A DNA stretch of 36,905 nt from Rhodovarius crocodyli (GTDB lineage: Bacteria; Pseudomonadota; Alphaproteobacteria; Acetobacterales; Acetobacteraceae), in assembly GCA_945901085.1 (NCBI GenBank), contig CAMDJV010000037.1, positions 1-36,905 on the forward strand, read 5' to 3'. Below are positions 1 through 36,905 of this stretch, in pieces. The notes below the pieces were generated by a model. The model worked only from the letters and a program-made list of their open reading frames with translations, made no database searches and was not told the origin of the DNA. How positions within the stretch are numbered: the stretch's first letter is position 1; every line of letters begins with the position of its first letter. A program made the position numbers and the translations under genes.

Positions 1-749
1 ACCCCCGGAATGGCCGAGACATACCATTCCACCCGCAGCACATTGCGGCCGAGGCCAATGAGGTTGCCCCAGGAGGGCACATTGGGGTCGGAGAGTTGCA
101 GGAAGGCCAGCGCGCTCTCCAGCAAAATCGCCACCGCCATCACCACCGAGGCATAGACGATGACCGGCGGCAGGGCATTGGGCAGCACCTCGCGCAGCAT
201 GAGGTGAAGGTCGGACAGCCCCTGTACCCGCGCCGCCTGGACGAATTCGCGGGTGCGCAGCGTGAGGAATTCGGCCCGGGTGAGGCGGGCCACCGGCGGC
301 CAGGAGACAAGGCCGATGGCGATGGTCACCGTCTCGATCTGCGAGCCGAAAACGGCCACCAGCACCAGCAGGAGCAGGAAATTCGGCAGGGTCTGAAAGG
401 CCTCGGTGAGGCGCATCAGCACCGTATCCACGAAGCCGGAATAAAACCCGGCCAGGGCGCCGATGGAGATGCCGATGGCGGTGGCCACCAGGGTTGCGAC
501 AAAGCCGATCAGCAGCGAGACCCGCGCGCCATGAAAAAGCTGCGCCATGATGTCCCGTCCCGAAGGGTCGGTGCCGAGGGGGAAACGCGGATTGGCGCCG
601 GGCCATTGCAGCGGCCGCCCGGCCAGGCCCAGCGGGTCATTGGGGAAAAGCAGCGGCGCGGCGAGCCCCATGGCCAGCACGGCCAGCACCAGCGCGGCCC
701 CCAGCACGGCGGCGGGGTTGCGGATATAGGCCAGCAGCGCCCGCCTCAT
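1..749 (-). CDS. ABC transporter permease, DppC/OppC-like (3' end beyond window)
   Basis: Second inner-membrane permease of a peptide/nickel-type (family 5) ABC importer. The frame read on the minus strand from an ATG at 749 stays open to the window edge (about 249 codons). It starts with a cytoplasmic stub and one membrane segment (about residues 9-34), then the periplasmic stretch with LGTDPSGRDIMAQL that is typical of DppC N-terminal regions. The inner-membrane core carries the EAA coupling motif at about residues 165-195 (EFVQAARVQGLSD...LPNALPP). The start codon overlaps the stop of the DppB-like gene (ATGA), so the two are translationally coupled and should pair as a heterodimer. The ATPases that would complete the transporter must lie outside the window. 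The C-terminus is missing only because the window ends. Confidence 0.93.
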   Translation of the reverse strand, partial: MRRALLAYIRNPAAVLGAALVLAVLAMGLAAPLLFPNDPLGLAGRPLQWPGANPRFPLGTDPSGRDIMAQLFHGARVSLLIGFVATLVATAIGISIGALAGFYSGFVDTVLMRLTEAFQTLPNFLLLLVLVAVFGSQIETVTIAIGLVSWPPVARLTRAEFLTLRTREFVQAARVQGLSDLHLMLREVLPNALPPVIVYASVVMAVAILLESALAFLQLSDPNVPSWGNLIGLGRNVLRVEWYVSAIPG

Positions 750-1717
750 GCGCCAATCCTCGGGTCGAGCCGGGCATAGAGCATATCCACCAGAAAATTC
801 ACCGCGATGACCAGCAGGGCGGAGACGAAGACAATGCCCAGCAGCGTGTTGAGGTCCCGCTGCACCACGCTTTCATAGGCGAGGCGGCCGAGGCCAGGGA
901 GGGAAAACACGCTCTCCACCACCACCGCCCCACCCAGCATGGTGCCCGCCTGCAACCCGATGAGGGTGACCATGGGCAGCAGCGCATTGCGCAGCACATG
1001 GCGGGTGATGAGGCGGGTCTCGCGCAGGCCCTTGGCGCGGGCGGTGCGGACGAAATCGAGGCTGAGCACCTCCAGCATCGAGGCACGCATGATGCGCAGA
1101 TAAATGGCGAGGAAAATCAACCCCAGGGTCAGCGTCGGCAGCACGAGGTGCCAGGCGATGTCCAGCACCCGCCGCGCCCCAGTATAGCCCATCGCCACAT
1201 CGCCAAAGCCGCCAGCCGGCAGCCATTGCAAATGCACCGAGAAGAGCACGATGGCCATCAGCCCGAACCAGAAGGAGGGCGTGGCATAGAAGATCAGCCC
1301 GAGGGTGGAGATCAGCGTATCCGGCCAGCGATTGACCCGCCTGGCCGCAATCACCCCCAGCGCCATGCCGGCGGCGAAGGCAAAGGAGAGCGAGGCGCCC
1401 ATCAGCGAGAGCGTGGCCGGCAGGCGTTCGAGAATGACCGTGGCCACCGGCTTGCCGTAAATGGCGGAGAAGCCGAGATCGAGCCGCACCAGCCGCCAGA
1501 GATAGCGGGTGAGCTGCTCGGCCACCGAAAGGTCAAGGCCATAGAAGCGGCGCAGATCAGCGGCGATGGCAGCGTCGCCACCGCCCATCTGCGCCAGCAT
1601 GGCATCCACGGTATCGCCCGGGGCGAATTGCAACAGGCAAAAAATGCCAACCAGGATCAGCAACAGCGTGGGCAGCGAGGCGGCAAGCCGCTTCGCCGCC
1701 AGGGAGACAATCCTCAT
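746..1717 (-). CDS. ABC transporter permease, DppB/OppB-like
   Basis: 323 aa, the usual length for DppB-type permeases. The N-terminal hydrophobic segment (about 11-31) is followed by a periplasmic region with FYGLDLSVAEQLTRYLWRLV, a pattern common to this family. The membrane core carries the EAA motif at about residues 222-250 (RTARAKGLRETRLITRHVL), which contacts the ATPase subunits. It lies 28 bp after the solute-binding protein gene and overlaps the next permease gene by ATGA, giving the classic A-B-C order. The substrate cannot be read from the permease; the surrounding genes suggest a small amide or peptide-like compound rather than general oligopeptides. Confidence 0.95.
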   Translation of the reverse strand: MRIVSLAAKRLAASLPTLLLILVGIFCLLQFAPGDTVDAMLAQMGGGDAAIAADLRRFYGLDLSVAEQLTRYLWRLVRLDLGFSAIYGKPVATVILERLPATLSLMGASLSFAFAAGMALGVIAARRVNRWPDTLISTLGLIFYATPSFWFGLMAIVLFSVHLQWLPAGGFGDVAMGYTGARRVLDIAWHLVLPTLTLGLIFLAIYLRIMRASMLEVLSLDFVRTARAKGLRETRLITRHVLRNALLPMVTLIGLQAGTMLGGAVVVESVFSLPGLGRLAYESVVQRDLNTLLGIVFVSALLVIAVNFLVDMLYARLDPRIGA

Positions 1718-1745
1718 GCCCGGCGCAGCCGCCCGTCAACCTGGC

Positions 1746-3326
1746 TCAATTGGCCAGCCAGGTGTCGTGCCAGGAGGAGGATGCCCAGCGCGGGTTATTG
1801 GCCACATTGCGCAGCCGCTTATTGAAGACGCTGACAAAAATCTGCTCGATGGGCATCCAGAGCGGCAATTCGGTTTGCGCCCGGCGGACGAAATCGGCGT
1901 AGAGCGCGCGGCGGCGCGGCACATCCAGCTCGGTGGCCGCATTGTCGATGATCTGGTCGATGGTGGGGTCGTTCCAGCCCCATTGATTGGTCCAGGGCGC
2001 ACCCACCGGGCTGCCCGAGCGGTACCACACCGTGGTGCTGACCGCGGGGTCCGAGCGGTATTGGTGCCAGCCGGAGGCGAGGTCGAAATTATGGTCATTG
2101 TAGATGGTGCGCAGCCAGCCTGCGGCATCGAGCCGGACGATTTCGATCCGCACACCGATCTGGGCAAAGCTCTGCTGCATGAAGGTGGCGAAGAGCGAGA
2201 TATCCTCGCCCCAGGGGGCGGGGTGAAGGCGGAGCGAAAAGCGCACGCCGCCAGCGCCACGGCGATGGCCGGCCTCGTCGAGCAGGCGGTTGGCCGCCGC
2301 CACATCGAAGGGATATTGCGGCATTCCGGCCGGGTAATAATCGGTGGAGACCGAGGGGATCGGCCCCGTCCCAGGCTTGGCGAAACTGCCCAGAAAATTC
2401 TCGATGAAGAAGGGGATATTCAGCGCATGGGCGAGCGCCTTGCGCACCCGGATATCGGCCAGGATCGGGTTGCGGAAGTTGAATTCCAGCGTGTTGGTGC
2501 GGGCATTGCCCTCATTGCCGCGGGTGGTGACCTCAAAGCGCGGGTCGCGGGCCAGGCGCTGGAAATCGGAAATCGCCAGGGCAGAATAGGGGCTGAATAG
2601 AATCTGCCCGGCCTCCATCTGCGCCGCCGCCGCCGCACGGTCGCCGACCACCCGCCAGACCACACGGTCGAGATAGGGCAAGTTCGGGCGCCAGTAATTG
2701 GTGTTGCGGTCGGCGATGATGAATTGGCCGCGCTCATATTGGACGAATTTGAACGGGCCGGTGCCGATGGGCGCGGTATTGGCCGGGTTCTGCCGAATAT
2801 CGCCGGTCTCATAGATGTGCTTGGGCGAGATATAGCCCAGATCGGGCAGCGCGCGCAGCAGCAGGCCCAGTGGCATCGGCCGCTCATAGCGGAAGATAGC
2901 GGTCAGCGGGTCGGGCGTATCCACCGCGGTGAGGAACAGCTGCAAGGCCGTGCCGTAGTTGAGAATCTTCTTCCACATTTCCATCGCGGTGAAAGCGACA
3001 TCGGCGGAGGTGAAGGGCTTGCCATCATGCCAAGTCACGCCCGCGCGCAGCTTGAAGGTGATGGATTTGCCATCCGCGCTGCTTTCCCAGGATTCGGCTA
3101 GCACGGGGGTTGGGTTGCCGGCCGCATCGAGATCGACCAGCGCCTCCTGGATCTTGCCGCCGACGATATAGACGCCGGTCGAGGCCTGGAGCGAGGGGTT
3201 GAGGATGCGCTGCTCGGTGGAGAAATGCACCGTCATCACGCCGCCGCGGCGCGGCGTTTCCTGCGCGATGGCAGGCACGCTCACCAGGCTGCTGCCAACC
3301 AATAAAAAGGTCTCGCGACGGTTCAT
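1746..3326 (-). CDS. ABC transporter substrate-binding protein, family 5 (DppA/OppA-like)
   Basis: 526 aa periplasmic receptor. I start it at the ATG at 3326 (MNRRETFLL...), not at an in-frame ATG 30 bp upstream, because it then has a signal peptide and a GGAG-type ribosome binding site, and its ATG overlaps the stop of the glyoxalase-like gene (ATGA). The signal has a twin arginine (NRRETFLL) and ends near IAQ, so Tat or Sec export are both possible. The family 5 signature region is visible at about residues 60-130: QEALVDLDAAGNPTPVLAES, then SITFKLRAGVTWHDGKPFTS. It belongs with the two permeases downstream and gives the importer its substrate specificity, which is not known. Confidence 0.94.
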   Translation of the reverse strand: MNRRETFLLVGSSLVSVPAIAQETPRRGGVMTVHFSTEQRILNPSLQASTGVYIVGGKIQEALVDLDAAGNPTPVLAESWESSADGKSITFKLRAGVTWHDGKPFTSADVAFTAMEMWKKILNYGTALQLFLTAVDTPDPLTAIFRYERPMPLGLLLRALPDLGYISPKHIYETGDIRQNPANTAPIGTGPFKFVQYERGQFIIADRNTNYWRPNLPYLDRVVWRVVGDRAAAAAQMEAGQILFSPYSALAISDFQRLARDPRFEVTTRGNEGNARTNTLEFNFRNPILADIRVRKALAHALNIPFFIENFLGSFAKPGTGPIPSVSTDYYPAGMPQYPFDVAAANRLLDEAGHRRGAGGVRFSLRLHPAPWGEDISLFATFMQQSFAQIGVRIEIVRLDAAGWLRTIYNDHNFDLASGWHQYRSDPAVSTTVWYRSGSPVGAPWTNQWGWNDPTIDQIIDNAATELDVPRRRALYADFVRRAQTELPLWMPIEQIFVSVFNKRLRNVANNPRWASSSWHDTWLAN

Positions 3327-4117
3327 GGGGTGATCTCCTGGAAGATGAGGCCGCAACCATTGGCCATGGCGGGCGGGCGGGGGATGGTGGTGCCGAGGAT
3401 GAGGGCGGCGCCGCCCTCCTCGGGCAGGGCTTCGGGGTCAAAACCGCCCAGCGCTGCGATGGTTTCGCGCGGGGCGAAGCCGATATCGGCCCGGCCGGGG
3501 CCGGTGGGGACGAGGCGAATGCCATCCTCCAGCCGCACCACGCTCTCGGTCAGCCGGGCCAGATGTTCCGCCGCCTTATTGGGGAAATTGCTGGCGACCA
3601 GCACACGGATGATGCGCGTGACGCCATTGGGCTGGGCCTGCAATTCCGGCACCCAGACGGTGTGCCTGGTGTGGTGCTGGCAGGCGAAGATGCGCAAGCC
3701 GGCCGGCGCTTCGGTCACCGGCCAATGCATGACCGAGAAGCGGGCCTCGGCCATGCTGCCATCGGGCATGGGCACGGGGCGGCCGAAATGCACTGGGCCG
3801 GTGGCAGGGATGCCACGCGCCTGCAGGGCGGCGACGCCCGCACCGGCATCGGTGGTGGTGAAGGCGGTGCGCTCCAGCCCCTCGCGCTTGGCGAGGAAGC
3901 CACGCAGCGGCGCATTATGCGGCTTTTCGGCCAGAACGCCCAGGAGTTCGAGGTAATCCTCCCCGAACATCATGGTGTAATTGCCGCTGCCCATATGCTC
4001 GCTATGGGTGCCGCGCGGCGAGAGGTGGAAGCCAAGCGCGGCCCATTGTGCCGCTGCGGCATCCAGGTCGCGCACGGCGATGACAACATGGTCGAGGCCA
4101 AGGATGGTGGGGATCAT
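3323..4117 (-). CDS. Glyoxalase-like (VOC superfamily) protein
   Basis: 264 aa. The start at 4117 is chosen because the fold begins at once (MIPTILGLDHVVIAVRDLDA) and a G-rich Shine-Dalgarno stretch sits just upstream; the longer frame upstream looks non-coding. The N-terminal half is a VOC module with LDHVVIAV and a metal-site-like HSEHMGSGNYTMMFGEDYLEL. The second half resembles Glyoxalase_3-type (PF13468) proteins. Function unknown; VOC enzymes include lyases, isomerases and dioxygenases. Its place between the racemase-fold gene and the solute-binding protein gene, with an ATGA overlap into the latter, ties it to the catabolic operon. A 106-bp gap separates it from the gene upstream, the largest break inside this operon. 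Confidence 0.85.
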   Translation of the reverse strand: MIPTILGLDHVVIAVRDLDAAAAQWAALGFHLSPRGTHSEHMGSGNYTMMFGEDYLELLGVLAEKPHNAPLRGFLAKREGLERTAFTTTDAGAGVAALQARGIPATGPVHFGRPVPMPDGSMAEARFSVMHWPVTEAPAGLRIFACQHHTRHTVWVPELQAQPNGVTRIIRVLVASNFPNKAAEHLARLTESVVRLEDGIRLVPTGPGRADIGFAPRETIAALGGFDPEALPEEGGAALILGTTIPRPPAMANGCGLIFQEITP

Positions 4118-4223
4118 GCCCCCAATGGTGTCGCTTCTCCCGCCGCGATGCAACATGGCCCGGGGCTTGTGACCATCAGAGGCGGTTTCCCCAACCTCTA
4201 TTCGGGGAACGGCCGGGCGATTG

Positions 4224-4934
4224 TCATGCCATGCTGAACAGGCTGCCCCAGCCGCGCACCTGCGCGGGGTCGGCCCCGGCTTTGCGCATGGCACCCCATA
4301 GCGCGGTCGCGATGGTGTCAAAGACCGGGATGCCGAGCCGTGCCTCGGCCCGCGCCGCCGGGCGGGGGCCGCGCAGATTGGTGGAGATCACCGCAATGGC
4401 GTCCAGGCCCGGGGTGCGGCCAACATCGAGGATGGCGGCCTCGATCTCGGCCTCGGTGAAGCGGGCGAAGGTGTAATTGCCGGGGTCGTTGAAATGATGC
4501 TCGGCCACGACCTCCAGCCCCTCCTCCGCCAGCACGCGGATGGTGGCCGCCTGCACATCATGCAGGAAGGGGGAGACCAGGCCGATGCGGCGCGCCCCCT
4601 TGAGGCGCAGGGCCTCCAGCAGCGCCAGCATGGCCGTCTCCGCCGGTTGCGGCAGCAAGTGCAGCAATTCCCGGTCACCCGCCATGCCGGTGTAGCAGGA
4701 GGCGGTGGCGTTGAGGCAAATGGCATGCATATGCGCATCCGCCAGCATCGAGGCTGCTTCCAGCAGCGGTGCGGCCTGGAACTGCGCCAGCGCCTCATCG
4801 GAGGTGTCGAGCCGCGTCACCCGAAAGCGCGCGACATGCAGCGAGACGCGCGGCACATCGCGCAGCATTTCCATGGTCAGCGGCTCGGCCGCGGTGTTGC
4901 TGGAAGGCACCAGCATGCCAATGCGCGTGCTCAT
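4224..4934 (-). CDS. Maleate isomerase / Asp-Glu racemase superfamily protein
   Basis: 236 aa, the usual length for maleate cis-trans isomerase and arylmalonate decarboxylase-like proteins. The N-terminal IGMLVPSSNTAAEPLTMEML (residues 5-24) is the family's substrate-binding SSNT motif. The second half-site region (residues 181-188, AVISTNLR) matches the position of the usual S-C-T-N-L motif. Both catalytic cysteine positions look changed: alanine 76 in NATAS (although C73 and C80 lie close by) and serine 184 in ISTN. This is a comparison from memory, not an alignment. It overlaps the CitE-like gene by ATGA. In a maleamate-type route the expected reaction would be maleate to fumarate, but the altered cysteines argue for another reaction or for a degenerate enzyme. 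Confidence 0.85.
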   Translation of the reverse strand: MSTRIGMLVPSSNTAAEPLTMEMLRDVPRVSLHVARFRVTRLDTSDEALAQFQAAPLLEAASMLADAHMHAICLNATASCYTGMAGDRELLHLLPQPAETAMLALLEALRLKGARRIGLVSPFLHDVQAATIRVLAEEGLEVVAEHHFNDPGNYTFARFTEAEIEAAILDVGRTPGLDAIAVISTNLRGPRPAARAEARLGIPVFDTIATALWGAMRKAGADPAQVRGWGSLFSMA

Positions 4935-5800
4935 GCCCGGGCCCGCGCGATCAACTGCCGGGCGCGCTGCACCACCGGGATATCGATCATCTGCCCCTCG
5001 AAGGTCACCGCCCCCAGGCCCTGGGCCAGCGCCTCATCAAAGGCCGCGACCATGCGCTGCGCCCGCGCCACCGCCTCGGGCGAGACGCCATATTCCTCGT
5101 TGATGATCGGCACATGCATGGGGTGGATGCAGGTGGTGCAGTCAAAACCCAGGCGGCGGGAGCGGCGCAGATTGGCGCGATAGCCCTCCAGATCCGTCAG
5201 CCCTGCCACGGTGCCGATAAAGCCCATGGCCAGAATGCCGGCGGCCTTGGCCGAGAGCAGGCCGAGCCGCTTGGGGAATTCCAGCGCATCGGGCGAGGGC
5301 TCGATGCCCATATCGGTGGCCAGATCCTCAGCCCCGACGCCCATGCCGATGACGCGCGGATGGGCGGAGGCGATGTCCTTCGCCCGCAGCACGGCGGCGG
5401 CATCCTCGACCAGCAGGATCATGCCGGTGGAGCCAGGCTGCATGCCCTGCCGCGCCTCGGCGGCATCGATCAATTCGGCCAGCAGGCGGACATGTTCGGG
5501 GCCCATGATCTTGGTGCAGATCAGCGCCCGCACGCCGGGGCGGACGGCAGCCGCGATGTCCAGCACCGTCCATTCCAGCTCGCGATTGGTGCGCACCACC
5601 ACATCGGCGCCGTTTTGCGACACGCGGGGGATGGCGCCTTCGAGGGCGGCGCGGGCGGCGGGTTTTTCCGGCGGTGAGATGCTGTCCTCAAGGTCGAGAA
5701 TAATCGCATCGGCGCCGCGCTCATGCGCTTTGGCGATGAATTTTTCCCGTGCCGCAGGCACGAACATCAGGGAGCGCCAATTGGGCAGGGTCTGTTTCAT
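4931..5800 (-). CDS. HpcH/HpaI aldolase / citrate lyase beta-like (CitE family) protein
   Basis: 289 aa from the ATG at 5800, which overlaps the stop of the deacetylase-fold gene (ATGA). It is a TIM-barrel C-C lyase or thioesterase of the CitE/malyl-CoA lyase type. Visible motifs are RSLMFVPA (9-16), the acidic DLEDSI (36-41), VVVRTN with R70, the metal-site glutamate in LLVEDAAAV (E132), and GVGAEDLATDMG (155-166) at the active-site rim. Known members use Mg2+ and cleave or hydrolyse acyl-CoA or hydroxy-acid substrates. No citrate lyase alpha or gamma subunits are nearby, so it is a stand-alone CitE-like protein acting late in the pathway of this operon. Exact substrate unknown. Confidence 0.9.
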   Translation of the reverse strand: MKQTLPNWRSLMFVPAAREKFIAKAHERGADAIILDLEDSISPPEKPAARAALEGAIPRVSQNGADVVVRTNRELEWTVLDIAAAVRPGVRALICTKIMGPEHVRLLAELIDAAEARQGMQPGSTGMILLVEDAAAVLRAKDIASAHPRVIGMGVGAEDLATDMGIEPSPDALEFPKRLGLLSAKAAGILAMGFIGTVAGLTDLEGYRANLRRSRRLGFDCTTCIHPMHVPIINEEYGVSPEAVARAQRMVAAFDEALAQGLGAVTFEGQMIDIPVVQRARQLIARARA

Positions 5801-6675
5801 GGGGCGTGGTGTTCCATCCAGTGGCGGGCGATATCGAGCCTTCGGCAGACCCAAATCTCGGGCATGGCCTTCACCGCATCAAGGATGCGCTTGAGACCAA
5901 TGGCGCGGGCGGGGTGGCCGATGATGCGGTTGTGCAGGCCCACGGTCAGCATGCGGCTGCCGGGCTCGCTCAGCGCCATCTCAATCGCGCCCATGATGTA
6001 GGTGTGAAAATCATCGCCGGTGGTGATGGCGGCGCGCTGAAACCGCACATCATTATTCACCAGCGTATAGGGGATGACGAGATGCGGGCGGCCATGCTCG
6101 TGATTCCAATAGGGCAATTCGTCATCATAGGCGTCGCTGTCATAGCTGTAGCCCAGCTCCATCAGGATGCGCCGGGTGTTGAGGCTGGGGGCGTAGCGGC
6201 AATACCAGCCCTGGGGGCGGTGGCCGGTGGTCTCCTCGATGATGCGGGTGGCCTCGGTCAAAGCGTGGCGCTCGGTGGCCTCATCCATATCGGCGTGGCT
6301 CTCCCAACGCAGGCCATGGCCCACCACGTCCCAGCCGGCCTCGCGGATGGCCGCTGCCGCCTGGGGGGTGCGCTGCAGGCATTGCGCCACGGCATAGATG
6401 GTGCAGGGCAGACCCGCGCGGGCGAAAAGCCCATGCAGCCGCCAGAAGCCGACGCGGCTGCCGTATTGGAACATGCTCTCGGCCGCCAGGTCGCGGCCTT
6501 TCGGCAGGCCGGTGGAGCCCTCGGTCAGGGCGTTCTCGCTCTGCGGGTCGCCATCGGGCACGGAGCGCTCGCCGCCCTCCTCGTGATTGATGACGAAATT
6601 GAGCGCGAGGCGCGCACCGCCCGGCCAGCGCGCATCGGGGGGATTGCGGCCATAGCCTTCGAAATCGCGGATCAT
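5797..6675 (-). CDS. Polysaccharide deacetylase-fold amidohydrolase, PuuE-like
   Basis: 292 aa. It closely resembles the PuuE allantoinase / cyclic imide hydrolase branch of the NodB fold rather than sugar deacetylases: DFEGYGRNPPDARWPGGARL at the N-terminus, HEEGGE (31-36), YGSRVGFWRL (71-80), GHGLRWESH (119-127), GWYCRYAPSLNTRR (156-169) and DSDAYDDELPYW (179-190). Known members open the ring of allantoin or of cyclic imides such as succinimide and maleimide. It overlaps the next gene by ATGA and the previous gene by 4 bp. No other urate or purine genes are present, so allantoin is only one candidate; an imide or related cyclic amide fits the isomerase-like and CitE-like neighbours equally well. 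Confidence 0.9.
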   Translation of the reverse strand: MIRDFEGYGRNPPDARWPGGARLALNFVINHEEGGERSVPDGDPQSENALTEGSTGLPKGRDLAAESMFQYGSRVGFWRLHGLFARAGLPCTIYAVAQCLQRTPQAAAAIREAGWDVVGHGLRWESHADMDEATERHALTEATRIIEETTGHRPQGWYCRYAPSLNTRRILMELGYSYDSDAYDDELPYWNHEHGRPHLVIPYTLVNNDVRFQRAAITTGDDFHTYIMGAIEMALSEPGSRMLTVGLHNRIIGHPARAIGLKRILDAVKAMPEIWVCRRLDIARHWMEHHAP

Positions 6676-7562
6676 GGAATAAGACCTTCGGGCAGGGAGG
6701 CGACATAGTCGAACATCTCACCCGGCCGGGTGATCCAGAGATTGTCGCGCTGGCCCAGAATATGGCGCAGCGCGCCGCGCAGCGGCCGCAGCCGGTGCGG
6801 CTGGCCCAGGATGAAAGGATGCAGGATGATGGTCATCACCATCGGCCGTTCGGCGGATTGCTCGAGCATTTCGTCGAATTGGTCGGTGATCATATCGGCG
6901 AATTCGCGGCCGGTGTGGTGGCGCATCACCATGGCGGGGCTGTCATTCAGCTCCACGCTATAGGGCACGCTGAGCATGCGGCCGGCGCGGCTGCGCATCC
7001 AGAAGGGCTGGTCATCGGCCGGCCAATCCAGACAATAGGTGAAGCCGGCCTCGGCCAGCAGGTCGAGCGTCACAGCACTCTGGGCGATATAGGGGCCGAG
7101 CCAGCCGCGCGGCGCCACGCCGCCATTGTGGCGGGCGAGAACATCACGGCTTTCAATGATGAGCGCGCGCTCCTCGGCCTCGCTCAGCACGTCCTGGCGT
7201 TCGGAATTGGTGCGGCCATGGCCGATCAGCTCATCGCCGCGCGCGAGCAAGGCGGGGGCGATTTCCGGGCAATGGTCGAGCACGGTGGAGTTGCAATTAT
7301 GGCCCGCGGGCAGTTTCAGCTCATCGAGCAGGCCGAGCATGTTCCACAGCCCCACGCGGTTGCCATAATCGCGCCATGCATAGGGGCGCTGGTTCTGCAC
7401 CCCGGCGGGGCCTGTGCTGTCGCTGCCCAGCCCCTCACGGTAATGGAAATGCTCGATATTATTGACGAGCATAAGGGCCAGTTTCTTGCCGCCCGGCCAA
7501 GTATAGGTCGGGCGGTTGATGATGGCGGAATGGTCGTAGCGATTGTGCGGCGTGAGCTTCAT
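6672..7562 (-). CDS. Polysaccharide deacetylase-fold protein, divergent PuuE-like paralogue
   Basis: 296 aa from the ATG at 7562 (MKLTPHNRYDHSAIINRP); the upstream extension of the frame is arginine- and proline-rich and overlaps the preceding gene, so I reject it. It has the same fold and order of motifs as its downstream neighbour (TYTWPGGKKLAL, 19-30; DYGNRVGLWNML, 65-76; DWPADDQPFW, 179-188) but with altered key sites: NIEHF in place of HEEGG, and GHGRTNSERQ (114-123) where the neighbour has GHGLRWESH, so the distal histidine is an arginine. The two genes overlap by ATGA and are probably an old tandem duplication. It may form a heteromer with its paralogue or act on a related substrate. 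Confidence 0.88.
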   Translation of the reverse strand: MKLTPHNRYDHSAIINRPTYTWPGGKKLALMLVNNIEHFHYREGLGSDSTGPAGVQNQRPYAWRDYGNRVGLWNMLGLLDELKLPAGHNCNSTVLDHCPEIAPALLARGDELIGHGRTNSERQDVLSEAEERALIIESRDVLARHNGGVAPRGWLGPYIAQSAVTLDLLAEAGFTYCLDWPADDQPFWMRSRAGRMLSVPYSVELNDSPAMVMRHHTGREFADMITDQFDEMLEQSAERPMVMTIILHPFILGQPHRLRPLRGALRHILGQRDNLWITRPGEMFDYVASLPEGLIP

Positions 7563-7600
7563 GGCTGCGATGCTGGCATGCCCAGGGCGATGCCAAAACC

Positions 7601-8566
7601 CTATTCGATGCGGATATTCGCGGCCCGCACCACCGGGCCCCAGCGGGTATATTCCTCGCGCACGAAGGCATCGGTGGCGGCGGGGTCCATGAACAGCGGC
7701 TCGCTGCCGATATCGCGCAGGCGGGTGCGGGCGAGCGGGGCCTCCAAGGCCTCCTTGAAGGCGGCGGAGAGGGTTTCGACGATGGCGCGCGGGGTGCCGC
7801 GCGGCAGGAAGGCGCCGGTCCAACTGCGCACGGCGTAATCGGCCACGCCCTGTTCCTGAATGGTCGGCAAATCCGGCTTCAGTGAGACGCGGGTGGCGGT
7901 GCCCACGCCGAGCAGCCGCACCCGCCCGGCCTCCGCCGGCGGAATGAGGGTGGGCAGGTTCATGACCGCCATGGGGATGGTGCCGCCGATCAGATCGGCC
8001 ATGGCCGGCCCGCCGCCTCGATAGGGCACATGGGTGATGTCCAGCCCGGTGCGCATACGAAACAACTCACCCGCCAAATGGTTGGAGGAGCCCACGCCGG
8101 AGGAGCCATAGGCGACGCCGCCGCGCTGGGTGCGGATCCAGGCGACCAATTCCTGCACGTTGCGGGCGGGCACGGCGGGGTGCACCGCCAGCACATTGGG
8201 CACATCGGCCAGCATGGCCACGCCCTGAAACGCCTCGCGCACGTCGTAGCTGGTTTCATTGGCGATGAGCGGGTGGAAGACATGGTTGGAGGCGGAGGAG
8301 ATGAACACCGTCAGCCCATCCGGACGGGCGCGCATGGCCAGCGCCATGCCCACGCTGCCCCCGCCACCGGGACGGTTCTCGACCACGAAGGGCTGCCGCA
8401 GCCGCGCCTCTAGCGCGGGCGCCAGCAGGCGCGCCACCACATCATTCGACCCACCGGGCGCCCAGGGCACGATCATGGTCACCGCCCGCTGGGGCCAGGC
8501 CTCCTGCGCAAGGGCTGCCGGCGCCGCCAGGCTGGCAGCGGCAAGAATGGCGCGACGTGTGAGCAT
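7601..8566 (-). CDS. Tripartite tricarboxylate transporter receptor (Bug/TctC family)
   Basis: 321 aa periplasmic binding protein. The start at 8566 gives a signal peptide (LTRRAILAAASLAAPAALAQ, twin arginine) and an AAGGA ribosome binding site about 9 bases upstream. Typical Bug motifs follow: VTMIVPWAPGGSNDVVAR, VVENRPGGGGSVGM, ITHVPYRGGGPAMADLIGG and LPTIQEQG. Such receptors bind carboxylates, amides or amino acids and may work with a distant TctAB pair; no tctA or tctB is in the window. It is the first gene I can place in the long minus-strand operon, so it may serve as an extra scavenging or sensing receptor for the same compound that the ABC importer takes up. Confidence 0.93.
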   Translation of the reverse strand: MLTRRAILAAASLAAPAALAQEAWPQRAVTMIVPWAPGGSNDVVARLLAPALEARLRQPFVVENRPGGGGSVGMALAMRARPDGLTVFISSASNHVFHPLIANETSYDVREAFQGVAMLADVPNVLAVHPAVPARNVQELVAWIRTQRGGVAYGSSGVGSSNHLAGELFRMRTGLDITHVPYRGGGPAMADLIGGTIPMAVMNLPTLIPPAEAGRVRLLGVGTATRVSLKPDLPTIQEQGVADYAVRSWTGAFLPRGTPRAIVETLSAAFKEALEAPLARTRLRDIGSEPLFMDPAATDAFVREEYTRWGPVVRAANIRIE

Positions 8567-8690
8567 TTGGGCATTCCTTGTAAACCGAGCGCCCATTCCC
8601 GCATTTTGCCCTGCGCGCCAAGCCCGGCTGTGCAGCACCGCGCCAAGTTAACCGAATAGCGCTTGGCCAGATGCTCAGCCTGCGCCTCCC

Positions 8691-9527
8691 TTACCCCTTG
8701 AACAGGCCAAGCAATATCTGCGGCGATTGGTTGGCGATGCCCAGCGCCTGCGTGCCCAGTTGCTGGCGGATTTGCAGCGCCTGGAGCCGTGCGGATTCCT
8801 TGGCCAGATCAGCATCGACCAGCGCGCCCATACCGCTCTCCTGCGCGTCGATGATGGCCTTGTTATAGGTGATCTGACCATCAATATAATTTGCGTAGCT
8901 GCCGAAATTATTCAACTGCATGAGCGTGTTATTGACCGCTAAATTGAGTTTTCCACCCGCAGTCATTGCCGATTGTGCTGCGGCTTTTGTATATGCACCA
9001 GCCAGAGATATATTATTATATATATTAGTTATCGCTTTATAGGTATTAAAAGTATAAAGACCTCCAGAGCCATTACTAACAACATTCATTGTTAATGCAG
9101 CCGGATCTTTTAGAATATTGTTTCCATTATAACTAGCATCGCTAATAAAAGATTTTATATTGTTGGTGATTTCTTTTGCCTGAGCCTGATATTGGGTCAG
9201 CTGGTTGGGGGAAATGGCGGCATCGGCCATCTTCAGCGTTAGTTCCCTGAGCTTGATCAATGAGGTCGAGACGTTCTGCAGCGCAGCGCTGGTCACCGCC
9301 AATAGGCCCTTCATCCCGCCCAGCTGCTGATTGGCCGAGGTGGCAGCCGCCATGTCGCCCCGAATACGCTCCGCCACCGCGAAGGCCGCGCCATCATCCT
9401 TCGCATCCGAAACGCGCAAGCCCGTGGAAACCCGCTTCTGCACGGCGGCGAGCTCGTCACTCGTGCGATTGAGCGACTGCAGCGCCACCATGGCGCTCAT
9501 ATTGGTATTAATGCTGTTCATCGACAT
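8691..9527 (-). CDS. Flagellin, short, with AT-rich central segment
   Basis: 278 aa filament subunit. The ATG at 9527 has AAGGGA in front (MSMNSINTNMSAMVALQSLN). Both conserved ends are present: the D0/D1 N-terminal domain (about 1-115, with VSTGLRVSDAKDDGAAFAVA) and the C-terminal domain (about 215-278, ending in QALGIANQSPQILLGLFKG). The variable D2/D3 part is nearly absent, and a short linker (about 116-176) is made of N, Y, I and K-rich sequence. The linker DNA is very AT-rich: 53 of 180 bases at 9001-9180 are G or C, against 39 of 60 at 9361-9420. No other flagellar gene is in the window. A sigma-28-like promoter lies upstream. Confidence 0.95.
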   Translation of the reverse strand: MSMNSINTNMSAMVALQSLNRTSDELAAVQKRVSTGLRVSDAKDDGAAFAVAERIRGDMAAATSANQQLGGMKGLLAVTSAALQNVSTSLIKLRELTLKMADAAISPNQLTQYQAQAKEITNNIKSFISDASYNGNNILKDPAALTMNVVSNGSGGLYTFNTYKAITNIYNNISLAGAYTKAAAQSAMTAGGKLNLAVNNTLMQLNNFGSYANYIDGQITYNKAIIDAQESGMGALVDADLAKESARLQALQIRQQLGTQALGIANQSPQILLGLFKG

Positions 9528-9578
9528 GAGCTTTTCCCTTGGCTTTCGCCCCGGCCTATTGCCGGACAGCAGCACTCT

Positions 9579-9605
9579 TCACCGCCTTGGGTAAATTTCT
9601 CTTTA
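9579..9605 (-). promoter_or_regulatory. Candidate sigma-28 (FliA-type) promoter of the flagellin gene
   Basis: Read on the minus strand, TAAAGAGA (9605-9598), 11 bases, then GGCGGTGA (9586-9579). The enteric sigma-28 consensus is TAAAGTTT-N11-GCCGATAA: the spacing is exact, with 5 of 8 matches at -35 and 5 of 8 at -10. It would start transcription roughly 40 bases before the flagellin ATG. A small hairpin (CCGGC, 5-base loop, GCCGG; 9551-9565) would lie in the 5' leader. Pattern match only. Confidence 0.45.
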
Positions 9606-9690
9606 ACGGCCGCGCCCAAATCCACCCGGCTGGACGGATCAGCCGCAAGTCGGCAGCCTCTGGGTTGGAAACGCCATCAATGAGGACAGC

Positions 9691-10146
9691 ATGATCGACA
9701 TCGAAACCCCCGCAGCGCTCGCCGAATGGGTGGGCCGCAAGCTTGGCACCAGCGAATGGATCACGGTCGACCAGAAAACCATCGACCTCTTTGCCGAAGC
9801 CACGGGTGACCATCAATGGATCCATATCGATGTCGAGCGCGCGGCGCGGGAAATGCCGGGCGGCAAGACCATCGCGCATGGCTTTCTCACCCTGTCGCTG
9901 CTGCCCAGGCTCTCGCCCATGATTTATCGCGTGGTCAAACGCAGCCGTTCCATCAACTATGGCAGCAACAAGGTTCGCTTCACCGCACCCGTGCCCGCGG
10001 GTAGCCGGGTGCGCTTGCATCTCACGGTCAAGGCTGTGGATTCCATCACCGGCGGCGTGCGGGTGACGATGGAGAATGAGATGGAGGTTGAGGGCAATAC
10101 CCGCCCCTGCCTGGTGGCCGAGACCATGGCCCAGGTCTACGACTAA
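9691..10146 (+). CDS. MaoC-family (R)-enoyl-CoA hydratase-like protein
   Basis: 151 aa single hot-dog domain, the usual length for MaoC/NodN-type hydratases. The catalytic Asp/His pair is visible as D40 and H45 in EATGDHQWIHID, followed by the second family motif GGKTIAHGFLTLSLLP. A GAGGA ribosome binding site precedes the ATG. The expected reaction is hydration of trans-2-enoyl-CoA to (R)-3-hydroxyacyl-CoA, feeding beta-oxidation or polyhydroxyalkanoate synthesis. It is monocistronic and divergent from the flagellin gene; the two share a 163-bp intergenic region. Confidence 0.92.
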   Translation: MIDIETPAALAEWVGRKLGTSEWITVDQKTIDLFAEATGDHQWIHIDVERAAREMPGGKTIAHGFLTLSLLPRLSPMIYRVVKRSRSINYGSNKVRFTAPVPAGSRVRLHLTVKAVDSITGGVRVTMENEMEVEGNTRPCLVAETMAQVYD

Positions 10147-10149
10147 AGG

Positions 10150-10503
10150 CTAGCGCGTGCGCGCCGGGCTGGAGGTTCCACTGCCACTGCCCGGCAGCGT
10201 GGCGGCCAGGGCGGCGGCGGCGGCCAGCGGCAAAATGGCCAGCATGGGCACCGCCAGCCCGCTGCCCCCACGCAGGCGGGTGCCACCGCCCAACCGCCCC
10301 CCATCAGGTCGCCCCGCATCAGGTCGCCCCGCATCAGGACGGCCAGTGGGGCGCGGCACCGCCGGCATACGGCGCGTCACCCCAGCACCCCGGGCCGGCA
10401 CAACCACATCCTGGCCAGCCGGCACCACCACCACGCGCATTTGCGCCTGAGCCGGGCTCAAGCACAACCCAAGCGCGATCAAAGTGGATAAAATACAGCG
10501 CAT
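10150..10503 (-). CDS. Small secreted protein with Gly-Arg-Pro-Asp repeats
   Basis: 117 aa from the ATG at 10503. No family recognised. It has a clear Sec signal peptide (MRCILSTLIALGLCLSPAQA), a valine-rich stretch (MRVVVVPAGQDVVVPARG), a repeat GRPDAGRPDAGRPDGGR, a glycine-rich linker, then a hydrophobic segment (LAVPMLAILPLAAAAALAA) and a Ser/Gly tail. The layout suggests an envelope protein with a C-terminal membrane segment. The coding strand lies between the convergent maoC gene (3-bp gap) and the upstream acyl-CoA dehydrogenase gene. Protein expression is supported mainly by the intact signal peptide and by the lack of any better frame. Confidence 0.6.
   Translation of the reverse strand: MRCILSTLIALGLCLSPAQAQMRVVVVPAGQDVVVPARGAGVTRRMPAVPRPTGRPDAGRPDAGRPDGGRLGGGTRLRGGSGLAVPMLAILPLAAAAALAATLPGSGSGTSSPARTR
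10302..10346. repeat. 15-bp tandem repeat inside the small secreted protein gene
   Basis: CATCAGGTCGCCCCG occurs at 10302-10316 and 10317-10331, followed by a diverged third copy to 10346. It encodes the GRPDA repeats. The two identical copies imply recent slippage, so copy number may vary between strains. Confidence 0.85.
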
Positions 10504-10551
10504 GGGCGATTTGAAACGCAAATCACCGCATGCATGCAAGCAAAAACTTGC

Positions 10552-11688
10552 TCAGGCCTTTAATAATCCCCGTGCGATGATCACCCGCATGATCTCATTG
10601 GTGCCCTCCAGAATGCGATGCACCCGCAGGTCACGGACAATTTTCTCCACGCCGTAATCCGCCAGATAGCCATAGCCGCCCAGCAATTGCAGCGCCTCAT
10701 CGGCCACCCGGCTGCCGGTATCGGTGACGAAGCGCTTGGCCATGGCGCAATATTGCGTGGCATCGGGGGCGCGGGCATCGAGCTTGGCGCAGGCGCGCCA
10801 GAGGAAGCTGCGCGCCACTTCCAGCTCCGTCGCCATATCGGCCAGGCGGAATTGGGTGGCCTGGAAATCCGCCACCGCACGGCCAAAGGCGCGGCGCTGC
10901 TTCACGTAATCCAACGCTATATCCAGCGCCCGCTGCGCGCCGCCGAGCGAACAGGCGGCGATATTCAGCCGCCCGCCATCAAGCCCGGCCATGGCGAATT
11001 TGAACCCCTGCCCCTCCTCGCCCAGCAAGGCCTCGGCCGGCACCCGCGCATCGGCAAATATCACCTGCCTGGTGGGCTGGGCGTTCCAGCCCATTTTCTT
11101 CTCATTGACGCCAAAGCTGAGCCCCGGCGTCTCCTTGGGAATCAGCAGGGCGGAGACACCACCCGGCCCATCGCCGCCGCTGCGCACCATGGTCAGATAG
11201 AGGTCCGACACGCCGGCGCCGGAAATGAATTGCTTGCTGCCATTGAGCACATAGCCGGCATTGTCGCGCGCGGCGCGGGTGGCCAGGGCGGCGGCGTCGG
11301 AACCGCTGCCAGGCTCGGTCAGGCAATAGCTGGCAATGCGCTGCATGGTGAGCAGTGAGGGCAGATGTTCCGCGCGCTGGGCATCATTGCCGAAGCGGTC
11401 GATCATCCAGGCCACCATATTATGGATGGAGAGGAAGGCGCTGATGGTCGGGCAGCCATAGGCCAGCGCCTCGAACACCGTGGCGGCATCCAGCCGGGTA
11501 AGGCCGGTACCACCGGATTCCTCGCGGACATAAAGCCCCGCCATGCCGAGGGCCGCAGCCTCACGCAGCACATCCACCGGCAAATGCCGCTCCTCATCCC
11601 AGCGCTGGGCGTGGGGCGCGATCTTGTCGGCGGCGAAATCGCGCGCCATGTCGCGGAGCGCGATGGTCTCTTCAGGCAGCTCGAACAT
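10552..11688 (-). CDS. Acyl-CoA dehydrogenase, isobutyryl-CoA dehydrogenase (ACAD8)-like
   Basis: 378 aa FAD flavoenzyme oxidising acyl-CoA to trans-2-enoyl-CoA and passing electrons to ETF. Family motifs are complete: CLTEPGSGSDAAAL (FAD/substrate binding), FISGAGVSDLYL, and the catalytic base E361 in LEGTNEIMR. The segment VNEKKMGWNAQPTRQVIF is characteristic of isobutyryl-CoA dehydrogenases of valine breakdown, which makes isobutyryl-CoA the best substrate guess. The start overlaps the end of the fused ferredoxin oxidoreductase gene by 17 bp in the same direction. Coupled expression would let the oxidoreductase make branched acyl-CoA from 2-oxoacids for this enzyme (inference). Confidence 0.93.
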   Translation of the reverse strand: MFELPEETIALRDMARDFAADKIAPHAQRWDEERHLPVDVLREAAALGMAGLYVREESGGTGLTRLDAATVFEALAYGCPTISAFLSIHNMVAWMIDRFGNDAQRAEHLPSLLTMQRIASYCLTEPGSGSDAAALATRAARDNAGYVLNGSKQFISGAGVSDLYLTMVRSGGDGPGGVSALLIPKETPGLSFGVNEKKMGWNAQPTRQVIFADARVPAEALLGEEGQGFKFAMAGLDGGRLNIAACSLGGAQRALDIALDYVKQRRAFGRAVADFQATQFRLADMATELEVARSFLWRACAKLDARAPDATQYCAMAKRFVTDTGSRVADEALQLLGGYGYLADYGVEKIVRDLRVHRILEGTNEIMRVIIARGLLKA

Positions 11689-14600
11689 GGGGCTCCTCGG
11701 GCGGCTTCATCACCGCATTGCGCAGCGCCGCCATCGCGGCGCGGGCTGCCGCCAGGTTGCGCGCCTTGATCGGGCCATAGCCCTTGATACCGGCAGCCGC
11801 CTCCGCCCATTGGCAGATCATCTCCGCATGGCTGGCGAGATGGGGCAGCATCGCTTCCAGCCCGGCGATGTATTCGCCGGGCAGCGCCGCTTCCTCGCGG
11901 CGTTCGGCGGTGTATCCAAACGGGTCGAGCACGCTCGCGCGCAAGAACCGGCCATGCCGGAGCAAGCCCATGGCCTTGAGCATCCAGGGGCCAAAGGCGC
12001 GCTTCTTGTCGCCCATGAAGGGCGGCGCCAGATGCATCTCGATGCGCGTGGTGCCGGTGAAGCGCTCCCGCAGCTGGGCCTGCCATTCCGGCAGGCTATG
12101 CAGCCGCGCCACCTCATACTCATCCTTATAGGCCATCAGGCGGTAAAGCTGCGTCGCCACCGCCCGGGTCAGGCGGTTTTCGCCCGGATGCGCGGCTTTT
12201 TCCGCCGCCGCCACCCGCGCCACGAAGTCCTGGTAACGCGCGGCATAGCGCCGGCTTTGATAGGCCGTGAGGTCCGCCACCCGGCGGGCGATCATCGCCT
12301 CCAGCGTTTCGCGCGCAAGCGGGGTTTCGCGGGTGAGTGCGGCGTGCCGGCCGGCGGTGAAGGCGGCCTGGTTGCGCGCCACCTCGGCGCCGTTCAGCTC
12401 CAGCGCGCGCATGATGGCTGCGCTGCCAATCGGCACCAGCCCGCGCTGATAGGCCACGCCCAGCAGATAGACATTCAGATAGATCAGATCGCCAAACGCA
12501 TTCTCCACCGCGCGGGCGGCGGGCAGCGCCACCACCGCCTGGCAGGCGGCGTCCAGGCTGGCGCGCATCGCCCCGGCATCCATCTGGGTTTCCGGGTTGA
12601 GCACGAATTCCGCGGTCGGCGCCACGCCATCGCTCAGCACCGCCACGCTGCGATGGGGCGAGAGCAGCGGCCGGGCGAAGCGGCCATGCGCCACCACCAT
12701 ATCGGCGGCGATCATCACATCCACCTGGCCCTGGCCAATGCGCGGGCTGAGCAGCGCCTCACCCTTGGGCAACCCCACGCGCAGCTGGGCAAACACCCCG
12801 CCGCCCTTTTGCGCCAGGCCCAGCGCATCCACGCCGCGCACCGGCCGCTCTTCCAGATGCGCCGCCATGGCGAGGATGGCGGAGAGCGCCGTCACCCCCT
12901 GGCCGCCCACGCCGGCGATGACGAGGTTCCAGGCCTCGGTCTGCGCCAGCCGCGCGGGTTCCGCCGGCGGCGTGATGGTTTTTGGCGCGGGGGGGCGCAA
13001 CGGCTCGGCACCCACCAGGGTCACGAAGCTGGGGCAAAACCCCTCCAGGCAGGAAAAATCCTGGTTGCAATTGGACTGGTCAATCCGCCGCTTGCGGCCG
13101 AAGGGCGTCTCGATGGGTTCCACCGCGATGCAGTTGGATTTCACCGAGCAATCGCCGCAATCCTCGCAGACGCGCGGGTTGATCATGACGCGCTGGGTGG
13201 CTTTTTCCGCCAGCCCGCGCTTGCGCTTGCGGCGGCGCTCGGTGGCGCATTCCTGGTCGTAGATCAGCACCGTGGTGCCATCCACCTCGCGCAGGCGGCG
13301 CTGCACCGCATCCAGCTCGGCGCGCGGGTAGAAGCGCACTGTGGCGGGGATCAGCGGGTTGCCGCGATGCCGCTCCGGGTCATCGCCCACCACCACCACC
13401 TCGGTCGCGCCCTCGGCCACCATTTGGGCGGCGATGCGCGGCACCGTCACCTCGCCCTCGGGGTGCTGGCCGCCGGTCATGGCCACGGCGGAATTGACCA
13501 GTATTTTGTAGGTGATGCGCGTCTTGGTCGCGATCGCGGCACGGATCGCCAGCACGCCCGAATGGGCGTAGGTGCCATCCCCCATATTGGTGAAGACGTG
13601 CTGGGTTTCGGAAAAATGCTTCTGGCCGATCCAGGGCGCGCCCTCGCCACCCATATGGGTGAAGAGGTCGCTCTCGCGGTTCATGTCCTTGGCCAGGTAA
13701 TGGCAGCCAATGCCGGCCAGGCCATGGCTGCCCTCGGGCACGCGGGTCGAGGTATTGTGCGGGCAGCCCGGGCAGAAATGCGGCGGGCGCAAATGCACCG
13801 GCGGCTGGGCGGATTGCGCCAGCGCGTCCAGCTCGGCGATGCGCGCCAACATGCGCGCGGTGCGCAGCGCTTCGGGCAGGCGGGCATGCAGGGCGCGCAG
13901 GATTTGCCCGGCATCCAGCTCGGTCAATTCGCTGAGCAGGGCGGCGCCATCCGGGTCGCGCTTGCCGGAGACATGCGGCCGGTCGGGCAGTTCATACAGT
14001 GCGTCGCGCAGCAGCGGCTCGACATGGGCGCGGCGATCCTCAATGACCAGCACCTCGGCCAGCCCCTGGGCAAAATCGCGGGCGGCGGCGATATCGAAAG
14101 GCCAGGGCATGCCTAGCTTCCAGATTCGCACCCCCTGCTCGCGCAGCATGTCATCGGAAATGCCGGCATCGGCCAAAGCCTGCCGCATGGTGTTATAGGC
14201 CTTGCCGCGCACGGCGATGCCAAAGCGCGCGCGCGGCGCATCGGCCACAATCCGGTTGATGCCATTGGCCCGGGCAAAGGCCAGGGCGGCGGGAAGTTTG
14301 CTCCCCCGCAGCCGCGCCTCGATGGCCAGGGGAAAATCCTTCAGCCGGATATGCAGCCCATCAGGGGCGATGATGGGTGGATCAACCGTGGCATAGCGGG
14401 CAGGGTCCACCACCAGGGACATGGTGGCATCCATCGTCTCGGCCACGCATTTCATCGCCACCCAAAGGCCGGAATAGCGCGAGAGCGCGATGCCCTTCAG
14501 GCCGTATTCCAGCACCTCCGCCACATCGGCGGGGTCGAGCATGGGCATTTCCAGGTCGAGAAACGCATGCTCGGTGGTGTTGGTGACGGTGGAGGATTTG

Positions 14601-15052
14601 GCCGAAGGATCATCGCCCGCCAGCGCCAGCACACCGCCGCGCGGCGCGGTGCCGGCGCCATTGGCGTGGCGCAGCACATCGCCCGAGCGATCCACCCCCG
14701 GCCCCTTGCCATACCAGATGGCAAAGACGCCCTCCTTCTTCGCGCCGTCATAGAGCTCCAATTGCTGCGTGCCCCAGCAGGCGGTGGCGGCGAGATCCTC
14801 ATTCAGCCCGGGCTCGAAGACGATGCCGCCCTCGGCCAGGCGCTTGCGGTGATGGCCGAGTTCCCGGTCATACCCGCCCAGCGGCGAGCCACGATAGCCG
14901 GTGATATACCCCGCCGTGTTCCAACCCAGCGCGTCATCCATCTGCCGGCGCAGGAAGGGCAGCCGCACCAGCGCCTGGGTGCCGGTGAGCAAGGTCTCCT
15001 CGCCCGTCGAGGTCCAGCGATCCTCCAGCGTCACGCGCTCGATGCGGCTCAT
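11672..15052 (-). CDS. Fused indolepyruvate (2-oxoacid) ferredoxin oxidoreductase
   Basis: 1126 aa, the size of the fused alpha-beta IOR found in proteobacteria. It decarboxylates aryl or branched 2-oxoacids to acyl-CoA and reduces ferredoxin. Domains in order: pyrimidine-binding PFOR-type domain (about 20-400, with TGYRGSPLGGYD), thiamine diphosphate domain starting at CPGCPHNTST (about 424-433), a cysteine-rich iron-sulfur region (about 625-660, CEDCGDCSVKSNC then SNCNQDFSCLEGFCPSF), the gamma domain (IAGVGGQGVTALSAIL, about 705-900) and an alpha-helical C-terminal domain (DUF6537-like). The fused frame is intact. It is followed by an ACAD8-like gene with a 17-bp overlap, so the pair suits aromatic or branched-chain amino acid catabolism. 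Oxygen-tolerant fused IORs are known in aerobic alphaproteobacteria. Confidence 0.95.
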   Translation of the reverse strand: MSRIERVTLEDRWTSTGEETLLTGTQALVRLPFLRRQMDDALGWNTAGYITGYRGSPLGGYDRELGHHRKRLAEGGIVFEPGLNEDLAATACWGTQQLELYDGAKKEGVFAIWYGKGPGVDRSGDVLRHANGAGTAPRGGVLALAGDDPSAKSSTVTNTTEHAFLDLEMPMLDPADVAEVLEYGLKGIALSRYSGLWVAMKCVAETMDATMSLVVDPARYATVDPPIIAPDGLHIRLKDFPLAIEARLRGSKLPAALAFARANGINRIVADAPRARFGIAVRGKAYNTMRQALADAGISDDMLREQGVRIWKLGMPWPFDIAAARDFAQGLAEVLVIEDRRAHVEPLLRDALYELPDRPHVSGKRDPDGAALLSELTELDAGQILRALHARLPEALRTARMLARIAELDALAQSAQPPVHLRPPHFCPGCPHNTSTRVPEGSHGLAGIGCHYLAKDMNRESDLFTHMGGEGAPWIGQKHFSETQHVFTNMGDGTYAHSGVLAIRAAIATKTRITYKILVNSAVAMTGGQHPEGEVTVPRIAAQMVAEGATEVVVVGDDPERHRGNPLIPATVRFYPRAELDAVQRRLREVDGTTVLIYDQECATERRRKRKRGLAEKATQRVMINPRVCEDCGDCSVKSNCIAVEPIETPFGRKRRIDQSNCNQDFSCLEGFCPSFVTLVGAEPLRPPAPKTITPPAEPARLAQTEAWNLVIAGVGGQGVTALSAILAMAAHLEERPVRGVDALGLAQKGGGVFAQLRVGLPKGEALLSPRIGQGQVDVMIAADMVVAHGRFARPLLSPHRSVAVLSDGVAPTAEFVLNPETQMDAGAMRASLDAACQAVVALPAARAVENAFGDLIYLNVYLLGVAYQRGLVPIGSAAIMRALELNGAEVARNQAAFTAGRHAALTRETPLARETLEAMIARRVADLTAYQSRRYAARYQDFVARVAAAEKAAHPGENRLTRAVATQLYRLMAYKDEYEVARLHSLPEWQAQLRERFTGTTRIEMHLAPPFMGDKKRAFGPWMLKAMGLLRHGRFLRASVLDPFGYTAERREEAALPGEYIAGLEAMLPHLASHAEMICQWAEAAAGIKGYGPIKARNLAAARAAMAALRNAVMKPPEEPHVRAA

Positions 15053-15088
15053 GGGCTATCCTCGCTTTCCAGCAGCATGTTTCGCACC

Positions 15089-15541
15089 CTACACAGCCTC
15101 AGGCCGCGCGGCCATCAGCCCTTCCGCCGCCGCCCGCAACGCCGCGGGCATTGGCACCGGCCGCCCGCTCGCGCGGTTGACCGTCACATGGGTGAAATGC
15201 CCCTGCGCCGCAGCCTCATCCGCCGCGCCGAACACCGCAAGCTCATAACGGATGGAACTCGTGCCCAGCCGCGCCACCCGCATTCCCACGCTCACCGGCT
15301 CGGGAAAGGCCAGGGGACGAAAATACCGGCAGCCGGTCTCTGCCACAAAGCACACCACCTCGCCCTCGGTGATGTGCAGGAAACCCCGCTCCACCAGCCA
15401 GCGCGTCACCGCCGTGTCAAAAAACGCGTAATACTGCACGTTGTTGATATGGCCGAAGGCGTCATTATCCGCCCAGCGTGTGGTGATCGGGCTGTGATGG
15501 GGGAATTCATCCCGCCGGGCCGGGGGGGCGCGTTCATTCAT
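15089..15541 (-). CDS. Acyl-CoA thioesterase (4-hydroxybenzoyl-CoA thioesterase family)
   Basis: 150 aa single hot-dog domain. The start at 15541 (MNERAPPARRDEFPHHSPI) has GGAG at good spacing; the longer frame has no such site. The YbgC/4HBT motif TRWADNDAFGHINNVQYYAF (about residues 21-40) holds the catalytic aspartate, and AVTRWLVERGF follows as in the family. It hydrolyses acyl-CoA thioesters to free acid and CoA; chain length and substrate cannot be told. It lies 36 bp upstream of the fused oxidoreductase gene on the same strand and is likely co-transcribed. A short hairpin (15553-15569; TGGGCA, 5-base loop, TGCCCA) sits just upstream of the ribosome binding site. Confidence 0.9.
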   Translation of the reverse strand: MNERAPPARRDEFPHHSPITTRWADNDAFGHINNVQYYAFFDTAVTRWLVERGFLHITEGEVVCFVAETGCRYFRPLAFPEPVSVGMRVARLGTSSIRYELAVFGAADEAAAQGHFTHVTVNRASGRPVPMPAALRAAAEGLMAARPEAV

Positions 15542-15703
15542 GGCGTGTCTCCTGGGCATAGTCTGCCCAAGATCAGCGCGCTGCACATCCCCGGCCTGGC
15601 ACCGCAGGGCTGCTCGACAGCATGAACGCACCGTAAGAAAATGCCGCGTTGACGGCCCCGAGGGCTAAGGCCAGTTTCCGACGCATTGACAGGGGTTTCG
15701 CAC

Positions 15704-16906
15704 ATGCAGGGTCAGGACGGACGGATTATCGGGCTGATCGGCACCGGTCACTTCCTCAGCCATTTCTACATGCTGTGCCTGGCGCCGCTGTTCATCACCT
15801 GGCGGGCGGAATTTGATGTCTCCTACGCCATGCTCGGCCTGTCGCTGGCGCTGATGTCGGGCACCACGGCAGCGTTGCAGACGCCGGTGGGCTTCTGGGT
15901 CGATAAATATGGCGCGCGCGGTTTTCTGGTCGGCGGCACGCTGCTGATGGCGCTTTCGGTCTCGGCGATGAGCTTTGCCACGGAATACTGGATGATCCTG
16001 GCGCTGGCGGTTTGCTCGGGCATTGGCAATAGCGTCATCCACCCTGCCGATTACGCCATCCTGGCCGGCTCCATCCGCAAGGAGTTTCTGGGCCGCGCTT
16101 TCGCGCTGCACAGCTTCACCGGCAATCTGGGTTTTGCTGCTGCGCCGCCGATCATCGCCTTGCTGATGCCGATCATGGGCTGGCGGGGCGTGCTGCTGCT
16201 GGTGGGGCTTTTGGGCATTCCCGTGGTTCTGGGTATTTTGTGGCAGAGCAGCGTGCTGCGCGACCAGGCCAAGCCACCCAAGGACACCAAGCGCATGGGC
16301 GGGCGTGAATTGCTGCTGAACAAGCCCATCCTGCTGTTCTTTGGCTTCTTCATGCTCAGCGCCATGGCGGGTTCGGGCATCCAGTCCTTTGTCATCACCG
16401 TGCTGGGCCAGCTTTGGGGCACGCCGGTGGCGCTCGCCTCCACCGTGCTCACCGGCTATATGGTGGGGGCCACCTCGGGCATTCTGGTGGGCGGCTGGAT
16501 TGCCGATAAATCCAAGCGCAACCTGTTCAAAATGGTCGCTGTGCTGACGCTGTGTTCGATGACCTCCATCCTGGTGCTGGGGCTACTGCCCCTGCCGCCC
16601 TTGCTGCTGCCGGTGGTGGGGTTGCTGGCGGGGCTGACCATGGGCACCAGCCGCACCCCGCGCGACGTGATGCTCAAGGATGCCTGCCCGCCGGGTGAAA
16701 TCGGCAAGGTGTTTGGCTTTGTCAGCGCCTCCCTGCCTTTGGGTTCTGCGATCACGCCGGTGCCGATGGGGCTGCTGATCGATTTCGGCCTGCCCTGGCT
16801 GGTGCTGCCGGTGGTGGCCGGGCTGCTCGGCCTCTCCCTGCTTTGCGCCGGTGGCGCGAGGGAGAGTGCGGCTCAGGCGCGCTCCCGCCCCGTCGCCGCC
16901 GAATAG
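15704..16906 (+). CDS. MFS transporter, fosmidomycin-resistance (Fsr)-like
   Basis: 400 aa with about 12 membrane segments. I start at the ATG at 15704 (MQGQDGRIIGLIGTGHFLSH), which has AGGGG 8 bases upstream; a TTG 18 bp earlier is possible. The GHFLSHFYML and LGLSLALMSGTTAALQTPVG segments followed by VDKYGARGFLVGG (the MFS loop 2-3 motif) resemble the Fsr branch of drug exporters. It should be a proton-driven exporter of small molecules in the inner membrane. Its substrate is unknown. It is divergent from the thioesterase gene, with 162 bp between them. Confidence 0.88.
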   Translation: MQGQDGRIIGLIGTGHFLSHFYMLCLAPLFITWRAEFDVSYAMLGLSLALMSGTTAALQTPVGFWVDKYGARGFLVGGTLLMALSVSAMSFATEYWMILALAVCSGIGNSVIHPADYAILAGSIRKEFLGRAFALHSFTGNLGFAAAPPIIALLMPIMGWRGVLLLVGLLGIPVVLGILWQSSVLRDQAKPPKDTKRMGGRELLLNKPILLFFGFFMLSAMAGSGIQSFVITVLGQLWGTPVALASTVLTGYMVGATSGILVGGWIADKSKRNLFKMVAVLTLCSMTSILVLGLLPLPPLLLPVVGLLAGLTMGTSRTPRDVMLKDACPPGEIGKVFGFVSASLPLGSAITPVPMGLLIDFGLPWLVLPVVAGLLGLSLLCAGGARESAAQARSRPVAAE

Positions 16907-16911
16907 CGCGG

Positions 16912-17007
16912 ATGACCGCAAGACGTCTGCGCCGCTGGCTTGGCCTGGTGCTGGGTGCTTGGTTTGTGGCGCTGGGGCTGTGGCGGCGGCCGGCGGCGCC
17001 GGCATGA
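16912..17007 (+). CDS. Possible 31-aa membrane peptide overlapping the TRIC-like gene start
   Basis: An ATG at 16912 opens a 31-codon frame: a basic start (MTARRLRRW), a hydrophobic helix (LGLVLGAWFVALGLW) and RRPAAPA, then TGA at 17005-17007. The stop overlaps the ATG of the next gene (ATGA). The next gene has no convincing ribosome binding site of its own, so this frame may couple its translation. The topology is that of a single-span small membrane protein. No homologue is recognised; it could also be a chance frame. Confidence 0.4.
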   Translation: MTARRLRRWLGLVLGAWFVALGLWRRPAAPA

Positions 17008-17627
17008 TCCCGCTTGAGCCCATCCTGCCGGTCATTGATGTGGTGGGGATGGTGGCCTTTGCCGTCTCGGGCGCTTTGGCGGCAGCGCGCAAGCGGATGG
17101 ATATTGTGGGGATGATCATGCTCGCCGCCGTCACCGGCCTGGGCGGCGGCACGCTGCGCGATGTGCTGCTGGGCAGGCTGCCGCTGTTCTGGCTGCGTGC
17201 GCCGGAGCTTTTGGCCATCACCAGCATCGTCGCCGTCCTTGTCTTTTTCGGTGCCCCGCGCTTTGCGATGAAGACCCGCCTGCTGCTCTGGGCCGATGCG
17301 CTGGGCATGGCGCTCTACGCCGTGCTGGGGGCCGAGATCGCCCTGCTGGCCGGCGCCGATGCCTGGGCGGCGTGCCTGATGGGCGTGGTCACCGCCACTT
17401 TCGGCGGCATCGCCCGCGATGTGATCTGCAATGAAGTGCCGCTGATCCTGCATCGCGAGATCTATGCCCTGGCTGCGCTGGCCGGGGCGGGGCTGTTCAT
17501 CCTGCTGCGGCTGCATGGGGTGTGGCGCGAGCCGGCCTTTCTCTCCGGCATGGCGCTGGCCTTCGCCATCCGCGCCCTGGCGATTCAGCGCGGCTGGTCA
17601 CTTCCGGCCTATCGCGGCCGGGATTGA
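17004..17627 (+). CDS. UPF0126 / TRIC-like cation channel family membrane protein
   Basis: 207 aa, seven predicted membrane segments. The protein is an internal duplication of three-helix units, each with the glycine-rich signature: GLGGGTLRDVLLGRLPLFWL (about residues 46-65) and FGGIARDVICNEVPLIL (about 133-149). These match the YadS/YicG group, whose crystal structures resemble trimeric intracellular cation channels; glycine transport has also been proposed for relatives. The start at 17004 is chosen because the fold begins at MIPLEPILPVIDVVGMVAFA and it overlaps the stop of a 31-codon frame. It may be co-transcribed with the MFS gene 97 bp upstream. Confidence 0.9.
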   Translation: MIPLEPILPVIDVVGMVAFAVSGALAAARKRMDIVGMIMLAAVTGLGGGTLRDVLLGRLPLFWLRAPELLAITSIVAVLVFFGAPRFAMKTRLLLWADALGMALYAVLGAEIALLAGADAWAACLMGVVTATFGGIARDVICNEVPLILHREIYALAALAGAGLFILLRLHGVWREPAFLSGMALAFAIRALAIQRGWSLPAYRGRD

Positions 17628-17664
17628 CCGGCTATCCTATTCTACAAAATTGGGAGGATGGGGC

Positions 17665-18633
17665 ATGCAACGTCGTGCGCTGATGGCTGGTCTTTTGGCT
17701 TCGCCTGCTTTGGCCCAAGGGGGATGGCAGCCCGACCGGCCGATCCGCATCATCGTCCCCTTCCCGGCGGGCGGTGCCACCGATGTCTGGGCCCGGCTCT
17801 GTGCCGAGAGCATGAGCGAGATGCTGCGGGTGCCTGTGCTCGTCGAAAACCGCTCGGGTGCGGCGGGCATGATCGGCGCCGATGCGGTGGCGAAGAGCGC
17901 GCCCGATGGCCATACGCTGCTCTTCACCATCACGCCCTTGGTGCAATCGCCCATCGTGCTGGGCCAGGCGCCTTATGATGCGGTGAGGGATTTCTCCCCC
18001 ATCGGCCAGATGGGCACCACCACCTTGGTCTTCATGTGCCGCGCCGCACTCCCGCCGCGCAACCTTGCCGAGTTCATCACCTATGCCCGCGCGCAGGCGG
18101 CGGCGCGGCGGAGCCTCAATCTGGGCTCCTGGGCGGCGGGGTCATCGGCGCATGTCTTCGCACTCGCCATGAACAACCGGCTGAATATGGGCATGACCCA
18201 TGTGGCCTATCGCGGTGAGGCGCCGATGGTCACCGCCTATCTCTCCAATGAGGTGGATTGCGGCATCAACAGCCTGACCAGCACCCGCGAACATGTGGTG
18301 AGCGGCAAGCTGCGGCCGCTGGCGGCGCTGGGCGATGCGCGGGCCGGCGGCATGCCGGATGTGCCCACCTTCTATGAACAGGGCGTGGATGTGGGGCGCG
18401 GCTGGTCGGGTTTCATCGGCCTGCTGGGGCCGGCGCGCATGCCCCCCGCGGTGCATGCCCGCCTCGCCGGGGTGTTTCGCGACACGATGCATCGCGAGGC
18501 GCTGCGCGCGCGGCTCGTGGCGATGGACACCGAGCCGGTCTGGCTCGGGCCGGAGGATTTCGCCGCCACCATCATCCGGGTGCGGGACCTCTGGACCGAA
18601 TTGACCCGGGGGATGGATTTGCAGCTGGGCTGA
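17665..18633 (+). CDS. Tripartite tricarboxylate transporter receptor (Bug/TctC family)
   Basis: 322 aa. GGAGG sits 7-11 bases before the ATG at 17665. The short signal peptide (MQRRALMAGLLASPALAQ) is followed by the Bug core: IRIIVPFPAGGATDVWARL, VPVLVENRSGAAGMIGADAV, MTHVAYRGEAPMVTAYL and VPTFYEQGVD. It binds a small carboxylate-like ligand in the periplasm. No tctAB genes are near, so it is an orphan receptor like the one at 7601-8566; the two are clearly different in sequence. It sits 37 bp after the TRIC-like gene and is the last plus-strand gene of this run. Confidence 0.93.
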   Translation: MQRRALMAGLLASPALAQGGWQPDRPIRIIVPFPAGGATDVWARLCAESMSEMLRVPVLVENRSGAAGMIGADAVAKSAPDGHTLLFTITPLVQSPIVLGQAPYDAVRDFSPIGQMGTTTLVFMCRAALPPRNLAEFITYARAQAAARRSLNLGSWAAGSSAHVFALAMNNRLNMGMTHVAYRGEAPMVTAYLSNEVDCGINSLTSTREHVVSGKLRPLAALGDARAGGMPDVPTFYEQGVDVGRGWSGFIGLLGPARMPPAVHARLAGVFRDTMHREALRARLVAMDTEPVWLGPEDFAATIIRVRDLWTELTRGMDLQLG

Positions 18634-18701
18634 GCGCGGCTGGTCGAGCCCCGGGCCGTCACCATCCAAGACGTCACCCAGGCCGATGCCGCCATCGCCA
18701 G

Positions 18702-19580
18702 CTATGCCGGGCCCGATGACCGCGCGCGGCTGGCCGACCGCCCCGCCGAACGCGCCAAATAAATCGTCGCTGCCAGCATCAACCCCACGCCAATCGGCAG
18801 CCCCCAATTGGGCCATTCGGCGAAGATCAGGAAGCCCAACATCGCCCCGGCCGGAATCTGGATATACTCCATCGGCGAGAGCAGCCCCGCCTCGGCCCGC
18901 CGCGCCGCATTGGCGGCCAGCCAATCGCCCATCAGCGCCAGGCCGCTGCCCAGCAGCAGCATCGCCAGCGCCCACCAGGAGGGCGTGACCCAGACCAAGG
19001 CGCAAACCGGCCCCCAGACCAGCAGCGACGCCACCGCATACCAGCCAATGACCCGCATGGGCGGCTCGGTGGTGGAGAGCAGCTTGATGGTGATGAAGAC
19101 AGTGGCGCCCCCCACCCCGGCCAGCAGCGCCGCCGGCATGCCCCAGCTCCATTCACCGCTGGGTTGGGCGATGATCACCACGCCGCAAAACCCCACCAGC
19201 GCTGCCAGCACCCTATCGCGCTGCACCCGCTCACTGAGGAACAAAGCGGCCAGCGGAATGGCCCAAAGCGGGCGCGACTGCGCGATGGAAACGGCATCCG
19301 CCAGCGGCAGCAGCAGCAGCGCATACATCCAGCTCTGAAATGTCACCAACCCCGCGGCGCAGCGCGCCACCATCACCCATGGCCGCCGCGTCACCATGCC
19401 CGCCACGCCCTGGCGCAGCAGCCACGGCGCCATCAGCGCCAGGGTGAAAACACTGCGCGCGAAGGGCACGAAGGCAATCGGCAGCCCCTCCTCCATCGCC
19501 AGACGGAAGCAGACCCCCATGCCGGAAAAACAGAGCGAGGCACCGACCATCATGGCCATGCCGAGGAGGCGAGGGGACAT
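18702..19580 (-). CDS. DMT-superfamily (EamA) transporter
   Basis: 292 aa, ten membrane segments in two EamA repeats (about residues 5-135 and 145-280). Typical features: GASLCFSGMGVCFRLAMEEG in helix 1, VSIAQSRPLWAIPLAALFLSE at the end of the first repeat (helices 4-5), and PAGAMLGFLIFAEWPNWGLPIG near the equivalent site of the second repeat. It is probably an inner-membrane exporter of amino acids or metabolites; substrate unknown. It converges with the Bug gene (68-bp gap). Its upstream region is the C9/C8/C6 tract at 19614-19651, so leader structure could affect its expression. Confidence 0.9.
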   Translation of the reverse strand: MSPRLLGMAMMVGASLCFSGMGVCFRLAMEEGLPIAFVPFARSVFTLALMAPWLLRQGVAGMVTRRPWVMVARCAAGLVTFQSWMYALLLLPLADAVSIAQSRPLWAIPLAALFLSERVQRDRVLAALVGFCGVVIIAQPSGEWSWGMPAALLAGVGGATVFITIKLLSTTEPPMRVIGWYAVASLLVWGPVCALVWVTPSWWALAMLLLGSGLALMGDWLAANAARRAEAGLLSPMEYIQIPAGAMLGFLIFAEWPNWGLPIGVGLMLAATIYLARSAGRSASRARSSGPA

Positions 19581-19613
19581 GCCACGAAGTATGCCCCAGA
19601 AAACGGCGCACCG

Positions 19614-19651
19614 CCCCCCCCCTTGCTGCCCCCCCCTTGCTGCCCCCCTTG
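19614..19651. repeat. Poly-C / TTGCTG tandem repeat upstream of the DMT gene
   Basis: The plus strand reads C9-TTGCTG-C8-TTGCTG-C6-TTG. On the minus strand (the transcribed sense of both flanking genes) this is three long G-runs separated by CAGCAA, between the stop of the kpsD-like gene (19655) and the start of the DMT gene (19580). Such runs are prone to slippage and can fold into a G-quadruplex. I see no intrinsic terminator in this 74-bp gap. Confidence 0.85.
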
Positions 19652-19654
19652 TGG

Positions 19655-21400
19655 CTAACGCACCGCCCGCGCCGCAAAGGCAATCTGAAACGCCACCTGG
19701 GTGAAATCGGTCAGCATCTGAAGGTAGCGTGGGTCCAGCCGGGGCAGGGCGATCAGCTCATCGCCGGGCCGGGGCGTCTGGCTCAGGTCCAGCACCAACT
19801 CGCCCGAGGCGCGGCGGATCATCATGGTGCTCGACGAGCCGCGCGGGCCATAGCCGCCGGCCTGGCGCACATAATCCGCCACCGTCAGATTGGCCTGCCA
19901 GAGAATGGCCCGGGGCGCATTCACCTCACCGCTCACCAGCACGGTCTGGCTGCGTTCGGGAATGACGATCACATCGCCATCCTCCAGCCGCACCGGCGCG
20001 CATTGGCCATTCTGGTCCATCACCACCACCAGGCCATCGGGCCGGGTGCGCCGCCCGCGGGCGATGAATTGGCTCACCAACTGCGCCTCATTGGTGCGGA
20101 TGAGCGACACACCCGTGGTCTGGCTGGTGGCAAGAAAAAGCTGCCGCTCCAGCCTGTCCAGCGCCTCTTCCATGGTGCGGCCCTGCTGCGCCGCCACCCT
20201 TGGCCGCAGCAAAAACACCCCTTGGGTATTGGCCAGCAGCGGATCAACCGCGATGTAATTCAATAGGTTGCAAAGCTGGGTGTCCCTATCCGCCACCAGC
20301 ACCGAGGGCCCGATCCGGCTGCCTTCAACATTGACGCGAATGGTGCGCGATGGGCTATCGGTGATGAAGCTGACCGTATCCTGATCGGTCATCCAGGCGC
20401 TTTGCAATTCGCTGAGCGTGACATAGCGGCTGAAGGGCCGGCCATCGCGGCTGCCCTGGATGATGGCATTGGTGGCCGAGGGCAGCGGCCGGGCGAGTTC
20501 GATCAACTCCCGCCCACTCATCGCCCGGCCCGGCACCTCGAACAGATAATTATTCCGCACCGCGCCATCGGCACCGACCACGGCATGCTGGCGGCCCACC
20601 ACCAGCGTATCGCCCTCCTGCAGGCGCAGCGCCGGCAATTGGCCATGGAGGAGGAAGCGGTAAAGATCGAGGTTGGCCACAACCCCGCCGCCGCGCCGCA
20701 GCTGAATGTCGCGATACGAGCCGCGCGCCGTATCCACCCCGCCGGCGCGAACCAGGAAATCGATCACGCTATCGGCCGCGCTGCCGCCAAAGCGCCCCGG
20801 CATGCGCACAAACCCCGTGACAAAAACCCCGATGCGCTGGGTGGAAAGCAGCACGGCATAGACCTGCACCTGCTGGGTATAAATCCGCCGCACCTCAGCC
20901 TCGACCACGCGCTGCAAATCCCCCGCCCGTGTGCCAGCCACCCGCACCGGGCCGATTTGCGGCAGGAAGAGCATGCCCGCGCTATCCACCTGGCCCAACG
21001 CCTCAGCCTCGATCGCGCCCCAGACCCGCACCGAGACCCGATCACCAGGATTGATAATGTAATTCGGGTTCGGCGCATCCGACACCGCCGCCGCCTCCCG
21101 GGTAAAAAGACTGGCGCCAAACACCGCAGTGGCCACGCCGGCCGGCCGGTTCGCGTCCCCCAGCGGGGTCACGGCGATGGCACCGGCCTCGGCCTCCGTC
21201 GCATCGCCCATGCGTGAGGTGGCGCGCGCACCACCCGCCGCACGGTTCACGCTGCTGCCCCCAGCGCCCCCGGCCATGCCACCCGGCTGGTTCAACTGGT
21301 TGAGCAGAAGATTCTGCGAGGGCGCATTTTGCGCCAATCCGGTGGGTGCCACCGCCAGGAAACCGCCCAGCGCCAACACCACCATCGCCTTAAGCCGCAT
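19655..21400 (-). CDS. Capsule export outer-membrane protein, KpsD/CtrA/Wza-like polysaccharide exporter
   Basis: 581 aa. The signal peptide ([18 protein letters not shown]...GLAQ) has no lipobox cysteine, as in KpsD rather than Wza. After a Gln/Asn/Gly-rich linker comes the Poly_export domain (about residues 115-205: NYIINPGDRVSVRVWGAIE and GMLFLPQIGPVRVAGTRAGD), then repeated SLBB domains (about 210-480, e.g. VFVTGFVRMPGRFGGS and VLVSGEVNAPRAILWQ). It forms the outer-membrane/periplasmic channel for ABC-dependent capsule. Its start overlaps the kpsE-like gene by 11 bp, and it is the last gene of the minus-strand capsule export operon. The poly-C tract follows 3 bp after the stop. Confidence 0.92.
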   Translation of the reverse strand: MRLKAMVVLALGGFLAVAPTGLAQNAPSQNLLLNQLNQPGGMAGGAGGSSVNRAAGGARATSRMGDATEAEAGAIAVTPLGDANRPAGVATAVFGASLFTREAAAVSDAPNPNYIINPGDRVSVRVWGAIEAEALGQVDSAGMLFLPQIGPVRVAGTRAGDLQRVVEAEVRRIYTQQVQVYAVLLSTQRIGVFVTGFVRMPGRFGGSAADSVIDFLVRAGGVDTARGSYRDIQLRRGGGVVANLDLYRFLLHGQLPALRLQEGDTLVVGRQHAVVGADGAVRNNYLFEVPGRAMSGRELIELARPLPSATNAIIQGSRDGRPFSRYVTLSELQSAWMTDQDTVSFITDSPSRTIRVNVEGSRIGPSVLVADRDTQLCNLLNYIAVDPLLANTQGVFLLRPRVAAQQGRTMEEALDRLERQLFLATSQTTGVSLIRTNEAQLVSQFIARGRRTRPDGLVVVMDQNGQCAPVRLEDGDVIVIPERSQTVLVSGEVNAPRAILWQANLTVADYVRQAGGYGPRGSSSTMMIRRASGELVLDLSQTPRPGDELIALPRLDPRYLQMLTDFTQVAFQIAFAARAVR

Positions 21401-22661
21401 GCTCTTTCACCCCCGCCACGATCAGCCACACCAGCCCATATACCACAGAAAGACCAATAAAAACATATAATGCCGATGTGAAGCGTTTTGGATAGCGATA
21501 ACGCTCCGCCAAATTCGGCTCGACCACGCGTTGCAGAAAAAGCTGCTGGCGCTGCGCGTCGCTCATCGCGCGCTCCAGATTGGCGGTGGCCGCCGTCAAT
21601 TGCCGGCCGCCGAATTCCGCCTCCAGCCGCAACCGCTCATAAGCGGCCACCTGCTCGGTAAAACCCTCACCACCCAGGGTGGAGGTCCGCCGCCTTTCCT
21701 CTGCCACCTGCGTCTGCAAGGCGTTGATGCGGTTCTGCAGGCTTTGCACCTGCGGGCTATTGGGCCGGGCAAAGCCCTGCAGGGCCTGCAATTCGCCCCG
21801 CGCGGTGGCCAATTGCCCCTCCAGCCGGCCAATCGTCTCCACCGCAATGCCCGCCAGCCGACTGGGGTCCAACTGGCGCTCACGCTCGCGGAACTCGGAG
21901 ATTGCCTGGGTTGCGCTGGCAACCCGCAATTCGGCCCGCGCCAATTCGCGCCGGGCATTCTCCACCGTATCGGCCACGATGCGCTGGTTCAGCCGGTTCA
22001 CCAGCGCCTCGCCCTGGGCCAGCAGCGCGCGGTTCATCGCTAGGCTGTCCTGCGGGCGGAAGCTGCGCACCGCCAGGGTGGTGATGCCGCTCGCGCTATC
22101 GACATAGGCGCTGACCATGCTGCGATAGTAATCCACCAGCCGCTCGATCTGCGGCTCAGGGTACCATAGCCGTGCCCAGAGATCGGCCTCCGGCCGGCGG
22201 AAGATCGCCACCAGATCCATCTCCTGGCGCAGCGCCACCACCGCATCATGGCTCAGCAGATATTCCTTCATCGCCACCGCATCATCGGAAGCGGCGCGAA
22301 ACCCCGCACCATTGAGCGCCTCGCCCAGCAGCGAGGCCGAGGCCTGGGCTCGCCCACGCACCAGATAGCGGCTTTCCGACACATATTGCGGTGCGGCGAC
22401 GGCAAAGAAATAAATCGCCGCCAGCAGCGTTGGCACCAGCACCGACCAGAGATAGGGCCGGCGGCCAAAAAATCCCCGCAGCCGCAGCCCTAGCCCCGGC
22501 GGCGCCTCACCCGTGCTAAAGCCATATAACCCCAAATCCTTCGGCGGTAGCCCCATACCGCCCGGCGGCGACAGCGCCCCATGACGGGCCCCACCCAGCG
22601 GCACCGGTATCTGCCGGTCAGAGGGCTTCGTAGGTGGCGAGAGCCTGGTCCATATCTTCAT
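21390..22661 (-). CDS. Capsule export inner-membrane/periplasmic adaptor, KpsE/CtrB/BexC-like
   Basis: 423 aa from the ATG at 22661; an ATG at 22556 is a plausible alternative, since the first 35 residues are proline-rich and overlap the kpsT-like gene by 44 bp. Layout is the PCP/KpsE type: one membrane span near the N-terminus (about 72-92, [20 protein letters not shown]), then [18 protein letters not shown], a long periplasmic coiled coil (about 225-385, rich in E, R, A, L and Q, with [20 protein letters not shown]), and a second span near the C-terminus (about 395-415). It links the ABC transporter to the KpsD-like channel. No tyrosine kinase domain is attached, as expected for group 2/3 capsules. 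Confidence 0.9.
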
Positions 22662-23265
22662 GGAAGGTCAGTGTTCCCTGGTTCAGAATGGCGGCGGTGG
22701 TGCAAAAACTGCGCAGGATGCCCGGCTGATGCGACACCAGCAGCAGCGTGCTGCGCCGGCGCCTTTCCTCGAGTGCGATGCGGCAGCGCTCGGTGAAGCG
22801 GGCATCGCCCACCGCGATCACCTCATCCACCAGATAACAGTCGAAATCGATCGCCATGCTCAGGCCAAAGGCCAGGCGCGAGCTCATCCCCGCCGAATAG
22901 GTCTTCACCGGCATGCGGTAATACTCGCCCAGCTCGGCGAATTCCTCGACGAAGCTCTCCACCCAGCCTGTGGGCTTGCCATAGATCCGGGCGATGAAGC
23001 GCGCATTATCCGCCCCCGTGATCGAGCCATGCACCGCCCCGCCAAAGCCCAGCGGCCAGGAGACGCTCATGGCGCGAATCACCTGCCCGCTGCTCGGCGC
23101 TTCGATGCCGGCGAGAATGCGGATAAGGGTGGATTTCCCCGCGCCATTGCGGCCCAGAATCCCCACCGCATCACCCTTCCAGAAGGTGGCATTCACGTCG
23201 CGCAGCACCGCGCGCTCGCTGCCATGCGCTTCGTAGAATTTCCAAAGATTGCGCAGCTCCAGCAT
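22618..23265 (-). CDS. Capsule polysaccharide ABC transporter ATPase, KpsT/CtrD-like
   Basis: 215 aa, the short length typical of KpsT. Walker A is GRNGAGKST (38-46), the signature region [14 protein letters not shown] (123-136) has the KpsT-style SAGM variant, Walker B is [12 protein letters not shown] (143-154) and the switch histidine is H179 in LLLVSHQPG. It powers export of finished, lipid-linked capsular polysaccharide with the KpsM-like permease encoded 23 bp upstream. It lacks the C-terminal carbohydrate-binding domain seen in Wzt of O-antigen systems, which favours capsule over O-antigen export. Confidence 0.95.
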
Positions 23266-23288
23266 GGGTGCCCCTCACCACATCGCGG

Positions 23289-24122
23289 TCATTGCAGCGC
23301 GATATGCCGCCGCGCGGCGCGCATCGCGATCAACCCCATGACATTGGCGATGGCGACGCTGGCCAGCACATAGCCCAGCGAATAATGGTGCTGCACCGCG
23401 ACGCCGAATTGCCCCTCGCGGATGATCTCGAACATATGGATGGTGGGGTTGAGCAGCGCGAGCTCCTGCACCGCAGGGGGGAACCACCACACCGCGATGA
23501 AGGCCCCGGTCAGCGGAATCATCAGATAGGTGAGCGGGTGGACCACCCGCTCCACCGCCTCCGCCCCCCAGGCCGTCGCCGCCGCGATCAGCAGCGAGAC
23601 ACCATGGCAGAAGAGCGCGATCAGCATCACGCCAATGGCCATCCATACCGGGTCATCGGGCCATTCCCCGGTCACCACCCCATTGCCCGCCAGCATGATG
23701 ATGAGCGCAAAAAGCACCGCTCCGGCATCCAGCAGGTTGCGGGCCATCAGCACGTCAATAAAACTCACCTGCCGGTGATAGAAGAGCGGTGCATTGGCCT
23801 GCAACGCCCCCGCTGCCCGGTTGAGGATTGAGCGAAACAGGTAATAAGGCGTATAGCCCACAATATAAAACGCCAGCGGATCAACCCCGCCCGGCATGCC
23901 ATGGCCGGAGATCTTGTGCAGCCCGGCAATGCAAAACGCCAGAATCATCGGCTCGATGAACAGCCAGACATAGCCAAGATTGTGCCGGCCAAAGCGGGTA
24001 TGCAGTTCACGCAGCATGATCGCGCCGATCACCGTGGATTGCAGCCGCAGCGCCGCGATGAAGCGGCTGAGCGGGCCAGCCAGGCCCAAGGGGGGCAGGG
24101 CGCCTCGCCCATATCCATCCAT
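23289..24122 (-). CDS. Capsule polysaccharide ABC transporter permease, KpsM/CtrC-like
   Basis: 277 aa ABC-2 type permease with six predicted membrane segments. Family features include IMLRELHTRFGRHNLGYVWL (about residues 35-54), IEPMILAFCIAGLH and PLFYHRQVSFIDVLMARNLL (112-131), and a C-terminal stretch ending in NPTIHMFEIIREGQFG. It forms the inner-membrane channel with the KpsT-like ATPase. The gene starts 4 bp after the stop of the lipoprotein gene, so the five minus-strand genes from 24551 to 19655 read as one operon. Confidence 0.93.
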   Translation of the reverse strand: MDGYGRGALPPLGLAGPLSRFIAALRLQSTVIGAIMLRELHTRFGRHNLGYVWLFIEPMILAFCIAGLHKISGHGMPGGVDPLAFYIVGYTPYYLFRSILNRAAGALQANAPLFYHRQVSFIDVLMARNLLDAGAVLFALIIMLAGNGVVTGEWPDDPVWMAIGVMLIALFCHGVSLLIAAATAWGAEAVERVVHPLTYLMIPLTGAFIAVWWFPPAVQELALLNPTIHMFEIIREGQFGVAVQHHYSLGYVLASVAIANVMGLIAMRAARRHIALQ

Positions 24123-24125
24123 CGC

Positions 24126-24551
24126 TCAGCGCCGCCCCGAACCGCGCAGCAGCGGTTGGGCCAATTCCGGGCCACAGGCCAATTGCGCCCGCTCCTGCCC
24201 AAGGCTGCCCAGCATCACCTCCCGGCATTCCAGCCCCGAGGCGGCGTGATAGGCCCGCAGCACCCGCGCCGGCTCGGCCACGCCATTGATCTCCACGCTG
24301 CCCTCATGGCCTGGCGGATGGGCCATGGCGAAGGCCGCCAGTGGGTCCATCGGCAGGCGCGGCGGCTGGCTGCCGGCCGGCGGCGGCACCTGCGGCGCCG
24401 ATAGCCCGCTCAACAACTCACCCATCCCCCCCGGGCCAGCCCCCGGGTCAGCACAGCCGCCCAGCAGGAGCACCGCCGGCAGCACCGCCAGCAGCGCCAC
24501 CCTCGGCCGCGCCGCCGCTACCCACAAGGCTGCCATCTTCCATGCCGCCAT
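24126..24551 (-). CDS. Putative lipoprotein at head of capsule export operon
   Basis: 141 aa, no family named with confidence. The N-terminus is a lipoprotein signal with a lipobox at about residues 29-33 (LLGGC, C33). A proline-rich linker follows (about 45-70), then a small domain with EINGVAEPARVLRAYHAASG and two further cysteines flanking a 17-residue stretch (ECREVMLGSLGQERAQLACG), which could form a disulfide in the periplasm. The 3-bp gap to the kpsM-like gene strongly suggests that it serves capsule export or anchoring. The start could also be the ATG 15 bp downstream; this would not change the lipobox. Confidence 0.75.
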   Translation of the reverse strand: MAAWKMAALWVAAARPRVALLAVLPAVLLLGGCADPGAGPGGMGELLSGLSAPQVPPPAGSQPPRLPMDPLAAFAMAHPPGHEGSVEINGVAEPARVLRAYHAASGLECREVMLGSLGQERAQLACGPELAQPLLRGSGRR

Positions 24552-24655
24552 AGCATCACCATCCCATTCGTCAGCCGCGAAAGGCGGGCCATCTCGCCCC
24601 CTGGCCTAACATAGCCGATTGGCAGTTTATATAAAATGATCATAGCATATAAAAT
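24552..24655. promoter_or_regulatory. AT-rich divergent control region of the capsule locus
   Basis: This 104-bp gap separates the divergent lipoprotein/kpsM operon and the kpsC-like gene. Its right half is very AT-rich: 13 of 50 bases at 24611-24660 are G or C, in an otherwise GC-rich region. It holds TATATAAAAT (24628-24637), a palindrome ATGATCAT (24636-24643) and a second ATATAAAAT just before the kpsC-like ATG. It probably carries promoters for both directions; I cannot fit a confident -35/-10 pair, and the kpsC-like ATG lacks a Shine-Dalgarno, so its mRNA may have a very short leader. Confidence 0.5.
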
Positions 24656-26101
24656 ATGATGCCAAAAACACTTTGGCTTACGCCTGCAATGCAACGGGAG
24701 TGGCCGCATCTGCAGGCCTTTTTCCCCGATTGCCGGCTCGACGCCGGCGCTTCCAGGCCCGCCGATGCGCTCACGCTGCCCCCCTTGCAGGAAGGCGCCT
24801 GGGCCACGCCCGCCTTCCACGCCATTCGCCGGCCCGTGGCAGTGCTGGCACCCTTCGCGCCCCCTTCCCGCCCGGCCCTGCCCCAGGAGGTGCTGCCGGC
24901 CTGGCGCGAGGCCTTCGGCGAGGACCCGCCCGCAGCCCTGCTCGACGCCCTCCCCTATACCCGCTTCGCCTGCCCCTTCAGCCCCCGCCCCATCTCGGCC
25001 GGGGCGGCGGTGGCCATCCTGGCGCTATGGCGCCGCACCGCGGCACAAAACCGCCAGATCGGCAGCTTCCTCGGCATGGCCGGCTGGAAGCAGGCCGCCA
25101 TCACCTCCGCCTTCGGCCCGGCCCACTTCGCCAAAAACCCCGCCGCGGCGCTGGCCCGCCCGGGCAAGGTGCTGGCCTGGGCCTCCAGCCTCACCCCAGC
25201 CACCGAGGCGGCGGCCGGCGAACGCCTCTGGCGGGTGGAGGATGGCTTCATCCGCTCCCTCGGGCTGGGGGTGAATTTCGCCCCCGCCGCCTCTCTGGTG
25301 GTGGACCCCCTGGGCATGCATTACGACCCGGCCCGCCCCTCGCAACTGGAAAAAATCCTCACCGAAACGGATTTCTCCCCCGCCCTGCTGGCGCGCGCCG
25401 CCGCATTACGGGCCAGAATCACTGCCGCCAACATCACCAAATACAACCTCGCCGAACCCCCCCCGCCGCTCCCCGCCACCCCCGGCCGCCGCCGCATCCT
25501 GGTGGTGGGGCAGGTGGAGGATGACGCCTCCATCCGCAACGGCGCCGGCCGGGTGCGCAGCAATGCCCATCTCCTCGCCGCCGTCCGCGCCGCCGAGCCG
25601 CAGGCCTTCCTCATCTACAAGCCACATCCCGATGTGCAGACCGGCTATCGCCGTGGCTATCTCCCCACCCGCGAGGCCCGCCGCCACGCCGATATGGTCG
25701 TCACCAGCGGCAATATCGGCACATTGCTGGCGCAGATGGACGCGCTGCACAGCATCACCAGCCTGGCCGGCTTCGAGGCGCTGCTGCGCGGCGTGGCCGT
25801 CACCAGCTGGGGCGCGCCCTTCTATGCCGGTTGGGGCCTGACCGATGACCGCGAACCCCCGCCCCGCCGCAGCCGCCCCCTGACCCTGGACGCGCTGGTC
25901 GCCGCCTGCCTCATCCTCTATCCGCGCTATCAGGACCCCATAACCCAGTTGCCCTGCACCCCCGAATTGCTGCTGGACCGGCTGGCCGAGCCGGCGCTCT
26001 GGCCCCGCCTGCCACCCGGCCGGCGCGCTTACCTGGCGTGGTGGCGCCTCCAGGGCCAATGGCTGAAATTGGCCCGCGCCGCAGGGCTGTGGCGGCGATG
26101 A
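24656..26101 (+). CDS. Capsular polysaccharide biosynthesis protein, KpsC/LpsZ-like beta-Kdo transferase
   Basis: 481 aa. Motifs match the KpsC glycosyltransferase module: WRVEDGFIRSLGLG (192-205), ILVVGQVEDDASI (281-293), YKPHPDVQTGYRRG (321-334), HSITSLAGFEALLRG (365-379) and WGAPFYAGWGLTDDR (385-399). KpsC with KpsS builds the poly-Kdo linker between lipid and capsule. Full KpsC (about 650-700 aa) has two such modules; here only one is present, preceded by about 170 residues of weaker similarity. It starts at either of two adjacent ATGs (24656, 24659), has no clear ribosome binding site, and overlaps the SDR gene by ATGA. A KpsS partner is not in the window. Confidence 0.88.
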   Translation: MMPKTLWLTPAMQREWPHLQAFFPDCRLDAGASRPADALTLPPLQEGAWATPAFHAIRRPVAVLAPFAPPSRPALPQEVLPAWREAFGEDPPAALLDALPYTRFACPFSPRPISAGAAVAILALWRRTAAQNRQIGSFLGMAGWKQAAITSAFGPAHFAKNPAAALARPGKVLAWASSLTPATEAAAGERLWRVEDGFIRSLGLGVNFAPAASLVVDPLGMHYDPARPSQLEKILTETDFSPALLARAAALRARITAANITKYNLAEPPPPLPATPGRRRILVVGQVEDDASIRNGAGRVRSNAHLLAAVRAAEPQAFLIYKPHPDVQTGYRRGYLPTREARRHADMVVTSGNIGTLLAQMDALHSITSLAGFEALLRGVAVTSWGAPFYAGWGLTDDREPPPRRSRPLTLDALVAACLILYPRYQDPITQLPCTPELLLDRLAEPALWPRLPPGRRAYLAWWRLQGQWLKLARAAGLWRR

Positions 26102-26871
26102 ACCCCAAAACCATCATCATCACCGGCGCCTCACGCGGCCTGGGGGCGGCGCTGGCCCGCGCCTGGGCCGCCCCGGGCACGCACCTGGCGCTGATCGGCC
26201 GAGACCCAGCCGCCCTGGCCCAAACCGAGGCCGCCTGCCGCGCCGCCGGCGCGCAAACCCGCTCCGCCCTGCTCGATGTGCGAGACGCCGATGCCCTGGC
26301 CCGCCAAATCCTGGCCTGGGATGACACAACGCCCTTTGACCTCGTGGTGGCCAATGCCGGCATCACCAGCGGCACCCGCCCCGATGGCGGGCTGGAGGGC
26401 CATGCCGCCGCCAGCCGCGTGCTGGCGGTGAACCTGCAAGGCGCGCTCAATCTGGTCGAGCCGCTGCTCCCCCGCCTGCTGGCGCGCCGCCACGGCCGGG
26501 TGGCGCTGGTCTGCTCGGTGGCGGCCTTCCGAGGCCTGCCGGACAGCCCGGCCTATTGCGCCGCCAAGGCCGGGCTATGGGCCTATGGCGAGAGCCTGCG
26601 CGCCTTGCTGGGGCCGCAGGGCGTGGGCGTCACCACCATCGCGCCCGGTTTCTTCACCAGCGCGATGAGCGATCGTTTCACCGGCAACCACCCCCTCAAA
26701 CTGGGCACCGAGGCCGCCGCGCGGCGCATCACCCAGGCCATCGCGCGCGACGCCGGACGCTGCATCTTCCCCCGCCGAATGGGCTTAGCCCTCCGCCTGC
26801 TGGACCTCCTGCCAGCCGCCCTGGCCGACCGCGCGACGCGGCGCTTCCGCTTCAAAATCCAACCCGACTGA
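26098..26871 (+). CDS. Short-chain dehydrogenase/reductase (SDR)
   Basis: 257 aa classical SDR. Cofactor motif TGASRGLG (9-16), NAG (86-88), catalytic S140 in LVCSVAAF and Y153-x3-K157 in PAYCAAK. The basic residues after the glycine motif (R34 in LIGRDP) suggest NADP(H). The ATG overlaps the stop of the kpsC-like gene, so the enzyme is translated with it and may act in capsule or lipid-acceptor synthesis (inference). The C-terminal segment (about 225-257) is basic and hydrophobic (RRMGLALRLLDLLPAALADR), seen in SDRs that associate with membranes. Its last 20 bp overlap the convergent nnrD gene. Confidence 0.9.
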   Translation: MNPKTIIITGASRGLGAALARAWAAPGTHLALIGRDPAALAQTEAACRAAGAQTRSALLDVRDADALARQILAWDDTTPFDLVVANAGITSGTRPDGGLEGHAAASRVLAVNLQGALNLVEPLLPRLLARRHGRVALVCSVAAFRGLPDSPAYCAAKAGLWAYGESLRALLGPQGVGVTTIAPGFFTSAMSDRFTGNHPLKLGTEAAARRITQAIARDAGRCIFPRRMGLALRLLDLLPAALADRATRRFRFKIQPD

Positions 26872-27691
26872 CCAGCACCTGCCGCAGCGCCGGCTCCAGA
26901 TCCTCAGCAGTCAGATGCGGCCCCGCCGCCACGCCCGCCGCGCCATGCAGCCACACCCCGGCGCAGGCCGCCTCAAAACACGGCATGCCCTGCGCCAGCA
27001 AGCCGCCGATCATCCCCGCCAGCACATCGCCAGCCCCCGCCGTGGCCAGCCAAGGCGGGGCATTGCCATTGATGGCGGCGCGGCCATCGGGCGCGGCAAT
27101 GACTGTGCGCTGCCCCTTCAGCACCACCACCTGCCCCGCGACGCGGGCGGCGGCCGGCGCATCGGGCGCATCGGGGAAAAGCGCCTCAAACTCCCCCACA
27201 TGCGGCGTCAGCACCGCGCTTCCGGGCAGGGGCAGGCCAGGGGTCAGGCTGGTCAGCGCATCAGCATCGAGCACCACCGGCCGGCCACTCCCCAGCATGG
27301 CCAGCGCCGCCGCCCTAGTGGCCTCACCCCGCCCCGCCCCGGGGCCAATGACGCAGGCGCTCAGCCGGGGCTCGGCCAGCGCCGCCGCCAGCCCCCCGGC
27401 CTCGGCCAGCATAATGGCGCTGAGATGGGCGGCATGGATGCGCAGCGCCGCCGCCTCGCCCATCAGGGTCACAATTCCCGCCCCCACCCGCAGCGCTGCC
27501 CGCGCCGCCAGCCGCGCCGCGCCAGTGGCAAATTCCGGCCCGCTCCAGACCAGACAGGCGCCCCGACAATATTTATGGCCATCCACCGCCGGCTCCGGCC
27601 AGGCATCGCGCCATAGCGCCGGGCCATTCTCCAGCAGTTGCCCAGACCACGCTGCCTTCACGCCGCGTGGCCCAGCCATCCTTGAGGGCAT
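26852..27691 (-). CDS. nnrD: ADP-dependent NAD(P)H-hydrate dehydratase (YjeF C-terminal family)
   Basis: 279 aa repair enzyme that dehydrates damaged NAD(P)HX using ADP. Motifs: HKYCRGACLVWSG (39-51), FATGAARLAARAALRVGAGI (54-73), LDADALT, LTPHVGEFEALFP, VVLKGQRTVIAAPDGRAAIN, and the ribokinase-like catalytic loop WLATAGAGDVLAGMIGGLLA. In many bacteria this domain is fused to the epimerase NnrE; here only the dehydratase half is present. An in-frame stop (TGA) lies just upstream of the ATG at 27691, so no N-terminal epimerase has been missed. The start could also be at 27679, which has the better upstream AAGG. It lies 31 bp after the conserved hypothetical gene. Confidence 0.9.
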   Translation of the reverse strand: MPSRMAGPRGVKAAWSGQLLENGPALWRDAWPEPAVDGHKYCRGACLVWSGPEFATGAARLAARAALRVGAGIVTLMGEAAALRIHAAHLSAIMLAEAGGLAAALAEPRLSACVIGPGAGRGEATRAAALAMLGSGRPVVLDADALTSLTPGLPLPGSAVLTPHVGEFEALFPDAPDAPAAARVAGQVVVLKGQRTVIAAPDGRAAINGNAPPWLATAGAGDVLAGMIGGLLAQGMPCFEAACAGVWLHGAAGVAAGPHLTAEDLEPALRQVLVSRVGF

Positions 27692-27722
27692 GGATCAGCG
27701 TTGTCGCCGCAACGCATCATGC

Positions 27723-28112
27723 TCAGCCTTCCACCTGATGCACCACAAAGCTGTGCATGGCCCCTGCATCATCACGGATGGAGACATATTCCCCCGGCAC
27801 GAAGGCATGGTCGCCCAGGCGATACCCCGCCTCATCATCGCGCGTGGTGCTGGCGTCATAATCAAACGCCCAGGTCGCCCCCTGCGCGCCGCCGGGCTTA
27901 TGGATGAGCTGGCCATGCCGGTCCGCCTCACCGGCCCAGAAGCGCCGCACCACGCAATGCGGCCGGGTCTCCTTCCAGCGCAGCGGGTCGATATGCCCAC
28001 GGCCATCCAGCGGTGCACGGAAGGAATAACCGTGCCGGTCACTCCCCTCCGGGAATTCCGCGCAGCGGGCGAGGTGCAGGGTGATGTGTTGCAGCGTATC
28101 GGGCGATGTCAT
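27723..28112 (-). CDS. Conserved hypothetical protein
   Basis: 129 aa, no named family recognised. The ATG at 28112 has AGGAG at 9-10 bases. The protein is soluble, with no signal or membrane segment, and rich in His, Asp, Arg and aromatic residues: ITLHLARCAEFPEGSDRHGY (10-29), YSFRAPLDGRGHIDPLRWKE (29-48), then CVVRRFWAGEADRHGQLIHK and a C-terminal DHAFVPGEYVSIRDDAGAMH. The pattern suggests a small beta-rich domain. It is 31 bp upstream of nnrD on the same strand, so the two may be co-transcribed. Confidence 0.75.
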   Translation of the reverse strand: MTSPDTLQHITLHLARCAEFPEGSDRHGYSFRAPLDGRGHIDPLRWKETRPHCVVRRFWAGEADRHGQLIHKPGGAQGATWAFDYDASTTRDDEAGYRLGDHAFVPGEYVSIRDDAGAMHSFVVHQVEG

Positions 28113-28200
28113 GGCGATGTCTCCTGCCCGCAGCATAGGCCGGCCCGGCAGCGCCGCTTTGCGCCATATCAAATTGCCCTCGCATGGGCCATGATGGCGC

Positions 28201-28809
28201 ATGCGCACCGTGGAATTTGTCGTGGCCGTGCTGCTGCTGGAACTGACGCCGGGGCCGAACATGGCCTATCTCGCCGCCCTCTCGCTCACCCGGGGCCGAC
28301 GCGCCGCGCTGGCCGGGGTGGTGGGTGTGGCGCTGGGGCTGGTCACCCATGCGGTGCTCTCGGCGCTGGGAATGGGCGCGCTCGTCGCTGATTCTCCGCT
28401 GGTTTACGAGGTGCTGCGCTGGGCCGGGGTGGCCTTCATGCTCTTTCTGGCCTGGGAGGGATGGCAGGGCGCCCAGGACAGCGCGGCGGATGAGACCGCC
28501 ACGGCCTCACCCGGCCAATTGCTGCTGCGCGGCTTCATCACCAATGTGCTGAATCCCAAATCCATCCTGTTCTTCGTCGCCGTGGTACCGGGCTTTCTCA
28601 CCGCCCAGGGCAACGCCACGGCGCGGCTGGCCGTGCTCGGCGCGCTCTATGTCGGCATAGCAACCGCGGTGCATATCGCCATCGTGCTGCTGGCCGCCGA
28701 ATTGCGGCCCTGGCTGCTCGAGGGCCCGCGCAGCCTCTGGGTCCGGCGCGGGCTCTCACTGCTGCTGGCCGGGGCCGCCGCCTGGCTGGCCTTCAGCACC
28801 AGTCGTTAA
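28201..28809 (+). CDS. LysE/RhtB-family exporter
   Basis: 202 aa, six membrane segments, the usual length. The family motif LTPGPNMAYL (15-24) ends helix 1, followed by LTRGRRAALAGVVGVALGLV; the second motif is GFITNVLNPKSILFFVAVVP (about 111-130). These proteins export amino acids (lysine, homoserine, threonine, leucine) or their analogues. It is divergent from the conserved hypothetical gene (88 bp between) and its last 4 bp overlap the convergent reductase gene. Confidence 0.93.
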   Translation: MRTVEFVVAVLLLELTPGPNMAYLAALSLTRGRRAALAGVVGVALGLVTHAVLSALGMGALVADSPLVYEVLRWAGVAFMLFLAWEGWQGAQDSAADETATASPGQLLLRGFITNVLNPKSILFFVAVVPGFLTAQGNATARLAVLGALYVGIATAVHIAIVLLAAELRPWLLEGPRSLWVRRGLSLLLAGAAAWLAFSTSR

Positions 28810-29825
28810 TCGATGGCGACCACCAACTTGCCGAAATTCGCCCCATTGAGCATGCCCATAAAGGCCGCCGGCGCGTTCTCCAGCCCCTGCACAATATCCT
28901 CGCGCGCGCGCATCCGCCCCGAGGCGATATGCCCCAGCATCTCAGCCCGGAATTGCGGATAGCGCCCCCAGCCGGTGTCGCTCACAATAAAGCCCTGCAC
29001 CCGCAGCCGCTTGCGCACCACAGGCCCAAGATTGGGGCCCGGCGGCGCGCCCTTGGCATCGGCACCCGGCGCCTCATTATACTGCGCCACCATGCCGCAC
29101 ATCACCATGCGGCCGAAATCGCGCAGCCGCGGCCAGACCGCCGCCTGCACCGCACCGCCGACATTTTCCCAATAGACATCAATGCCCTCGGGGCAGGCCT
29201 CATCGAGTTGCTGATTGAGGTCACCGCGATGATCCAGGCAGCGATCAAAGCCCAGCTCATTCTCCACAAAGGCGCATTTCGCCGCCCCGCCGGCAATGCC
29301 GATCACCTTGCAGCCGATGATCCGGCCCAATTGCCCCACCACCTGGCCCACCGCGCCCGAAGCGGCGCTGACCACCATGGTCTCGCCCTTCTTGGGCATG
29401 CCAATATCCTGCAGCCCCACCCAGGCGGTGAGCCCCGGCATGCCCAGCAGCCCCAGATTCTGCGACAGCGGCACCTCGCCCGGCGCGATATGCCGCAGCC
29501 GCTCCGGCGCCACCACCGAATATCGCTGCCAGCCATAGCCACCCAGCACCGTATCCCCGGCGGCAAAACCGGCGGCGCGGCTGGCCACCACCTCGCCCAC
29601 CGTCTGGCCCTCCATCACCGCGCCCAACGCCACCGGCGCGGAATAGCTCTTCGCGTCGCTCATCCGCCCGCGCATATAGGGGTCGAGGCTGAGAAACCGC
29701 GCGCGCACCAGCACCTCGCCCTCACCGGGCTGCGGCATCGCGGTTTCCACGAATTCGAAATCATCCGCATTGGGCGCGCCCACCGGCCGGCGGCGCAGCA
29801 AAATGGCTTGATTCATCTCAGTCAT
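28806..29825 (-). CDS. NADP-dependent medium-chain oxidoreductase, CurA / leukotriene B4 dehydrogenase type
   Basis: 339 aa, zinc-free MDR. The N-terminal catalytic domain has LSLDPYMRGRMSDAKSY and VMEGQTVGEVVASRAAGF; the Rossmann domain starts at VVSAASGAVGQVVGQLGRII and continues GCKVIGIAGGAAKCAFVENE; VYWENVGGAVQAAVWPRL is also typical. These enzymes reduce the C=C bond of alpha,beta-unsaturated ketones or aldehydes with NADPH. An AGAGGA site precedes the ATG at 29825; the ATG at 29816 is an alternative. It is divergent from the VOC gene (41 bp between ATGs), and its stop overlaps the lysE stop. Confidence 0.93.
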   Translation of the reverse strand: MTEMNQAILLRRRPVGAPNADDFEFVETAMPQPGEGEVLVRARFLSLDPYMRGRMSDAKSYSAPVALGAVMEGQTVGEVVASRAAGFAAGDTVLGGYGWQRYSVVAPERLRHIAPGEVPLSQNLGLLGMPGLTAWVGLQDIGMPKKGETMVVSAASGAVGQVVGQLGRIIGCKVIGIAGGAAKCAFVENELGFDRCLDHRGDLNQQLDEACPEGIDVYWENVGGAVQAAVWPRLRDFGRMVMCGMVAQYNEAPGADAKGAPPGPNLGPVVRKRLRVQGFIVSDTGWGRYPQFRAEMLGHIASGRMRAREDIVQGLENAPAAFMGMLNGANFGKLVVAID

Positions 29826-29866
29826 GGCGGTTGTCCTCTGTTGATTTGCCGGGCAGGCTACGCCGC

Positions 29867-30253
29867 ATGGAAACGCCCCGCTACAGCATAGATCATATCC
29901 ATTACCGCACCCTCGACCCCGAGGCCGCCGCCACCTTCTGGCGTGACGTCTTCGGCGCCACCGAGAAGGGCCGCGTCATCAATAACGGCCGGCTTCGGGT
30001 GATGTTCGACCTGGGTGGCCTCGCCATCTTCGTCGAGGAAGTCCCCGCCGGCACGCCCCCAACCCCGCCCCCTGCCTTCCTCGGCCTCGAACATCTGGCG
30101 CTGACCGTCACCGATATGGACGCCGCCGTGGCCGATCTGACGGCCAAGGGCGCCACCCTGGCCAAGCCGGTCAGCAGCCCCCGCCCGGGCATTCGCATCT
30201 GCTTCGTCAATGCGCCCGATGGGGCGCAGGTGGAGCTGGTGCAGCGCGGCTAA
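29867..30253 (+). CDS. VOC (glyoxalase/bleomycin-resistance) family protein
   Basis: 128 aa, two beta-alpha-beta modules. The first begins with IDHIHYRTLDPEAAATFWRD (8-27), with the metal-ligand-type histidine in DHIHYR; the second begins at GLEHLALTVTDMDAAVADL and ends with DGAQVELVQ, whose glutamate is the usual last metal ligand. The pattern resembles lactoylglutathione lyase-like and methylmalonyl-CoA epimerase-like proteins; substrate unknown. The start at 29867 is set by the fold boundary; the upstream frame is short and basic. Its stop overlaps the convergent JmjC-type gene by 4 bp. Confidence 0.88.
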   Translation: METPRYSIDHIHYRTLDPEAAATFWRDVFGATEKGRVINNGRLRVMFDLGGLAIFVEEVPAGTPPTPPPAFLGLEHLALTVTDMDAAVADLTAKGATLAKPVSSPRPGIRICFVNAPDGAQVELVQRG

Positions 30254-31455
30254 ACCGCCGCCTCCAACAACCCATCCCGCCGCAGCCGCCGCATGAACTC
30301 CAGCGCCCCCTCGCCCAATTCGGCGGCGGTGGCGCCATCGGTCAGCGGCCCCAGCCACGCCGCCTCATGCGCGGCCAGGGCAATTTCGCCGCAGGTCCAG
30401 TGCAGGCTGGCCTGGCCATCTGGGGTGATGGCCAAATGGTGGTGCATGCCATCCGCCAGCCGCATCGGCATATCTTCGGTCAATTCCGCCAAAAACAGCC
30501 CGCGCGCTGGCAGCGGCTGCCGGTCATGCGCCAATTGGTTGAGCAGCAGCAACGACAGCCGCTCCCCATGCTCAGCCGTGGCGAGGCCGCGCAGCTTTTC
30601 CGCCATGGCCTCCAGCAGCCCGGCCAGCCCCTCGGGCTCGGCCAGGCGCCAGGTGGGAACGGCCTGGCGCAGCGGCGTATTGGCCACCTCCTCGCTATCG
30701 ATGAGGCTGCGCAGCGCCTGCGCCCAGCTGGGTTCCAGCAGGCCCACGGTGATATGCAGCGAGGGCTCGCCCGGCTCCGTCGATGCATCATGCATCACGC
30801 CGCGCGGGATATAGAGCGCGTCGCCGGGCTGCATCATCACCAGATTCGGCTCGCCCTCGGGCGCAATATGGCCCGGCCAGGGAGTGCGGCGCGTGGGGTT
30901 TTCCACCGCCTGCCCATCCCATACCCGCCAGCGCTTGCGCCCGGATACCTGCAGCACCAGCACGTCATGCGTATCGAAATGGCTGCGAAAACCCTGCGCC
31001 TGCGGCGGGGTGAGGTAAATATTGGTCTGGCAGCCATGCAGGAACAGCTTTTCCAGCCCCCGGCAGAACCGCCCCAGCGGCGGATGCGTCTCATGGAACT
31101 GGCTGGCCACCAGCGAGGCGCCGGCATCGAAGCGGCGCAGCAGCCGCGGCAAATCCACCCTTCCATCGGGCAGGGTGAATTCATGCTCTGGCACGGCCGC
31201 GCTGCCCTCGCGGCTGTCATCGGCCATTGCAATGCGCGGGGAGCGGGCGCCATCCGTGCGCAGATAGGCATCAAGCACGGCAATGTTCAGCAGATCAGCA
31301 TAGCGCGCCACGCCGCCGCCGGAAAAATGCCGCCAGGCCGTGCCCTCCCGCAGCGCGAGCACGCTCTCCAGCGGCATATCACCAAAGGCGCGGGCAAAAG
31401 CCTCCTCCATGATGGAGGCCTCGGCCGGAGGCGCTGGCATCAACGTCTCGAGCAT
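30250..31455 (-). CDS. JmjC / cupin_4 Fe(II)/2-oxoglutarate oxygenase, RoxA (YcfD)-like
   Basis: 401 aa, similar in length and layout to bacterial ribosomal oxygenase YcfD/RoxA, which hydroxylates an arginine of ribosomal protein L16. The cupin core holds the iron triad H159 and D161 (SHFDTHDVLVLQVSGRKRWRVW region) and H222 (YIPRGVMHDAST). A likely 2-oxoglutarate-contacting basic residue is K174 or R175. The N-terminal region contains LHGCQTNIYLTPPQAQGFRS, and the C-terminal about 130 residues form the helical or winged-helix part used for dimers and substrate capture. It begins 6 bp after the repeat protein gene at 31462-31971, without a strong ribosome binding site, so translation is probably coupled. 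It could modify L16, but the operon suggests the repeat proteins are its substrates. Confidence 0.9.
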   Translation of the reverse strand: MLETLMPAPPAEASIMEEAFARAFGDMPLESVLALREGTAWRHFSGGGVARYADLLNIAVLDAYLRTDGARSPRIAMADDSREGSAAVPEHEFTLPDGRVDLPRLLRRFDAGASLVASQFHETHPPLGRFCRGLEKLFLHGCQTNIYLTPPQAQGFRSHFDTHDVLVLQVSGRKRWRVWDGQAVENPTRRTPWPGHIAPEGEPNLVMMQPGDALYIPRGVMHDASTEPGEPSLHITVGLLEPSWAQALRSLIDSEEVANTPLRQAVPTWRLAEPEGLAGLLEAMAEKLRGLATAEHGERLSLLLLNQLAHDRQPLPARGLFLAELTEDMPMRLADGMHHHLAITPDGQASLHWTCGEIALAAHEAAWLGPLTDGATAAELGEGALEFMRRLRRDGLLEAAV

Positions 31456-31461
31456 CGGCGC

Positions 31462-31971
31462 TCAGTATCCGCGCCGGCCCCGGCCGGGGCCATCCGAGGG
31501 GTCACTATCGTTCAAGCCGGTGCGGTAACCGCGATAGCCGCCATAGCCGCCATAGCCGCCCCGGCCCCGGCCCGGCCCGTCATTCGGGTCACGATCGGTG
31601 ATGCCGGTGCCGCGATAGACGCGGCTGCCGCCCCGGCCATTGCCGGGCCCATCATTGGGGTCTGCATCGGTGATGCCGCTGCCGCGATAAACGCGCGCAC
31701 CACCCCGGCCATTGCCAGGGCCATCATTGGGATCGGCATCGGTGAGGCCTGTGCCACGATAGACGCGCGCACCACCGCGGCCATTATTCGGCCCATCATT
31801 GGGGTCAGCATCGGTGATGCCAGTGCCGACGGGCGCGACATAGACGGGCTGCACCGGAACGCAGGCGGCAGTGCCCAATGTGGCGGCGCCAACAGCGCTC
31901 ATGCGAACGACTAGGCGCCGACGGCCAAGCTTTTCGTCATTATTGGCATTATTTTCATTATCGTTGTTCAT
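31462..31971 (-). CDS. Secreted/lipoprotein-like DxDPNDGPG repeat protein A
   Basis: 169 aa, family not recognised. The hydrophilic Asn/Asp-rich head (1-15) is followed by a Tat-like signal, LGRRRLVVRMSAVGAA, that ends in a weak lipobox (GTAAC, C37). From about residue 49 the protein is five tandem repeats, mostly 24 residues long: G-[TS]-G-[IL]-T-D-x-D-P-N-D-G-P-G-x-G-R-G-G-x-R-V-Y-R. The last two copies diverge (a GGYGGYGGY insert, then NDSDPSDGPGRGRRGY). The spacing of acidic residues (D-x-D-x-N-D-G) recalls calcium-binding loops but is not a canonical EF-hand. The ATG at 31971 has a GGAAA upstream. The gene lies 6 bp ahead of the JmjC-type oxygenase gene and 116 bp behind paralogue B. Confidence 0.82.
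   Translation of the reverse strand: MNNDNENNANNDEKLGRRRLVVRMSAVGAATLGTAACVPVQPVYVAPVGTGITDADPNDGPNNGRGGARVYRGTGLTDADPNDGPGNGRGGARVYRGSGITDADPNDGPGNGRGGSRVYRGTGITDRDPNDGPGRGRGGYGGYGGYRGYRTGLNDSDPSDGPGRGRRGY
31480..31827. repeat. 72-bp tandem coding repeats of protein A
   Basis: Five in-phase copies of a unit encoding [TS]G[IL]TDxDPNDGPGxGRGG, the first three at 72-bp spacing with nearly identical DNA (for instance CCATCATTGGGGTC recurs on the plus strand). The near identity suggests recent duplication; copy number may vary. Confidence 0.85.
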
Positions 31972-32087
31972 CGGTTTCCAGCCCCTGGACGTAAATGCGC
32001 TTTAAGCAGGCCGGCGCGAAAATCTCAACGCTTCTCATGCGCAGTGCCGGCAAGGTGAGCGTGCCGCAGCCATGGCCGCGGCTGAGG

Positions 32088-32435
32088 TCAGCGCCCGCGC
32101 CCACGGCCAGGGCCGTCGCTGGGGTCACTATCGGTCACGCCGCTGCCACCGCGATAGCCGCCCCGGCCCCGGCCTGGGCCGTCATTGGGGTCGCTATCGG
32201 TCACGCCGCTGCCACCGCGATAGCTGCCGCGGCCGCGGCCCGGGCCGTCATTGGGGTCGTTATCGGTGACCCCGCTGCCACCGCGATAGCCGCTCCGGCC
32301 CCGGCCGGGCCCGTCATTGGGATCGCGATCGGTGACGCCGGTCGTCGAGCCTCGGCCAGCGCCTACGCCATCACGGGGGTCACTATCGGTGGCACCACGG
32401 CTGCCACGGCCCCGGCCCGCTGCGTCATTGGGGTC
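32088..32435. repeat. 66-bp tandem coding repeats of protein B
   Basis: Four clean copies at 66-bp spacing plus two shorter degenerate ones towards the signal peptide. On the plus strand each clean copy contains TCACGCCGCTGCCACCGCGA or a one- to two-base variant. Confidence 0.85.
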
Positions 32436-32585
32436 ACTGTCGGTCGTGCGCTGGGCCTGCGCATCGCCCGGCGCGGCCGCACCGGCAGCGCCCATACCGG
32501 CCATGGCGGCACCACGGTTGATCACCAGGCGGCGCGTCAGCCGGCCCTTTGCCGCGGCATTTTTCCCCGGGCTATCCTCGGACAT
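32088..32585 (-). CDS. Secreted DxDPNDGPG repeat protein B (paralogue of A)
   Basis: 165 aa. The hydrophilic head (MSEDSPGKNAAAKG) leads to a Tat-type signal, RLTRRLVINRGAAMAGMG, then AAGAAAPGDAQAQ with a plausible signal peptidase I site after AQA. The mature part is six repeats, TDSDPNDGPGRGRGGYRGGSGV at its cleanest (22 residues, 66 bp). The two N-terminal copies are eroded (TDSDPNDAAGRGRGSRGA; TDSDPRDGVGAGRGSTTGV). GGGAGG precedes the ATG at 32585 by about 10 bases. It is same-strand and upstream of repeat protein A, with the same head-signal-repeat layout, so the two arose by duplication or share a building block. Unlike A it has no lipobox, which predicts a soluble periplasmic or secreted form. 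Confidence 0.82.
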   Translation of the reverse strand: MSEDSPGKNAAAKGRLTRRLVINRGAAMAGMGAAGAAAPGDAQAQRTTDSDPNDAAGRGRGSRGATDSDPRDGVGAGRGSTTGVTDRDPNDGPGRGRSGYRGGSGVTDNDPNDGPGRGRGSYRGGSGVTDSDPNDGPGRGRGGYRGGSGVTDSDPSDGPGRGRGR

Positions 32586-32712
32586 GGCACAACACCCTCC
32601 CTGATGTGGTAATCACGAATGTCGATGACACCAAAGACCTGATCAAGCCTTTCCCACGAAAGCCTATGCCTGGGCGTCCTTACAATCCCGCAATCCAAGA
32701 CCGCCCGCAATC

Positions 32713-32741
32713 TTGCAAAGAATTATGTGCAAAACAATAAT
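32713..32741 (+). promoter_or_regulatory. Candidate sigma-70 promoter for the SapC-family gene
   Basis: TTGCAA (32713-32718), 17-base spacer, AATAAT (32736-32741): 4 of 6 and 5 of 6 matches to TTGACA/TATAAT at the ideal spacing. The predicted start lies about 20 bases before the ATG at 32770, and AGGA (32761-32764) sits inside the short leader. The whole 184-bp divergent region is AT-richer than its surroundings. Confidence 0.6.
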
Positions 32742-32769
32742 ATGCAAATCAGCCAATCATAGGAAAACA

Positions 32770-33534
32770 ATGTCCGAACCCACCGCCACGCCGGCCACAG
32801 CGCCGCTCCTGCCCCCACTCTACAATGCCCTGGAGCCGCTCTCCCCGCAGCGCCATGCCGCGCTGCGCCTGCGCCATGGCGACTACACATTTGCGGCAGG
32901 GATATCGGCCATTCCCCTAGCGGCCGAGGAATTCGCCGCTGCCAGCCGCCATTACCCCATCGTCTTCACCACCGCGATGCCGCATATGCCCATGGCACTC
33001 ATGAGCCTGCTGGCCGATATCAATACCTTTGTTGACGCCAATGGCGCCTGGCAGCCGGGCAAATATATCCCTGCCTATCTCCGCCGTTTCCCCTTCTTCC
33101 TGGCCCAAATGGCCGAGGGCCGCGATGAGATGGCCCTATGCATGGATACCTCCGCGACGCAGGCCAGCAGCACCGAGGGTGAGGTATTATTCGGCGCCGA
33201 TGGCAAACCCACCCCCTTTCTGGACCAAGCCTTCGCCTTCTGCCGCAGCCTCGAGGCGGCCATGCAGCAGACCCTCGCACTGAGCAATGTCCTGACCGGC
33301 CTGAACCTTCTGCAACCCGCCGCCATGCAGTTCGAGCAGAATGGCAAGCCCACCAAGATAGACGGCTTCCACGCCATCCAGCGTGACGCCTTCGCCACCC
33401 TGCCCGCCGAAAAACTGGCCGAACTGCGTGACAATGGCGTGCTGGACCTGATCTACGCCCATTTCACATCAATGGGCGCCATGCAGGAACTGGCAGCCCG
33501 CAGCGCCGCCCGCGCCCGCCCTCTTGTCGGCTGA
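32770..33534 (+). CDS. SapC-family protein
   Basis: 254 aa. The ATG at 32770 has AGGA 5-8 bases upstream. It matches the SapC family (PF07277): LSPQRHAALRLRHGDYTFAA near the N-terminus, EEFAAASRHYPIVFT (about 56-70), an acidic middle part with WQPGKYIPAYLRRFPFFLA (about 96-114), and a C-terminal regulatory-like stretch FEQNGKPTKIDGFHAIQRDA. There is no signal peptide. The name comes from a surface-array locus, but the function in alphaproteobacteria is not settled; SapC genes often neighbour cupin-like oxygenase genes. Here it is divergent from the repeat protein and JmjC-type operon, which makes a functional link likely though unproven. Confidence 0.88.
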   Translation: MSEPTATPATAPLLPPLYNALEPLSPQRHAALRLRHGDYTFAAGISAIPLAAEEFAAASRHYPIVFTTAMPHMPMALMSLLADINTFVDANGAWQPGKYIPAYLRRFPFFLAQMAEGRDEMALCMDTSATQASSTEGEVLFGADGKPTPFLDQAFAFCRSLEAAMQQTLALSNVLTGLNLLQPAAMQFEQNGKPTKIDGFHAIQRDAFATLPAEKLAELRDNGVLDLIYAHFTSMGAMQELAARSAARARPLVG

Positions 33535-33588
33535 CCCATAACGGACCACTTTAGTCCGCAAAGCATCAGTTGAGGGTCGCACAGACAC

Positions 33589-34149
33589 ATGTTTATCGAA
33601 ACCGAAGGCACGCCCAACCCCGCCACCCTGAAATTCCTGCCCGGGCGGGATGTGATGGGCCCGCGCGGCACGGCGGATTTCATCTCGGCCGAGGTTGCGG
33701 TGCGCAGCCCACTCGCCACCCGCATCTTCGCACTCCCCGGCGTGGCGCGGGTTTTTCTGGGTGGCGAATTCATCACCGTCACCAAGGCCGATGACGCGGA
33801 TTGGATGGCCCTGCGCCCCGCAGTGCTCTCGGCCGTGATGGCGCATTACGTCGCTGGCCTGCCCATCCTTGAAGGCGAAGAGGATCTCGAGGCCGAGGAT
33901 ACCGACCCCGCCGATGCCGAAATCGTCGCCACCATCAAGGAATTGCTCGATACCCGCGTGCGCCCCGCCGTGGCGGGCGATGGCGGTGACATCGTCTTCC
34001 GTGGCTTCCGCGATGGGGTGGTAAAGCTGCTCATGCAGGGCGCCTGCTCCGGCTGCCCCTCCTCGCGCGCCACGCTCAAGCATGGTGTGGAGAATATGCT
34101 GCGCCATTACGTGCCCGAAGTGCTGAGCGTGGAGCAGGTGGAGGCGTAA
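33589..34149 (+). CDS. NfuA-type NifU-family iron-sulfur carrier
   Basis: 186 aa, the normal length of alphaproteobacterial Nfu proteins. The N-terminal Nfu_N domain (about 1-88) begins MFIETEGTPNPATLKFLPGR; an acidic linker (EGEEDLEAEDTDPADAE) leads to the C-terminal NifU domain (about 110-175) with the cluster-binding CxxC pair C153 and C156 in GACSGCPSS. It carries and delivers 4Fe-4S clusters to apoproteins in the cytoplasm. The start at 33589 fits the conserved N-terminus; GAGGG lies about 12 bases upstream. It is 54 bp after the SapC-family gene. Confidence 0.95.
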   Translation: MFIETEGTPNPATLKFLPGRDVMGPRGTADFISAEVAVRSPLATRIFALPGVARVFLGGEFITVTKADDADWMALRPAVLSAVMAHYVAGLPILEGEEDLEAEDTDPADAEIVATIKELLDTRVRPAVAGDGGDIVFRGFRDGVVKLLMQGACSGCPSSRATLKHGVENMLRHYVPEVLSVEQVEA

Positions 34150-34459
34150 AACCCTTTCACTCCGCGCCCCGTGGTGCTCTCCGCCGAAAAGGGCGCGCCG
34201 GCCGCCTTGGCCGCGTCACCCGGCGCTTCTGGCGGGCGGCTGACAAACGAATGGTGGGGGAAACAAGATCGAGGGGCTTTGCCCCTCGAGCACCCCAGGA
34301 GGGTCGACATGTATGTCGACGAGTTTCCTCCACCTTCGTTAAATTATTGATTTTAAAAGTAATCAAAGGTCCAGGAAAATGATTTTCCTGGTGGGTGAGC
34401 GCGAGAGGCCAAAGCCCTTTCGCTCCTCTTCCCCGCCATCAGCATTCTTCAGCAACCGG
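34150..34459. other. 310-bp intergenic region, no gene seen
   Basis: No credible coding frame: the frames found are short, lack ribosome binding sites and run across palindromes. The right half holds four perfect or near-perfect inverted repeats (listed as a separate repeat feature) and drops in GC. It separates nfuA and the convergent histidine phosphatase gene, so it may end both transcripts. Confidence 0.7.
34269..34391. repeat. Cluster of four palindromes (REP-like element)
   Basis: TCGAGGGGC-TTT-GCCCCTCGA (34269-34289) has a 9-bp perfect stem. GTCGACAT-GT-ATGTCGAC (34303-34320) has an 8-bp stem. TTGATT...AATCAA (34347-34366) has 6 bp. CCAGGAAAAT-G-ATTTTCCTGG (34371-34391) has a 10-bp perfect stem. 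All lie in the convergent gap between nfuA and the phosphatase gene. The density looks like an interspersed repeat element or a bidirectional terminator; none is followed by a clean T-run. Confidence 0.75.
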
Positions 34460-35017
34460 CTAATGATGCCGCCACACCACATTCTCCGGCGCCGCCTCGC
34501 GCGGGTCTGCCTGCAGCCACTCCCCATTGCCCATCGAGCGGCCGGTAAAGGCCAGAATAAACCCCCAATGCGACACCACAACCGTATGCGCCCAATCCTC
34601 GCGCGCGGCGATTTCGCTGCGGAAACCATGCGCACGGGTCACCACCGCATGCTCCGGCTCCTCCGTCCCCGGCCACCAGATATCCTCAATGCCGTCAAAC
34701 GCCACATGGGGGAATTCGCGCGCAACAACGCTGATCGGCCGCCCGACATCGCAGGTAAAGGCGTAACGCTCCCGCACCTGGGGCGTGACATGAATCGGCA
34801 GGCCCAGCTTCTCGGCCAGCGGTGCCGCCGTTTGCAGCGCCCTTGTATAGGGCGAGGCGATGATGCGGCGAATATTCTGCCCCGCCAGCCCCTCAGCCGC
34901 ATCGGCCGCCTGCTGGTGGCCCAAATCGGTCAATCGGGGGTCGATAATGCCCGGGTCCACCCTGGTGCGGCTGAAATGCAGGTTGAATTCGCTCTGGCCA
35001 TGGCGCAGCAGGATCAT
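34460..35017 (-). CDS. Histidine phosphatase (phosphoglycerate mutase-like) family protein
   Basis: 185 aa. The phosphoacceptor motif is LLRHGQSEFN (H6) near the N-terminus, followed by LTDLGHQQAADAAEGL, the second arginine motif IIASPYTRALQTA, the catalytic E in QVRERY and the second histidine in VVVSHWGFIL. It is a short, single-domain phosphatase of the SixA/CobC-like size class rather than a glycolytic mutase. Substrate unknown. It is convergent with nfuA, and divergent from the Tim44-like gene (157-bp gap). Confidence 0.92.
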   Translation of the reverse strand: MILLRHGQSEFNLHFSRTRVDPGIIDPRLTDLGHQQAADAAEGLAGQNIRRIIASPYTRALQTAAPLAEKLGLPIHVTPQVRERYAFTCDVGRPISVVAREFPHVAFDGIEDIWWPGTEEPEHAVVTRAHGFRSEIAAREDWAHTVVVSHWGFILAFTGRSMGNGEWLQADPREAAPENVVWRHH

Positions 35018-35174
35018 CGCATCATCCTCAGATTGCTACTGGCGGCGATACAGGGCTGAAGGCCAATGGTCCATAGATGGAGATTCTGTCATTGAAACAT
35101 TGCATCACGGACATCTGGTCATTGTAGGCGAAGCCGCCGCACCCTAATTAGACCGCTCAGGAGTTATCATCGCC

Positions 35175-35816
35175 ATGCAAGGCAGCTTTCCCTTCGATCT
35201 CATCCTCTTCGGCATGGTGGCCGCGTTTCTGGTGCTGCGCCTGCGCAGCGTGCTGGGCAAACGCCAGGGCTTTGAGCGCCCGCCAGCCGATGCCCGGCCC
35301 GCCACCCCCATCGCCATGGGGCGCGAGGCGCCGCGCGGCCCCGCCGCCGCCGCACCCATCGTCAGCGGCGTCGCCGCGCAAACCATCAGCCGCATCGGCG
35401 CCATCGATACCAGCTTCGAGCCCGCAGCCTTCCTCGGCGGTGCCGAAGGGGCGTTTCGCATGATCGTCACCGCCTTCGCCGCCGGCGACAGGCAGACGCT
35501 GCGCGGCCTGCTCAGTGACGACACCTATGCCGGTTTCGAACTGGCCATCACCGGCCGCGAAAATGCCGGCGAGACCCAGCGCACCGAAATCCGCGCCATC
35601 AACGCCGTCAGCATTGATGCCGCCGAGCTGCGCGGCGCGCTGGCCGATATCACCGTGCGCTTCGTGACCGACCAGGTGAATATGACCACTGCCAAGAGCG
35701 GCGAGGTGATCAGCGGCTCCGATGCGATCACCGAACTCACCGATCTATGGACCTTCCAGCGCGATGTCGCCGACAAAGACCCAACCTGGCGCCTGGTGGC
35801 GACGCGCAGCCTGTAG
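35175..35816 (+). CDS. Tim44-like domain protein (TimA-type)
   Basis: 213 aa. AGGAG lies 12 bases before the ATG. One N-terminal membrane segment (about 7-22, FDLILFGMVAAFLVLRLRS) is followed by a basic, Ala/Pro-rich linker (about 25-65) and the Tim44 domain (about 80-213: FLGGAEGAFRMIVTAFAAGD, LLSDDTYAGFE, and the closing LTDLWTFQRDVADKDPTWRL). Alphaproteobacterial homologues of mitochondrial Tim44 are inner-membrane proteins facing the cytoplasm and are usually found next to mltA, as here. The exact bacterial role is unsettled; cell envelope biogenesis is likely. It overlaps the mltA start by 53 bp. Confidence 0.92.
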   Translation: MQGSFPFDLILFGMVAAFLVLRLRSVLGKRQGFERPPADARPATPIAMGREAPRGPAAAAPIVSGVAAQTISRIGAIDTSFEPAAFLGGAEGAFRMIVTAFAAGDRQTLRGLLSDDTYAGFELAITGRENAGETQRTEIRAINAVSIDAAELRGALADITVRFVTDQVNMTTAKSGEVISGSDAITELTDLWTFQRDVADKDPTWRLVATRSL

Positions 35817-36891
35817 GCTACCGGCCGCGCTGGCGCTGCTCTGCCTGCAGGCCTGCACCCAAGGCCCCCAGCCCAATATCCCGCTCGATACATTGCCGGG
35901 CTGGCATGAGGATACGGTGCATGAGGCGCTTCCCGCCCTGCGCCGAAGCTGCGCCCGATGGTCCACAATGCCACCCGACGCAGCCCTTGGCGGCCCGCCC
36001 GGGCCCGGGCGGCAAGTGGCCGATTGGGCCCCGGCCTGCCAGGCCATCGCCGCCTTGGAGGATCCGGTGGAGCCCCGCGCGCTGCGCCGCCTCCTCGCCA
36101 CCCATCTCCAGGCGCTCGACCAAGGCACCGGCACCCTGACAGGCTATTTCGAGCCCGTCCTGCGCGGCACCACAGCCCCTAGCCCGCGCCACACCACACC
36201 GCTTCACGCCCTGCCGCCCGGCCCCGGCCCGCACCCCTCCCGCGCCGCCATCGAGGCCGGCGCGCTGCGCAACCGTGGCCTGGAACTGGTTTGGGTGGAT
36301 GACGCCGTGGATGCGTTTTTCCTGCATATTCAAGGCAGCGGCCGGGTGGTGCTGGCCGATGGCACGGTGCTGCGCCTGGGCTATGCCGGGCAGAATGGCC
36401 TGCCCTATTTCGCCATTGGCCGGCTGCTGATCCAGCGCGGCGAGATCGACCGCGCGGCCATGAGCATGCAGGCCATCCAGGCCTGGTTGCGCCAGGCCAG
36501 CCCCGCCGCAGCGGCCGAGGTGATGCAGGCCAATCCATCCTACATCTTCTTCCGCCCGCTGGAGGGGCTGGCAGCCCATGAGGGGCCGCTGGGCTCCTTC
36601 GGCGTGCCGCTGACCCCACAACGCTCAGTGGCGGTGGATGTCGAACACGTGCCCCAGGGCGCGCCGGTATTCATGGCCGGGGTGGAGAATATGCCGCCAA
36701 GGCTGCTGGTGGCACAGGATACGGGCGGCGCCATTCGCGGCCCCGCCCGGGCCGATCTGTTCTGGGGCTGGGGCGATGAGGCCGGCGCCAGGGCCGGCGG
36801 ACTTAATCAGCCCGCCCGCATCTTCGTGCTCGTCCCGCGGCAGCCTGCGCCGCGTTCACTGCGCATGGTCCAGCCATTGCCGAGAGAATGA
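35764..36891 (+). CDS. mltA: Membrane-bound lytic murein transglycosylase A
   Basis: 375 aa lipoprotein that cleaves peptidoglycan to 1,6-anhydromuropeptides at the outer membrane. The ATG at 35764 is chosen because it yields a full lipoprotein signal (LPAALALLCLQAC, C31); ATG 35722 would add only a weak extension. The MltA domain starts at about 110 (GTLTGYFEPVLRG), and the 3D domain holds AQDTGGAIRGPARADLFWGW with the catalytic aspartate. FFLHIQGSGRVVLADG and YFAIGRLLIQRGEI are also family-typical. Its start lies inside the Tim44-like gene (53-bp overlap), so the two are translationally linked. The stop overlaps the next ATG. Confidence 0.93.
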   Translation: MSPTKTQPGAWWRRAACRLPAALALLCLQACTQGPQPNIPLDTLPGWHEDTVHEALPALRRSCARWSTMPPDAALGGPPGPGRQVADWAPACQAIAALEDPVEPRALRRLLATHLQALDQGTGTLTGYFEPVLRGTTAPSPRHTTPLHALPPGPGPHPSRAAIEAGALRNRGLELVWVDDAVDAFFLHIQGSGRVVLADGTVLRLGYAGQNGLPYFAIGRLLIQRGEIDRAAMSMQAIQAWLRQASPAAAAEVMQANPSYIFFRPLEGLAAHEGPLGSFGVPLTPQRSVAVDVEHVPQGAPVFMAGVENMPPRLLVAQDTGGAIRGPARADLFWGWGDEAGARAGGLNQPARIFVLVPRQPAPRSLRMVQPLPRE

Positions 36892-36905
36892 TTCAAGGTC
36901 TTCGA
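36888..36905 (+). CDS. Possible start of the next gene (partial)
   Basis: An ATG at 36888 overlaps the mltA stop (ATGA) and reads MIQGLR to the window end. In many alphaproteobacteria mltA is followed by an Smr-domain gene, but six codons cannot identify it. Confidence 0.3.

Follow-up and report, generated by a model that had tools for sequence, protein, structure and literature searches.

A JmjC oxygenase encoded with twin-arginine Asp-repeat proteins as a candidate RiPP-like pair in Acetobacteraceae

Two repeat-protein genes and an oxygenase gene

The window, the whole stretch of 36,905 nucleotides of Rhodovarius crocodyli DNA analysed here, carries on its minus strand consecutive genes for repeat protein B, repeat protein A and a JmjC-type oxygenase, and a divergent SapC-family gene:

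32770..33534, plus strand: SapC-family gene, divergent (PF07277, 206.7 bits)
32088..32585, minus strand: repeat protein B (ORF, 165 aa)
32454..32585, minus strand: signal region of B, residues 1-44 (motif only)
32094..32340, minus strand: tandem repeat array in B (Tandem Repeats Finder, period 66 bp, 3.7 copies)
31462..31971, minus strand: repeat protein A (ORF, 169 aa)
31861..31971, minus strand: signal region of A, residues 1-37, of Tat lipoprotein type (GRRRLVVR...LGTAAC; motif only)
31559..31828, minus strand: tandem repeat array in A (Tandem Repeats Finder, period 72 bp, 3.8 copies)
30250..31455, minus strand: Fe(II)/2-oxoglutarate oxygenase (JmjC_2, PF08007; 401 aa, NO66/MINA53-like)

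All three minus-strand ORFs were found in the order described in the first-pass annotation, with 6 bp between the stop codon of A and the ATG of the oxygenase gene; the gap between B and A is 116 bp. Scans of the locus returned a single promoter-like site, which is on the plus strand; the minus strand gave none, and no terminator-like site was found. The SapC-family gene is a conserved neighbour at many Acetobacteraceae loci and is possibly accessory to the oxygenase/repeat system. We know of no clear role for this family; if the link is true, SapC gains a partner in Acetobacteraceae.

Protein A begins with a twin-arginine signal and a lipobox (LGTAAC, Cys37), followed by five units of the type [TN]DxDPxDxxxxGR. 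B combines a twin-arginine signal and an AQA-type cleavage site with six units. These counts agree with the five to six repeats per protein proposed earlier, but the proposed motif, DxDPNDGPGxGRGG, is too narrow: the general unit is [TS]DxDPxDxxGxGR with a variable N position, and in units 1 and 2 of B the GP of DxDPNDGPG is replaced by AA and GV. His is absent from the repeat units of the window. Synonymous codons are mixed at the conserved D, P, G and R of the units, which indicates that recent copying alone does not account for the repeats.

The assignment of Tat-like signals extends to the relatives, as an RR motif precedes a hydrophobic stretch in 72 of 74 repeat ORFs, judged by regular expression only. 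A TL.DDxI-type motif stands before the RR in five of the 74 (same method) and at three further loci (L056, L070 and L071). Scanning A and B against NCBIfam returned no Tat model. The alignment made for A contains one out-of-frame row (L018).

Fold and active site of the oxygenase

The oxygenase matches JmjC_2 with 89.8 bits (cut-off 22). Its iron triad H159/D161/H222, recognized in the first reading, is intact and invariant in both oxygenase alignments (18 and 21 sequences, including that of the window). K174 is also invariant and aligns with the NO66 lysine that we take to be the binder of the 2-oxoglutarate (2OG) carboxylate. Y147, the Tyr of the substrate-His pair of NO66 and MINA53, is kept. 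Invariant G238 occupies the position of NO66/MINA53 Ser421/257, which binds the substrate His according to the accessible part of PMC9994133. Gly in place of this Ser suggests that a side chain other than His is the target.

The enzyme had been labelled RoxA/YcfD-like, a description that we revise because its nearest solved relatives are NO66 and MINA53. It shares with YcfD/RoxA, the L16 Arg hydroxylase, the superfamily and the three-domain layout (as given in the accessible part of PMC4295552), but its profile scores only 37 bits against E. coli YcfD vs 173 bits against NO66. Foldseek aligned an AlphaFold model of moderate quality (pLDDT 76, pTM 0.65, 18 sequences) with NO66 over ~450 columns (TM 0.62 by query length), and the catalytic, dimerisation and winged-helix domain layout was matched in the predicted structure. 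The likeness to the JmjC histidyl hydroxylases NO66/RIOX1 and MINA53/RIOX2 thus covers the whole-length fold, the HxD...H triad, the 2OG lysine and the active-site Asn and Tyr. The window enzyme differs from them in Gly238, in repeat units devoid of His and in being encoded with exported repeat proteins.

The winged-helix-like C-terminal part comprises approximately residues 331-399. Within it, residues 341-393 are modelled, with the same moderate confidence, in a strand-strand-strand-helix-helix-helix order, and this predicted arrangement may resemble the RRE-like domains that are fused to PF08007 in proteins whose bacterial homologues occur in RiPP-like contexts (PMC12710340, accessible part). 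The accessible text of that source names no Tat repeat proteins. A PqqD/RRE family search on the oxygenase returned no match. In a free tree the repeat-associated enzymes do not form one supported clade (4 label changes), and a tree that unites them is not rejected (AU p 0.30).

Linkage and co-occurrence of oxygenase and repeat genes

Among 120 family-level genomes, an orthologous oxygenase is present in 15 of the 16 that bear repeats vs none of the 104 repeat-less ones, or one if the 97-bit gene of genome G091 is counted (Fisher p ~3e-18, or ~5e-17 with the G091 gene, kinship not being corrected for). Physical linkage is partial in this sample: 14 of the 30 repeat loci adjoin the oxygenase gene and 16 are unlinked, 14 of the latter residing in genomes that have the oxygenase. 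In one genome (G005) oxygenase and repeat genes lie on different contigs; another (G106) has two repeat loci and only a distant paralogue of the oxygenase. All 18 named Acetobacteraceae loci are linked.

The association extends beyond the family. Adjacent twin-arginine repeat proteins were found at 11 of 12 relatives scoring 127-160 bits in a class sample (11 genomes); the twelfth gene ends 28 bp before the contig end. A phylum sample added four new high-scoring genes, all with adjacent repeat proteins, vs none of nine lower-scoring JmjC genes read alongside. Over all samples, repeat proteins lie beside 37 of 39 high-scoring genes (35 found by script, 2 by eye), the RiPP arrangement of a precursor encoded beside its modifying enzyme, although 21 of the 39 are near the profile by construction as it was built from them. 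One of 18 low-scoring genes has adjacent repeats, and it neighbours a high-scoring gene itself. The pairing spans many genera, several families and several groups of Alphaproteobacteria.

The pairing of substrate and oxygenase proposed from the window is supported by these counts and so passes the genome comparison suggested as its check. Because the oxygenase and repeat genes so consistently travel together, modification of the repeats by the enzyme, prior to export, is very probable, and we regard the repeats as its substrate with considerable confidence. The three-domain NO66/MINA53 fold would also suit an ordinary ribosomal oxygenase with repeat genes as chance neighbours, but this explanation is strongly disfavoured by linkage and co-occurrence over many genera and several families and by the invariant Gly that replaces the substrate-His Ser, and is very improbable. 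Equally remote is a scheme in which the repeat proteins have a structural role at the surface and serve the oxygenase merely to gauge oxygen or iron. The enzyme class needs O2, Fe and 2OG, and the repeat proteins are exported and of low complexity, which would suit such a gauge, but no regulator was present among the ORF clusters common to the loci of other families.

Candidate target residue and proposed mechanism

Three residues had been put forward as targets: Asp, Asn and Arg. Anchoring the count on [STN]DxDP alone gave 314 units, in which the next Asp is retained throughout (314/314). The Asn position varies, being S in 45%, N in 20% and R in 19% of oxygenase-linked Acetobacteraceae units (N in 61% of unlinked ones), which makes Asn a poor target and rules it out as a general one. 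The terminal Arg is retained in 299 units, and YcfD hydroxylates the beta carbon of L16 Arg81 (PMC4295552, accessible part), so that YcfD-like hydroxylation of the Arg in each GxGR end deserves consideration; we nevertheless judge it unlikely. The profile is far closer to NO66 than to YcfD, and the remaining 15 units end in GxGI, GxGT, GxGL, GxGA or GxGQ. Moreover, DxDPxD persists where the terminal Arg is missing, namely in the repeats of L056, a relative from the Alphaproteobacteria, and in an ORF of 48 residues adjoining a JmjC gene of Streptomyces clavuligerus, and Asp is therefore slightly favoured as the modified residue. The Streptomyces ORF comes from a single species (16 plasmid records) and has no Tat signal.

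We propose, with a probability of roughly 0.6, a two-component RiPP-like system in which the oxygenase hydroxylates Asp of the A and B repeat units before Tat export. The enzyme would work in the cytoplasm, with Fe(II), O2 and 2-oxoglutarate, on the Asp-rich unit DxDPxD or a spaced variant, of which A, B and additional repeat proteins (some with genes at other places in the genome) carry 2 to 13 copies. The hydroxyl group would most likely be added to an Asp, probably at its beta carbon by analogy with what the relatives do on His and Arg. Tat would then export the modified proteins, an order that we infer, to yield a membrane-anchored lipoprotein in the case of A and a soluble or surface protein in that of B. 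The product could tentatively be a polyvalent metal- or surface-binding matrix.

2OG enzymes catalyse many reactions. This versatility, together with the occurrence of related JmjC genes in varied RiPP-like clusters, would accommodate desaturation, decarboxylation or crosslinking of the Asp repeats, or binding without turnover. We consider these outcomes improbable, as the closest characterised relatives are hydroxylases and the triad, the 2OG lysine and the Tyr are all intact.

The same RiPP-like clusters suggest that the oxygenase/repeat pair is a new RiPP-like variant. A literature search made mostly without subscription papers found no description of such a pair, in line with the initial reading, to which no described system of this kind was known. 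In the accessible parts of PMC12707348 and PMC12257519, BipG/PbsQ of biphenomycin are likewise JmjC- or cupin-type hydroxylases acting on a linked ribosomal precursor, but they modify Orn of a short precursor in company with several other tailoring enzymes, whereas here one enzyme is paired with long repeat proteins. Exported RiPPs modified by MNIO enzymes, bufferins among them, also have an iron oxidase that modifies a protein with an export signal; some carry lipoprotein signals, and bufferins bind copper (PMC12452194, accessible part). Those described there use MNIO enzymes, Sec signals and mostly Cys motifs, in contrast to the JmjC enzyme, Tat-type signals and Asp motifs of the present loci. 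DAG-RiPPs, RiPP-lipoprotein hybrids, resemble the present pair in that oxidatively modified ribosomal precursors enter the lipoprotein pathway, but depend on MNIO enzymes; JmjC, cupin and Tat are absent from the accessible text of the preprint (PMC12636315).

A broader version, which we regard as doubtful, is a widespread, as yet undescribed RiPP-like class built around one NO66-like oxygenase whose C-terminal domain is RRE-like. The enzyme would hydroxylate the Asp of each DxDPxD unit in several proteins exported by Tat, both those encoded beside it and those in trans. The resulting poly-beta-hydroxyaspartate envelope arrays would bind a metal such as Fe(III) or Ca(II), and S. clavuligerus would represent a minimal version with its 48-residue precursor. 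To our knowledge, and in keeping with the tone of PMC4295552, few substrates of bacterial protein hydroxylation have been described, and the genome evidence names an enzyme, several candidate substrates and one short motif. If true, the proposal gives JmjC oxygenases an envelope role, bacteria a multi-site protein hydroxylation system and part of the cupin/JmjC gene family a likely job, and defines a new exported RiPP-like class.

A plasmid search with P0001 (E 1e-40) and P0002 (E 1e-3) gave no match, and a reading of nine further JmjC loci on plasmids found no DxDPxD ORF (Rhizobium etli, Mycetohabitans, Dolichospermum, Hyphomicrobiales UR115, Pseudanabaena, S. cattleyicolor, Streptomyces sp. 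NBC_00503, Paraburkholderia and Nostoc). Single DxDPxD matches at L064, L074, L075 and L079 lay in ORFs that are antisense or unrelated. A link to anoxygenic phototrophy was rejected (PF00124 in 7 of 16 genomes with repeats vs 36 of the 104 without, Fisher p 0.58). Clustering of neighbour ORFs at 17 loci revealed no convincing third conserved partner beyond the relatives of the window; the clusters reflected the two genes read in antisense or in another frame, and synteny among close relatives. One epimerase-like ORF recurs at L054, L060 and L070, which belong to two families.

Linkage of the repeat proteins to the oxygenase

The oxygenase and both repeat proteins are encoded on the window's minus strand, next to a divergent SapC-family gene:

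30250-31455, minus: oxygenase ORF (JmjC_2, PF08007; 401 aa), 6 bp from A
31462-31971, minus: repeat protein A ORF
32088-32585, minus: repeat protein B ORF
32770-33534, plus, divergent from B: SapC-family gene (PF07277, 206.7 bits)

Searches of Pfam and NCBIfam gave no match for A or B at E up to 1. The oxygenase has named relatives, 57-84% identical, in Acetobacteraceae and Roseomonadaceae (Rubritepida, Rhodovarius, Roseococcus, Sabulicella and others), and at 18/18 named loci one to three repeat ORFs stand upstream of it on the same strand. Of the 18 named Acetobacteraceae loci, 15 have SapC, which is also present in the window and in genome G088; it is absent from the other-family loci covered, L049-L068, and from the stretch examined at L029, L033, L034 and L048 of the window's own family.

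The first-pass annotation had proposed that the repeat proteins and the oxygenase form a substrate-enzyme pair, and the two do occur together when genomes are scored. Repeats occur in 16 of 120 family genomes (own included; 13/102 when tallied per genus). An oxygenase like that of the window, at 149 bits or more, is present in 15 of these 16 and in none of the 104 genomes without repeats (Fisher p ~3e-18, or 5e-17 counting G091, with genomes taken as independent despite kinship). No repeats were found in G091, which has a single gene at 97 bits, its open frame beginning 77 bp from a contig end. The oxygenase of G088 is split into two frames, and in G005 oxygenase and repeats are on separate contigs. 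The exception is G106, with two repeat loci but only an oxygenase of the distant paralogue type. Counted from coordinates, 14 of 30 repeat loci adjoin an oxygenase and 16 lie elsewhere; the host genome has an oxygenase for 14 of these 16, and therefore one enzyme may serve several substrates.

The window's genome (3.85 Mb, 91 contigs, of which the window is C37) carries a further repeat gene on contig C6, where an oxygenase search gave no match, and a second JmjC_2 gene on contig C35, 32% identical to the window oxygenase over the matched part only and with no repeat ORF inside 8-9 kb on either side. A C35-type paralogue in G095 (L029:5083-6315) sits immediately upstream of a repeat gene and the main oxygenase; one substrate may therefore be shared by two JmjC enzymes there. 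Because the window's genome has two PF00124 photosynthetic reaction-centre genes (G000:C30:18543-20209), its organism is probably an anoxygenic phototroph; a link to the repeat system was rejected, PF00124 being unassociated with it.

Distribution across the class and phylum

Among 337 alphaproteobacterial genomes, the repeat-protein query found repeats in four (own, G257, G349 and G442), each with a repeat locus adjoining a JmjC gene. All 12 class JmjC genes at 127-160 bits, from 11 genomes, were examined; 11 adjoin a repeat ORF with a twin-arginine motif, and most of these ORFs are of a type that this query misses. The remaining one, L053, lacks a repeat ORF, and its oxygenase stops 28 bp short of the contig end. 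At L052 and L058 the repeats are downstream of the oxygenase. None of the eight weaker class genes examined (of 13) had repeats. A profile of the 21-row clade alignment detected four new genes at 410-430 bits in 349 phylum genomes, all of one family and all beside a divergent repeat ORF of about two units (L069-L072; L069 partly degenerate), and repeats were beside 0/11 lower-scoring phylum genes. The phylum sample, the sole one reaching beyond the class, gave no high-scoring gene outside it. Since many class and phylum searches scored no more than the best 5 to 15 candidates of each genome, some genes may have escaped them.

Among 39 genes scoring at least 389 bits, a count that excludes both halves of the frameshifted L035 gene, 37 have an accompanying repeat ORF, detected by script in 35 and by eye in L056 and L069; 21 of the 39 built the profile and score high by construction. 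A repeat ORF accompanies one of 18 genes at 241 bits or less, in L029, which adjoins a high-scoring gene. On a tree of 55 oxygenases the repeat label changes four times, versus a mean of 16.1 in shuffles, none of 500 being as low, a result that near-copies favour. Constraining the 38 high-scoring rows to one clade was not rejected (AU p 0.30); such a clade is compatible with the data, not established. A deep split separates the window's clade from that of the other families (26-33% identity to the window oxygenase), and repeat proteins are retained in both.

Repeat unit, candidate target residue and predicted export signals

Our first unit counts used patterns that included D1, D3 and the glycines of [TS]DxDPxDxxGxGR, which fixed those positions by selection. 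When proteins from the window's family are anchored on [STN]DxDP alone, 314/314 units have the Asp that follows, 310 have G9, 314 have G11 and 299 have R12. A GxGR-only anchor hits 456 places, with all three Asp in register in 301; the most frequent kind among the 155 misses is a GxGR match beginning elsewhere within the same unit. Conserved positions draw on more than one codon (for D1, GAC 211 and GAT 103), and the conservation therefore looks selective, beyond mere copying.

Asp, Asn and Arg had all been suggested as targets. Asn is disfavoured as a general target because the position that separates P from D is variable: in the first counts, linked units have S there in 45%, N in 20% and R in 19%, and unlinked units have N in 61%. 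Other families sometimes replace Pro and have longer spacing (TDSDTGAYADPVGQGRG, TDNDSTDRSGQGRN, TDADNGNWTDRAGCGRG), retaining the Asp pair, the later Asp and usually GxGR. Two cases point to DxDPxD as the modified core because they keep it without the terminal Arg. At L056, the oxygenase keeps its HxD motif intact and adjoins a repeat ORF that contains SDYDPNDPIGGGSDTDPVDPIGEG and lacks Arg at the unit end. On a Streptomyces clavuligerus plasmid (L082:4760-6155), a 48-residue ORF with two units, ADNDPSDPP and ADPDPFDP, and no Gly-Arg end directly precedes a JmjC/cupin gene (38% identity to a class relative across 63% of that query). Its motif TSLEPDEI resembles the TLTDDDI-type motif that stands ahead of RR in some repeat proteins from several families of Alphaproteobacteria. 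At the 18 named Acetobacteraceae loci and in the window, the regex had no match to a TLTDDDI-type motif. An S9 peptidase and an ABC transporter are nearby, and L082 looks like a small, undescribed RiPP cluster. G106 and G015 have unlinked repeat proteins (L030, L041) with GxGI variants instead of GxGR, which are natural test cases for Arg versus Asp.

By motif reading, A has a twin-arginine signal with a lipobox (Cys37) and B one with an AQA-type cleavage site. The repeat rule selected 74 ORFs over the loci fetched to that point; a regex placed an RR motif ahead of the repeats in 72, with a lipobox as well in 22, in line with the Tat-like signals claimed earlier. The other two are L014, truncated by the contig start, and L026, a regex miss with the first unit placed too early, which reads GRRRLVLR...GAAAC. 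For five of these 72 ORFs, two from L038 and single ones from L037, L045 and L046, the regex chose a later RR, an earlier one being visible.

Enzyme fold and proposed mechanism

An AlphaFold model of the oxygenase (pLDDT 76, pTM 0.65) best matches NO66, followed by MINA53, R. marinus YcfD, YxbC and E. coli YcfD, which displaces YcfD as its presumed nearest kin. In the profile alignment to NO66, the triad corresponds to H159, D161 and H222, the 2OG lysine to K174 and Tyr328 to Y147; the numbering of the other NO66 residues is consistent with the spacing. Ser421 aligns with G238, invariant in 21 rows; according to PMC9994133, this serine completes the network that surrounds the substrate His. 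Towards the C terminus, the model has the order strand-strand-strand-helix-helix-helix, a resemblance to RiPP recognition elements, of which PMC12710340 requires this order; that paper also describes such domains fused to PF08007 and bacterial homologues in RiPP-like contexts.

We propose that the oxygenase would bind the repeat protein in the cytoplasm, perhaps via its C-terminal part and the stretch that precedes RR, and, judging from its family, would use Fe(II), 2OG and O2 to hydroxylate one Asp per unit, a choice of residue to which we give slightly better than even odds (about 0.55). Tat export would follow, with A anchored as a lipoprotein, as its motif suggests. Beta-hydroxyaspartate is an iron ligand in siderophores; more speculatively, arrays of hydroxylated Asp might act as ligands for Fe(III) or Ca(II).

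No description of the pair was found in text searches of open-access papers. The nearest ideas are the JmjC RiPP hydroxylases BipG and PbsQ, and the exported bufferins and DAG-RiPPs modified by MNIO iron oxidases; here, in contrast, the sole enzyme is NO66-like and the repeat proteins are Tat-type, a combination that seems new. Other JmjC genes were seen near RiPP-type genes. In G762 (L073:1810-6514), a lower-scoring one (4946-6166, minus) overlaps a putative LanM-like lanthipeptide synthetase ORF (1810-4956, minus) and comes after an ORF that reads as a Nif11-like leader (6227-6514, minus). A Pseudanabaena plasmid (L087:1-4155) has an annotated LanM lanthipeptide synthetase near a cupin/JmjC gene, and a Rhizobium etli plasmid (L083:2200-6125) combines a JmjC gene, a 77-residue ORF and a radical SAM/SPASM gene in a RiPP-like arrangement.
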